Below are positions 1-42,630 of a stretch of DNA of 42,630 bases, piece by piece. Numbering within the stretch: position 1 is the first letter of the stretch; every line of letters begins with the position of its first letter. The notes beneath the pieces are model-generated. The model ran no database searches. It was not told the origin of the DNA and saw nothing but the letters and a program-made list of their open reading frames with translations. The stretch is from Spirochaetaceae bacterium (GTDB lineage: Bacteria > Spirochaetota > Spirochaetia > Treponematales > Rectinemataceae). The stretch covers positions 1 to 42,630 of the forward strand of contig JANXYO010000115.1 of the NCBI GenBank assembly GCA_025356015.1, given 5' to 3'. Both the position numbers and the translations under genes were made by a program.

Positions 1-1
1 C

Positions 2-625
2 CAGGAGATCAAGGACGACACGGTGAGCATCGCCGAGGCCATGAGTCCGGGCCCGGGCTGGATTGTCATCCACGCGGACGCTGAAGGGCGGGCGGGGACT
101 GTCATCGGCTACTCGGCCCTCGGCCCTGGCCTCAATCGGAATGTCCTCGTGAGGATCGATGCCTACTCGGCCACGCCGACCCTCCACGCCGTCCTCCACA
201 GGGACTCAGGCAAGGTCGGGGCCTACGAATTCCCCGGCCCCGACCTTCCCCTGGTCGCCGGAGGGGCCGAGGTTTCTCGGCCCTTCAAGGTCACCGGGAT
301 CGACAGCCGCGTCCGCGTCAGGGACCAGAGGGTCAGCCAGGGGACAGTGACCATCGCCGAGGTCCTCAGCGAGGCTCCGGCTTGGCTCGTGATCCACGCC
401 GACGCCAGGGGCAAGCCGGGGCCCGTGATCGGCCACGCCCCTGTGCCAGTAGGCCTCGTCAAGGACCTGATCGTCCCGATCATGGAGGCGAGGGCCACGG
501 ATCGGCTCTATGCAATGCTCCATACCGACGCCGGCATTGTCGGCACCTACGAGTTCCCCGGCCCCGACATCCCGGTTCTCGTCGACGGCGAGATGGTCTC
601 CCCCCACTTCGTCCTGGTCAGGTAG
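2..625 (+). CDS. DUF7282-repeat protein, 5' end outside window
   Basis: The reading frame is open from the window edge (codon at 2-4) to TAG at 623-625, so the N-terminus is missing. About 207 residues are visible. They form two tandem copies of one domain of roughly 90 residues, each starting with a V[ST]IAE motif, followed by W[IL]VIHAD, a hydrophobic middle, LH.D.G..G.YEFPGPD and a final [FV]. The sequence just before the first copy (KDDT) matches the linker before the second, so more copies may lie upstream. This repeat looks like DUF7282, an all-beta domain of secreted or surface proteins of unknown function in archaea and bacteria. The GTG at 23 is an internal codon of the first repeat, not a convincing start. 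The family name is from memory; the duplication is directly visible. Confidence 0.7.
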   Translation, partial: QEIKDDTVSIAEAMSPGPGWIVIHADAEGRAGTVIGYSALGPGLNRNVLVRIDAYSATPTLHAVLHRDSGKVGAYEFPGPDLPLVAGGAEVSRPFKVTGIDSRVRVRDQRVSQGTVTIAEVLSEAPAWLVIHADARGKPGPVIGHAPVPVGLVKDLIVPIMEARATDRLYAMLHTDAGIVGTYEFPGPDIPVLVDGEMVSPHFVLVR

Positions 626-631
626 CGTCCC

Positions 632-661
632 TTGACGGCAGCCAGCTCGGGGGGATAGACT
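632..661 (+). promoter_or_regulatory. trp operon promoter, sigma-70 type
   Basis: TTGACG (632-637, 5 of 6 to consensus) and TAGACT (656-661, 4 of 6) are separated by 18 bp, predicting a start near 668 and a leader of about 48 nt. The leader has no obvious leader peptide with Trp codons, no T-box-like structure and no strong terminator hairpin, so attenuation is not evident. The same -10 (TAGACT) with an 18-bp spacer appears before the hydroxyacid dehydrogenase gene. Confidence 0.5.
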
Positions 662-715
662 CGGCCCCAGACGTTACTACCGACAGAAGCGCATCGTCAG
701 GAGAGATTAAAAACC

Positions 716-2218
716 GTGATACGTCCATCCCGCTCCGATTACCTCAGGTCAGCGAGACAGGGGCACATCGTCCCCGTCCTCAAGGAGATCCGGGCCGACC
801 GCATCACCCCCATCGATGCCCTCTTCGCCCTTAATGGATCCTACCTCCTCGAGTCGGCCGAGCGGGGGGCCTTTGGCCGCTATTCCTTCCTCGGCTGCGA
901 GACCATCCTGGGCCTCAGGATAGAGGGCGAGGCCTGCGTGGTCAGCGAGGGCGGCCAGAGCCGGAGCTTTGTCTCGAGCGACCCGCTGCTCGCCATCGCC
1001 GACCTCATGCGCTCCCACCCCTACCTCGGCGAGGGCGGGTTTTCCCCCTTCCCCGGCGGGGCCGTGGGCTATCTCGGCTACGACGCGGCGAGGCGCTGGG
1101 AGAACCTGGGCGATGCCTCGGCCAAGCGGGGCCTGGGCCTGCCCGACGGGATGTTCATGATCACCCGCTACACCCTGGTCTTCGACAACCTCATGCACAC
1201 CTTGAGGATCGTTTCCAATTCGAGGCTCGAAGGCAGTCCCGAGGAGGCATGGGCCGATTCAATCGCCGGGATCGAGGCGATCGAGGCCGCCCTCGCGGCC
1301 TCGGCGACCGGGCGCGCAGAGCAGCGCTCCCCGCCGAGGACTGGCCCCCTCAAATCCAACATGGAGCGGGCCGCCTTCGAGGCGGCGGCCCTGAAGGCGA
1401 GGGAGCTCATCGAGGCCGGCGAGGCGAGTCAGGTGGTCCTCTCCCAGCGTTTCAGCGCCGAGTTCTCGGGCTCGGCCTTCGAGGCCTACCGCGCCCTGCG
1501 TTCCATAAACCCCTCTCCCTACATGTTCTACCTCGATTTCGGCGACTTCATCCTTTTCGGCGCCTCCCCCGAGGTCATGGTGAGGGTCGAGGACAGAAGG
1601 GCGGTCATGAGGCCCCTCGCCGGCACCGCCAGGAGGGGGGCCGACAGGGCCGAGGACCTGGCCATCGAGGCCTCCCTCGTCGCCGACGAGAGGGAAAGGG
1701 CCGAGCACCTCATGCTCATGGATCTCGCGCGCGGCGAGCTCGGCCGGGTCGCCGAGGCCGGCTCGGTGAGGGTGGACCGCATGATGGAGGTCGAGCGCTT
1801 CTCCCATGTCATGCACCTCGTCTCCGAGGTCTCCTGCGATCTCGCTCCCGGCCTCGACCAGTACGATGTCATCAGGTCGGTCTTCCCCGCCGGGAGCGTC
1901 TCGGGCCTGCCCAAGATCAGGGCCATGGAGATCATCGACAGGCTCGAGGCCGACAGGCGTGGCCCCTACGGGGGGCTGATCGGCTATTTCAGCTACGCTG
2001 GAGGCTTCGATTCCTGCATCGCTATCCGCTCCGCCCTCGTGAAGGACGGGATGATCCACATCCAGTCAGGCTCGGGTATCCTGGGCGACTCCGATCCCGC
2101 CGCCGAGTACGAGGAGAGCCTCGACAAGGCCGCGGCCCTCTTCGCCGCCCTCGGCAGCGAGGCCCCGCGCCAGTCCCCGGGTATCAGGCCGACGGGCTCG
2201 AGCGGAGGCATCAGATGA
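716..2218 (+). CDS. trpE: anthranilate synthase component I
   Basis: The product (500 aa, family-typical length) makes anthranilate from chorismate, the first committed step of tryptophan synthesis. The GTG start follows AGGAGAG at 699-705. The N-terminal LLES motif (about residues 41-44) corresponds to the tryptophan-feedback site of TrpE. The chorismate-binding half shows ASPE, PLAGT (alanine typical of TrpE rather than PabB), AEHLMLMDL and YGG.IGY. Two normally conserved motifs differ: the usual RND before LGR is RGE (residues 339-341), and SGAPK is SGLPK (Leu398). The Mg-binding glutamates appear intact. The stop overlaps the trpGD start (ATGA). Its amidotransferase partner lacks catalytic residues, so this subunit may work with free ammonia, which TrpE proteins can do in isolation. 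Identity is very likely; the consequence of the motif changes is unknown. Confidence 0.95.
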   Translation: MIRPSRSDYLRSARQGHIVPVLKEIRADRITPIDALFALNGSYLLESAERGAFGRYSFLGCETILGLRIEGEACVVSEGGQSRSFVSSDPLLAIADLMRSHPYLGEGGFSPFPGGAVGYLGYDAARRWENLGDASAKRGLGLPDGMFMITRYTLVFDNLMHTLRIVSNSRLEGSPEEAWADSIAGIEAIEAALAASATGRAEQRSPPRTGPLKSNMERAAFEAAALKARELIEAGEASQVVLSQRFSAEFSGSAFEAYRALRSINPSPYMFYLDFGDFILFGASPEVMVRVEDRRAVMRPLAGTARRGADRAEDLAIEASLVADERERAEHLMLMDLARGELGRVAEAGSVRVDRMMEVERFSHVMHLVSEVSCDLAPGLDQYDVIRSVFPAGSVSGLPKIRAMEIIDRLEADRRGPYGGLIGYFSYAGGFDSCIAIRSALVKDGMIHIQSGSGILGDSDPAAEYEESLDKAAALFAALGSEAPRQSPGIRPTGSSGGIR

Positions 2219-3810
2219 CCCTCATCATCGACAACTACGACTCCTTCGCCTGGAACCTCGCCCAGGCCTTCATGCGCCTCGGCGAGGAGGTGAAGGTCCT
2301 GAGGAACGACGGGATCGACCTCGACGACGCCGAGGCCCTCGACTTCGACCGACTCGTCATCGCCCCCGGCCCCGGGCATCCCGAGGGGGCAGGCAGGTGC
2401 ATCGAGCTGATAAGGGCCTTCGCCGGGCGCAAGCCCATCCTCGGCGTGGGCCTGGGCCATCTCGCCATCGCTGTCGCCTTCGGGGCCGTCGTCGCGAGGG
2501 CAGAGCGGGTGATGCACGGCAAGAGCGACTCGGTCGAGCACGACGGCCTCGCCCTCTTCCGCGACCTGCCAAACCCGGTCCGGGTCGTGCGCTACCATTC
2601 CCTCGCCGTCAGCGAATCGAGCCTGCCCGCTGGCTTCGAGGTGAGCGCGAGGTCCTCCGATGGCGACATCATGGGAATCAGGAACGCGGCCCGCAGGCTC
2701 GAGGGCCTGCAGTTCAGCCCCGAGTCGGCGGGTACCGAGGAAGGACAACGCATCATCGCCAACTTCCTAAGCGGGGCCCAGGAGGCACCCTCGATCAAGG
2801 CCCTGCTCAGGGGTCTCTCCTCCCGCCGTGACATGACGCGCTCCGAGGCCCGCAGCCTCATGGACAGGATCGCCGAGGGTGTCGCGACCGAGGCCCAGGT
2901 CGGGGCCCTCCTCGCGGCGATGACGGTGAAGGGACCCACCGTCGAGGAACTCACGGGCTTCGCCCTGTCCCTTCGCGAACGGGCCGTCCCCCTGCCCCTG
3001 CCACCCGGGACCCGGCTGACAGACACCTGTGGCACAGGCGGGGACAACTCGGGGAGCTTCAACATCTCGACCGCCGCGGCCTTCGTAGCGGCGGGAGCGG
3101 GAGCGCGCATCGCGAAGCACGGCAATCGCTCGGTCACCTCGCGCTCGGGCTCGGCCGACGTCCTCGAGGCGATGGGGGTGTCGACGAGGATGAGCCCGGC
3201 CGCCGCGGCCGCGGCCATCAAGGAGGCGGGCATGGCCTTCCTCTTCGCCCCCGCCTACCACCCCGCCTTCAAGAACATCGGCTCGGCCCGGCGCGAGCTG
3301 GGCTTCCGCACCCTCTTCAACATGATCGGCCCCCTGCTTAACCCCGCGAGGGCGAGCTCCCAGGTGGTCGGCGTCTATGCGAGCGAGCTGACCGAGACGG
3401 TCGCCGCCGTCCTCGCCGAGCTGGGTGTCGAGGAGGCCCTGGTCGTCCACGGCCACGACGGCATCGACGAGATCAGTCTCGCCGAGGCTACCAAGGTCAC
3501 CCAGCTGCGCCAGGGCTGGACCAGGACTTGGACCCTCGACCCGGCGGAGTATGGCTTCGAGCCCTGCGCCCGCTCCGACCTCAAGGGAGGGGAGGCCAGG
3601 GCCAACGCGCGCATCATCGAGGGCATCCTCGACGGAGAGCCGGGACCGCGCCGCGACGTCGTCGTCCTCAACGCCGCGGCGGCCATATTGGTCTCGGGGC
3701 TCGAGGCCGACTACAGGAGGGCCATCGGCTCGGCCCAGGCATCGATAGACTCAGGCAGGGCCGCCGCCGTCCTCGCCTCCTTGCGAAGGCTCTCGGGCAA
3801 GGCGGGATGA
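2215..3810 (+). CDS. trpGD: TrpG(pseudo-glutaminase)-TrpD fusion: anthranilate phosphoribosyltransferase
   Basis: A 531-residue fusion like enterobacterial TrpD. Residues 1-190 have the TrpG glutamine-amidotransferase fold: DNYDSF, PGPGHPEGAG, HGK, RYHSLAV. The nucleophile motif, normally G[IV]CLGHQ, reads GVGLGHL, so Cys is Gly79 and Gln is Leu. The motif normally FHPES reads FSPES, so the catalytic His is Ser168, with Glu170 kept. Two of three triad residues are gone while structural motifs remain. Residues from about 198 form TrpD, which joins PRPP and anthranilate; it has CGTGGD (272-277), NIST, KHGNRSVTSRSGSADVLEA and RRELGFRTLFN, all typical of active enzymes. The start overlaps the trpE stop and the stop overlaps the trpC start (ATGA both times). 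TrpD activity is expected; glutaminase activity is not. A structural or ammonia-channelling role for the first half is inference. Confidence 0.93.
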   Translation: MTLIIDNYDSFAWNLAQAFMRLGEEVKVLRNDGIDLDDAEALDFDRLVIAPGPGHPEGAGRCIELIRAFAGRKPILGVGLGHLAIAVAFGAVVARAERVMHGKSDSVEHDGLALFRDLPNPVRVVRYHSLAVSESSLPAGFEVSARSSDGDIMGIRNAARRLEGLQFSPESAGTEEGQRIIANFLSGAQEAPSIKALLRGLSSRRDMTRSEARSLMDRIAEGVATEAQVGALLAAMTVKGPTVEELTGFALSLRERAVPLPLPPGTRLTDTCGTGGDNSGSFNISTAAAFVAAGAGARIAKHGNRSVTSRSGSADVLEAMGVSTRMSPAAAAAAIKEAGMAFLFAPAYHPAFKNIGSARRELGFRTLFNMIGPLLNPARASSQVVGVYASELTETVAAVLAELGVEEALVVHGHDGIDEISLAEATKVTQLRQGWTRTWTLDPAEYGFEPCARSDLKGGEARANARIIEGILDGEPGPRRDVVVLNAAAAILVSGLEADYRRAIGSAQASIDSGRAAAVLASLRRLSGKAG

Positions 3811-4604
3811 GCACCCTCGACGAGATCCTCGAGGCCCGCCGGGCCGCGGTGGCAAGGAACTCAAGGGATCGCCCCTGGGCTTCCCTCGAGAGGCCATGGA
3901 AGCTCCCGGTTCCAGCTTTCGACAAAGCCTCTCCCTTCACCCTCATAGCCGAGTGCAAGTGCGCCTCTCCCTCGCGGGGCATCCTCGTCGAGGACTATGA
4001 CCCGGCGCGCCTCGCCCTGGCCTACGAGCGAGGAGGGGCCAGCGTGGTTTCCGTCCTCACCGAGCCCAGCCGCTTCTTTGGCCACGACTCCCATCTCGAG
4101 GCCGTGCGGGCCGCGGTCGGGCTCCCGATCCTCCGCAAAGACTTCATCTTCGACCCCTACCAGGTGAGGGAAGCCTGGGCCATCGGAGCCGACGCAGTCC
4201 TCCTCATCGCCGCTTGCCTTGATCCCCGCCTTGTCGAGGATCTCGCCGACGCAGCCCACGAACATGGCCTCGAGGTCCTCCTTGAGATCCATGGCAGGGA
4301 CGAGCTCGAGGGCATCGATTCCTCCCTGGCCGAGGCCATTGGGGTCAACGCCAGAAACCTCAGGGACCTCTCCCTTGACCCCGGCATGGTCTCATCGATA
4401 GCAGGCCTCCTGCCCAAGGAGGCCCTCAGGGTCGCCGAGTCCGGTCTGAAGAACCCCGCCACGGCCCAGGCCCTCTACCGACTGGGCTATCGCGGCTTCC
4501 TCGTGGGCGAGCACTTCGCGACAGCGGCCGAGCCCGAGGCCTCGGTCCTCTCCTTCGCCACCGCCCTCTCGGACTGTGCCTCCCGCCGGGGAGGCCCGCG
4601 TTGA
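3807..4604 (+). CDS. trpC: indole-3-glycerol-phosphate synthase
   Basis: The 265-aa TIM-barrel enzyme closes the indole ring from CdRP. Visible signatures: IAECK..SPSRG near residues 50-60 (catalytic Glu and Lys), LRKDFIFDPYQ (second Lys), LEVLLEIHGRDEL (catalytic Glu), GVNARNL (Asn) and VAESGL (Ser). Deviations are CKC where K[KR] is usual before ASPSRG, and GEHFA where GE[AS]LM is usual in the phosphate-binding loop near the C-terminus. ATG overlaps the trpGD stop as ATGA, and the TGA stop overlaps the TTG of trpF. It is monofunctional; trpF is a separate gene immediately downstream. Confidence 0.94.
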   Translation: MSTLDEILEARRAAVARNSRDRPWASLERPWKLPVPAFDKASPFTLIAECKCASPSRGILVEDYDPARLALAYERGGASVVSVLTEPSRFFGHDSHLEAVRAAVGLPILRKDFIFDPYQVREAWAIGADAVLLIAACLDPRLVEDLADAAHEHGLEVLLEIHGRDELEGIDSSLAEAIGVNARNLRDLSLDPGMVSSIAGLLPKEALRVAESGLKNPATAQALYRLGYRGFLVGEHFATAAEPEASVLSFATALSDCASRRGGPR

Positions 4605-5266
4605 GGCCCCTGGTCAAGATATGCGGCATCACCAATTACGAGGATGCAGCCCTGGCCCTCGAGCTTGGCGCCGACTTCATAGGCTTTGTCATGGCGCCCT
4701 CGCCGAGGAGGGTGGAGGCCGCATCGGTGGCCGCCATCGTCGCCCGCCTGAAAGACCGGGGCCTGCTCGCCCGGGCAAGGACGGTCGGGGTCTTCGTGAA
4801 CCAAGAGCCCTCCCTGATGGCCTCGATCATGGCCGAGGCCTCGCTCGACGAGGCCCAGATCCACGGGGACGAGGGCCTGGCCTTCTGCGAGGCCCTCCCC
4901 TTTCCCTGGTACCGCGCCCTCCGCGTCGCCGATGTCGCCGATGCCTTGCGGCTCGCCGGGCTCTGGGCCGGCTCGTCCTCGGGGCGCCTCCTCTTCGAGG
5001 CGGCTTCGGGCAGGGCCTACGGGGGGACGGGGGTCCAGGTCGACGCCGAGGCCGCGAGGGCGGCCCTCCTGGCCTGCAGGAGGACCGGCAAGCAGTTCTT
5101 CCTCGCCGGGGGCCTCGCTCCGGGCAATGTGGGCAGCGCAATACTCTCCCTCGGGCCCGACGGCATAGACGCCTCCTCGGGCCTCGAGGATTCTCCGGGC
5201 AGGAAATCGGCCGAGGCGCTCAGGCGTTTCTTCGCAGCGATCGCGGCGGCCTCGGGCGGGAGATGA
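4601..5266 (+). CDS. trpF: phosphoribosylanthranilate isomerase
   Basis: The 221-aa protein isomerises PRA to CdRP. It starts with TTG overlapping the trpC stop (TTGA), so expression probably depends on coupling. KICGIT near the N-terminus carries the general-base Cys (Cys8). The second catalytic position, an Asp in the LLLD motif seven residues before GGTG, is Glu133 here (RLLFEAASGRAYGGTG). That is conservative but unusual. FLAGGL.P.NV and GIDASSGLE near the end are typical phosphate-binding segments. There is a four-nucleotide gap to the trpB GTG. Confidence 0.93.
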   Translation: MRPLVKICGITNYEDAALALELGADFIGFVMAPSPRRVEAASVAAIVARLKDRGLLARARTVGVFVNQEPSLMASIMAEASLDEAQIHGDEGLAFCEALPFPWYRALRVADVADALRLAGLWAGSSSGRLLFEAASGRAYGGTGVQVDAEAARAALLACRRTGKQFFLAGGLAPGNVGSAILSLGPDGIDASSGLEDSPGRKSAEALRRFFAAIAAASGGR

Positions 5267-5270
5267 AAAA

Positions 5271-6569
5271 GTGAAACGACACGATGAGCGATACTTCGGA
5301 TCCTACGGGGGCCGCTACATACCCGAGGTCTTGAGGCCCGCCTTCGAGGAGCTCGAGAGGGCATGGGAATCGGCACGGAGCGACGAGGCCTTCTGGCTCG
5401 AGTTCGAGCGCCTGTGCGGCGACTACATCGGGCGGCCCACGCCCCTGTACCCTGCGGGAAATCTCTCGCGGGACCTGGGCGGCATCAGGGTCTACCTGAA
5501 GCTCGAGGGCCTCGCCCACACGGGGGCCCACAAGATCAACAACGCCCTCGGCCAGGCCCTCCTCGCGAAGCGCATGGGCAAGAAGCGGGTCATCGCCGAG
5601 ACGGGGGCCGGCCAGCACGGCCTCGCCACCGCCGCCGTGGCCGCCCGCTTCGGCCTCGAGTGCGAGGTCTTCATGGGCGAGGTGGACATGGCACGCCAGC
5701 ACCCGAACGTCTTCGCCATGAGGACCTTCGGGGCCACCGTGACCCCCGTCCATGACGGCTCGCGCACCCTCACCGACGCTGTGAACGCCGCGCTCAAGAA
5801 CTGGACCGAGCGGATCGCGGACACCCACTATGTCCTCGGCTCGGCCCTCGGCCCCCACCCCTACCCCGGCATGGTCGCCCGGTTCCAGTCCGTCATCGGA
5901 ATCGAGACGAGGCGGCAGATCATGGAGCGCGAGGGCCGCCTGCCCGACGCGATCTACGCCTGCGTGGGCGGTGGCTCCAATTCGATCGGCATCTTCGGCG
6001 CCTTCCTCGCGGACGACGTGAGCCTCGTCGGCGTCGAGGCCGGGGGCTCAGGGAGTGAGGCGGGCATGCACGCTGTGCGCATGGGTGGCAAGGCCAGGGT
6101 CGGGGTTGTCCAGGCCTACAAGTCCTATTTCCTCCAGGACGGCGACGGATCCCTCCTTCCCACCCATTCGGTGAGCGCCGGCCTCGACTACGCGGGCATA
6201 GGGCCCCAGCTCGCCTCACTCGGCGACTCGAAGAGGATCCGCTTCATCGAGGCGAGCGACGAGGAGGCGATCTCGGCCCTCCGCCGCACCGCCAGGGCCG
6301 AGGGCATCCTCCCCGCCCTCGAGTCGGCCCACGCCCTCGCCGGCCTCTTCCGCGAGGCCGGGAGCCTGGACAAGGGGAGGCTTGTGGTCGTCAACGTGTC
6401 AGGCAGGGGGGACAAGGACCTCTTCATCACCGCTCCCATCCTTGAGCGCTCAGACTGGATGGCCTTCCTCGAGAGGGAGCTCGACTCCTTGAGGACCCAG
6501 GCCCTGGCCGAAGCGTCCTTGGGCCAGGCCCGTGTGAAGCGACCCAGGCTCGACGGTGAGCCTTCATGA
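5271..6569 (+). CDS. trpB: tryptophan synthase beta chain
   Basis: The 432-residue PLP enzyme condenses indole and serine to tryptophan. The GTG start is preceded by a purine-rich GGGCGGGAGA. The upstream ATG at 5263 meets a stop after three codons and is rejected. The PLP lysine is Lys88 in HTGAHKINNALGQ; catalytic Glu is Glu110 in AETGAGQHG; the phosphate loop is GGGSNSIG (233-240); SGRGDKD is near 390. Departures from the TrpB1 consensus: KLEGL for K.EDL before HTG, and AGIGPQL (308-314) for PGVGPEH after SAGLDY. There is a C-terminal tail of about 30 residues beyond the usual end. Its stop overlaps the trpA ATG, consistent with a 1:1 alpha-beta complex that channels indole. Confidence 0.95.
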   Translation: MKRHDERYFGSYGGRYIPEVLRPAFEELERAWESARSDEAFWLEFERLCGDYIGRPTPLYPAGNLSRDLGGIRVYLKLEGLAHTGAHKINNALGQALLAKRMGKKRVIAETGAGQHGLATAAVAARFGLECEVFMGEVDMARQHPNVFAMRTFGATVTPVHDGSRTLTDAVNAALKNWTERIADTHYVLGSALGPHPYPGMVARFQSVIGIETRRQIMEREGRLPDAIYACVGGGSNSIGIFGAFLADDVSLVGVEAGGSGSEAGMHAVRMGGKARVGVVQAYKSYFLQDGDGSLLPTHSVSAGLDYAGIGPQLASLGDSKRIRFIEASDEEAISALRRTARAEGILPALESAHALAGLFREAGSLDKGRLVVVNVSGRGDKDLFITAPILERSDWMAFLERELDSLRTQALAEASLGQARVKRPRLDGEPS

Positions 6570-7378
6570 CCGGGGTCGATCGCATAACGCGTGACTTCGA
6601 CGGCCTCGGTGGCCGCATCGGCCTCATGACCCACGCGGTCTGCGGCTGGCCGTCAATGGAGGCCTCGAGGAGGATACTGCTCTCGGCCTCGCGTTCGGGC
6701 GCCGACTTCCTCGAGGCCCAGCTTCCCTTCAGCGAGCCCTCGGCGGATGGCCCCTTGATCGTCAAGGCCAACCACGAGGCCCTGCTCGCGGGATCGAGCA
6801 CGGCCGCGGCCCTCGCCATGCTCGCCGCGCTGCGTCGCGTCTGCGGGACGCCCATCCTCGTGATGAGCTATCTCAACACCCTCGTGTCGCGGGGCATCGA
6901 CAGCGTCCTTGAGCAGATGTCGGAAGCGGGCCTCGACGGCCTCATCGTGCCCGACTACCCCGACGACGAGCTCGAGTTCGAGCTCGCGGAGAAATGCGAG
7001 CGCTCGGGCATCGCCTTCGTGCCCCTCATCGCCCCCACCACGGGCCTCGGGCGCGCGGCCTCCCTCGCCTCGGCCTCGAACTCGCCCTTTGTCTACGCGG
7101 TGCTGAGGCTCGGTGTCACGGGGCGCAGGACTGAGCTAGGTGTCGAGGGCCTCGCCGCCCTCGACGCTATGCGGTCCCGGACGGGGAAGAAGGTAGCGGC
7201 CGGCTTTGGCATCGCGGAACGCTCCCAGATCGAGGCCCTCTCTGGCCACGCCGACTGCGCCATCGTCGGCTCGGCCCTTGTCGCCCGCGTCGACGCTGCC
7301 CTCGCCTCGGGGGAAGACCCCGCCGAGGCGGTGGCCTCATTCGTCGCTTCCCTAGCTAGAAGCCCCAGCGGAAGCTGA
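6566..7378 (+). CDS. trpA: tryptophan synthase alpha chain
   Basis: The 270-residue TIM-barrel enzyme cleaves indole-3-glycerol phosphate to indole and GAP. Catalytic Glu50 (FLEAQ) and Asp61 (SADGP) are present, as are VPD.P and a VTG loop. Deviations: LMTHAVCGWPS in place of the usual PYITAGDP segment, and PFSEP in place of PFSDP. The ATG overlaps the trpB stop. The last 23 bp overlap the tail of the convergent NlpC/P60 gene on the other strand, so there is no room for an intergenic terminator. It closes a complete six-gene trp operon. Confidence 0.92.
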   Translation: MTGVDRITRDFDGLGGRIGLMTHAVCGWPSMEASRRILLSASRSGADFLEAQLPFSEPSADGPLIVKANHEALLAGSSTAAALAMLAALRRVCGTPILVMSYLNTLVSRGIDSVLEQMSEAGLDGLIVPDYPDDELEFELAEKCERSGIAFVPLIAPTTGLGRAASLASASNSPFVYAVLRLGVTGRRTELGVEGLAALDAMRSRTGKKVAAGFGIAERSQIEALSGHADCAIVGSALVARVDAALASGEDPAEAVASFVASLARSPSGS

Positions 7379-8381
7379 GGCCCAGACCCGCGCTCACCAC
7401 AGCCCCTGGGTCGGTGGCTCCCCCCGCCTTGGGGACGTAGCGGTTGTACACGAGCTGGCCGAAGAGGCCTGCGTCTCTGCCGGCGAGGGTGAAGCGAAGG
7501 GGGGTCCAGACGACTCCGGCTGTCGCCAGGAGCCCGCCCTCGGCCCTGTAGCTCCTCGCATCGCTTCCCGAACCCAGGGTGGGGCTACCCAGGGTGAGGG
7601 CGGGGCCGGCGAAGAACCTCAGGTCCTTTCCCACCGAGACCGAGAGGACGGCAGGGAGCCTGAGCACGCCAAGGGCGGCATCGTACTCGGGCCTCGCCTC
7701 GATCCCCACTTCGAGGCCGATGATCCTCGTGCCCAGACCGGCACTCGCCGAGACCCCCCTCAAGAGGGGTCCCGAGCCGAGTTCGGGGGCAAGGGCCGCG
7801 CTGAAGACAAGGCCGAGGTATTCGGCAGGGGGGATCAGGCGCCCTGCTCCCGCGTAGGTCCTCGTCCAGGTCGGCTCCGAGAGTGAGGACTCCATGACCC
7901 CCCTGGTCTGTCCCTCCGAGGCGGCATGGATGAAGCGCCCCTCCCCCGCATAGATGCCCACGTGGGCCAGGGGCCCGTCGGTGTCGAAGAAGACGAGGTC
8001 GCCGATCTGGAGCTCGTTTCTCTGTATCGGCTCGCAGAAGAGATAGAGGGTCTTCACGGTGCGGGGCACGCTGATGGAGACCGCCTCGCGGTACACGATG
8101 TACACGAGGCCCGAGCAGTCCATCCCCGCCCTGTCGCTGCCGCCGTAGCGGTAGGGCACGCCCTCGAAGGCCGCGGCGGCCACGAGGATCCTGCCCCGGG
8201 CTGCCTTGGGAGCGCCAACGGCGAGGGGGGCCTCGGCGAATGCCTGGGAGGCGAAGCTCTGGGCAGCGAGAAGGGCCATGGCGAGGAGGGCCGCGCGGGC
8301 GAAGGCGGCCGCCCTCCATGGCATGGCTCTGGCCGCCGGGGCCCCGGCGGGCCCCTGGCCAGCTGTGGCCCGCCTCCTCAA
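7356..8381 (-). CDS. secreted NlpC/P60 peptidase with C-terminal barrel-like domain
   Basis: 341 aa. A basic N-terminus and hydrophobic stretch at about 28-49 form a signal peptide, probably cut after SQAFA. Residues about 62-175 are an NlpC/P60 domain, a family of cell-wall endopeptidases cleaving gamma-D-Glu to diamino-acid bonds. Cys89 lies in DCSGL, His140 in AHVGIY and the third polar residue is His152. ELQIGDLVFF is typical. Residues about 200-341 alternate Gly/Ser/aromatic positions in strand-like segments and end in Phe (LGLSFRWGF), resembling an outer-membrane beta-barrel with a C-terminal beta-signal. The TTG start overlaps the upstream dehydrogenase stop (TTGA) and follows AAGGAG by five nucleotides. 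The peptidase assignment is firm; the barrel is inferred from pattern. Confidence 0.85.
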   Translation of the reverse strand: MRRRATAGQGPAGAPAARAMPWRAAAFARAALLAMALLAAQSFASQAFAEAPLAVGAPKAARGRILVAAAAFEGVPYRYGGSDRAGMDCSGLVYIVYREAVSISVPRTVKTLYLFCEPIQRNELQIGDLVFFDTDGPLAHVGIYAGEGRFIHAASEGQTRGVMESSLSEPTWTRTYAGAGRLIPPAEYLGLVFSAALAPELGSGPLLRGVSASAGLGTRIIGLEVGIEARPEYDAALGVLRLPAVLSVSVGKDLRFFAGPALTLGSPTLGSGSDARSYRAEGGLLATAGVVWTPLRFTLAGRDAGLFGQLVYNRYVPKAGGATDPGAVVSAGLGLSFRWGF

Positions 8382-9358
8382 TACATCTCCTTAAGGTTGG
8401 CCTCGCGCGAGCAGCTGCCCGTCCGCAGCCACTGTGTGATGTTCTCTATGGTCTGGTCGGCGCCCATGAAGGTCCCTTCCCGGGTCGAGCCTGCGATGTG
8501 GGGGGTCATGACGACATTGGGAAGCTCGTTGATCGGGAAACGCGAGGGAAGGCCCTCGAGAGCCCCGGCCTGGGGATAGGCATACCAGGTATCGATGCCC
8601 GCCCCCTTGAGCACCCCGTCGCGCAGGGCGAGGTAGAGGCCTTCCTCGTCGAGGACGGGACCCCTACCCACGTTGACGATGAACTTGCCCTTGGCCGCAA
8701 GCAGGAGCTCCTTCGAGAAGAGGCCCGTGGTCGAGGGGGTGAGGGGCAGGGCGACAAAAAGGAGCTCGGCCGAGGCGACGGCCTTGGCGAGGTCGGTCTC
8801 GATACGGTCGAAGTTGGGAGGGATGGGGGCGCCAGCATGGCGGCGATAGCCGACTACGGGGCATTCGAAGGCCTTGAGCAGGCGCGCGAGGACGGTCCCG
8901 ATGGCCCCGGTACCGAAGATGGCGCAGGGACGGCGGAATATCGAGCTCCACTCGTCCTCGGCCCCCTTGCCGACCCAGAAGCCGTGCCACTTACGCACGC
9001 GCAGGTCGTTGTGGTACTCGACGATCCTCCCGTAGAAGGAGAGGGCCAGGGCAAGGGCGCACTGGGCCACGGATTCGGCGTTGCCGTGGACATTGTAGGC
9101 CTTGATGCCGCGCTCGATCATGAGCTCTGCGGGCAGGTGGTTCAGTCCCGTGATCGGGACAAAGACGGCCTTCAGGACCTTGGCCCTCTCGTACACCGAT
9201 AGGTCCACTCGGCTCGCCAGCATGGCGTCGGCGCCCTCGATGGCGGCGCTGGCAGCCTCGGGGCCGAGAACGAACTCGACCCCGGGGAACTCGGCCTTGA
9301 GGCGCTCGAGACGCTCGGTCCAGAACGAGCCCAGGGGCATGAAGGAAACGATGCGCAT
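8378..9358 (-). CDS. D-isomer-specific 2-hydroxyacid dehydrogenase family protein
   Basis: 326 aa, NAD(P)-dependent oxidoreductase of the D-2-hydroxyacid family. The start at 9358 has AGGAGGG four nucleotides upstream; the frame extends further up but without a start signal. The Rossmann motif is FGTGAIG (about 148-154). Arg232 (NVGRGP) and His287 (TPHIAGS) are two of three catalytic residues. The third, a Glu three residues after the Asp of GAGLDVFE, is Tyr259 here (GIDTWYAYP). The specific substrate cannot be read from sequence. The stop is fused to the TTG of the NlpC/P60 gene, so the two are likely co-transcribed. Confidence 0.85.
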   Translation of the reverse strand: MRIVSFMPLGSFWTERLERLKAEFPGVEFVLGPEAASAAIEGADAMLASRVDLSVYERAKVLKAVFVPITGLNHLPAELMIERGIKAYNVHGNAESVAQCALALALSFYGRIVEYHNDLRVRKWHGFWVGKGAEDEWSSIFRRPCAIFGTGAIGTVLARLLKAFECPVVGYRRHAGAPIPPNFDRIETDLAKAVASAELLFVALPLTPSTTGLFSKELLLAAKGKFIVNVGRGPVLDEEGLYLALRDGVLKGAGIDTWYAYPQAGALEGLPSRFPINELPNVVMTPHIAGSTREGTFMGADQTIENITQWLRTGSCSREANLKEMY

Positions 9359-9386
9359 TGTCCCTCCTGATGTGCGACGCCTTGTA

Positions 9387-9416
9387 AGTCTATCCCGGCT
9401 CGCTTCCGGGAGGCAA
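9387..9416 (-). promoter_or_regulatory. promoter of the hydroxyacid dehydrogenase gene
   Basis: On the minus strand TTGCCT (9416-9411) and TAGACT (9392-9387) are separated by 18 bp, about 30 bp before the ATG. A short inverted repeat (CCCGG/CCGGG) lies within the spacer. The -10 and spacing are the same as in the trp promoter. Confidence 0.4.
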
Positions 9417-9494
9417 GCGCGGGGCATCCGAAGCGCCCAACGCGCCACCGCCCCCCAAAAGGGCCCGACGCTACTCCCCGGCAGGGAAAAGTGC

Positions 9495-9500
9495 TACACT
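9495..9500 (+). promoter_or_regulatory. -10-like element before the ankyrin lipoprotein
   Basis: TACACT matches the -10 consensus at 4 of 6 positions, with no good -35. It ends six bases before an in-frame ATG at 9507, so a transcript could begin on that codon. The Shine-Dalgarno-led ATG at 9561 is the alternative start. Confidence 0.3.
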
Positions 9501-9560
9501 CTGGCCATGCGAAAACGCGGGGGCGGCAAGCCAGGCCGCTCCAAGGCAAGGAGACCCACA

Positions 9561-12476
9561 ATGAAGGCCAGATCATACGCACACCTTACGATAGCCTCCG
9601 GTCCGACGGGATCCGGCGAGCCGATGCGACGTCGAAGACCCGGCTTGCTCATCCTCGCGGCCACCCTCATGGCCTCCCTCGCCTTCGCGCCGGGCCTGGT
9701 TTCCTGCTCGGGGGCGCCCAAGCCATCCCCCGCCCCGGCTCCTGCCCCGGCCCCGAGCCCTCCTCCTCCCGTGGAAAAGCCGGCGCCCAACCTCTCCGAC
9801 CTCATCGCGGCCGGCGACGAGGCCGGCATCCGCACCTTCTTCGCGAACCAGGAGCAGCTCAGCCTCCCCGACGCCAAGGGCTCCTACCCCCTCCACAGGG
9901 CCATCGAGAAGGGTTCGGCCCAGACCGTGGAGCTCCTCCTCGTCCTCGGCGCCAAGATCGAGGTCAAGGACTCCCAGGGCCGCAGCCCCCTGCGCCTCGC
10001 CGTGGACACGGGCAGCGCCGACTGCGCCAAGATCCTCGTCTCCCGCGGCGCCGACACCTTTAGCCTCGACGCCTCGGGCCGCTCGGTCGCCGAGGCCGCC
10101 CTCGCCAAGGGCCCCGCCATGATCCAGGTTGTCTTCAACAGGGACAACGTCAACGCGCGCGCCGCCGACGGATCGACAGTCCTCCATGTCGCCTGCGACC
10201 GCCTCCTCGAGGACGCGGTGGCCAGGCTCCTCGCTGCCGGGGCCGATGTCTCCCTGAGGGACAAGGTCGGCCGCAGCCCCCTGGACCTCGCCCTCCTCCA
10301 TCCCGACCGGATCGAGGCGGCTCGCATCGCCGAGCTCCTCATACAGAAGGGAGCCGGGCCCTCCTACCCCGACTTCTCCTGGTTCTCCCAGGCCGCGCGC
10401 GCTGTCGACTACAATTCCCTGCGCTTCGAGGACGGTGCTACCGCCCTCCACGAGGCCACCTCCCACCGCCAGAGAGGCTTCGTCGAGTTCCTGCTCTCGC
10501 GCAAGGTCAATCCCAACTCGCGCAACAGCGCCGGCTCCACCCCCCTCCACGAGGCCGTCCGATCGGGCTGGCTCGACGGGGCCGAGCTTCTCATGAAGAA
10601 CGGGGCCGACCCTAACGCCCGCGACGGCTTCGACAATACCCCCCTGCACATCGCCCTGCCCGACGAGGGCAGGAAGGACGGGGTGGCCCTCCTGCTGCGC
10701 TATGGCGCCGACCCCTCGCTCAAGGACCGCAATGGCAACACCCCCCTGCATGTCGCCATCCAGGTCGGCTATCCGGTGCCCATGATCGAGGAACTCATCG
10801 CCGCCAAGGCCCCGGTCAACGCCACCAACGCCGCCGGGGACGGAGCCCTCATGCTGGCCCTGCGGGCCAAGCGCTACGACTACGCGAAGCCCCTCCTCGA
10901 CGCGGGGGCCGACATCTTCCTCGTGAACGCCCGCGCCGAGAGCCCCCTCTCCCTTGCGGTGGCCGCGGGACCCGACGCCCTCGACGCCATCATCACGGCC
11001 GCCAACGTCAAGTCGAAGGACAACTTCGGCAACGGGCCCCTGGCCCTCGCGGTGGGCCTCAAGGCGAGTCCCCAGTCCATAGCCCTCCTCGTGTCCAAGG
11101 GAGCCGAGCCGAACGCGCGCAACAACGCCGGCGACACCGCCCTCCACCTCACCGTGCGCCAGAACCTGAAGGAGCAGGGCGAGGCCCTCATCCTCGCGAA
11201 GGCCGACATCTTCGTGGCCAACGTGCGCGGGGAATCCCCCCTGTCCATCGCCCTCACCGCCCGAGGAGGCCCGATCGACTGGCTCTTCACCGCCGACACC
11301 GTCACCGCAAGGGACGCGAACGGCGAGACCTGCCTCCACCACGCCGCCCGGCGCAACCTCGCGAGCGCCCTCGAGTTCCTCGTGGGCAAGGGCGCCGTCC
11401 TCGACGCGGCCAACGGAAGCGGCGAGACCCCCCTGCACGCCGCGGTCAAGGCCGACTCGGCCGAGGCGGCCCGCGCCCTGCTTAGCCTGGGCGCCCAGAG
11501 CGCCGCGCGCGACACAATGGGCGACACTCCCCTCCATGCCGCCGTGCTGTGGGGCGCCCGCAAGAGCCTCCCCGTCCTGGTGCTCGCCGGGGTCGACCTC
11601 AATGCCCGCGACTTCGCCGGCGAGGCCCCCCTGAATCAGGCGGTGCGAAAGAAGGACCGCGAGTCGGCGAGGTTCCTGCTCGACCACGGGGCCGACCCCG
11701 ACTCCCGGGATAACCGCGGGGCAAGCCCCCTCTCGACGGCCGCGCGCTCCGGCTCGGCGGACCTGGTCCGGGACCTGCTCGCCGCCAAGGCCGACGTCGC
11801 CAACCGCGACCTCGCGGGGAGGACCCCCCTCCTCGAGGCGGCCGATCTGGGCGACGTGGAGACCACACGCCTCCTCGTGGGCGCCGGGGCCGACATCATG
11901 GCCCGCGACTCCGACGGCGACAGCCCCCTGGGCATCGCCCTCAAGCGCAGCATGGCCGTCCTCAAGACCCTCCTGATCTCCGCGAACGTCAACCGCGCCG
12001 ATCCCGACGGCATGACCCCCTTGCGAATAGCTGTCGAGTCGAAGGCCTCGAACGAGGCCCTCGACCTGGTCCTCTCGAACGGGGCCGACATCGACCAGCG
12101 CGACCGCTACTCCGACACGGCCCTCAACGCGGCCCTGCGCACGGGCAACCTCGAGCTCGCGGGCAGGCTGGCCAAGGCAGGTGCCGACCTCTTCGCCCGG
12201 GACAAGGACGGGGAGACCCCGGTCTCCATGGCCATGGCCAAGGGGACAGAGGCCCTCAAGACCCTGGTCACCGCGGCGGGCATCGGGGCCAGGGACGTCC
12301 TCGGCAACGGCCTCTTGCACTACGCTGCGGTCTCCGGCTCGAGCGAGGCGGCGGCCTGGCTCCTGGCGGCCGGCGCCGACAGGTCGGCGCGGAACATCTC
12401 CGGGGAGACGGCAGCCGACGTGGCCGAGAAGCGGGGCAAGACCGATCTCGCGACGCTTCTCAAGCCGGGAAAATAG
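9561..12476 (+). CDS. large ankyrin-repeat lipoprotein
   Basis: 971 aa. The chosen ATG follows AAGGAG by seven nucleotides; an in-frame ATG at 9507 near a -10-like box would add 18 residues. A basic region (MRRRRPG) and hydrophobic core lead to a lipobox LVSC, so the protein is probably lipid-anchored. A Pro/Ala spacer (about 52-76) precedes roughly 25 ankyrin repeats that run to the C-terminus, with many G.TPLH.A and GAD.N.RD signatures. A variant unit with the pattern DIF....GESPLS.A....L..L..A.NV.ARD recurs at about 10050, 10905, 11200, 11890 and 12180. Two of these intervals are close to 297 nt, exactly three 33-residue repeats. Ankyrin arrays bind proteins; the partner is unknown. Neighbours give no functional hint. 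Confidence 0.88.
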   Translation: MKARSYAHLTIASGPTGSGEPMRRRRPGLLILAATLMASLAFAPGLVSCSGAPKPSPAPAPAPAPSPPPPVEKPAPNLSDLIAAGDEAGIRTFFANQEQLSLPDAKGSYPLHRAIEKGSAQTVELLLVLGAKIEVKDSQGRSPLRLAVDTGSADCAKILVSRGADTFSLDASGRSVAEAALAKGPAMIQVVFNRDNVNARAADGSTVLHVACDRLLEDAVARLLAAGADVSLRDKVGRSPLDLALLHPDRIEAARIAELLIQKGAGPSYPDFSWFSQAARAVDYNSLRFEDGATALHEATSHRQRGFVEFLLSRKVNPNSRNSAGSTPLHEAVRSGWLDGAELLMKNGADPNARDGFDNTPLHIALPDEGRKDGVALLLRYGADPSLKDRNGNTPLHVAIQVGYPVPMIEELIAAKAPVNATNAAGDGALMLALRAKRYDYAKPLLDAGADIFLVNARAESPLSLAVAAGPDALDAIITAANVKSKDNFGNGPLALAVGLKASPQSIALLVSKGAEPNARNNAGDTALHLTVRQNLKEQGEALILAKADIFVANVRGESPLSIALTARGGPIDWLFTADTVTARDANGETCLHHAARRNLASALEFLVGKGAVLDAANGSGETPLHAAVKADSAEAARALLSLGAQSAARDTMGDTPLHAAVLWGARKSLPVLVLAGVDLNARDFAGEAPLNQAVRKKDRESARFLLDHGADPDSRDNRGASPLSTAARSGSADLVRDLLAAKADVANRDLAGRTPLLEAADLGDVETTRLLVGAGADIMARDSDGDSPLGIALKRSMAVLKTLLISANVNRADPDGMTPLRIAVESKASNEALDLVLSNGADIDQRDRYSDTALNAALRTGNLELAGRLAKAGADLFARDKDGETPVSMAMAKGTEALKTLVTAAGIGARDVLGNGLLHYAAVSGSSEAAAWLLAAGADRSARNISGETAADVAEKRGKTDLATLLKPGK

Positions 12477-12515
12477 GGCATTTCCCCCAAGCCTATCCAC
12501 GGCCACGCGGGGCCT

Positions 12516-12544
12516 TTGAAAAGCTGCCGGCCGCGAATTACAAT
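12516..12544 (+). promoter_or_regulatory. promoter of the histidine kinase gene
   Basis: TTGAAA (12516-12521) and TACAAT (12539-12544), each 5 of 6 to consensus, are separated by exactly 17 bp. The predicted start is near 12551, giving a leader of about 16 nt that consists almost entirely of the hairpin at 12546-12566. Confidence 0.6.
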
Positions 12545-12545
12545 T

Positions 12546-12566
12546 GTATCACTAGGGGGGTGATAC
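12546..12566 (+). promoter_or_regulatory. perfect inverted repeat enclosing the ribosome binding site
   Basis: GTATCAC (12546-12552) and GTGATAC (12560-12566) are perfectly complementary. The seven-base loop TAGGGGG holds most of the Shine-Dalgarno sequence, and the GTG start begins on the next base. As DNA it is a 7-7-7 palindrome around +1, as for an operator. As RNA it could control translation. Confidence 0.5.
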
Positions 12567-14201
12567 GTGGGGAACAAGGGAGACAGGCCGGAGGGACGCA
12601 AGCCGGCGCGCCATTTCCTGATCGGCTCCACCGCCCTCGCCCTCATCTGCCTTTCCCTCCTCCTGGCCCTCCTCGTCCTGGGGCACAGGAGCCAGGACGA
12701 GAAGGTGGAGCTGCAGTCCGTCGCCATGGCCTTCGGGATCATGCTCCTCTCCATCACCCTCATGGGCATCGAGATCCTCCGCAGGCGAAGAGTCGAGGCG
12801 AGCCTGAGCCGCAGCCGTGCGATGCTCAGGGAGGTCCTCGATTCCGTCCCCCTGGCCATACACTGGAAGGATGCTGAAGGCATCTACCTGGGCTGCAATG
12901 CGGTATTCTCGGCCCTAGCCGGGATCGCCCCGCCCGAGGCCGTCGTCGGCAAGACAGATTTCGACTTTCCCTGGCCCCGTTCGAGGGCCGAGGCCTTCCT
13001 CGCCGAGGATAGGGAAATCCTCGAAAGCGGGGCCTTAAGGCGCTACCCCGCCAAGGCCCTCCAGCGCGCCGACGGCTCGAGGGTCTTTGTCGATTCGATC
13101 AAGGCCCCCCTGCTCGACGAGGAAGGTAGGGCCTACGGCGTCCTTGGGATCTTCGAGGACGTGACCGAGCAGAAGAGGGCGAAGGCCGCCCTGCGCGAGA
13201 CCGACCTCTTCAACCGGGAGATCATCGAGAGCGCCCACGAGGGCATCGTCGTCTACGACCACGATCTCAGGTACAGGGTGTGGAACCCCTACATGGAGGC
13301 CTTAAGCGGTGTCCCCGCTGCCAGCCTCCTGGGCCGGAGTCCCGAAGAGGCCTTCCCCTTCCTCGCCGGAGCCGGCGTCCTCGACAGGATATTCCTCGCG
13401 CTGAGTGGTGAGGTCCTCCCCCCCCTGGACTTCGCCTTCTCGAACCCTCCCCCCGGCAGGTCGGGCTGGGCGACGGACACGAGCGCGCCCCTGCGCAATT
13501 CAAGGGGCGAGATCATCGGGGTCATCGGGATCGTGCAGGACATCACCGAGAGGAAGCTCAACGAGACCAGGATCCTCTCCGGCCTCGCCGAGAAGGAGAC
13601 CCTCCTTAGGGAGCTCTACCACCGAACAAAGAACAACATGCACGTGATCTCCTCGCTTCTTGGACTCCAGAGGGAGAACTTCTCCGACGCGAAGATGCGC
13701 GTGGTCCTCGACGACATGTGCAACCGCATCCGTTCGATGGCCATGGTGCACGAAAAGCTCTACCAGTCGAAGAACCTCTCGAGCATCAACATCGCCGACT
13801 ACGCTTGTGACCTGGTCGTCGCCCTCAGAAACAGTTTTTCCGTGCGATCGGAGGTCCAGGTCCAGCTCGAGTGCGATGACATCGTCGTCCCGATCGACAT
13901 CGCCGTCCCCTGCGGCCTCCTGTTGAACGAGCTCATCTGCAACGCTTTCAAGCACGCCTTCCAGGGGGGACGGCGGGGGGAGATGAAACTGTCCATCAAG
14001 AGAGGGGAGGAATCGACCATACTCCTGCGGGTCGAGGACGACGGGCCTGGTTTCCCCCAGGGCTTCGATCCCCTGAAGGACGGCAGGCTCGGCATCCAGA
14101 CGATATGCGCCATAGGGGAACTCCAGCTCGGCGGCATCGTCAGCTTCGACAGCGGCAAGGGCCTCTCGTGCTCGGTAGCCTTCAACTCGGCCTCTGTATG
14201 A
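12567..14201 (+). CDS. membrane sensor histidine kinase, PAS-PAS-HisKA_2
   Basis: 544 aa. Two hydrophobic segments (about 18-42 and 48-68) form an N-terminal hairpin membrane anchor with little periplasmic sequence. Two PAS domains follow (about 82-200 and 205-335; GIFEDVTEQKRA and GIVQDITERKL mark the ends). Then comes a HisKA_2 dimerisation domain with His352 in ELYHRTKNN, and a HATPase domain with N-box LLLNELICNAFKHAF and G-box VEDDGPGFP. HisKA_2 kinases often signal through stand-alone receivers or the general stress response. No response regulator is adjacent, so this is an orphan. Gas, redox or small-molecule sensing by PAS is possible but unassigned. The start is GTG after the palindrome described separately. 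Confidence 0.9.
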   Translation: MGNKGDRPEGRKPARHFLIGSTALALICLSLLLALLVLGHRSQDEKVELQSVAMAFGIMLLSITLMGIEILRRRRVEASLSRSRAMLREVLDSVPLAIHWKDAEGIYLGCNAVFSALAGIAPPEAVVGKTDFDFPWPRSRAEAFLAEDREILESGALRRYPAKALQRADGSRVFVDSIKAPLLDEEGRAYGVLGIFEDVTEQKRAKAALRETDLFNREIIESAHEGIVVYDHDLRYRVWNPYMEALSGVPAASLLGRSPEEAFPFLAGAGVLDRIFLALSGEVLPPLDFAFSNPPPGRSGWATDTSAPLRNSRGEIIGVIGIVQDITERKLNETRILSGLAEKETLLRELYHRTKNNMHVISSLLGLQRENFSDAKMRVVLDDMCNRIRSMAMVHEKLYQSKNLSSINIADYACDLVVALRNSFSVRSEVQVQLECDDIVVPIDIAVPCGLLLNELICNAFKHAFQGGRRGEMKLSIKRGEESTILLRVEDDGPGFPQGFDPLKDGRLGIQTICAIGELQLGGIVSFDSGKGLSCSVAFNSASV

Positions 14202-14202
14202 T

Positions 14203-14244
14203 GAGGCCTGGGCCAGGGAACCCGGACCAGGGAGCCCGGGCCTC
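14203..14244. terminator. hairpin between convergent genes
   Basis: GAGGCCTGGGC (14203-14213) pairs with GCCCGGGCCTC (14234-14244): 11 pairs, one of them G-U, with a 20-base loop. It begins two bases after the kinase stop and lies about 30 bases beyond the GyrI-like gene's stop on the other strand. No U-tract follows on either strand, so intrinsic termination is plausible but weakly supported. Confidence 0.35.
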
Positions 14245-14271
14245 ACCTGGCCCGGGGCGCGCCCATGGGTC

Positions 14272-14918
14272 TCACCTGGCCTTGGCGACCCTGTAGCGGA
14301 TGATGGTCCAGTAGTCCCTGGGGCTGACCAGGGGCATGCCCGGGCCTTTCAGGTATTCCTCCTCGTGCTCTCCGACCGCCGTATAGCCCTTGGCCTCCAT
14401 GAAATCCTCGAGCCTCCCGATGGTGGCCGGCTCCGATTCATAGCTCCCGCGATGGAGGATCTCGGCGACCTCTCCATAATCCCAGGTCCCCAGCTTCGCG
14501 ACCATGCCCTGGGTCGAGACCTTCTGGGGAGGGAGCCCGATCCCCTCGGGCAGGGGGATCGCGACCGATCCCGACCAGGGATGGTTCTTGAATTCGCGCA
14601 GCCTCTTCTGGGCGCCGGACTTTGTGTCCACGGGGAGGCGGTATCGGGCCTTTGGCGGCTTCATCGCAGGACCCTTGGGGCTGGCCCCGAGGCTGTAGTA
14701 GGTCTTGAACAGGGCCGAGAAGGCCTGTCTGATGACGGTGTCCGCAGGTCCGAGAATTCCACCTCGAGAACCCGTTCGCTGCCCATGGCCCTGATCCGGG
14801 GTTCCTCCAGCGCAAGCCAGGGCCGCAGGTCGGGCCCCCGCAGGAAGAGGAGCCAGGCCAGGGCGGCGAGAGCGACAAGACAGCCAAGGACGACAAGGAC
14901 GATCGCTGATAGATTCAT
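14272..14918 (-). pseudogene. GyrI-like effector-binding protein, frameshifted
   Basis: Two minus-strand frames together make one protein. The first part starts at ATG 14918 after GGAGGGA and encodes a membrane-anchoring N-terminus (hydrophobic about 4-27, then LFLRGPDLRPWLALEEP and VLEVEFS). The second part encodes TVIRQAFSALFKTYYSL to the stop at 14272, with LGTWDYGEVAEILHRGSYE and GYTAVGEHEEEYL, a typical GyrI-like/SOUL-type effector-binding domain. The frames join if one base is restored near 14750-14751, where TCGGACCT would become TCGGGACCT and read FSGPADTVIRQAF. The restored product would be about 215 aa. It is either a recent pseudogene or a single-base assembly error in a G run; both halves retain good sequence. 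It lies downstream of, and co-directional with, a WYL regulator. Confidence 0.7.
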
Positions 14919-15018
14919 ATTCCCTCCCAAAAGGATTAAGCATCCTAGGCTCGAGCCTACATCGGCGCTGTGACAGCCCTATGTCAGTGTCTCGTGGAAA
15001 AAACCCGCGTGGCCGGCC

Positions 15019-15954
15019 CTAGCTTCGGGGGGAGCAGCCTGAGTTGGCGGCGGCGAGGAGGGAAGCGGCCTTTGCGAGCTCGGCGCGCAGCTCGGGCGGC
15101 TCCAGGACCTCGACGCCGGGGCCAAAACCCAGGAGGGTCTGGACAATCCAGTTCCCCTCGGGAACCTGGAGGACGACGCCGAGGTCCCCGCCCTCCCGGG
15201 CTTGGGAGCCCTCGCTGCCGAACCACTCCTCGGCCCGGGCTGAGCTGGGGGCATCGAAGCGAAGGACTACCTTGCGCAACCCGCCGCTCGGGGCCTCGAG
15301 CGCCCGAGGATAGGCTGCGCTCCTGCGCTTGAACCTCTCGAGGCTGAGCTCGAGGGATCGCATCCGGCTGAGCCTGAACAGGCGATAGTCTCCCCGGAGA
15401 CGGCACCAGGCCCAGAGATACCAGGCGTAGGCCTTGAACACGAGGGTCATCGGCTCGACCACCCTCTTCTCCTTGGCCTTGCCATAGGACGAATAGGTGA
15501 AGGAGACCACCCGCCTCTCGGCTATCGCCGGCTCGAGGCGTTTCACGAGCTCCCTCTCCTCCTTGCGCGCGCCCCAGGGGAAGAGGTCGATCACCACCCT
15601 GTCCTCGAGGAATTCCGAAGCCCTTCCCCTGGGGGCAAGGCTCGTGATCTTCTCGAGGGCAGAGCCAATGGCCCCGTCCTCGAGGGCCATGTTCAGGCCC
15701 TTGAGGGCCGAGATGATCGCACGCAGGTCCTCGAAGCCCAGTAGCCTGCGGTCTATCGTGTAGGCTGGATCTATGCCGAAGCCTCCCCCGGGCCCCGGGC
15801 TCGCGACGACGGGGATGCCGGCCTCGTTGATGGCGTCGAGATCCCGGTAGATTGTCCTGACGCTGAGCTCGAAGCGGCGCGAAAGCTCGGCAGCGGTCAC
15901 GCTCTCGCGGCCCAGAAGGAGGATGACAATGGAAAGCAGGCGGTCAAGTTTCAT
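15019..15954 (-). CDS. YafY/PafC-type WYL-domain transcriptional regulator
   Basis: 311 aa. The N-terminal winged helix (about 1-60; LSRRFELSVRTIYRDLDAINEAGIPV) is the HTH_11 type found before WYL domains. The middle WYL domain (about 140-215; YAWYLWAWCRLRGDYRLFRLSRM) is thought to bind nucleotides or nucleic acid. The C-terminal WCX-like region follows (VPEGNWIVQTLLGFGPGVEVLEPPELR). ATG follows AGGGTGGGG by seven nucleotides. It lies about 100 bp upstream of the frameshifted GyrI-like gene on the same strand, a pairing that makes that gene a plausible target. Ligand unknown. Confidence 0.88.
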   Translation of the reverse strand: MKLDRLLSIVILLLGRESVTAAELSRRFELSVRTIYRDLDAINEAGIPVVASPGPGGGFGIDPAYTIDRRLLGFEDLRAIISALKGLNMALEDGAIGSALEKITSLAPRGRASEFLEDRVVIDLFPWGARKEERELVKRLEPAIAERRVVSFTYSSYGKAKEKRVVEPMTLVFKAYAWYLWAWCRLRGDYRLFRLSRMRSLELSLERFKRRSAAYPRALEAPSGGLRKVVLRFDAPSSARAEEWFGSEGSQAREGGDLGVVLQVPEGNWIVQTLLGFGPGVEVLEPPELRAELAKAASLLAAANSGCSPRS

Positions 15955-15975
15955 TTTGAGGCCCCACCCTGAAGG

Positions 15976-16003
15976 AGACTAGCCCACAGGGAAGGCCTAT
16001 CAA
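15976..16003 (-). promoter_or_regulatory. possible promoter of the WYL regulator
   Basis: Minus-strand TTGATA (16003-15998, 5 of 6) and TAGTCT (15981-15976, 3 of 6) are separated by 16 bp, 22 bp before the ATG. The -10 is weak. Confidence 0.3.
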
Positions 16004-16050
16004 GACCGGTGGCCCGCGGCCCTCACTGCTCGCCGGCGACCCGAGGCTCG

Positions 16051-16102
16051 CCAGCGACCTCATCCATTACTGGTCGCCAGCGACCTCATCCATTACTGGT
16101 CG
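16051..16102 (-). repeat. perfect 26-bp tandem duplication across the sigma-factor stop codon
   Basis: The 26 bases at 16051-16076 are repeated exactly at 16077-16102. The second copy includes the last codons and the stop of the sigma gene (stop at 16093-16095), so the first copy is a duplicated gene end. Each copy contains GCGACC and GGTCGC, 12 bases apart, giving two similar hairpins in the mRNA 3' region (16054-16077 and 16080-16103). No U-tract follows. Confidence 0.85.
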
Positions 16103-17106
16103 CTACGGTACTCGGAAAGCTCCTGGAGCTCCTTGAGCTTCTGGATGGCCTTCTCCTGGATCTGCCGCACGCGTTCGCGGGTGATGCCCAGGAGCTTGCC
16201 GGTTTCCTCGAGGGTGCGCGGTCCCTCGCCGTTGAGGCCGTAGCGCAGTTGGATTATGGTGATCTCGCGCTGGCTCAGGTTCTTGAGGACATTGCCCAAT
16301 GTGTCCTGGAGGGTCATGGAGAATACTTCCTCGAAGGGCTCCACGACGCTTTCGTCCTTGATGAGGTCGGACAGGTGGGTGACATTGTCCTCGTCGACGG
16401 TGGTGTCCAGGGAGGCGGTCTCCTGGGAGAGCTTCATGATCTCCTTGACCTTCCTCGAGTCCATCCCGAGCTTTTCTGCCAGCTCCTCGGGATTCGGATC
16501 ACGTCCCAGCTCCTGGGTGAGCTGCTTCGCTACGAAATAGCACTTCTTGATCGTGTTGAGCATGTGGATGGGGATGCGGATGACCCTGCCCTTGTCGGCC
16601 AGGCTCTTGATGATCGCCTGCCTGATCCACCAGGTCCCGTAGGTCGAGAAGCGGCAGCCGCGGGTGTAGTCGAAACGCTCCACCGCCTCGATGAGGCCGA
16701 TGTTGCCCTCGTCGATCAGGTCGAGCAGGGAGAGGCCCCGGTGCTGGTAGTTCTTCGCGATCGAGACCACGAGGCGGAGATTGGAGGAGATCATCTTGTT
16801 CTTGGACTGGACAAGATCGCGCTCGGTGCGCTCGCGCTCCTTCTGCCACTCCTCGCCCCCGATCGCCCCGGCGAGCTTCACCTCGTCAAGTTCCTTGACC
16901 CTGATCCTGGACTTCTGGATCTTCTCTCCGATGCTGATCTCCTCCTCGGCTATGAGCAGGGGGTAGCGGGAGATCTGCTTGAGATAGAGGGCGAGGGGGT
17001 CTGTTTCCTTGGCGTGCTTGGGTTTCTTGCGCTTGGAGAGGGGGGCCGCAGCCTTGCTCCTCTTTCGCTTTGGCTGAACGGGCCGGGGATATGCGCCGTC
17101 GCTCAT
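16093..17106 (-). CDS. RNA polymerase sigma-70 factor, RpoS/group-2-like
   Basis: 337 aa. The ATG at 17106 is preceded by AAAGGTGG; an upstream in-frame ATG lacks a signal. The Lys-rich N-terminus (10-33) replaces region 1.1. Region 1.2 starts at [16 protein letters not shown] (36-51). Region 2 (105-180) has the core-binding [19 protein letters not shown] and -10-reading [13 protein letters not shown]. Region 3 follows from about 185. Region 4 ends with the -35-reading helix [16 protein letters not shown] (305-320). With no region 1.1 and no long insert it resembles group-2 or short primary sigma factors. Whether it is the housekeeping sigma of this organism cannot be decided here, so no symbol is given. 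It has its own promoter and a duplicated 3' end. Confidence 0.92.
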
Positions 17107-17190
17107 CGATCCACCTTTCCTTTGTTGCCTGGCCCAGCGACCGGACACGGACCACGGACTCGCCGCGCTCTCATCCGGAGTAACAGTTTT

Positions 17191-17218
17191 ATCTTACTCA
17201 TTTCCCCACCAATTTCAA
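17191..17218 (-). promoter_or_regulatory. promoter of the sigma-factor gene
   Basis: Minus-strand TTGAAA (17218-17213, 5 of 6) and TAAGAT (17196-17191, 4 of 6) are separated by 16 bp within the most AT-rich stretch of this region (about 17181-17235). Predicted start near 17184, leader about 77 nt. Confidence 0.5.
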
Positions 17219-17243
17219 ATATCGAAGATCCAAAATAGTGCCC

Positions 17244-18188
17244 TTAGTCACGGGGAGCCACCGCGGGATCGACGGCCTCGCCGTTCTTGAAGACAAAGAA
17301 ATACGCCACGCCTCCGCCTTCCTTCAGGTCGGGTCCGACCTTGCCCAGTTCCTGTCCGGAGCGGACCTGCTCGCCCACCTTGACCCCGAGGCTGTCGTTG
17401 CCCCCATAGATGTAGATGAGGCCGCCGCGTGACTGGATGAAGACAACTTGGCCATAGCCTCGGTAGGGGCCGGCCGAGACGACGCTGCCCGAGGCGACAG
17501 CCTTCTCGGCCTCGCCCTGCCTCGACCGTATCATCACGCCGAAGAGCTTGCCGTCGAGGTATACCGGATCCCCAGCGCAGGGCCATGACACCTTTCGGTC
17601 AACGGTCTTGGGCGAGACCTTCATCGTCGCGGGAAGGGAGGTCGCCGCCACCGTGCCAGGGCCAGTACTCTGGCCAGTACTCTGGCCGGTGCTCGGGCCG
17701 GTGCTCGGGCCGCTGCCGGCGAGGGGCGGCGGATCTGCGGATCCGGGAGCCTGGCCAGGTCCTGGGTTGGCTCCGGCTGTCCCCGCGATGGCTGGGCCAC
17801 CGCCCGGGATCAGCAGGGCGTCGCCGACCTTGATGACGGCCTGGCTCTTGAGCTTGTTCACCGCCCGGAGTTCCTCGATCCCGATGCCGTAGTCCTTTGC
17901 GATGCCGAAAAGGGTCTCGCCCTTGGCGACCTTGTGCAGGCTGGGAATGATGAGCCTCTGGCCGATCTTGACCTTGAGCGGGTCAGAGATGCCGTTCGCC
18001 GCCGCGATAGCGTCGACGCTGAGGCCGTAGCTGCGAGCTACTGAGTACAGGGTCTCTCCCTTGACAAGCACGTGGTACACCGTCTGCGCGGCCGGGGCAC
18101 GCAGGGCCGCCGTCGCGAGCAGGATCGCGAGGATGGCGCGCGCGGCCGGGGAACGCGCCAAGGCGTGGCGATGCATGGGAGGGCTCAT
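17244..18188 (-). CDS. LysM-LysM protein with degenerate M23 (LytM) domain
   Basis: 314 aa. A signal peptide (about 1-34) is followed by two LysM peptidoglycan-binding modules (about 37-82 and 86-129; VKGETLYSVARSYGLS and AKGETLFGIAKDYGIG). Next is a Pro/Gly/Ser/Thr linker with a 4 x (STG[PQ]) minisatellite (about 161-176), then an M23-like fold (about 195-314; GYGQVVFIQSRGGLIYIYGG, V.VGE.V..GQELGKVG). The zinc-ligand motifs are absent: the usual YAHL region reads YIYG and the HLHFE position reads YFFVF. It is therefore probably non-catalytic, like the LytM domains of NlpD/EnvC that activate amidases. The role in cell-wall splitting is inference. Upstream is the LPP20-like gene on the same strand; 74 bp separate them. 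Confidence 0.85.
   Translation of the reverse strand: MSPPMHRHALARSPAARAILAILLATAALRAPAAQTVYHVLVKGETLYSVARSYGLSVDAIAAANGISDPLKVKIGQRLIIPSLHKVAKGETLFGIAKDYGIGIEELRAVNKLKSQAVIKVGDALLIPGGGPAIAGTAGANPGPGQAPGSADPPPLAGSGPSTGPSTGQSTGQSTGPGTVAATSLPATMKVSPKTVDRKVSWPCAGDPVYLDGKLFGVMIRSRQGEAEKAVASGSVVSAGPYRGYGQVVFIQSRGGLIYIYGGNDSLGVKVGEQVRSGQELGKVGPDLKEGGGVAYFFVFKNGEAVDPAVAPRD
17660..17707 (-). repeat. 12-bp minisatellite inside the LysM/M23 gene
   Basis: Four in-frame 12-bp units: two of GGCCAGTACTCT (17660-17683) and two of GGCCGGTGCTCG (17684-17707). They encode the Ser-Thr-Gly-Pro/Gln linker repeats. Copy number could vary by slippage without breaking the frame. Confidence 0.85.
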
Positions 18189-18262
18189 CTGATCCGAGTA
18201 TCGGCGCTCGGGCCAGGTTTATTGAGGAGGCCTTGGCGGTGGAATGGGGGAAAACGCTCTTC

Positions 18263-20029
18263 CTAGAGGGAATAGCCGATGTAGAAGCGGAAACCGCCCT
18301 CGGCCCTCGCGCTTGCGTCCTCGGCCTCGCCCTTGAGGTCCAGGGGACGGCTCAGGCTGCCGAAGTACTCGGCACCCCAGATGAAGGGCGGGGGGATCCT
18401 CAAGGCCAGGCCGGCCGACCATTCGAAGACGGCGGCGTAGCCGGGATAGGGAAGCAGGGGGTCGGCGTGGGCGCGATGGGCGAGCTTGGCCTCGAGGACC
18501 GCGACATCGCCAAGTCGGAACTGGGCCTCGGCTCCGGCGTTGACGACGTTCCAGAGGAGGAAGGTATCGGTCTTGCGCGGTATCTCCCAGGAGAGGCCCA
18601 GGGTCCAGTCGGCCCCAAGGCCGCCCGAAGCCTGGCGGCTCACCCCCCCGATGCCCAGCCTGACCTGGCCGGGCCGCTGCGAAACCGCCGTGCCCTCGAA
18701 GGAGCGGTACCAGTCCCAGGTGTAGCCCACGAAGAAGAGGGACTTGCCCCAGAAGCCAAGGTCGAAGCTCTGGGATACCCGGAACTCCTCGGCCTCGCTC
18801 TGCGAGCTGCCGATCTCGAGGTGGGCGGTGGAAAAGACCGTCCTGACCCATACCCCTTCCCCGCTGCCAAAGGCTCCCTCGGCGCTGCCCTTGAGGTCGA
18901 AGGGAAGCTGACTGGCTCCGCCCTTGGTCGAGAGGCCGAGGGGCAGATAGACCCTGAGGCCCAGATACTCCCTGGGCAGGTGGAGGAAGGCCCAGCGCCA
19001 GGCCTGGGCCCGGGCGGCGCGGCGGACGGCGGGGTCGCGGATCTCGAGGTCGACGCTTTTCCAGGCCGCCAGGAGGGCGGCATCCTGGGTCGCCAGCCGC
19101 CGGATCGCGAAGTCAAGCTTGTCCCTGAGATAGCCCCTGTCGGGCGGGAGGGAGGGCCCGGCGCGCAGGAGGGCGGCCTTGGCGTCGGAGAGGGCACGGC
19201 GCCCGATGGCGAGACTGTCCCGCACCGGGACGAGGCGCTCAAGCGGGTATGAGCTCGGGTCGGCCAGGATGGGGGCCGAGTCGTCGAGGCTGGTCTGGGC
19301 CTTGTCGGCAGCCGCGAGGGAAGCGTCGATGAGCTCCGAGGCTGCCCTGGAGGCGTCGTCGGCGGCGAGCTCGGCCTCGGCCTTGCCGATCCGCTGGATG
19401 CCGGCGAGGGCAGCGTCGCGGTTCGCCTGGAGGGAGCGGCGGAGCTCTGCGGCGCTGCGCCTGCCCTTGGAGGAGAAGATGCTCGAGTCGCCGAGGGCCT
19501 CCATGAGGGAGAGTCCGGTGTGGGCCGAGTCACGGGCCATCCCATAGGAGCCGAGGGCCTCGCCCAGGCTGCCGTCGGCCTCGGCGCCCGAGGCCCGGCC
19601 GACCTTGGCCTCGGCATCGGCCTGGGAAGCCTCGGCCTGGTCAAGCAGGGAGATGGCGGCGGCGAGATAGGGTCCGCGCTCGACGATCCTGACCGACTCG
19701 TCGTCGATCCTCACCGTGACAAGGGCGGTGTAGCCACTGCCCGTCTTGAGGGCCGACTCGACGGTGAAGGACAGGCCTACCGGGGGCGAGCCAAGGAAGA
19801 CCTCGGCGAAGAGCCTGTCCTTGCCCAGGCCGGAGAAGAGGGAGTGGAGGGCCGCCCCTCGGGCCTGCTCCTGCGCCTCGGCCTGGCCGCTTCCCGTGGC
19901 GGAGGCCGTCGCAAGATAGGACGAGCCCTCCTGGCGAAAGCCCTCGGCGGGAGGGGCAGGCTTGGCGGTCTGGGAAAAGAGGGGGAGCAGGGAGGAACAG
20001 GCCGCGAGGACGAGGAGGAGACGGCGCAT
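18263..20029 (-). CDS. secreted LPP20-like protein with C-terminal beta-barrel-like region
   Basis: 588 aa. Signal peptide 1-20 (MRRLLLVLAACSSLLPLFSQ). Residues about 30-125 resemble the LPP20/FlgT-N type domain (GSSYLATASATGSGQAEAQEQARGAA, then SGYTALVTVRIDD). Residues about 120-340 are Ala-rich and helical, with coiled-coil character. From about 345 to the end, alternating aromatic and small residues in strand-length segments (YLGLRVYLPLGL, SLFFVGYTWDWYRS, FEWSAGLALRIP, FRFYIGYSL) suggest an outer-membrane barrel. The ATG follows AGAGAGG and lies nine bases after the stop of the membrane-protein gene upstream, so both form an operon. Function unknown; a spirochaete surface or periplasm-spanning protein is the best guess. 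Confidence 0.75.
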   Translation of the reverse strand: MRRLLLVLAACSSLLPLFSQTAKPAPPAEGFRQEGSSYLATASATGSGQAEAQEQARGAALHSLFSGLGKDRLFAEVFLGSPPVGLSFTVESALKTGSGYTALVTVRIDDESVRIVERGPYLAAAISLLDQAEASQADAEAKVGRASGAEADGSLGEALGSYGMARDSAHTGLSLMEALGDSSIFSSKGRRSAAELRRSLQANRDAALAGIQRIGKAEAELAADDASRAASELIDASLAAADKAQTSLDDSAPILADPSSYPLERLVPVRDSLAIGRRALSDAKAALLRAGPSLPPDRGYLRDKLDFAIRRLATQDAALLAAWKSVDLEIRDPAVRRAARAQAWRWAFLHLPREYLGLRVYLPLGLSTKGGASQLPFDLKGSAEGAFGSGEGVWVRTVFSTAHLEIGSSQSEAEEFRVSQSFDLGFWGKSLFFVGYTWDWYRSFEGTAVSQRPGQVRLGIGGVSRQASGGLGADWTLGLSWEIPRKTDTFLLWNVVNAGAEAQFRLGDVAVLEAKLAHRAHADPLLPYPGYAAVFEWSAGLALRIPPPFIWGAEYFGSLSRPLDLKGEAEDASARAEGGFRFYIGYSL

Positions 20030-20038
20030 GATTCCTCT

Positions 20039-20905
20039 CTAGGCCCCAGGGGACACGCTTGAGCTGGTGGAGGCCGTCTTCTCGGACACGGCGAAGAGCC
20101 AGGCGCCCGCGTCGTCGATCAGCTTGGACAGGATGACGATGTGGACCTCGTTCTTCGCGCGCTCGACCTCGCGGGACCAGCGGGGCCCGCCGAAGCGTTT
20201 GGCCAGCCTGGCCTTCGCGGCCTCCGCGAAGGCCAGGAGCTCGGCGCGCTCTTCCTTTTCAGGAACCGCAGCGGCGCCGAGGCTGCCGATGAGGTAGGCC
20301 GAAAGCAGGGCCAGGACGGCATCCCGGGATCCGGCCCCCTCGCGGAGTATGGGAAGGGCGTCTACGATGCGGCGCTGGAGGACGAGGCTGAAGGCGTAGT
20401 CGAAGCGGAGCCAGTCCCTGGACTGGACTTCCCTGGCCTCGAGGTACTTGGCGAAGAAGTCCTCAGCCTCGGCCGGCCTGTTGCGCAGGAGGCGGGTAAC
20501 TCCGAAAAGGAGGGCGCTCGAGCGCAGGAGGGCGGGTTTCTTGGCCGAGAGCTCGGCCTCCAGACGCTCGATACCGTCGACGTTGGACTGAAGGAGGTAG
20601 GCGTTGACGAGGAGGCGGACATGGGTCGCGCGGTAGCGCTTCTTCGCGAATATGAGGTCGACGAGGTGGGCCGAAAGGGCTCCCCAGTCCTCCCTTTCCA
20701 CCAGGGTGAAGACCTTGCGGTTGGCGAGGAAAAAGGCGTTGAGGGCGGCGATCAGGGCAAGGAAGAAGAGGGCGAGATACCAGTTGCCCTTCCAGAAGCT
20801 CAGGGAGTATTCTCCTCCAAGCAGGAAAAAGGGCAATAGGAAGACAAAAAGAAACGAAATGATGATGACAACGTTAAAAAGTACGAAGATTGTTCTAAAT
20901 TTCAA
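20039..20905 (-). CDS. membrane protein with TPR-like helical domain, unknown function
   Basis: 288 aa, TTG start after AGGAG (nine-base spacing). Two strong N-terminal transmembrane helices (about 5-31 and 40-62) are followed by a cytoplasmic or periplasmic helical region with paired-helix spacing resembling TPR units (RNRPAEAEDFFAKYLEAREVQSRDWLRFDY; ALPILREGAGSRDAVLALLSAYL). I do not recognise a named family. It is first in an operon with the LPP20-like/barrel gene and is divergent from the HD-GYP gene, with very close -10 boxes on the two strands. Confidence 0.7.
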   Translation of the reverse strand: MKFRTIFVLFNVVIIISFLFVFLLPFFLLGGEYSLSFWKGNWYLALFFLALIAALNAFFLANRKVFTLVEREDWGALSAHLVDLIFAKKRYRATHVRLLVNAYLLQSNVDGIERLEAELSAKKPALLRSSALLFGVTRLLRNRPAEAEDFFAKYLEAREVQSRDWLRFDYAFSLVLQRRIVDALPILREGAGSRDAVLALLSAYLIGSLGAAAVPEKEERAELLAFAEAAKARLAKRFGGPRWSREVERAKNEVHIVILSKLIDDAGAWLFAVSEKTASTSSSVSPGA

Positions 20906-20918
20906 TTGCCGTCGCTCC

Positions 20919-20932
20919 TATAATCAATGATA
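20919..20932. promoter_or_regulatory. back-to-back -10 boxes of divergent promoters
   Basis: Plus strand TATAAT (20919-20924, perfect consensus) points to the HD-GYP gene; minus strand TATCAT (20932-20927, 5 of 6) points to the membrane-protein operon. They are two bases apart, so two polymerases could not occupy both. Neither has a convincing -35. Confidence 0.4.
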
Positions 20933-20934
20933 GG

Positions 20935-20949
20935 GCCCGAGCATCGGGC
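20935..20949 (+). promoter_or_regulatory. stem-loop at the predicted 5' end of the HD-GYP mRNA
   Basis: GCCCGA (20935-20940), loop GCA, TCGGGC (20944-20949): a perfect 6-bp stem a few bases after the predicted start. It could protect the 5' end or act as an operator. Confidence 0.4.
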
Positions 20950-20989
20950 AGTGTAGACCCGGCTCTTCGGCAGGGTCAATGGGTGGTAC

Positions 20990-22150
20990 ATGAGCGCCAT
21001 TTCGCTTAAGGACCTGAAAGCCAAGGTCTTCTTCTCCTCGCCCCTCTTCCTCGACTCGGGCTACATACTCCTGGCCCCCGAGACCCCCGTGGACGAGGGC
21101 CTGCTCAAACGCCTCACCCGTTGGGAATTCCGCGAGGTCCACTCGAGCGGCCACATGCTCGACGAGGCCGTGGACGAGGCCGAAGCCTCCCAGGCCGAGG
21201 CCGACGCGGCTCCCGTCATCGCCGAGGGCGCGGGCGACCGCGAGAAGCTCGAGGTCCTTGTGGCTTTCTACGGCGATTTCACAGCCTATGTCGACTCCCT
21301 GTACACCCGCTTCGTGACCAAGACCGAGCTTGACTTCAACGAGCTCTCCAACCGCATCAAGGGCCTCTACGGCCTGATCTCGGAGAACCGCCGCTTCCTC
21401 CTGCGCGCCCAGTCCCAGTTTCCTGCCCACAAGAACTACCTCGTGTCCCACGCCGTCAGATCGGCCGTCTTCTCGATCATCCTGGGCAACGCCCTCAAGC
21501 TGCCACCCTTCAGGCTCATCGAGCTCGGGGCGGCCGCCGTCCTCCACGAGATAGGCATGATCAGGCTCCCCTCCCACCTCTACATGGCGGGCCGCCAGCT
21601 CTCGCCCATCGAACGCAAGTCAATCACGACCCATCCCGTCCTGGGCTACAACCTCCTCAAGGAGCGCCAGGTCCCCCTGGCGGTCTGCCTGGCCGCCCTC
21701 GAGCACCACGAGCGCCTCAACGGAGCGGGCTACCCGAGGGGCCTCACGGGGGACAAGATATCCCTGTATTCGCGGATCATCATGGTCGCCTGCTCCTACG
21801 ACGCCGTCACGGCCGACCGGCCCTACAAGGCTGCCCGGGACGGCTCCTCGGGCATGCTCGACATCCTCAAGAACGAGGGCAAGCAGTACGACGACAACGT
21901 GATCCGCGCCCTGGTCTACAGCCTATCCATCTACCCGATCGGCACCTACGTCATGCTCAGCAATGCCAAGGCGGCCCTGGTCATCGACGTGAATCCCGAG
22001 GACCCGCGCTATCCAATAGTCCAGGTGCTGGGAGCCAAGAGCCCCGACGGCAAGGAGCTCGTCATCCGCACGAGCGAGGCCTCGGTCCGCGTCCAGCGTC
22101 CCATGAGCCACGAGGAAATCGAGAAAGCCACGGCTTCTGCCATCGCCTAG
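20990..22150 (+). CDS. HD-GYP domain protein, variant metal site
   Basis: 386 aa. The N-terminal 85 residues are a separate small domain with an acidic Ala-rich linker. A central helical part precedes an HD-GYP domain (about 150-345), the class that degrades cyclic-di-GMP. Seen: H154, H186-E187 in LHEIGM (family normally HDIGK), H215 (TTHPVLGY), H239-H240-E241 and GYP at 247-249 in HHERLNGAGYPRGL, and SYDAVTADRPYK. The metal-binding Asp of HD is Glu and the following Lys is Met, so activity is uncertain. The last 45 residues form a small beta-rich extension. ATG at 20990 has a weak GGGTGG upstream. No GGDEF protein is nearby. Confidence 0.85.
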   Translation: MSAISLKDLKAKVFFSSPLFLDSGYILLAPETPVDEGLLKRLTRWEFREVHSSGHMLDEAVDEAEASQAEADAAPVIAEGAGDREKLEVLVAFYGDFTAYVDSLYTRFVTKTELDFNELSNRIKGLYGLISENRRFLLRAQSQFPAHKNYLVSHAVRSAVFSIILGNALKLPPFRLIELGAAAVLHEIGMIRLPSHLYMAGRQLSPIERKSITTHPVLGYNLLKERQVPLAVCLAALEHHERLNGAGYPRGLTGDKISLYSRIIMVACSYDAVTADRPYKAARDGSSGMLDILKNEGKQYDDNVIRALVYSLSIYPIGTYVMLSNAKAALVIDVNPEDPRYPIVQVLGAKSPDGKELVIRTSEASVRVQRPMSHEEIEKATASAIA

Positions 22151-22198
22151 ACTAAAGGCTCCCTCCGGCCTCCTATTTCCCTTTTCCCCACCTTCCGA

Positions 22199-22231
22199 TA
22201 GAATCACCTGCACGAGAACATCCCCTGCAGG
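22199..22231 (+). promoter_or_regulatory. -10 box and inverted repeat before pfp
   Basis: TAGAAT (22199-22204, 5 of 6) has a poor -35. CCTGCA (22207-22212) and TGCAGG (22226-22231) form a 6-bp inverted repeat whose right arm runs into the Shine-Dalgarno AGGAGAG (22229-22235), five bases before the ATG. Confidence 0.35.
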
Positions 22232-22240
22232 AGAGACATC

Positions 22241-23914
22241 ATGGACTACTCCCCCCTCCAGAGCGCGCGATATGCCTACGCCCCCAAGCTTCCCGCGATC
22301 CTGCGCGGACCCGTGAACCAGGCAGCGCCCATCAAGTGCGGCATCGCTGAGCCCACCGTCGACCGGGACAGGCTCAAGGCCATGTTCCCGCGCAGCTACG
22401 GGATGCCCGAGATCAGGATCGGCAAGGGCGACAATCCCCAGGCGAAGCGCCTCATGCGGGTCGGGGTCATCCTCTCCGGCGGCCCCGCTCCCGGAGGGCA
22501 CAACGTCATCGCGGGCCTCTTCGACGGCCTCAAGGCAGGCAACGCCGAGTCCGAGCTCTACGGCTTCCGCGGCGGCCCCGGCGGCCTCGTCGATGACAAG
22601 CACATGGACATCACTGCTGAACTTGTCGACCGCTACCGCAACACGGGGGGCTTCGACCTCATCGGCTCGGGACGCACCAAGATCGAGAGCCCCGAGCAGT
22701 TCGAGAAGGCCCTCGCGACCGCGAAGCGGCGCGCTCTCGACGCCGTCGTCGTGGTAGGTGGCGACGACTCGAACACCAACGCGGCCCTCCTCGCCGAGTA
22801 CTTCGCCGCCTCCGGCGAGAAGATAGCCGTCCTCGGCGTGCCCAAGACCATAGACGGGGACCTCAAGAACGAGGCGATCGAGACCTCCTTCGGCTTTGAC
22901 ACGGCGACCAAGCTCTATTCCGAGCTCATCGGCAACATCGAGCGCGACGCTGCCTCGGGCCGCAAATACTGGCACTTCGTGAAGCTCATGGGCCGCTCGG
23001 CCTCGCACATCGCCCTCGAGTGCGCCCTGCAGTGCAGGCCCAACGTCGCCCTGATCTCCGAGGAGGTCGAGGCCGGCGGCATGGGCCTGGGCGAGGTTGT
23101 CGGCACCATCGTGGCCTCGGTCAAGCAACGCGCGGACGCGGGTGAGAACTTCGGCGTGGTCCTCGTGCCCGAGGGCCTCATCGAGTTCGTGCCCGAGATG
23201 AAGGTCCTCATCGGCGAGATCAACGAGATCCTCGCCAAGGGCGAGGCCGCCTTCAAGTCCCTCGCGAGCTTTGTCGACCACAAGGCCTTCGTCCTCGAGC
23301 GCCTTTCCGCACCCTCGGCCAGGCTCTACGAGAGCCTGCCGCGCGGCATCCAGGAGCAGCTGCTCTGGGACCGCGACCCCCACGGCAATGTCCAGGTCTC
23401 CCGCATCGAGACCGAGAAGCTCCTCGCCGAGATGGTCAAGGCCAGGCTCGCCGAGCTCGCCAAGGAAGGGGCCTTCAAGGGCAAGTTCGACTTCCAGACC
23501 CATTTCTTCGGCTATGAGGGCCGCTGCGCCTTCCCCTCGAACTTCGACGCCGACTACTGCTACTCCCTCGGCTACACAGCCTTCCTCCTCGCGGCCTCCG
23601 GCCTCTCGGGCTACATCGCCTCCGTCAAGAGGCTCTCCTCCCCCGCCGCCGAATGGGAGGCAGGGGGCGTCCCCCTGGTCTCGATGATGAACATCGAGCG
23701 CCGGCACGGCGAGGACAGGCCTGTCATACGCAAGGCCCTCGTCGACCTCTCCGGAGCCCCCTTCCGCGAGTTCGCGGCCAGACGCTCGGCCTGGGCCCTA
23801 AGCTCCGACTACCGCGTCCCCGGCGGCATGCAGTATTTCGGCCCGAGCGAGCTCACCGACAGGCCCACGGCGACACTCCTCCTCGAGAGGGCGGAGCCGG
23901 GGAAGCGGGGCTAG
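22241..23914 (+). CDS. pfp: pyrophosphate--fructose-6-phosphate 1-phosphotransferase, long form
   Basis: 557 aa, the length of the spirochaete/plant-type long PFP rather than the 320-aa ATP-PFK. It phosphorylates fructose-6-phosphate reversibly with PPi, saving ATP in glycolysis. GGPAPGGHN (80-88) binds phosphate; GGDDSN (173-178) has the Asp characteristic of PPi users where ATP-PFKs carry Gly; PKTIDGDL (201-208) contains the catalytic Asp; MGRSASH and PEG follow. ATG has AGGAGAG five bases upstream. Its presence argues for PPi-linked glycolysis in this organism. Confidence 0.95.
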
Positions 23915-23940
23915 GGGCCAGGGGAAGCGGGAAGTCAGGG

Positions 23941-26616
23941 ATGTTCGCCTTCCTGAGGCGCCTGTTCTCAAGGCGGGGACCCGCTCCCGAGCCGGGCTCC
24001 CTCGTCGAGGAGCTCTGGATAGCCAGGCTTTCGGGGCCCGGGCCTGGGCGTTTCCTCGAGGCAGAGGAGGAGGGCTACGCGGCCGCCTACCGCGGCGGCG
24101 GCGTCAGGGGCGGCCTTGCCAGAGAGGGCCGCAAGCCTGGAGCGGGCGGTTCTGGAAGCCCGAGCGATTATCTGGAATTGGAAATCGCTCGAGCAGGGCT
24201 CTTCGCCTGGACAGAGGCACCCCTCTACCGCTACGCCGACTTTGTCCTCGAGGGCGAACTCGAGCTCCCCCCTTCCTCCCCCCACGCCTCGGCCGGCTTC
24301 CTCTTCCGCTACCAGGACGAGGCCAATTTCTACACTGCCCTCGTGTCCAACCGCGGCTACTTCAGGCTCGATGTCGTGTTCAACGGGACACCCCGGCCCC
24401 TCATCGCCTGGACTGAGATCCCCAGTGGCCCGGGGGCCACTATCGGTGGACCGGGGGCCGCCACCACCTTGGCTGGGGCTAGCGCCAATGAGCCGGGGCA
24501 GGGCATCGCCGAGCCCGAGGCCGCCCACGGCTCATCCCTGCATTCCCTCAGGATCATCGCGCGCGGCAGCCATTTCACTGTCATCGTCGACGATGCCTGG
24601 GCCGGTGAAGCAGTCGACGACAGCTTCCGTCTGGGCGAGATCGCCTTCGCCGGCCAGAACTACGGAGCGGGGGGAGGGCTTGCGAGCCAGGGGCCCGGGC
24701 CTGCGGCTCCCTCCGCGCCCGGCGGCGCCGCCGCGCGGATCGGCCTCTTGTCCTGTATGCTGGATTCCCGGCCCCTTTCGGTGGAGACCTGGTACTACCG
24801 CTGGAACTACTACCTCCTGCCCCGGCCGGGGACAAGGAGGCGGCTCGCCGAGACCTTCTTCTTTATGGGCGAGCACCTCGCGGCGGCGATACAGCTGCGC
24901 AAGCTCGAGCGCCATGGCAGCCTCGACGCCGAAGAGCTCTTCCTCAAGGCCGAGGTGAGCCTGAGGCTTGAGCTCCACGACGAGGCCGCGGCTGCCCTCG
25001 AGGCCTGTCTCGCCCTCGAGCCGGGACGCCGCGACGCGGCCGAGGAAAGGGCCAACCTCCTGTACATAAGGGGGGACTATGCCGAGCTCAGGGACTGGCT
25101 CTCCCGTCTCCTCTCCGAAAACCCGGCCTCATCCAGGCTTCTTGGCCTCCTGGGCCACTCCCGCTTCGCCCTCGGCGACTTCGCCGGCGCGGCCGAGGCC
25201 TACCGCTCGGCCGCCCTGCTTGAGCCCGAGCAGGCCCTCTTCAGGATGAACGAGGCCAGGGCCTGGGACCAGGCCAAGCGCAGGGACGAGGCGATAGTGG
25301 CCTATCTCGAGGCTGCGCGGCTTTTCTTCCGGAGCGAGGCCGACGACGACCTCGCCCTCGCCCTCCACCGCCTCACTTCCCTGCGGGCCAGGGGCACCGA
25401 GGTCAGGGAACTGAAAGCCAAGGTCCTCTACCGCCAGGGAAGGCGGGAGGAGGCCGGGAAGCTGCTTGCCGAGCTCATCGCCAAGGGCTCGACCGATTCG
25501 GCCATCCACTACCTCCACGGCCTCCTGCTTTCGGCCCGGGGAGAGAGGCAGAAGGCCCTCGAGCGCTTCGAGCGGGCGGTCGAGCTCGAGGCCGACTATC
25601 CCCTGTACGCCTTCCGCCATGCCGAGACCCTCTTCCTCCTCCATGCCCAGGCGGAGAGGGTCGACGCCGCGATCGCCAGGGCCCTCGAACTCGGAGGCGC
25701 CGATGGCTGGGTCAGGAACCTCGCTGGCCAGGCCGCCCTGGAAAGGGGGGAGATCGAGACGGCGCGAAGCCACCTCGAGGCCGCCCGGGAGGCCCTTCCC
25801 CTCGCCCCCGAGCCCGCGATCAACCTGGCCGAACTCGAGGCCCGCAGCGGAAGGCCAGACAAGGCCATCGCCATACTCGCCAGCTTCGGCGAGGACGCGG
25901 CCTGCCGCAACGAGGCCGGGAACATCCTCTCGAGGCTCCCCGGGATCGACGAGGAAGGCCTCCAGGCCGCCGCCAGGGAATACGAGAAGGCCTCGGCCCT
26001 CGATCCGGGCAAGGCCGAGTACCAGGCCAACCTCGCCGCGGTCTACCTCGAGCAGGAGCGCTATTCCGACGCGGAGGTCAGGATCCGCCGCGCCCTCGAC
26101 CTCGGAGGAGACGCGAGGACCTGCCTCCTCGCGGGAAACCTGGCCCTCGTCTACGGAGACAGGCCCCGCGCCGAGGCCTCCTACCGGCTCGGCCTCGACC
26201 TGGCCCCTGCCGATCCCGCCCTCCTTTTGGCCCTGGGCAGGCACTGGATCGCCGGCAAGCAAGGCAAGAAGGCCGCCGAGATCCAGAAACGGCTCGAGCC
26301 GGTCGATGCCAAGAGGGCGGCCCGCCTCGAGCTCGAGATCGAGGAGCTCGAGACCGAGGGCCTCTCCTGCGCCTCCTGCGGCCGCGCCTGGAGGGTTCCG
26401 CGCAAGCTCCCAGCCCAGAGCGCGAGCAGCATAAGGGCGATGCCGCCCGACGAGTCCCCCGCCGGCTCCTGCCCCCGCTGCGGCAAGGTCTTCTGCATCG
26501 CCTGCAGGAAGGCCAGCCTCGTGGACAGCCGCTTCACCTGCCCCGACTGCGGCGAGGCCCTCAAGCTCGCAGACGACCGCCTGCGCTGGCTCGTGAGGGA
26601 GCACCTCAAGGCCTAG
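23941..26616 (+). CDS. LamG-like/TPR/zinc-ribbon protein
   Basis: 891 aa. The chosen ATG lies 26 bp after pfp, behind CAGGG. A Phe/Arg-rich N-terminus (MFAFLRRLFSRR) is not a clear signal peptide. Residues about 70-270 form a concanavalin/LamG or DUF1349-like beta-sandwich (YADFVLEGELELP, GFLFRYQDEANFYTALVSNRGYF, LRIIARGSHFTVIVDD). About 290-815 is a long run of TPR units (GLLGHSRFALGDFAGAAEAYRSAALLEPEQ; ALERFERAVELEADYPLYAF). The C-terminus (about 815-891) has four CxxC pairs (CASC, CPRC, CIAC, CPDC), enough for two zinc ribbons. A carbohydrate-binding-type fold joined to cytoplasmic-style zinc ribbons is unusual. Probably a scaffold; function unknown. Confidence 0.8.
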   Translation: MFAFLRRLFSRRGPAPEPGSLVEELWIARLSGPGPGRFLEAEEEGYAAAYRGGGVRGGLAREGRKPGAGGSGSPSDYLELEIARAGLFAWTEAPLYRYADFVLEGELELPPSSPHASAGFLFRYQDEANFYTALVSNRGYFRLDVVFNGTPRPLIAWTEIPSGPGATIGGPGAATTLAGASANEPGQGIAEPEAAHGSSLHSLRIIARGSHFTVIVDDAWAGEAVDDSFRLGEIAFAGQNYGAGGGLASQGPGPAAPSAPGGAAARIGLLSCMLDSRPLSVETWYYRWNYYLLPRPGTRRRLAETFFFMGEHLAAAIQLRKLERHGSLDAEELFLKAEVSLRLELHDEAAAALEACLALEPGRRDAAEERANLLYIRGDYAELRDWLSRLLSENPASSRLLGLLGHSRFALGDFAGAAEAYRSAALLEPEQALFRMNEARAWDQAKRRDEAIVAYLEAARLFFRSEADDDLALALHRLTSLRARGTEVRELKAKVLYRQGRREEAGKLLAELIAKGSTDSAIHYLHGLLLSARGERQKALERFERAVELEADYPLYAFRHAETLFLLHAQAERVDAAIARALELGGADGWVRNLAGQAALERGEIETARSHLEAAREALPLAPEPAINLAELEARSGRPDKAIAILASFGEDAACRNEAGNILSRLPGIDEEGLQAAAREYEKASALDPGKAEYQANLAAVYLEQERYSDAEVRIRRALDLGGDARTCLLAGNLALVYGDRPRAEASYRLGLDLAPADPALLLALGRHWIAGKQGKKAAEIQKRLEPVDAKRAARLELEIEELETEGLSCASCGRAWRVPRKLPAQSASSIRAMPPDESPAGSCPRCGKVFCIACRKASLVDSRFTCPDCGEALKLADDRLRWLVREHLKA

Positions 26617-26637
26617 GAGCCCATTCCCGCGCGCGCC

Positions 26638-26666
26638 TTGTCATTTTGCCTGAGACGGGCTACAAT
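26638..26666 (+). promoter_or_regulatory. strong promoter of the lolA-rodZ-rimO cluster
   Basis: TTGTCA (26638-26643, 5 of 6) and TACAAT (26661-26666, 5 of 6) with exactly 17 bp between. Predicted start near 26673, leader about 33 nt. Confidence 0.6.
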
Positions 26667-26668
26667 TA

Positions 26669-26687
26669 CGGGCGAACACATCGCCCG
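26669..26687 (+). promoter_or_regulatory. perfect 7-bp stem-loop across +1
   Basis: CGGGCGA (26669-26675), loop ACACA, TCGCCCG (26681-26687). It spans the predicted transcription start, so it may be an operator as DNA or a 5' stem in the RNA. Confidence 0.45.
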
Positions 26688-26705
26688 CTACGCAGGACTA
26701 GAACC

Positions 26706-27395
26706 GTGAAATCCATATTGCTTTTCCTTATCCTGGCCTTCGCCGTCCTCCAGGCCAAGGCCCAGGACATCACGACCGCAGACGCCTTTTTCGCCCAGAT
26801 GGCGGATCGATACGCCCAGGTCAAGGACTACGAGGCCCACCTGTCGATCTCGGTCAATGGCGACAAGGCCCCCATGACAGGGGCCGTCTCCTTCAAGACC
26901 CCGAGCCTGCTGCGCATCGACTTCGTCCAGCCGCCCGACCAGGTCATCGCCTTCGACGGGACGACCCTGACGGTCTACATACCCAGCTACCGGGCTGTGC
27001 TCTCCCAGTCCGTCGGCGACAAGCCCAGCGGAGCCGGCGGAGCGGCCCTCGCGAGCGCCGAGGGCCTTCGCATGATGAAGCGGAGCTACACCTTCGCCTT
27101 TGAGACGAGCCCCTCGCCGGTGCCCCTCGAGGGAAGCCCGAGCGAGATGGTCGTGCGCCTTACCCTCAACCGCAGGACGGTGTCCGAGGGCTTCAGGACC
27201 CTCAAGCTCTCGGTGAACCCCGAGACCAAGCTGATCAGGAGGATCGAGGGCTGGACCCTGAGCAACGACAAGCTCGTCTTCGACTTCTCGGCCATCAAGG
27301 TGAACCAGGGCATCCCGGATTCCCGCTTTGTCTACGATTCGCCGGCCTCTGCGAACGTCTATAACAACTTCCTGTTCAAATCCGATAATCAGTAA
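26706..27395 (+). CDS. LolA-like outer-membrane lipoprotein carrier
   Basis: 229 aa, GTG start with AGGA about nine bases upstream. The signal peptide is about 1-19 (ILLFLILAFAVLQAKA). The rest is the LolA/LolB fold: F..M..RY..VKDYEAHLS.S near the start, GAVSFKTPSLLRIDFVQPPDQVIAFDGTTLTVYIP, and a later VRLTLNRRTVSEGFRTLKLSVNPETKLIRRIEGW. LolA ferries lipoproteins through the periplasm, which fits an organism with the many lipoproteins seen here. It is followed after 19 bp by the RodZ-like gene. Confidence 0.82.
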   Translation: MKSILLFLILAFAVLQAKAQDITTADAFFAQMADRYAQVKDYEAHLSISVNGDKAPMTGAVSFKTPSLLRIDFVQPPDQVIAFDGTTLTVYIPSYRAVLSQSVGDKPSGAGGAALASAEGLRMMKRSYTFAFETSPSPVPLEGSPSEMVVRLTLNRRTVSEGFRTLKLSVNPETKLIRRIEGWTLSNDKLVFDFSAIKVNQGIPDSRFVYDSPASANVYNNFLFKSDNQ

Positions 27396-27414
27396 ATAGA
27401 GGAAGCTTAACAGC

Positions 27415-28560
27415 ATGGTTCCCATTGGTGATCAACTGCGCGCCGCGCGCGAACAGAAGGGCTTGAGCCTCGAGCGAATCGCCGACGAGACGAACATCGC
27501 GAAGCGCTACCTGGCCGCCCTCGAGGCCGAGGATTTCGGCGTCTTCCCTGGTGATCCCTACGCGATCGGTTTCCTGCGTAACTACGCGGAATACTTAGGC
27601 CTGCCCTCGGACGACTTCGTCTCCTCGTTCAAGAACCTGAAGATCCAGGAACAGCCCGTACCGATCAACGACCTCATCCCCAAGCGGGGCCCCTCGACCA
27701 TGATGATCGTCGCCGCCGCGGCTGGCGGAGTCATCGTCATCGGCCTCGTGCTCCTCCTTGCCCTAGGAGGGAAAAAGGGCGGGGCTGTGGAGAGCGCAGG
27801 CGCCCACCACGCCCCGGTCGAGTACCGCCTCGACAGGAGCCCCTTCGAGAAGCGGCTCTACATGGGGGACTCCCTCCTCGTGAACTCAGGGACCGACACC
27901 TACAAGCTCCTCATCGTCTCGATAAGCGACGCAGTCACCATCGACACCCCTGCCGGCCCCTCCCGCCTCATGCTCGGCGAGGAAGGCACGATAGACCTCG
28001 ACAAGAACAACCAGCCCGAGCTCAAGGTCCTGGTGACCGACCTCTCCAAGAAGGACAGCGCGAAGGGGGCCCTGCTCCGCTTCGAGTACGCGAGCGCGGC
28101 CGCCGCCCTCAAGGCCTCATCCGAGGCTCCGACGCCGAGCGAGGCCCAGGCCGCGGCGGGAGCCCCGGCCGCTGTCCCCGCTCCGGTCCCGGCGGCGGCT
28201 CCGGCAGCGCCGGCGCCGGCGGGCGCCAAGAACGTCGTCCTCTTCGAGGCGGGCAAGAGCCCCTATCCCTTCGTCGTCTCGGTCACCTTCCGCGGCTCGT
28301 GCATGTTCCGCTACGAGGTCGACCGCAAGGACCGCGACGAGCGCTACTACCGCAAGGGCGAGACCATCAGCGTGAGCGCGAACAATTCCGTCAAGCTCTG
28401 GGCCTCGAACGGCCAGTCGGCCAAGCTGAGCATCCAGGCCTCGGGCGGCAAGAGCGCCGACCTCGACCTCGGCGGCCCGGGAGAGGTCTCCGTGAAGCGG
28501 ATAGCCTGGTCCCAGACCGATTCAGGGTCCTGGACCCTGAGCGCCCTGGACGTGGACTAA
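27415..28560 (+). CDS. RodZ-like HTH membrane protein
   Basis: 381 aa. Residues 5-72 form the HTH_25 helix-turn-helix of RodZ (GDQLRAAREQKGLSLERIADETNIAKRYL then GDPYAIGFLRNYAEYLGL). One transmembrane helix is at about 95-118. A periplasmic region follows, with an Ala/Pro-rich linker (about 235-272) before a final DUF4115-like beta domain (KSPYPFVVSVTFRGSCMFRYEVD). RodZ links MreB to the wall-synthesis machinery. An extra beta domain between membrane and linker (about 130-220) makes it longer than typical. GAGGAA lies upstream of ATG. Ten bases separate it from rimO. Confidence 0.85.
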   Translation: MVPIGDQLRAAREQKGLSLERIADETNIAKRYLAALEAEDFGVFPGDPYAIGFLRNYAEYLGLPSDDFVSSFKNLKIQEQPVPINDLIPKRGPSTMMIVAAAAGGVIVIGLVLLLALGGKKGGAVESAGAHHAPVEYRLDRSPFEKRLYMGDSLLVNSGTDTYKLLIVSISDAVTIDTPAGPSRLMLGEEGTIDLDKNNQPELKVLVTDLSKKDSAKGALLRFEYASAAAALKASSEAPTPSEAQAAAGAPAAVPAPVPAAAPAAPAPAGAKNVVLFEAGKSPYPFVVSVTFRGSCMFRYEVDRKDRDERYYRKGETISVSANNSVKLWASNGQSAKLSIQASGGKSADLDLGGPGEVSVKRIAWSQTDSGSWTLSALDVD

Positions 28561-28569
28561 AAAGGGCCG

Positions 28570-29943
28570 ATGCGTTTCTGGATAGACCGCCACGGCTGCG
28601 CGAAGAACCAGGTCGACGGCGAGGAGATGCTCGCCAGGCTCGAGGCCGAGGGCCACGAGTACGTTGACGGCCCCGAGTCGGCCGAGCTCATCATCGTCAA
28701 CACCTGCGGCTTCATCGAGGACGCCAAGAAGGAGTCGATCGACGCCGTGATCGGCCTCAAGGCCGCCCACCCGGGAGCGAAGATACTCGTCGCGGGCTGC
28801 CTCGCGGAACGTTATTCGGCCGAGCTCTCGATCGACCTTCCCGAGGCCGACGGCATAGTCGGCAACGCCGACCTTGGATCAGTCATCGAGGCGGCCGAGG
28901 AGACGGTGGCCGGCCACAGGCCCGTCCTCCTTCCCCATGCCGCTCCCTCGCTCGGCACGGTGACTCGCAAGCGGCTCTTCGACTTCCCAGGCACGGCCCA
29001 CGTCAAGATCACCGAGGGCTGCTCGAACCGCTGCTCCTACTGCGCCATACCCCTGATCAGGGGCGATCTGCGCTCCCGGACCGTCGACGATGTCACGCGC
29101 GAATGCGCCGAGCTCGTGGGACGCGGCATGCGCGAGCTCGTCCTCATAGGCCAGGACCTCGGCTCCTACGGCAGGGACTCCGGAGGAAGCAAGCTTCCCG
29201 AGCTCCTGGCCGCCCTCTCTGCCCTCTCCGGCGAATTCCGGGTCCGCGTCCTCTACATCCACCCCGACAACTTCCCCGAGGCCATACTTCCCATCATGGC
29301 CGCCGACCCCCGCCTCCTGCCCTACTTCGACCTCCCCTTCCAGCACGCCTCAGGTTCCATCCTCAAGGCGATGAACCGAAGGGGCAATGCCCAGGTCTAC
29401 CTGGCCCTCATCGCGCGCATACGAAAGGCCCTGCCGGACGCCGTCCTGCGCTCGACCTTCCTTGTCGGCTTCCCCGGCGAGACCGAGGATGACTTCCGCC
29501 TCCTGCTTGATTTCCAGGAGGAGGCCTGCCTCGACTGGCTCGGCAGCTTCGCCTACTCCCGCGAGGAGGGGACGGCCGCATTCGCCATGGCTGGCCGCGT
29601 GCCGAAGAAGGTCGTGGCCGAGCGCAGGAAGCGCGTCGAGGAGACTCAGGAGCGCATAACGCGCGAGCGCCTCGAGCGCTTCGTTGGCCGGACCCTCGAG
29701 GTCCTGGTTGAGGAGCCTGTCGAGAGCGCCGCCGACGCAGACGAGGACGAGGAGCCCCTATCAATAGGCCGCTCCTGGCTCCAGGCCCCGGAGGTGGACG
29801 GCCTCACCGTCCTGCGTGGGCGCTTCGAGCCGGGCGCAGTCGTCATGGCCAGGGTGCTCGCGGTGCGCGGGGTCGACCTCGACGCCCTGCCCGTCTCGGC
29901 GAAGGGGACGGCCGCCGGGAGCGCCCGAGTAGAGACCAGGTGA
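28570..29943 (+). CDS. rimO: ribosomal protein S12 methylthiotransferase RimO
   Basis: 457 aa. This radical-SAM enzyme methylthiolates the conserved Asp of S12. The N-terminal UPF0004 domain has Cys10, Cys46 and Cys77 for the auxiliary cluster. The SAM cluster Cys151, Cys155 and Cys158 lie in CSNRCSYC. YIHPDNFP and DLPFQHASGSILKAMNRRG are RimO rather than MiaB signatures. The C-terminal TRAM domain is about 375-445, with an acidic insertion (ADADEDEE). Start ATG after AAAAGGG. The RodZ-RimO adjacency is common in bacteria. Confidence 0.94.
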   Translation: MRFWIDRHGCAKNQVDGEEMLARLEAEGHEYVDGPESAELIIVNTCGFIEDAKKESIDAVIGLKAAHPGAKILVAGCLAERYSAELSIDLPEADGIVGNADLGSVIEAAEETVAGHRPVLLPHAAPSLGTVTRKRLFDFPGTAHVKITEGCSNRCSYCAIPLIRGDLRSRTVDDVTRECAELVGRGMRELVLIGQDLGSYGRDSGGSKLPELLAALSALSGEFRVRVLYIHPDNFPEAILPIMAADPRLLPYFDLPFQHASGSILKAMNRRGNAQVYLALIARIRKALPDAVLRSTFLVGFPGETEDDFRLLLDFQEEACLDWLGSFAYSREEGTAAFAMAGRVPKKVVAERRKRVEETQERITRERLERFVGRTLEVLVEEPVESAADADEDEEPLSIGRSWLQAPEVDGLTVLRGRFEPGAVVMARVLAVRGVDLDALPVSAKGTAAGSARVETR

Positions 29944-29959
29944 AGGCCCCAAGGCCAGG

Positions 29960-32305
<2,346 letters not shown>

Positions 32306-32309
32306 AGGG

Positions 32310-33155
32310 ATGCACGGCGATCGCGAACAGCAGGACCTCCTCCGCCTCCTCCCTGCGATCAGGCGGGCCAGGCTCTGGCGCCTCTACGCCGAGGACGGGA
32401 GACGCTTCCTCGACCTCTGGATGGACGGAGGCAGGGCTATCCTCGGCAGCAAGGGCTCTGGCATCGGCACGGTCGTCAAGGCCGCCGTCGATGTCGGGCT
32501 CTCGAAGCCCATGCCCAGTGTCCGCGAGCGCAGGCTCGAGAAGGAGCTCCTCGCCCGCTATCCGCTCTTTTCGGCGGCCCGCTTCTACCGGGACGATGGC
32601 CGTGCCCGCGCCGCGCTTGAGCGGGCCTTTGGGGACGATGCCATCTACGACCCGGCGAGGCGGGGAGAGGCCGGGCCATCGGCCAGGGCCATTGTCCTGC
32701 GCCCCTTCGCCGAGGCCCTGTCTGAGCCCGGCTCCAAGGCGGGCGGGGACTTCCCCGCGGCCTTTCCCCTTATTCCCTGCCCCGCCCCCTTTGCTCCTGC
32801 CGTCCTCCTTTTCAGGGACAACAGCAGTGCCGAGCTCGCGGGAGGGGATCTCGTGGCCCCCCTGTATCTGGCTGCGGCCTCGCGTGCCCTCGCCGAGTTC
32901 GCCACGTTCTCAGAGGCCTACAACGAGGAGCACTGGCGCAGGACCGACAGGCGGCTCTCAGGGCACTTCGAGCGTCGCGGCCCCTGGCTCTACGCCCTGC
33001 CGGGGACGGCGGGACACGCCGCCTTCTTCAGGGCCGCCCTCGCCTCAGGGGTCCTCGTGTCCCCAGATCCCGAGCTGCCCTGCCTCGTGCCCGGGGACTT
33101 CGACGACGGCGAGCTCGCGCGGCTGCGCGCGGGGCTCGACGGGATGGAGGTATAG
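32310..33155 (+). CDS. truncated class-III-aminotransferase-like protein, unknown function
   Basis: 281 aa, ATG five bases after the helicase stop. The start (RLWRLYAEDGRRFLDLWMDGGRAILG, about 20-45) resembles the N-terminal strand of class-III PLP aminotransferases. The end (ASGVLVSPDPELPCLVPGDFDDGELARLRAGL) resembles their C-terminal small domain. The roughly 300-residue catalytic core with the PLP lysine is absent; about 200 unrelated-looking residues lie between. It probably lacks PLP chemistry. It is tightly packed with the following small STAS-like gene, suggesting joint function. Homology is inferred by eye and needs a structure-based test. Confidence 0.55.
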   Translation: MHGDREQQDLLRLLPAIRRARLWRLYAEDGRRFLDLWMDGGRAILGSKGSGIGTVVKAAVDVGLSKPMPSVRERRLEKELLARYPLFSAARFYRDDGRARAALERAFGDDAIYDPARRGEAGPSARAIVLRPFAEALSEPGSKAGGDFPAAFPLIPCPAPFAPAVLLFRDNSSAELAGGDLVAPLYLAAASRALAEFATFSEAYNEEHWRRTDRRLSGHFERRGPWLYALPGTAGHAAFFRAALASGVLVSPDPELPCLVPGDFDDGELARLRAGLDGMEV

Positions 33156-33158
33156 GTC

Positions 33159-33605
33159 GTGCCAGGCGAACTTGTGGCCCTGGTCGAGGCCTCCTTCGGC
33201 ACGATCTGGGTCTACGAGGACTTCTTCCTGATCAGGACCATCCCCGGCCATAGCATCGGGAAGCAGGACCTGGGCCAGCTCATGCTCATGAAGCTCGAGT
33301 ACTACGTCGACAAGCCCGTATGCGCGATCCACGACAACAGACACCACAGCATGAGCACCTTCTCGGAGCTCACCCTCATCGACCGCCTCTGCGCGGAGTA
33401 CCGGGTCATCGGCCTCGTCGTGATCGTCGGCAATCCGCGCAAGGTCCGCGAGTACATAAGCCGCCGCCTCGTGATGAGGAACACGGACTACCGCCTGGTC
33501 ACCAGCCTCGAGGAGGCCTTCGAAACCGCCAGCCAGCTCATGGAAGCCTCACGGATCCCTGGGGTGCTGGTTCAAAGCGGAGCACAAGAACCGCCGCAAG
33601 GATGA
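33159..33605 (+). CDS. STAS/SpoIIAA-like small protein
   Basis: 148 aa, GTG start three bases after the preceding stop. Alternating strands and helices (FLIRTIPGHSI, LMLMKLEYYVDKPVCAIHDNRHHSM, IDRLCAEYRVIGLVVIVGN, LVTSLEEAFETASQLM) suggest the SpoIIAA-like STAS fold. The phosphorylatable Ser of true anti-anti-sigma factors is not evident. The last 68 bp overlap the convergent EamA gene. Partners could be the preceding aminotransferase-like protein or the helicase; function unknown. Confidence 0.55.
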   Translation: MPGELVALVEASFGTIWVYEDFFLIRTIPGHSIGKQDLGQLMLMKLEYYVDKPVCAIHDNRHHSMSTFSELTLIDRLCAEYRVIGLVVIVGNPRKVREYISRRLVMRNTDYRLVTSLEEAFETASQLMEASRIPGVLVQSGAQEPPQG

Positions 33606-34449
33606 GGCAGCCTCCGACCGCCTGGGCCGTCCCCAGCCTCTCCCCGATGATGAGGGCCGAGAGGACGATGGTGAGGACGGGCTCGAGGGTGCTCACCAGG
33701 GAAGTGTCGGAGGCGCCGATCCTTGCCATGGCGGCGAAGAGGGTAGTGATGGGCAGGACCGTGGCGATGCTTCCCACGCAAAGGATGCCCACGATGGCCG
33801 ACACCGTTCCCGGCAGCTTGGCGGTGCCTGTGGCAAAGGTGATCAGCCAGTAGATCACCGCCGCCGCGAGCATGATCAGGGCCGTCGCCCTTATCGGATC
33901 GACCCCCTCGAGGACCCTCTCGCTGACGATGAGGTATGAGGCGTAGAACAGGGCCATCCCTGCGCCGAGGGCCAGGCCGACGATCGGATAGTTGCCGGGC
34001 CTGAAGAGGGTGAGGGCACAGCCGCCGAGCGAGAGGACGAGGGACAGGGCCTGGATACGGTTGGGACGCTTCCGGAAGACCAGGAGCGAAATCAGGATCA
34101 CGAAGGAAGGGTAGAGGTAGAGCAGGAGACCCGCGATCCCCGGGTCGAGGATGCTCACCGTGACGAAGTACATCCCGGCCTGGGGGGCGAAGCCCAGGAA
34201 TCCCAGGAGGAGCATGGCCAGGAGCTTCTTCCCGACCGGAGGCCTGCGGGCCCTTGTCCTCGAGGTGGCGGCGACGATGCACCAGAGGATGGCCGAGGCC
34301 ACGGTGAAGCGCCAGGCAAGGGCCTGCTGGACGGAGAAACCCTCGCTGAAAATGAGCTTCGCGAAAAGGCCGAGGGTGGAAAAACCCGCTGCCGAGACGA
34401 GGGCGAGGAGTATCCCCCTCGCCCTCGCCTTTTCCACGCCGGGGCTCAC
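33538..34449 (-). CDS. EamA/DMT-family transporter
   Basis: 303 aa with about ten hydrophobic helices in two EamA halves (about 10-145 and 155-295). The first half starts ARGILLALVSAAGFSTLGLFAKL and each half ends in an R.P-type loop (FRKRPNRIQALSLVLSLGGCAL; GERLGTAQAVGGCLILAAVLVL). Such proteins export or import amino acids, sugars and metabolites; the substrate is not predictable. GTG overlaps the upstream stop (GTGA), making it third in the glgA operon. Its 3' end overlaps the convergent STAS-like gene by 68 bp. Confidence 0.88.
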   Translation of the reverse strand: MSPGVEKARARGILLALVSAAGFSTLGLFAKLIFSEGFSVQQALAWRFTVASAILWCIVAATSRTRARRPPVGKKLLAMLLLGFLGFAPQAGMYFVTVSILDPGIAGLLLYLYPSFVILISLLVFRKRPNRIQALSLVLSLGGCALTLFRPGNYPIVGLALGAGMALFYASYLIVSERVLEGVDPIRATALIMLAAAVIYWLITFATGTAKLPGTVSAIVGILCVGSIATVLPITTLFAAMARIGASDTSLVSTLEPVLTIVLSALIIGERLGTAQAVGGCLILAAVLVLRFEPAPQGSVRLP

Positions 34450-35978
34450 GGAGAGCCCGAGTCGAAGACCTCGCCGCCGAGCTCGAAATCGCGAAGGTTG
34501 ATGCCGGAGCGGACCTTGGCAGCCTCGTCCTTGCTCCTCTGGATCTCGGCGAAGGAGAAGCTGCCATCGGCCTTGGGCTCGGCGCCGGCCCAGGCCGCGA
34601 TCTCCTTCATGACCCGCTCCGGGGCCCCTGCGTCCGCGGGCCTCGCCGCGGCCTCGGCCGGCCTGATCGCCTCGGCCCTGACCGAGGCTGGCGAATCAAG
34701 GACGGCGCGATAGGCGACACGGCGCAGGTTCTCGAGCCTGGCCCTCTCGTTGCGGGCCTTGAGGCGGGCCGAGCGGATCGCGGGCACGGCGTAGAAGAAG
34801 AAGGCGAAGGCCACGGGCACGGCGCCCAGGACAAAGCCGAGGAGAAGGGCCGGGTCGGCTAGCCCGAGGACCTTCCCGGCGAGCTGGTGCACCATGAGGT
34901 AGAAGGCGTCCCAGCCCCGGGTCATCACCAGGCGGCCGGCATAGGTGGCGTTGTACAGGATGCTTATGAGGGGGTGGGGGCTCAGGGCCCCGGCGAGGAA
35001 GTAGGAGCCGAAAAGCAGGTTCACGGCGTTGATCGCGCAGAACCAGAAGTTCGACTTAGGAGGGTTCGAGCTGAAGGCGGCCATGGGCCTCATGGGCACT
35101 GAGCTGCCGAAGCTGCGGTCGGCCCTGTCCTTGCGCCGCAGGAGCTCGGGGAAGCTGAAGTAGATCACACCCTCCTCGCTCACCTCGGGGCTGCCCCCAA
35201 ACTCGTAGAGGTAGCGGTTGACCCTCTCCTCGGCCTCGAGGGGAGCCAGGCCGGTGATCGCCATGAACTCGGCCATCGTCATGATGCCCTTGTTGGACTG
35301 AAGGAATGCAAGGACAGCCTTTTTCTCTGTCGCGTCCCAGGTGGCGTCGGGGTCCCCATCGCCGAAGACGAAGGAGAAGATGGCCTTGTGCAGGGGTCTC
35401 CGGTTGCGGCGCTTCTGCGCGCGGTAGCTCCTCTCGTCGTCGGTCTTGAAGAGTTCGGAATAGAACCAGATGTTTATGATGGTCTGGAAGAGACGGCCCG
35501 CGATCATCATGCCGCCAAGGCCTCCGCCGCGCCGGTCGTCCCTCGAGTCGCTACGTCCCGATGCCTGGGCGGCGATGGAGAGCAGGAGAGCCAGGAGGGC
35601 CAGGGCCAGGAAGAGGACGAAGTATCCCACCAGCATGACCACGATCCATATCTTGAAGAGATAGGTCGCCACGGCGGCCGCGCCCTTCTTGAAAGCCTTC
35701 CAGAAACGCCTAAACGAGGGACCGAAGCCCCTGTACCTCGACCTGAGGCCCGCAGGGAAGGAGTAGAGGATCTCCCCCGACTCGGTGACCTTGAGCCTGG
35801 CCCCGTACTCGTCGCTCACCGCCTTGACCTCGGTCTCCACCTGGGTCTTGGGCAGGCCGGTGAGGGCGACCAGGTCTGCCGTCGTCGCGGCGCCCGAGCG
35901 CTTTCGGAACACGTCGAGGAGCTGGTCCCTCACCTTGTCGGGGACGTAGTCGTAGACTTTCTTTTCAACGCTGCTCAT
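34446..35978 (-). CDS. membrane protein with duplicated winged-helix-like domain
   Basis: 510 aa, ATG overlapping the glgA stop (ATGA). Two copies of one 66-residue domain are visible: A (16-82; LDVFRKRSGAATTADLVALT ... EYGARLKVTESGEILYSFP) and B (217-282; LAFLQSNKGIMTMAEFMAIT ... EFGGSPEVSEEGVIYFSFP). Both share helix, TGL turn, helix and a beta-wing ending in SFP. Transmembrane helices follow A (about 104-136 and possibly 157-175). Two more lie after B (about 312-335 and 373-400), then an Arg-rich and Ala-rich C-terminus. I do not recognise the family. Winged-helix folds usually bind DNA or proteins, so a membrane-tethered regulator or scaffold is possible. Confidence 0.75.
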   Translation of the reverse strand: MSSVEKKVYDYVPDKVRDQLLDVFRKRSGAATTADLVALTGLPKTQVETEVKAVSDEYGARLKVTESGEILYSFPAGLRSRYRGFGPSFRRFWKAFKKGAAAVATYLFKIWIVVMLVGYFVLFLALALLALLLSIAAQASGRSDSRDDRRGGGLGGMMIAGRLFQTIINIWFYSELFKTDDERSYRAQKRRNRRPLHKAIFSFVFGDGDPDATWDATEKKAVLAFLQSNKGIMTMAEFMAITGLAPLEAEERVNRYLYEFGGSPEVSEEGVIYFSFPELLRRKDRADRSFGSSVPMRPMAAFSSNPPKSNFWFCAINAVNLLFGSYFLAGALSPHPLISILYNATYAGRLVMTRGWDAFYLMVHQLAGKVLGLADPALLLGFVLGAVPVAFAFFFYAVPAIRSARLKARNERARLENLRRVAYRAVLDSPASVRAEAIRPAEAAARPADAGAPERVMKEIAAWAGAEPKADGSFSFAEIQRSKDEAAKVRSGINLRDFELGGEVFDSGSP

Positions 35979-37513
35979 TGAGCCTCCGGTCCATGGATCC
36001 GTCGCGTGGCCCCGCTCCCCGAGGCTCCGGCCCTTGGGCCGGGAGGCTCGGAGACCAGGGCCAGGGCCCGGTCGTAGAGTTTCTGGTATTCCTCGGCGGA
36101 GCGCGTCCAGGAGAAGCTCCGCCCCATCGCCCGCTGGCGCATGGTGTCGATGTGGGCGGGCCTGTTGTACCAGGCCCAGACAGCCCAGCCCACGGTGTCG
36201 TAGATCGACCTCGGGGTGAGGTGGTCGAACATGAAGCCAGTGCCCGTCCCGGTCTCCTGGTTGTAGTTCTCGACAGTGTCGGCGAGCCCCCCGGTGCGGT
36301 GCACGATGGGCAGGGTGCCGTAGTGAAGGGAGTACATCTGGTTGAGGCCGCAGGGCTCGTAGCGGCTGGGCATGAGGAAGAAGTCGGCCCCTCCCTCGAT
36401 GAGGTGGGCGAGGCGCTCCTTGTAGCCGATCTGGGCACGGAAATTGGGGAGCCTCGAGGAGAGGGAGCGGAGCTCCTCCTCGCACCAGCTCTCGCCCGAG
36501 CCGATCACGGCGAACTGGAGGTCCATGTCGCTGCAGATGCGATAGGCGCTTCCAGACAGGGGGCCGAAGAGCTCGCCAACGCCCTTCTGGTCGGTGAGCC
36601 TCGTGACCATGCCGACAAGGGGGCGGCTGGGGTCCATGGGGAGGCCGAATTCCCTCTGGAGCTCGACCTTGCAGCGCTGCTTGCCAGAGAGGTCTGAGGC
36701 CGAGAAGGTCTGGGGCAGGTAGGGGTCCATCGTGGGATCCCAGTCGTGGAGGTCGACCCCGTTGAGGATGCCGACGAGATCGGGGGAACGGAAACGCAGG
36801 AGGCCGTCCAGGCCAAAGCCGAAATCGGGGGTCTGGATCTCTCGGGCGTAGCTTGGGGAAACAGTCGTGAGGCAGTCGGCTGCGGTGATGCCCGACTTGA
36901 GGAGGTTCACCCTGTCGAAATGCTCGAAGCCCGCGCCGTGGAAGAGCTCCCAGGGAAGGTTGAAGTAGGGATACGAGGACTTGTCGTAGACGCCCTGGTA
37001 GCCCAGGTTGTGGATCGAGAGGACGGAGGCCGTCTTGGCGAACTCGCTAAAGCGCTCGGCGTGCCTGAGATAGACGGTGGCGAGGGCCGAGGGCCAGTCG
37101 TGGGCATGGAGGATGTCGGGAATCCAGGAGAGCTTGCGGCAGAGCTGGAAGGCGGCCCGGGAGAGGAAGGCGAAGCGTTCGGGATTGTCGGCGAAATCGG
37201 GCTCGGCCTTGTCACCGTAGATGCCGTCGCGTCCAAAGAAGCGCTCGTGCTCGAGGAAATAGACGGGCAGCTCCGAGCCGGGCAGGGTGCTGGTGTAGAC
37301 GGCCGCCCATTCCTCGCCCACTCCGACCGGAACGCCCAAGGGGCCCTCGATGAGCCTGAGCTTGCTGCGGTCGACGCAGTAGTAGCGCGGCAGGACTATC
37401 CTGACGTCGTGGCCGGCGCGCGCCAAGGCGCGGGAAAGGGCCGAAACCGCGTCGCCCAGGCCTCCAGCCTTCGCGAAGGGAACAGCCTCGCTCGTGACCA
37501 TCAATATCTTCAC
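35975..37513 (-). CDS. glgA: glycogen synthase (ADP-glucose type)
   Basis: 512 aa GT5 enzyme extending alpha-1,4-glucan from ADP-glucose. N-terminal TSEAVPFAKAGGLGDAVSALSRAL holds the KxGGL substrate loop (Ala for the usual Thr). DWPSAL, SIHNLGYQG and GILNGVDLHDWDP are typical. The GT-B C-half has GMVTRLTDQKG and SRYEPCGLNQMYSLHYGTLPIVHRTGGLADTV with the catalytic Glu pair. A Pro/Gly-rich 25-residue tail is extra. GTG follows AAGGAG by seven bases. It leads an operon with two membrane-protein genes, from the promoter at 37584-37613. Confidence 0.95.
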   Translation of the reverse strand: MKILMVTSEAVPFAKAGGLGDAVSALSRALARAGHDVRIVLPRYYCVDRSKLRLIEGPLGVPVGVGEEWAAVYTSTLPGSELPVYFLEHERFFGRDGIYGDKAEPDFADNPERFAFLSRAAFQLCRKLSWIPDILHAHDWPSALATVYLRHAERFSEFAKTASVLSIHNLGYQGVYDKSSYPYFNLPWELFHGAGFEHFDRVNLLKSGITAADCLTTVSPSYAREIQTPDFGFGLDGLLRFRSPDLVGILNGVDLHDWDPTMDPYLPQTFSASDLSGKQRCKVELQREFGLPMDPSRPLVGMVTRLTDQKGVGELFGPLSGSAYRICSDMDLQFAVIGSGESWCEEELRSLSSRLPNFRAQIGYKERLAHLIEGGADFFLMPSRYEPCGLNQMYSLHYGTLPIVHRTGGLADTVENYNQETGTGTGFMFDHLTPRSIYDTVGWAVWAWYNRPAHIDTMRQRAMGRSFSWTRSAEEYQKLYDRALALVSEPPGPRAGASGSGATRRIHGPEAQ

Positions 37514-37583
37514 GGACGCACTCCTTCACATTTCAGGCTCTGAAAAGATGGTCTCTGACAAAGGCGCCCCAGCCTTCCGCCCT

Positions 37584-37613
37584 AGTATATCAAGTTGCGA
37601 GGCCGATTGCCAA
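37584..37613 (-). promoter_or_regulatory. promoter of the glgA operon
   Basis: Minus-strand TTGGCA (37613-37608, 5 of 6) and TATACT (37589-37584, 5 of 6) are separated by 18 bp. Predicted start near 37577, leader about 64 nt with no clear structure. The rest of the 203-bp intergenic region contains the upstream signals of the divergent hydrolase gene. Confidence 0.55.
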
Positions 37614-37682
37614 CGAGGACGGCTTTCGGGCAGAGCACGCACAAGGAGAACCTTTTGGTGGCCCCATCGTAACAGAAGATGG

Positions 37683-37708
37683 TAAAATGCCCCGTCGGAG
37701 TGAGGAGG
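37683..37708 (+). promoter_or_regulatory. -10 box and ribosome binding site of the dienelactone hydrolase gene
   Basis: TAAAAT (37683-37688, 5 of 6) lacks a good -35 at normal spacing. GAGGAGG near 37702-37708 lies about eight bases before ATG 37717 and decides that start over the upstream in-frame ATG at 37687. Confidence 0.4.
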
Positions 37709-37716
37709 TTTCAAGC

Positions 37717-38535
37717 ATGGCAATCATAGGCGAATGGATCAGCTATGGGGACTCTATCGGCTACCTTGCCCTTCCCGACCGGGCCCAGAAACCCCTGCCC
37801 GCGGTGATCGTCATCCAGGAGGTCTGGGGCGTCGAGGACCATATCGAGGATGTGACGAGGAGGATTGCCGCCGCCGGCTACGCGGCCCTCGCACCCGACC
37901 TCTACGCCCCCGGAGGCCGGAGGCCCGAGGCCCTTTCGAGGGAGCGCGTGGCAGAGACCATGGCCCTCATGGGCGCGATGGCCCCCGCGACCCGGGCCGA
38001 TCCCAAGGCGAGGGAGGCCGAGCTCGCCAAGCTCCCCTCGCCCCAGGCCGAGAGGGTCGCCGCGACCTTCGCCGCTGCCTTTTCCTTCGTGGGCCCGGGC
38101 AGGCTCGACGCCCTCCTGCCAGGCCTTCGTTCGGCCTTCCGTCACCTGCGCACCGAGAACCCGGCCACGAGGGGCCAGAGGATAGGCTGCGTGGGCTTCT
38201 GCATGGGCGGTGGCCTCTCGGCCCTCCTCTCCTGCGAGGAGGAGGAACTCTCGGCCGCGGCCATCTACTATGGAAGCGCCCCTCCGACCGAGAGGATAGC
38301 GAAGGTCGCCTGCCCCCTCATCGGCTTCTACGGGGCCAATGACGCGCGCTTGATGGCGGGCCTCCCCGTCTTCGAGGCCGCGATGTCTGGAGCCGGCAAA
38401 TCCTTCGAGAAGCACATCTACGAGGGGGCAGGCCACGCATTCCTCAACGACACAGGACCGGCCTACGAGGTGAAGGCGGCCCGGGACTCCTGGTCGAGGC
38501 TCCTGGGCTTCTTCGCCCGGACCTTGAGCCCCTAG
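37717..38535 (+). CDS. dienelactone hydrolase family protein
   Basis: 272 aa alpha/beta hydrolase. Catalytic residues by family pattern: Cys in GFCMGG (nucleophile elbow), Asp in GANDAR, His in GAGHAF, and the activating Glu in QEVWGVEDHI. It hydrolyses dienelactones or related ester/lactone substrates; the actual substrate is unknown and no aromatic-degradation genes are nearby. An internal segment of about 40 residues (ALMGAMAPATRADPKAREAELAKLPSPQAERVA) is a cap insertion commonly variable in this family. Seven bases separate it from the radical-SAM gene. Confidence 0.9.
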   Translation: MAIIGEWISYGDSIGYLALPDRAQKPLPAVIVIQEVWGVEDHIEDVTRRIAAAGYAALAPDLYAPGGRRPEALSRERVAETMALMGAMAPATRADPKAREAELAKLPSPQAERVAATFAAAFSFVGPGRLDALLPGLRSAFRHLRTENPATRGQRIGCVGFCMGGGLSALLSCEEEELSAAAIYYGSAPPTERIAKVACPLIGFYGANDARLMAGLPVFEAAMSGAGKSFEKHIYEGAGHAFLNDTGPAYEVKAARDSWSRLLGFFARTLSP

Positions 38536-38542
38536 GCGCGGC

Positions 38543-39706
38543 ATGCCGCGCCGAGAATGCCTCGTCATGGCCAAGCCGGCGGGGCCGCGCTGCAACTTCC
38601 GCTGCGCCTACTGCTACTACCTGGGCAAGGCCGCGAACCTGCCCAAGGCCCCCGGTCGGATGGACAGGGGCCTGCTTGAGCTCTACATCGCCCAACGCCT
38701 CGAGTCCTCGCCCGGCCCGGTGACCCACTTCGAGTGGCACGGCGGCGAGCCGACCCTTCTCGGCCTCGAGTACTTCAGGACCATCGTGGAGATCCAGAAA
38801 AGGCTCAGGCCCGAAGGCAGGAGGATCAGCAACGCCATCCAGACCAATGGCAGCCTCATCGACCGCGGCTGGGCCGGCTTCCTGGCCAGGGAATCCTTTT
38901 CGGTCGGCCTGAGCCTCGACGGACCTGCCCGCTTCCACAACGCCTACAGGAAAACCAGCGCAGGGGGCGCGAGCCACCACATGGTGATGAGGGCCTGGCG
39001 CCTTCTTCGCGAGCGGGGGGTCTTCTGCAACATCCTGTGCGTCCTGGCTTCCCTGAACGCCGCTGAACCCGAGGAGACCTACGGTTTCTTCCGGGGGATC
39101 GGGGCAAGCTACCTGCAGTTCCTCCCCCTCGTCTCCGCCGACCTGGCCGGGACGCCATCGCAGCTCGCGGCGGAGCCCGAGGCCCTGGGCGAGTTCCTCT
39201 GCAGGGTCTTCGACCTCTGGATCAAGGAGGACCTGGGCAGGATCGTCATCCAGAACTTCGACGAGGCCCTGAAGGCCGTCCATGGTGTCCCCCTCTCCCT
39301 GTGCATCCACCGCGAGACCTGTGGAGACGTGGTCGTCCTGGAGCGCGACGGCAGCCTCTACGCCTGCGACCACTTCGTCGATCAAGACCACCTCCTGGGC
39401 AGGCTCGGCATGAGCCCAGGCGACCTCGGCATGAGCCTGGGAGGCCTGGCCCGCGACCCGCGGCTTGTCGCCTTCGGTGAGGCGAAGCGCGGCTCCCTGC
39501 CCGCCTATTGCCGCTCCTGCGAGGTCCTCTCCTCCTGCAACGGTGGCTGCCCCAAGGACAGGTTCGCCCTGACGCCGGACGGGGAAGCGGGTCTGAGCTG
39601 GCTCTGTCCCGCCTACAGGAGATTCTTCACCCACAGCAGGAGCGCCCTCACCCGGCTCTCGGCCCATATCAAGGCTGGCCTCAAGCCGAGCGCCTTCGAG
39701 GCTTGA
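38543..39706 (+). CDS. radical-SAM/SPASM enzyme, anaerobic sulfatase-maturase type
   Basis: 387 aa. The SAM cluster is Cys17, Cys21, Cys24 (CNFRCAYCYY). HGGEPTLLG and TNG.L follow, as in anSME proteins. The C-terminal SPASM region has C...C (CIHRETCGD), CDHF, CRSCEVLSSCNGGCPKDR and a final C for two auxiliary clusters. anSMEs oxidise Cys or Ser of sulfatases to formylglycine without oxygen. No sulfatase lies in the window, so the target is elsewhere or different. An alternative start is ATG 38567; neither has a clear Shine-Dalgarno. Likely co-transcribed with the hydrolase. Confidence 0.88.
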   Translation: MPRRECLVMAKPAGPRCNFRCAYCYYLGKAANLPKAPGRMDRGLLELYIAQRLESSPGPVTHFEWHGGEPTLLGLEYFRTIVEIQKRLRPEGRRISNAIQTNGSLIDRGWAGFLARESFSVGLSLDGPARFHNAYRKTSAGGASHHMVMRAWRLLRERGVFCNILCVLASLNAAEPEETYGFFRGIGASYLQFLPLVSADLAGTPSQLAAEPEALGEFLCRVFDLWIKEDLGRIVIQNFDEALKAVHGVPLSLCIHRETCGDVVVLERDGSLYACDHFVDQDHLLGRLGMSPGDLGMSLGGLARDPRLVAFGEAKRGSLPAYCRSCEVLSSCNGGCPKDRFALTPDGEAGLSWLCPAYRRFFTHSRSALTRLSAHIKAGLKPSAFEA

Positions 39707-39732
39707 GGAGCCCGGCCGCCGCCGTGTATAGT
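39703..39732 (+). promoter_or_regulatory. promoter giving a leaderless-type transcript
   Basis: TTGAGG (39703-39708, overlapping the previous stop codon) and TATAGT (39727-39732, 5 of 6) with 18 bp between. The ATG at 39740 lies where +1 is expected, and no Shine-Dalgarno precedes it. Confidence 0.5.
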
Positions 39733-39739
39733 GCCTTCC

Positions 39740-40846
39740 ATGGCAGCAAACGTCTACTTTGTCGATTTCCGCGCCCAGAGTTCCAAACGCAACCTCCTTT
39801 CCAAGCTGGAGATGCTCTTCGCCTCGGCCGGCCTGTCCTCTGTGGTCAGGACAGGCGACCTCTGCGCGATCAAGGTCCACTTCGGCGAGCTGGGCAACGA
39901 CGCCTTCCTGAGCCCCGTCTACGCCCGCAAGGCCTCCGACGCGGTCCGCGCAGCCGGAGGGAAGCCCTTCTTCGCCGACACCAACACCCTCTACTCGGGC
40001 TCGAGGCACAACGCCGTGGGCCACCTCGAGACGGCCGCCCTCCACGGCTACCTCCCCCCCGTATGCGGAGCCCCCTGCATCATTGCCGACGGCCTCAAGG
40101 GCCGCGACTGGCGCGAGGTCGAGCTTGGAGCGAAATGGTACAAGAGCGTGAAGATCGCCTCGGGCTTCGCCGACGCCGATTCCATGGTCGTCCTCACCCA
40201 TTTCAAGGGCCATGAGATGGCTGGCTTCGGCGGGGCCATCAAGAACCTCGCCATGGGTTGCGCCCCGGCAGCGGGCAAGAAGGAGCAGCACTCGGTGCGT
40301 TTCTTTGTGCGCTCCGAGAAGTGCGTCGCCTGCGGCGAGTGCGTGGAAGTCTGCCCCGCCGGGGCGGCCAGGCTCGAGGGAAGCGCGGCCTCGATCGACA
40401 AGGAGGCCTGCATAGGCTGCGGAGAATGCGCCTCGCGCTGCCAGGCCAAGGCGATAAGCATGGACTGGGCCACGGAGATTGTCCCCTTCACCGAGCGCCT
40501 GACCGAATACGCCCTCGGGGCCGTCAAGGACAAGGCCGGCCGCGTCCTCTACCTCAATTTCGTGAAGGACGTCGTGCCCGAGTGCGACTGCAATCCCTTC
40601 TCCGACGCCCCCCTGGTGGCCGACATCGGCGTCCTCGCCTCTACCGACCCCGTCGCCATCGACCAGGCCTCACTGGACCTGGTCACGGCAGCCCCTTCGG
40701 CCGCGGGCTCGGCCACCGAGGGCCGGGCCGGCCCCGGGGACGACAAGTTCGCCATCCTCCACCCCGAGACCCGTGGCCAAGTCCAGCTCGAGTATGGGGA
40801 GAAGATAGGGCTGGGGAGCCGGGCTTACGAACTGGTGAAGATCTGA
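39740..40846 (+). CDS. DUF362 domain ferredoxin-like protein
   Basis: 368 aa. The DUF362 domain (about 35-175, continuing near 235-330) has KVHFGELGN, the ADTNTLY segment and HFKGHEMAGFGGAIKNLAMG. Two four-cysteine clusters, CVACGECVEVCP and CIGCGECASRCQ (about 195-240), should each bind [4Fe-4S]. Typical for anaerobes; probably electron transfer, the partner is unknown. Start ATG 39740 is chosen over a GTG nine bases upstream because the -10 box overlaps that GTG. It follows the radical-SAM gene by 33 bp and may supply electrons to it, which is inference. Confidence 0.87.
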   Translation: MAANVYFVDFRAQSSKRNLLSKLEMLFASAGLSSVVRTGDLCAIKVHFGELGNDAFLSPVYARKASDAVRAAGGKPFFADTNTLYSGSRHNAVGHLETAALHGYLPPVCGAPCIIADGLKGRDWREVELGAKWYKSVKIASGFADADSMVVLTHFKGHEMAGFGGAIKNLAMGCAPAAGKKEQHSVRFFVRSEKCVACGECVEVCPAGAARLEGSAASIDKEACIGCGECASRCQAKAISMDWATEIVPFTERLTEYALGAVKDKAGRVLYLNFVKDVVPECDCNPFSDAPLVADIGVLASTDPVAIDQASLDLVTAAPSAAGSATEGRAGPGDDKFAILHPETRGQVQLEYGEKIGLGSRAYELVKI

Positions 40847-40872
40847 ACACTGGCGGGGAAGCCTGATCGCGG

Positions 40873-40878
40873 TATACT
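40873..40878 (+). promoter_or_regulatory. -10 box abutting the lipoprotein start codon
   Basis: TATACT (5 of 6) ends one base before ATG 40880; predicted +1 is near GTG 40886. A weak -35 (CTGGCG, 40850-40855, 17 bp spacing) is possible. Translation may begin at GTG 40886 on a leaderless mRNA. Confidence 0.4.
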
Positions 40879-40879
40879 T

Positions 40880-42157
40880 ATGTCCGTGAGCACACTAGGC
40901 CAGAAGCGCCCCGCCCGAGCCTCTGCTTTCGTCGCCGCGGCCGCCCTCGCAGGCGCAGCCATGGTGGCGGCAGCCGGTTTCTCATCCTGCAGTTCCGACG
41001 TCTTCGCCAGCTACCGCAATTCCGGCCAGGACTTCATCCTGGGAAAGGGCCTCAGCCCGGGCAACGTCGACCTCGGCCTCGCCAACTACGAGAACCCCGG
41101 GCTCTGGACCTGGTCCTGGCGCGGCTCCTCAGACGCCTCGACCTTCAACTACATGGACCTCATCTCCCAAGGCACGGTGGGGACGACGGCCACGAGCGGG
41201 CCCTCGACCTTGAGCGCGAGCTCTGAGGTCTACCTGCTGAGGCTGAACAATCTGATCGCGAACGGGGATTTCGAGACAGCCTTGACCGGCGATTGGTCTG
41301 CAGATGTCGGGCCGCCTACGGCGAGCATCACCGCCGGTCCGGCTGGCAAGATACATGGATTGGATTCCCTAATCATGGCGATGGCAGCCAATAGCAGTGT
41401 CCGGTATCGGCTGCAGGCCCTGGCCGATGTCCCCACCTCGACCTCGGCCCATGGCTACAAATGGGCCATGTTCCTTGGCAGCGCCGATTTTCACTACAGC
41501 CTCCAGGACTGGGGCACTGCTTTCCTGCCCGGGAATGTCATTGTCGCCAACCAGCAGGTTCAGGCAGGCGCTGCGGATTTTATCATTCTTCCGGGCCTCC
41601 TCGACAGCCTCTCGCTCTACAACACCACCTCGGCCCTCACCTTCGGTTCCAATGGTCCTGAGGGAGCCACCATCGACGACGTCCGGGTCCTGCGCAAGGA
41701 CATCACCGGCTATGCCCTGCGCCTCCTGCTGCGGCCTACAGACACAAGCCCCAGCCTCGTCATTGGCCAGTACGAGTTCTCGGTCTGGGTGAAAAAATCG
41801 CCTCTCTCGGCCTACATCACAAATACCGCGGGCAAGAACCCCTACGCCGCGATGAAGGTCACCCTCTCGATGAACGAGATAGCCCCCATGCCCTCGGTAC
41901 AGATCCAGCAGGCCTTCGACGTCACACCGGGCGGAGGTACAGGCAACGACGCGAGCTCGGGCTGGACAAGGCTGGTCTTGAGGATGCGGAGCGGCATCAA
42001 TTTCATCGAGAGCGTCAGCGGTTCCTTCGCGAGCCGGACGGTGCCCGTCCTCGAGCTGGGGATCTCGCCGACAGACAGCACGAGCCTCCTCGACATCGAC
42101 TCGGGCGAGATCCTCATAGCCCAGCCCGAGCTGCGCTTCTACCTAAACGGTTATTGA
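40880..42157 (+). CDS. secreted lipoprotein with carbohydrate-binding-like domains, unknown function
   Basis: 425 aa. The signal peptide (about 12-37, FVAAAALAGAAMVAAAGFSSC) ends in a lipobox-like FSSC. The mature part begins with an NVDLGLANYENPGLWTWSW segment and then contains beta-rich regions. LIANGDFETALTGDWSAD (about 130-147) is the NGDFE...W motif common at the start of carbohydrate-binding-like galactose-binding folds, and ATIDDVRVLR (about 260) closes that fold. A second jelly-roll-like region follows (about 280-420). Surface-exposed glycan or protein binding is inferred. Start may be GTG 40886. Codons in the middle (about 41250-41900) look less GC-rich than neighbours. Confidence 0.72.
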   Translation: MSVSTLGQKRPARASAFVAAAALAGAAMVAAAGFSSCSSDVFASYRNSGQDFILGKGLSPGNVDLGLANYENPGLWTWSWRGSSDASTFNYMDLISQGTVGTTATSGPSTLSASSEVYLLRLNNLIANGDFETALTGDWSADVGPPTASITAGPAGKIHGLDSLIMAMAANSSVRYRLQALADVPTSTSAHGYKWAMFLGSADFHYSLQDWGTAFLPGNVIVANQQVQAGAADFIILPGLLDSLSLYNTTSALTFGSNGPEGATIDDVRVLRKDITGYALRLLLRPTDTSPSLVIGQYEFSVWVKKSPLSAYITNTAGKNPYAAMKVTLSMNEIAPMPSVQIQQAFDVTPGGGTGNDASSGWTRLVLRMRSGINFIESVSGSFASRTVPVLELGISPTDSTSLLDIDSGEILIAQPELRFYLNGY

Positions 42158-42195
42158 GTCAGCCGCGACCCGATCTCGCTCGGCATTGACCTGCG

Positions 42196-42221
42196 TTCGT
42201 GTACATTCGTGCGCCTTCGTG
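42196..42221. repeat. three TTCGTG copies spaced exactly 10 bp
   Basis: TTCGTG occurs at 42196, 42206 and 42216 in the 95-bp gap between convergent genes. Spacing equals about one DNA helical turn. A further CGTTCG occurs at 42235. No gene lies here. Confidence 0.6.
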
Positions 42222-42252
42222 GCTGATTGCCCTCCGTTCGGCCCCCCCAGTC

Positions 42253-42630
42253 CTATTTTATGATCAGCACCTTCCTTATCTCGTCGATGCCTTTGGCGAC
42301 CACCCTGATGAAGTAGACGCCTCGGGCTACCGGCTCTCCCGAGAGGTTCTTCCCGTCCCAGAAGTAGTTGTAGGTTCCTGCGGCCTGTTTGCCCGAGAAG
42401 AGATGGCTCACGACATCACCATCGAGGGTGAAGACCGTGATTGTCAGCGAGCCCGCGTCGGCGAGGACAACCTGCAGGGCCGTGCGCTCCCCTCCCTTGG
42501 TCGGATTGATCACATTGTTGAGGATGGTCACGCTGCCGCGCTGCTGCCTGATGTCCTGGAGGCTGAAACGGAAGAGGTCGAACTGTCTCGGGTCGTCGGG
42601 GTCGGCGGCCCGGGCGCTCAGGAGGTTGTT
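42253..42630 (-). CDS. C-terminus of large surface protein with FlgD-like/sorting-type domain, 5' end outside window
   Basis: The minus-strand frame is open from the window edge to TAA at 42255-42253; 125 residues are visible. The GTG at 42531 is an internal codon. SVTILNNVINP, LTITVFTLDGDVV, GTYNYFWDGKNLSGEPVARGVYFIRV and the last KVLIIK match the FlgD-Ig/type-A sorting-domain pattern at the ends of large secreted proteins in Bacteroidetes and spirochaetes. It is probably the last domain of a long secreted or motility-associated protein. No secretion genes are nearby. The convergent lipoprotein ends 95 bp away. Confidence 0.7.
   Translation of the reverse strand, partial: NNLLSARAADPDDPRQFDLFRFSLQDIRQQRGSVTILNNVINPTKGGERTALQVVLADAGSLTITVFTLDGDVVSHLFSGKQAAGTYNYFWDGKNLSGEPVARGVYFIRVVAKGIDEIRKVLIIK

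Follow-up and report, generated by a model that had tools for sequence, protein, structure and literature searches.

What does a tryptophan operon retain when the glutaminase domain of its anthranilate synthase (AS) no longer has the residues that act on glutamine, and how would such an enzyme obtain its ammonia? TrpE-TrpG is a textbook ammonia-channelling enzyme, and the question is raised by a complete tryptophan operon that opens the window, i.e. the whole 42,630-nucleotide contig analysed here (JANXYO010000115.1), from a Spirochaetaceae genome assembly (GCA_025356015.1; 4.17 Mb, 150 contigs, 99.4% complete, 3.6% contaminated). The operon trpE-trpGD-trpC-trpF-trpB-trpA spans positions 716 to 7378 with all genes on the + strand, and this gene order is common to the four closest genomes compared, which belong to the same family and are hereafter called the sisters. 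No RNA leader for the operon was found as an Rfam match within positions 1-9000. The GC content at third codon positions (GC3) of TrpG is 0.90, equal to that of its neighbours TrpE (0.89) and TrpD. The genes and domains are:

716 to 2218, + strand: trpE, component I of anthranilate synthase, carrying private substitutions at invariant positions (TIGR00564, 483.8 bits; predicted start).
2215 to 3810, + strand: TrpGD fusion of 531 amino acids without internal stop.
2215 to 2790, + strand: TrpG domain of TrpGD, class I glutamine amidotransferase (GATase) fold, dead by sequence (PF00117, E 4e-49; trpG_papA TIGR00566, 191 bits).
2800 to 3810, + strand: TrpD domain (anthranilate phosphoribosyltransferase) under normal constraint (TIGR01245, 388.7 bits, cut-off 199).
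3807 to 4604, + strand: trpC (profile match; 0 of 40 invariant columns changed).
4601 to 5266, + strand: trpF (profile match; 1 of 35 invariant columns changed).
5271 to 6569, + strand: trpB (TIGR00263, 556.8 bits; 5 of 174 invariant columns changed).
6566 to 7378, + strand: trpA (TIGR00262, 168.8 bits; 1 of 44 invariant columns changed).

TrpG residues are numbered as in E. coli PabA (C79, H168, E170), following a phmmer alignment and PMC7617670. In the translation of 2215-3810 the nucleophile elbow reads ILGVGLGHLAIAV and the His motif EGLQFSPES, and the residues of interest are encoded as follows:

2362 to 2364, + strand: TrpG codon 50, GCC (Ala), shortly ahead of the PGPG oxyanion loop; all 80 other homologues have Ser.
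2449 to 2451, + strand: TrpG codon 79, GGC (Gly), at the position of the nucleophile Cys, from translation and alignment.
2461 to 2463, + strand: TrpG codon 83, CTC (Leu), at the position of a conserved Gln; Gln in 97% of homologues.
2716 to 2718, + strand: TrpG codon 168, AGC (Ser), at the position of the catalytic His, from translation and alignment.
2722 to 2724, + strand: TrpG codon 170, GAG (Glu), the third triad residue, kept, from translation.

The original prediction had described Gly79, Leu83 and Ser168 next to a retained Glu170, and translation and alignment bear this out in an intact frame; the loss of a fourth conserved residue, Ser50 to Ala, goes beyond the three described there. 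None of Cys79, His168 and Gln83 (the last of which we take to be a substrate contact) of an active class I GATase is thus present in the window TrpG. Four of the 41 TrpG columns that are at least 95% conserved are changed (S50A, C79G, Q83L, H168S) and 37 are intact. A random draw of four from these 41 columns would include 79, 83 and 168 with a probability of about 4e-4, while the enrichment becomes borderline (p 0.05) if the glutaminase site is taken as 11 residues, so that its strength depends on the definition. The predicted departure from random decay is consistent with this pattern, three of the four changes at conserved columns being the catalytic pair and Gln83.

Cys79 and His168 are present in all 80 other TrpG homologues wherever the residue is covered, and the exceptions at Gln83 are two, both Glu. 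Most of these homologues were fetched by patterns without overlap to residues 79 or 168, so the sample is unbiased there. The four sisters, whose TrpG is 66-70% identical to that of the window, keep Ser50, Cys79, Gln83 and His168; their codons at these positions are TCN, TGC, CAG and CAY, at a distance of at least six base changes from the window. We further scanned 393 genomes of the phylum with the pattern Tyr-His-Ser/Thr-Leu, then Gln-Phe-X-Pro-Glu, where X is not His, a pattern blind to other dead forms such as loss of Cys only. There were six matches, and only that of the window reads as a TrpG; the five remaining matches had no continuing TrpG reading and were taken as chance, and the same pattern with His is present in 188 of the 393 genomes. 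No recurrence of a dead TrpG in relatives was thus found among the 80 homologues or, with the His-less pattern, in the 393 genomes. The state of the window TrpG is rare and perhaps unique within the searched genomes, and it is known from one genome, the sole representative of its genus here. No previous description of a naturally dead TrpG was found in the open-access literature, to which the search was largely confined, with subscription papers mostly outside it.

The domain appears to have kept its fold, as had been proposed. Its predicted model (pLDDT 92.8) superposes on E. coli PabA (8rp0) with Z 31.7 and an rmsd of 1.2 A over 185 residues, and R30, Y127 and H128 are intact among the conserved columns, with S171 likewise present. 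In E. coli PabA, Gln binding depends on H128, while R30, Y127 and S171 make contacts with the synthase (PMC7617670). Compared with the sisters, dN/dS of TrpG (0.25-0.36) does not exceed that of TrpE (0.30-0.35), TrpD (0.26-0.33) or TrpB (0.26-0.32); dS of 0.45-1.1 for TrpE, TrpG and TrpD is near saturation, and these ratios serve for comparison between genes, not as absolute values. The TrpG branch of the window is moderately longer (0.31) than those of the sisters (0.15-0.26, mean about 0.20).

The partner subunit, on which the original prediction was silent, is altered too. TrpE carries N340G, D341E, K326R, A398L and I238S; the equivalents of PabB N312, D313, K298, A370 and Y210 are all changed. 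K326, N340, D341 and A398 never vary across 37 further sequences of AS and aminodeoxychorismate synthase (ADCS), and the sisters keep K, N, D and A at 326, 340, 341 and 398. The positions are:

1427 to 1429, + strand: TrpE codon 238, Ser, aligned with PabB Tyr210; all 37 other sequences have a hydrophobic residue here.
1691 to 1693, + strand: TrpE codon 326, Arg, at the position of an invariant Lys, from alignment.
1721 to 1732, + strand: TrpE Asp336 and Arg339 (PabB D308 and R311; glutaminase docking), kept, from alignment.
1733 to 1738, + strand: TrpE codons 340-341, Gly-Glu, at the position of an invariant Asn-Asp, adjoining the docking residues, from alignment.
1907 to 1909, + strand: TrpE codon 398, Leu, at the invariant Ala of SGAPK, from alignment.

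The active-site and feedback residues of TrpE were assigned partly after PMC10464499 and partly by the numbering of Salmonella TrpE. E330, H367, R438 and E467, as ligands of Mg and chorismate, are kept, while K326, N340, D341 and A398 are changed, and the tryptophan feedback residues Ser47, Pro268, Met270 and Tyr424 are kept as well. TrpE also keeps E129, G235, D336 and R339, which correspond to PabB E119, G207, D308 and R311, so that subunit-docking residues are present on both sides (with R30, Y127 and S171 of TrpG); in PabB, D308A and R311A abolish subunit assembly, and Tyr210 helps to complete the glutaminase pocket (PMC7617670). How Gly340, Glu341 and Leu398 would be placed relative to the channel is judged from their neighbourhood to the docking residues. 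The predicted TrpE model has the AS/ADCS fold (pLDDT 90.4) with Z 47-49 on AS and ADCS chains.

The distribution of such changes over the operon was compared in eleven operons, using columns identical in all except the window. Seventeen of 122 invariant columns are changed in TrpE and 10 of 72 in TrpG, compared with 2 of 79 in TrpD and the low counts listed above for TrpC, TrpF, TrpB and TrpA (9 of 372 for the five together; Fisher p 4e-7); at the 38 conserved columns of TrpD there is no change, and these five enzymes look normal. The observed counts exceeded those simulated on fitted trees in TrpE (p 0.007) and TrpG (p 0.013) and in none of the other five (p at least 0.85), while the fraction of invariant columns gave p about 0.12 for TrpE and TrpG each. 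Taken singly, either gene shows a moderate excess, and more weight attaches to the difference between the genes. As read from its residues, it is the whole anthranilate synthase and not only TrpG that deviates from the norm, and with invariant N340, D341, K326 and A398 lost, the activity of the synthase may be reduced or altered.

A substitute for the lost glutaminase was sought in the genome, the original prediction having suggested that PabA might be borrowed from a folate operon. The assembly (150 contigs, 99.4% complete) contains no second TrpG/PabA and no PabB, which argues against such borrowing. Its five PF00117 domains are the window TrpG, PyrG, GuaA, a PuuD-like hydrolase and HisH, and the window TrpE is its only chorismate-binding enzyme. 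Cell-wide abandonment of glutamine was considered and rejected, as the Cys and His motifs are intact in GuaA, PyrG, HisH and the PuuD-like protein and the genome has a glutamine synthetase. The genome also encodes AmtB (two ammonium transporter matches); AmtB occurs in the four sisters as well, so that no special ammonia supply is marked by the gene content compared.

The explanation we favour, and hold to be marginally on the probable side of even, is a glutamine-uncoupled, ammonia-dependent anthranilate synthase in which TrpG is kept as a structural part and as a tether to TrpD. TrpG would no longer be able to bind or hydrolyse glutamine, but would still fold, is predicted to dock on TrpE, and would tether TrpE to the fused TrpD; TrpE would make anthranilate from chorismate and free ammonia, and its own changes would represent adaptation or drift once the glutaminase and the passage of ammonia had fallen out of use. 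Three steps of this reading are ones that we infer: continued formation of the complex, an active TrpE, and ammonia as the substrate of TrpE. TrpE by itself is known to accept ammonia when ammonium is high (PMC10464499), and in the cases tested glutaminase subunits are reported to be unnecessary under high ammonia (PMC6385983). A more specific version, which we hold tentatively and at somewhat short of an even chance, is that both subunits co-evolved to glutamine independence, with TrpG as a pure scaffold between TrpD and TrpE and TrpE taking ammonia directly by a rebuilt route, as a bacterial counterpart, in amino-acid synthesis, of human carbamoyl phosphate synthetase 1 (CPS1).

The main rival, which we consider a serious but rather unlikely alternative, is that the whole synthase was recently released from selection, with anthranilate or a later intermediate coming from the surroundings, TrpE having as yet acquired no stop and TrpG persisting only through its fusion to TrpD. 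Abandonment of the whole enzyme would explain why TrpE and TrpG have changed together, and the concentration of invariant-column changes in the two AS subunits only, the simulated counts exceeded in these two alone and the longer TrpG branch all fit it. On the other hand, TrpE is an intact frame of 500 codons with unshifted GC3 and a dN/dS like that of TrpB and TrpD, its residues for catalysis, docking and feedback are retained, neither subunit exceeds simulation in the fraction of invariant columns that changed, and the four TrpG changes at conserved columns are non-random in position. An altered TrpE could instead have changed its chemistry, using water for ammonia as isochorismate or salicylate synthases do, or releasing aminodeoxyisochorismate. 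A398L fits this reading: it substitutes a bulky residue for the Ala found throughout AS and ADCS, and in isochorismate and salicylate synthases this position is bulky as well. Two channel exchanges are also known to convert AS to a bifunctional AS/ICS (PMC5270213). We nevertheless regard changed chemistry as improbable: the gene is the first of a full trp operon and encodes the sole chorismate-binding enzyme of the genome, and the window TrpE scores below the sisters with the profiles for isochorismate synthase (167.9 vs 179-181 bits; cut-off 224.75, not reached) and salicylate synthase (149.3 vs 170-172 bits; cut-off 325.15, not reached), giving no sign of drift towards either enzyme.

Another glutaminase, or an enzyme that releases ammonia, might also dock on TrpE and provide the ammonia in trans. 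The retained docking residues of TrpE would allow this, but the docking surface is presumably taken by TrpG and PyrG, GuaA, HisH and the PuuD-like protein serve other pathways, which makes in-trans supply very improbable. An artefact of sequencing or assembly, or a contaminating contig, has to be weighed for a state seen in a single genome from a fragmented assembly of 150 contigs with 3.6% contamination. The original prediction had held that Cys and His kept in related genomes would point to a strain error; the relatives do keep both, but the extent of change opposes that reading, as a minimum of six base changes is more than a single sequencing error explains. These changes are spread over four codons without a frameshift, they are paralleled by those in TrpE, the gene order is that of the sisters, and TrpG is 66-70% identical to its relatives of the same family, so that we rank an artefact as the least probable of the explanations considered.

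The ammonia-dependent synthase that we favour would have its closest known counterpart in human CPS1. There Ser294 stands in for the nucleophile Cys of the glutaminase, the enzyme uses ammonia as its substrate, the ancestral tunnel is blocked and another entry for ammonia has been proposed (PMC4655335). Both systems retain a class I glutaminase fold alongside the synthase with the nucleophile Cys replaced. In CPS1, however, the triad is incomplete at Cys, whereas the window TrpG is without Cys, His and the conserved Gln, and CPS1 is a single animal chain of the urea cycle, while the AS described here is a bacterial tryptophan enzyme seen in one genome. By analogy, what changed in TrpE may correspond to the tunnel remodelling in CPS1; equally, it may be the mark of an enzyme being lost. 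With E. coli PabA/PabB ADCS (8rp0, 8rp1; Z 31.7 and 45.9) the window enzyme shares the fold, the TrpG numbering and the kept docking pairs, but PabA is an active glutaminase with C79 and H168. PabB has Lys274 where the window TrpE has Ala302 in an AS-type PI/LAGT motif, which together with the trp operon context makes TrpE AS-like. The sisters have a PRK14607-type TrpGD in the same operon order, with the four TrpG residues and the TrpE residues K, N, D and A named above unchanged.

If the favoured reading is true, a dead glutaminase with a co-altered synthase would separate the structural from the channelling-only parts of the partner subunit, and the reasons for keeping dead glutaminases would become testable in a simple bacterial enzyme. 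The locus also carries a warning for annotation wherever a pipeline goes by the fold and takes no account of catalytic residues: the TrpGD of the window passes the cut-offs of TIGR01245 and, with its dead TrpG, of TIGR00566. With NF011201 (cut-off 670) it reaches 627.5 bits vs 695, 672 and 680 for the three sisters tested, and with TIGR00564 (cut-off 517.7) the window TrpE, at 483.8 bits, falls below the threshold, as do the sisters.

Within the Rectinemataceae, the family of the window's genome, a strong TrpG match was obtained in only 8 of 30 genomes, and the distribution of the tryptophan pathway seems to be patchy in this family. Another family member (G008) encodes a stand-alone TrpG-like protein (L020) with unusual changes at conserved sites (G60L, L76F, H82L, E170D, and F184A; E. 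coli PabA numbering), in which Cys79, Gln83, and His168 are all retained. Two near-identical TrpG motif matches were found in a distant member of the phylum Spirochaetota (G103, contigs C107 and C149), possibly representing two TrpG copies or a strain mixture.

The aminodeoxychorismate synthase route to p-aminobenzoate is not visible in the window's own genome (G000), because neither PabB nor a PabA-type protein was found in the whole assembly; the folate precursor may be scavenged or produced in another way. As judged from sequence searches, carbamoyl phosphate synthetase also appears to be missing from this genome. The whole assembly had no match to CarA (PF00988), unlike same-family genomes, from which CarA-like matches were obtained, and nothing above the cut-off for CarB, with TIGR01369 giving only a weak match of 118 residues. 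PyrB, by contrast, is encoded on contig C28. The apparent absence of CarA and CarB could reflect an assembly gap or the supply of carbamoyl phosphate from another source.

The window additionally contains an open frame of 1124 residues (positions 9102-12476, forward strand) with, as judged by eye, dozens of ankyrin-like repeats.
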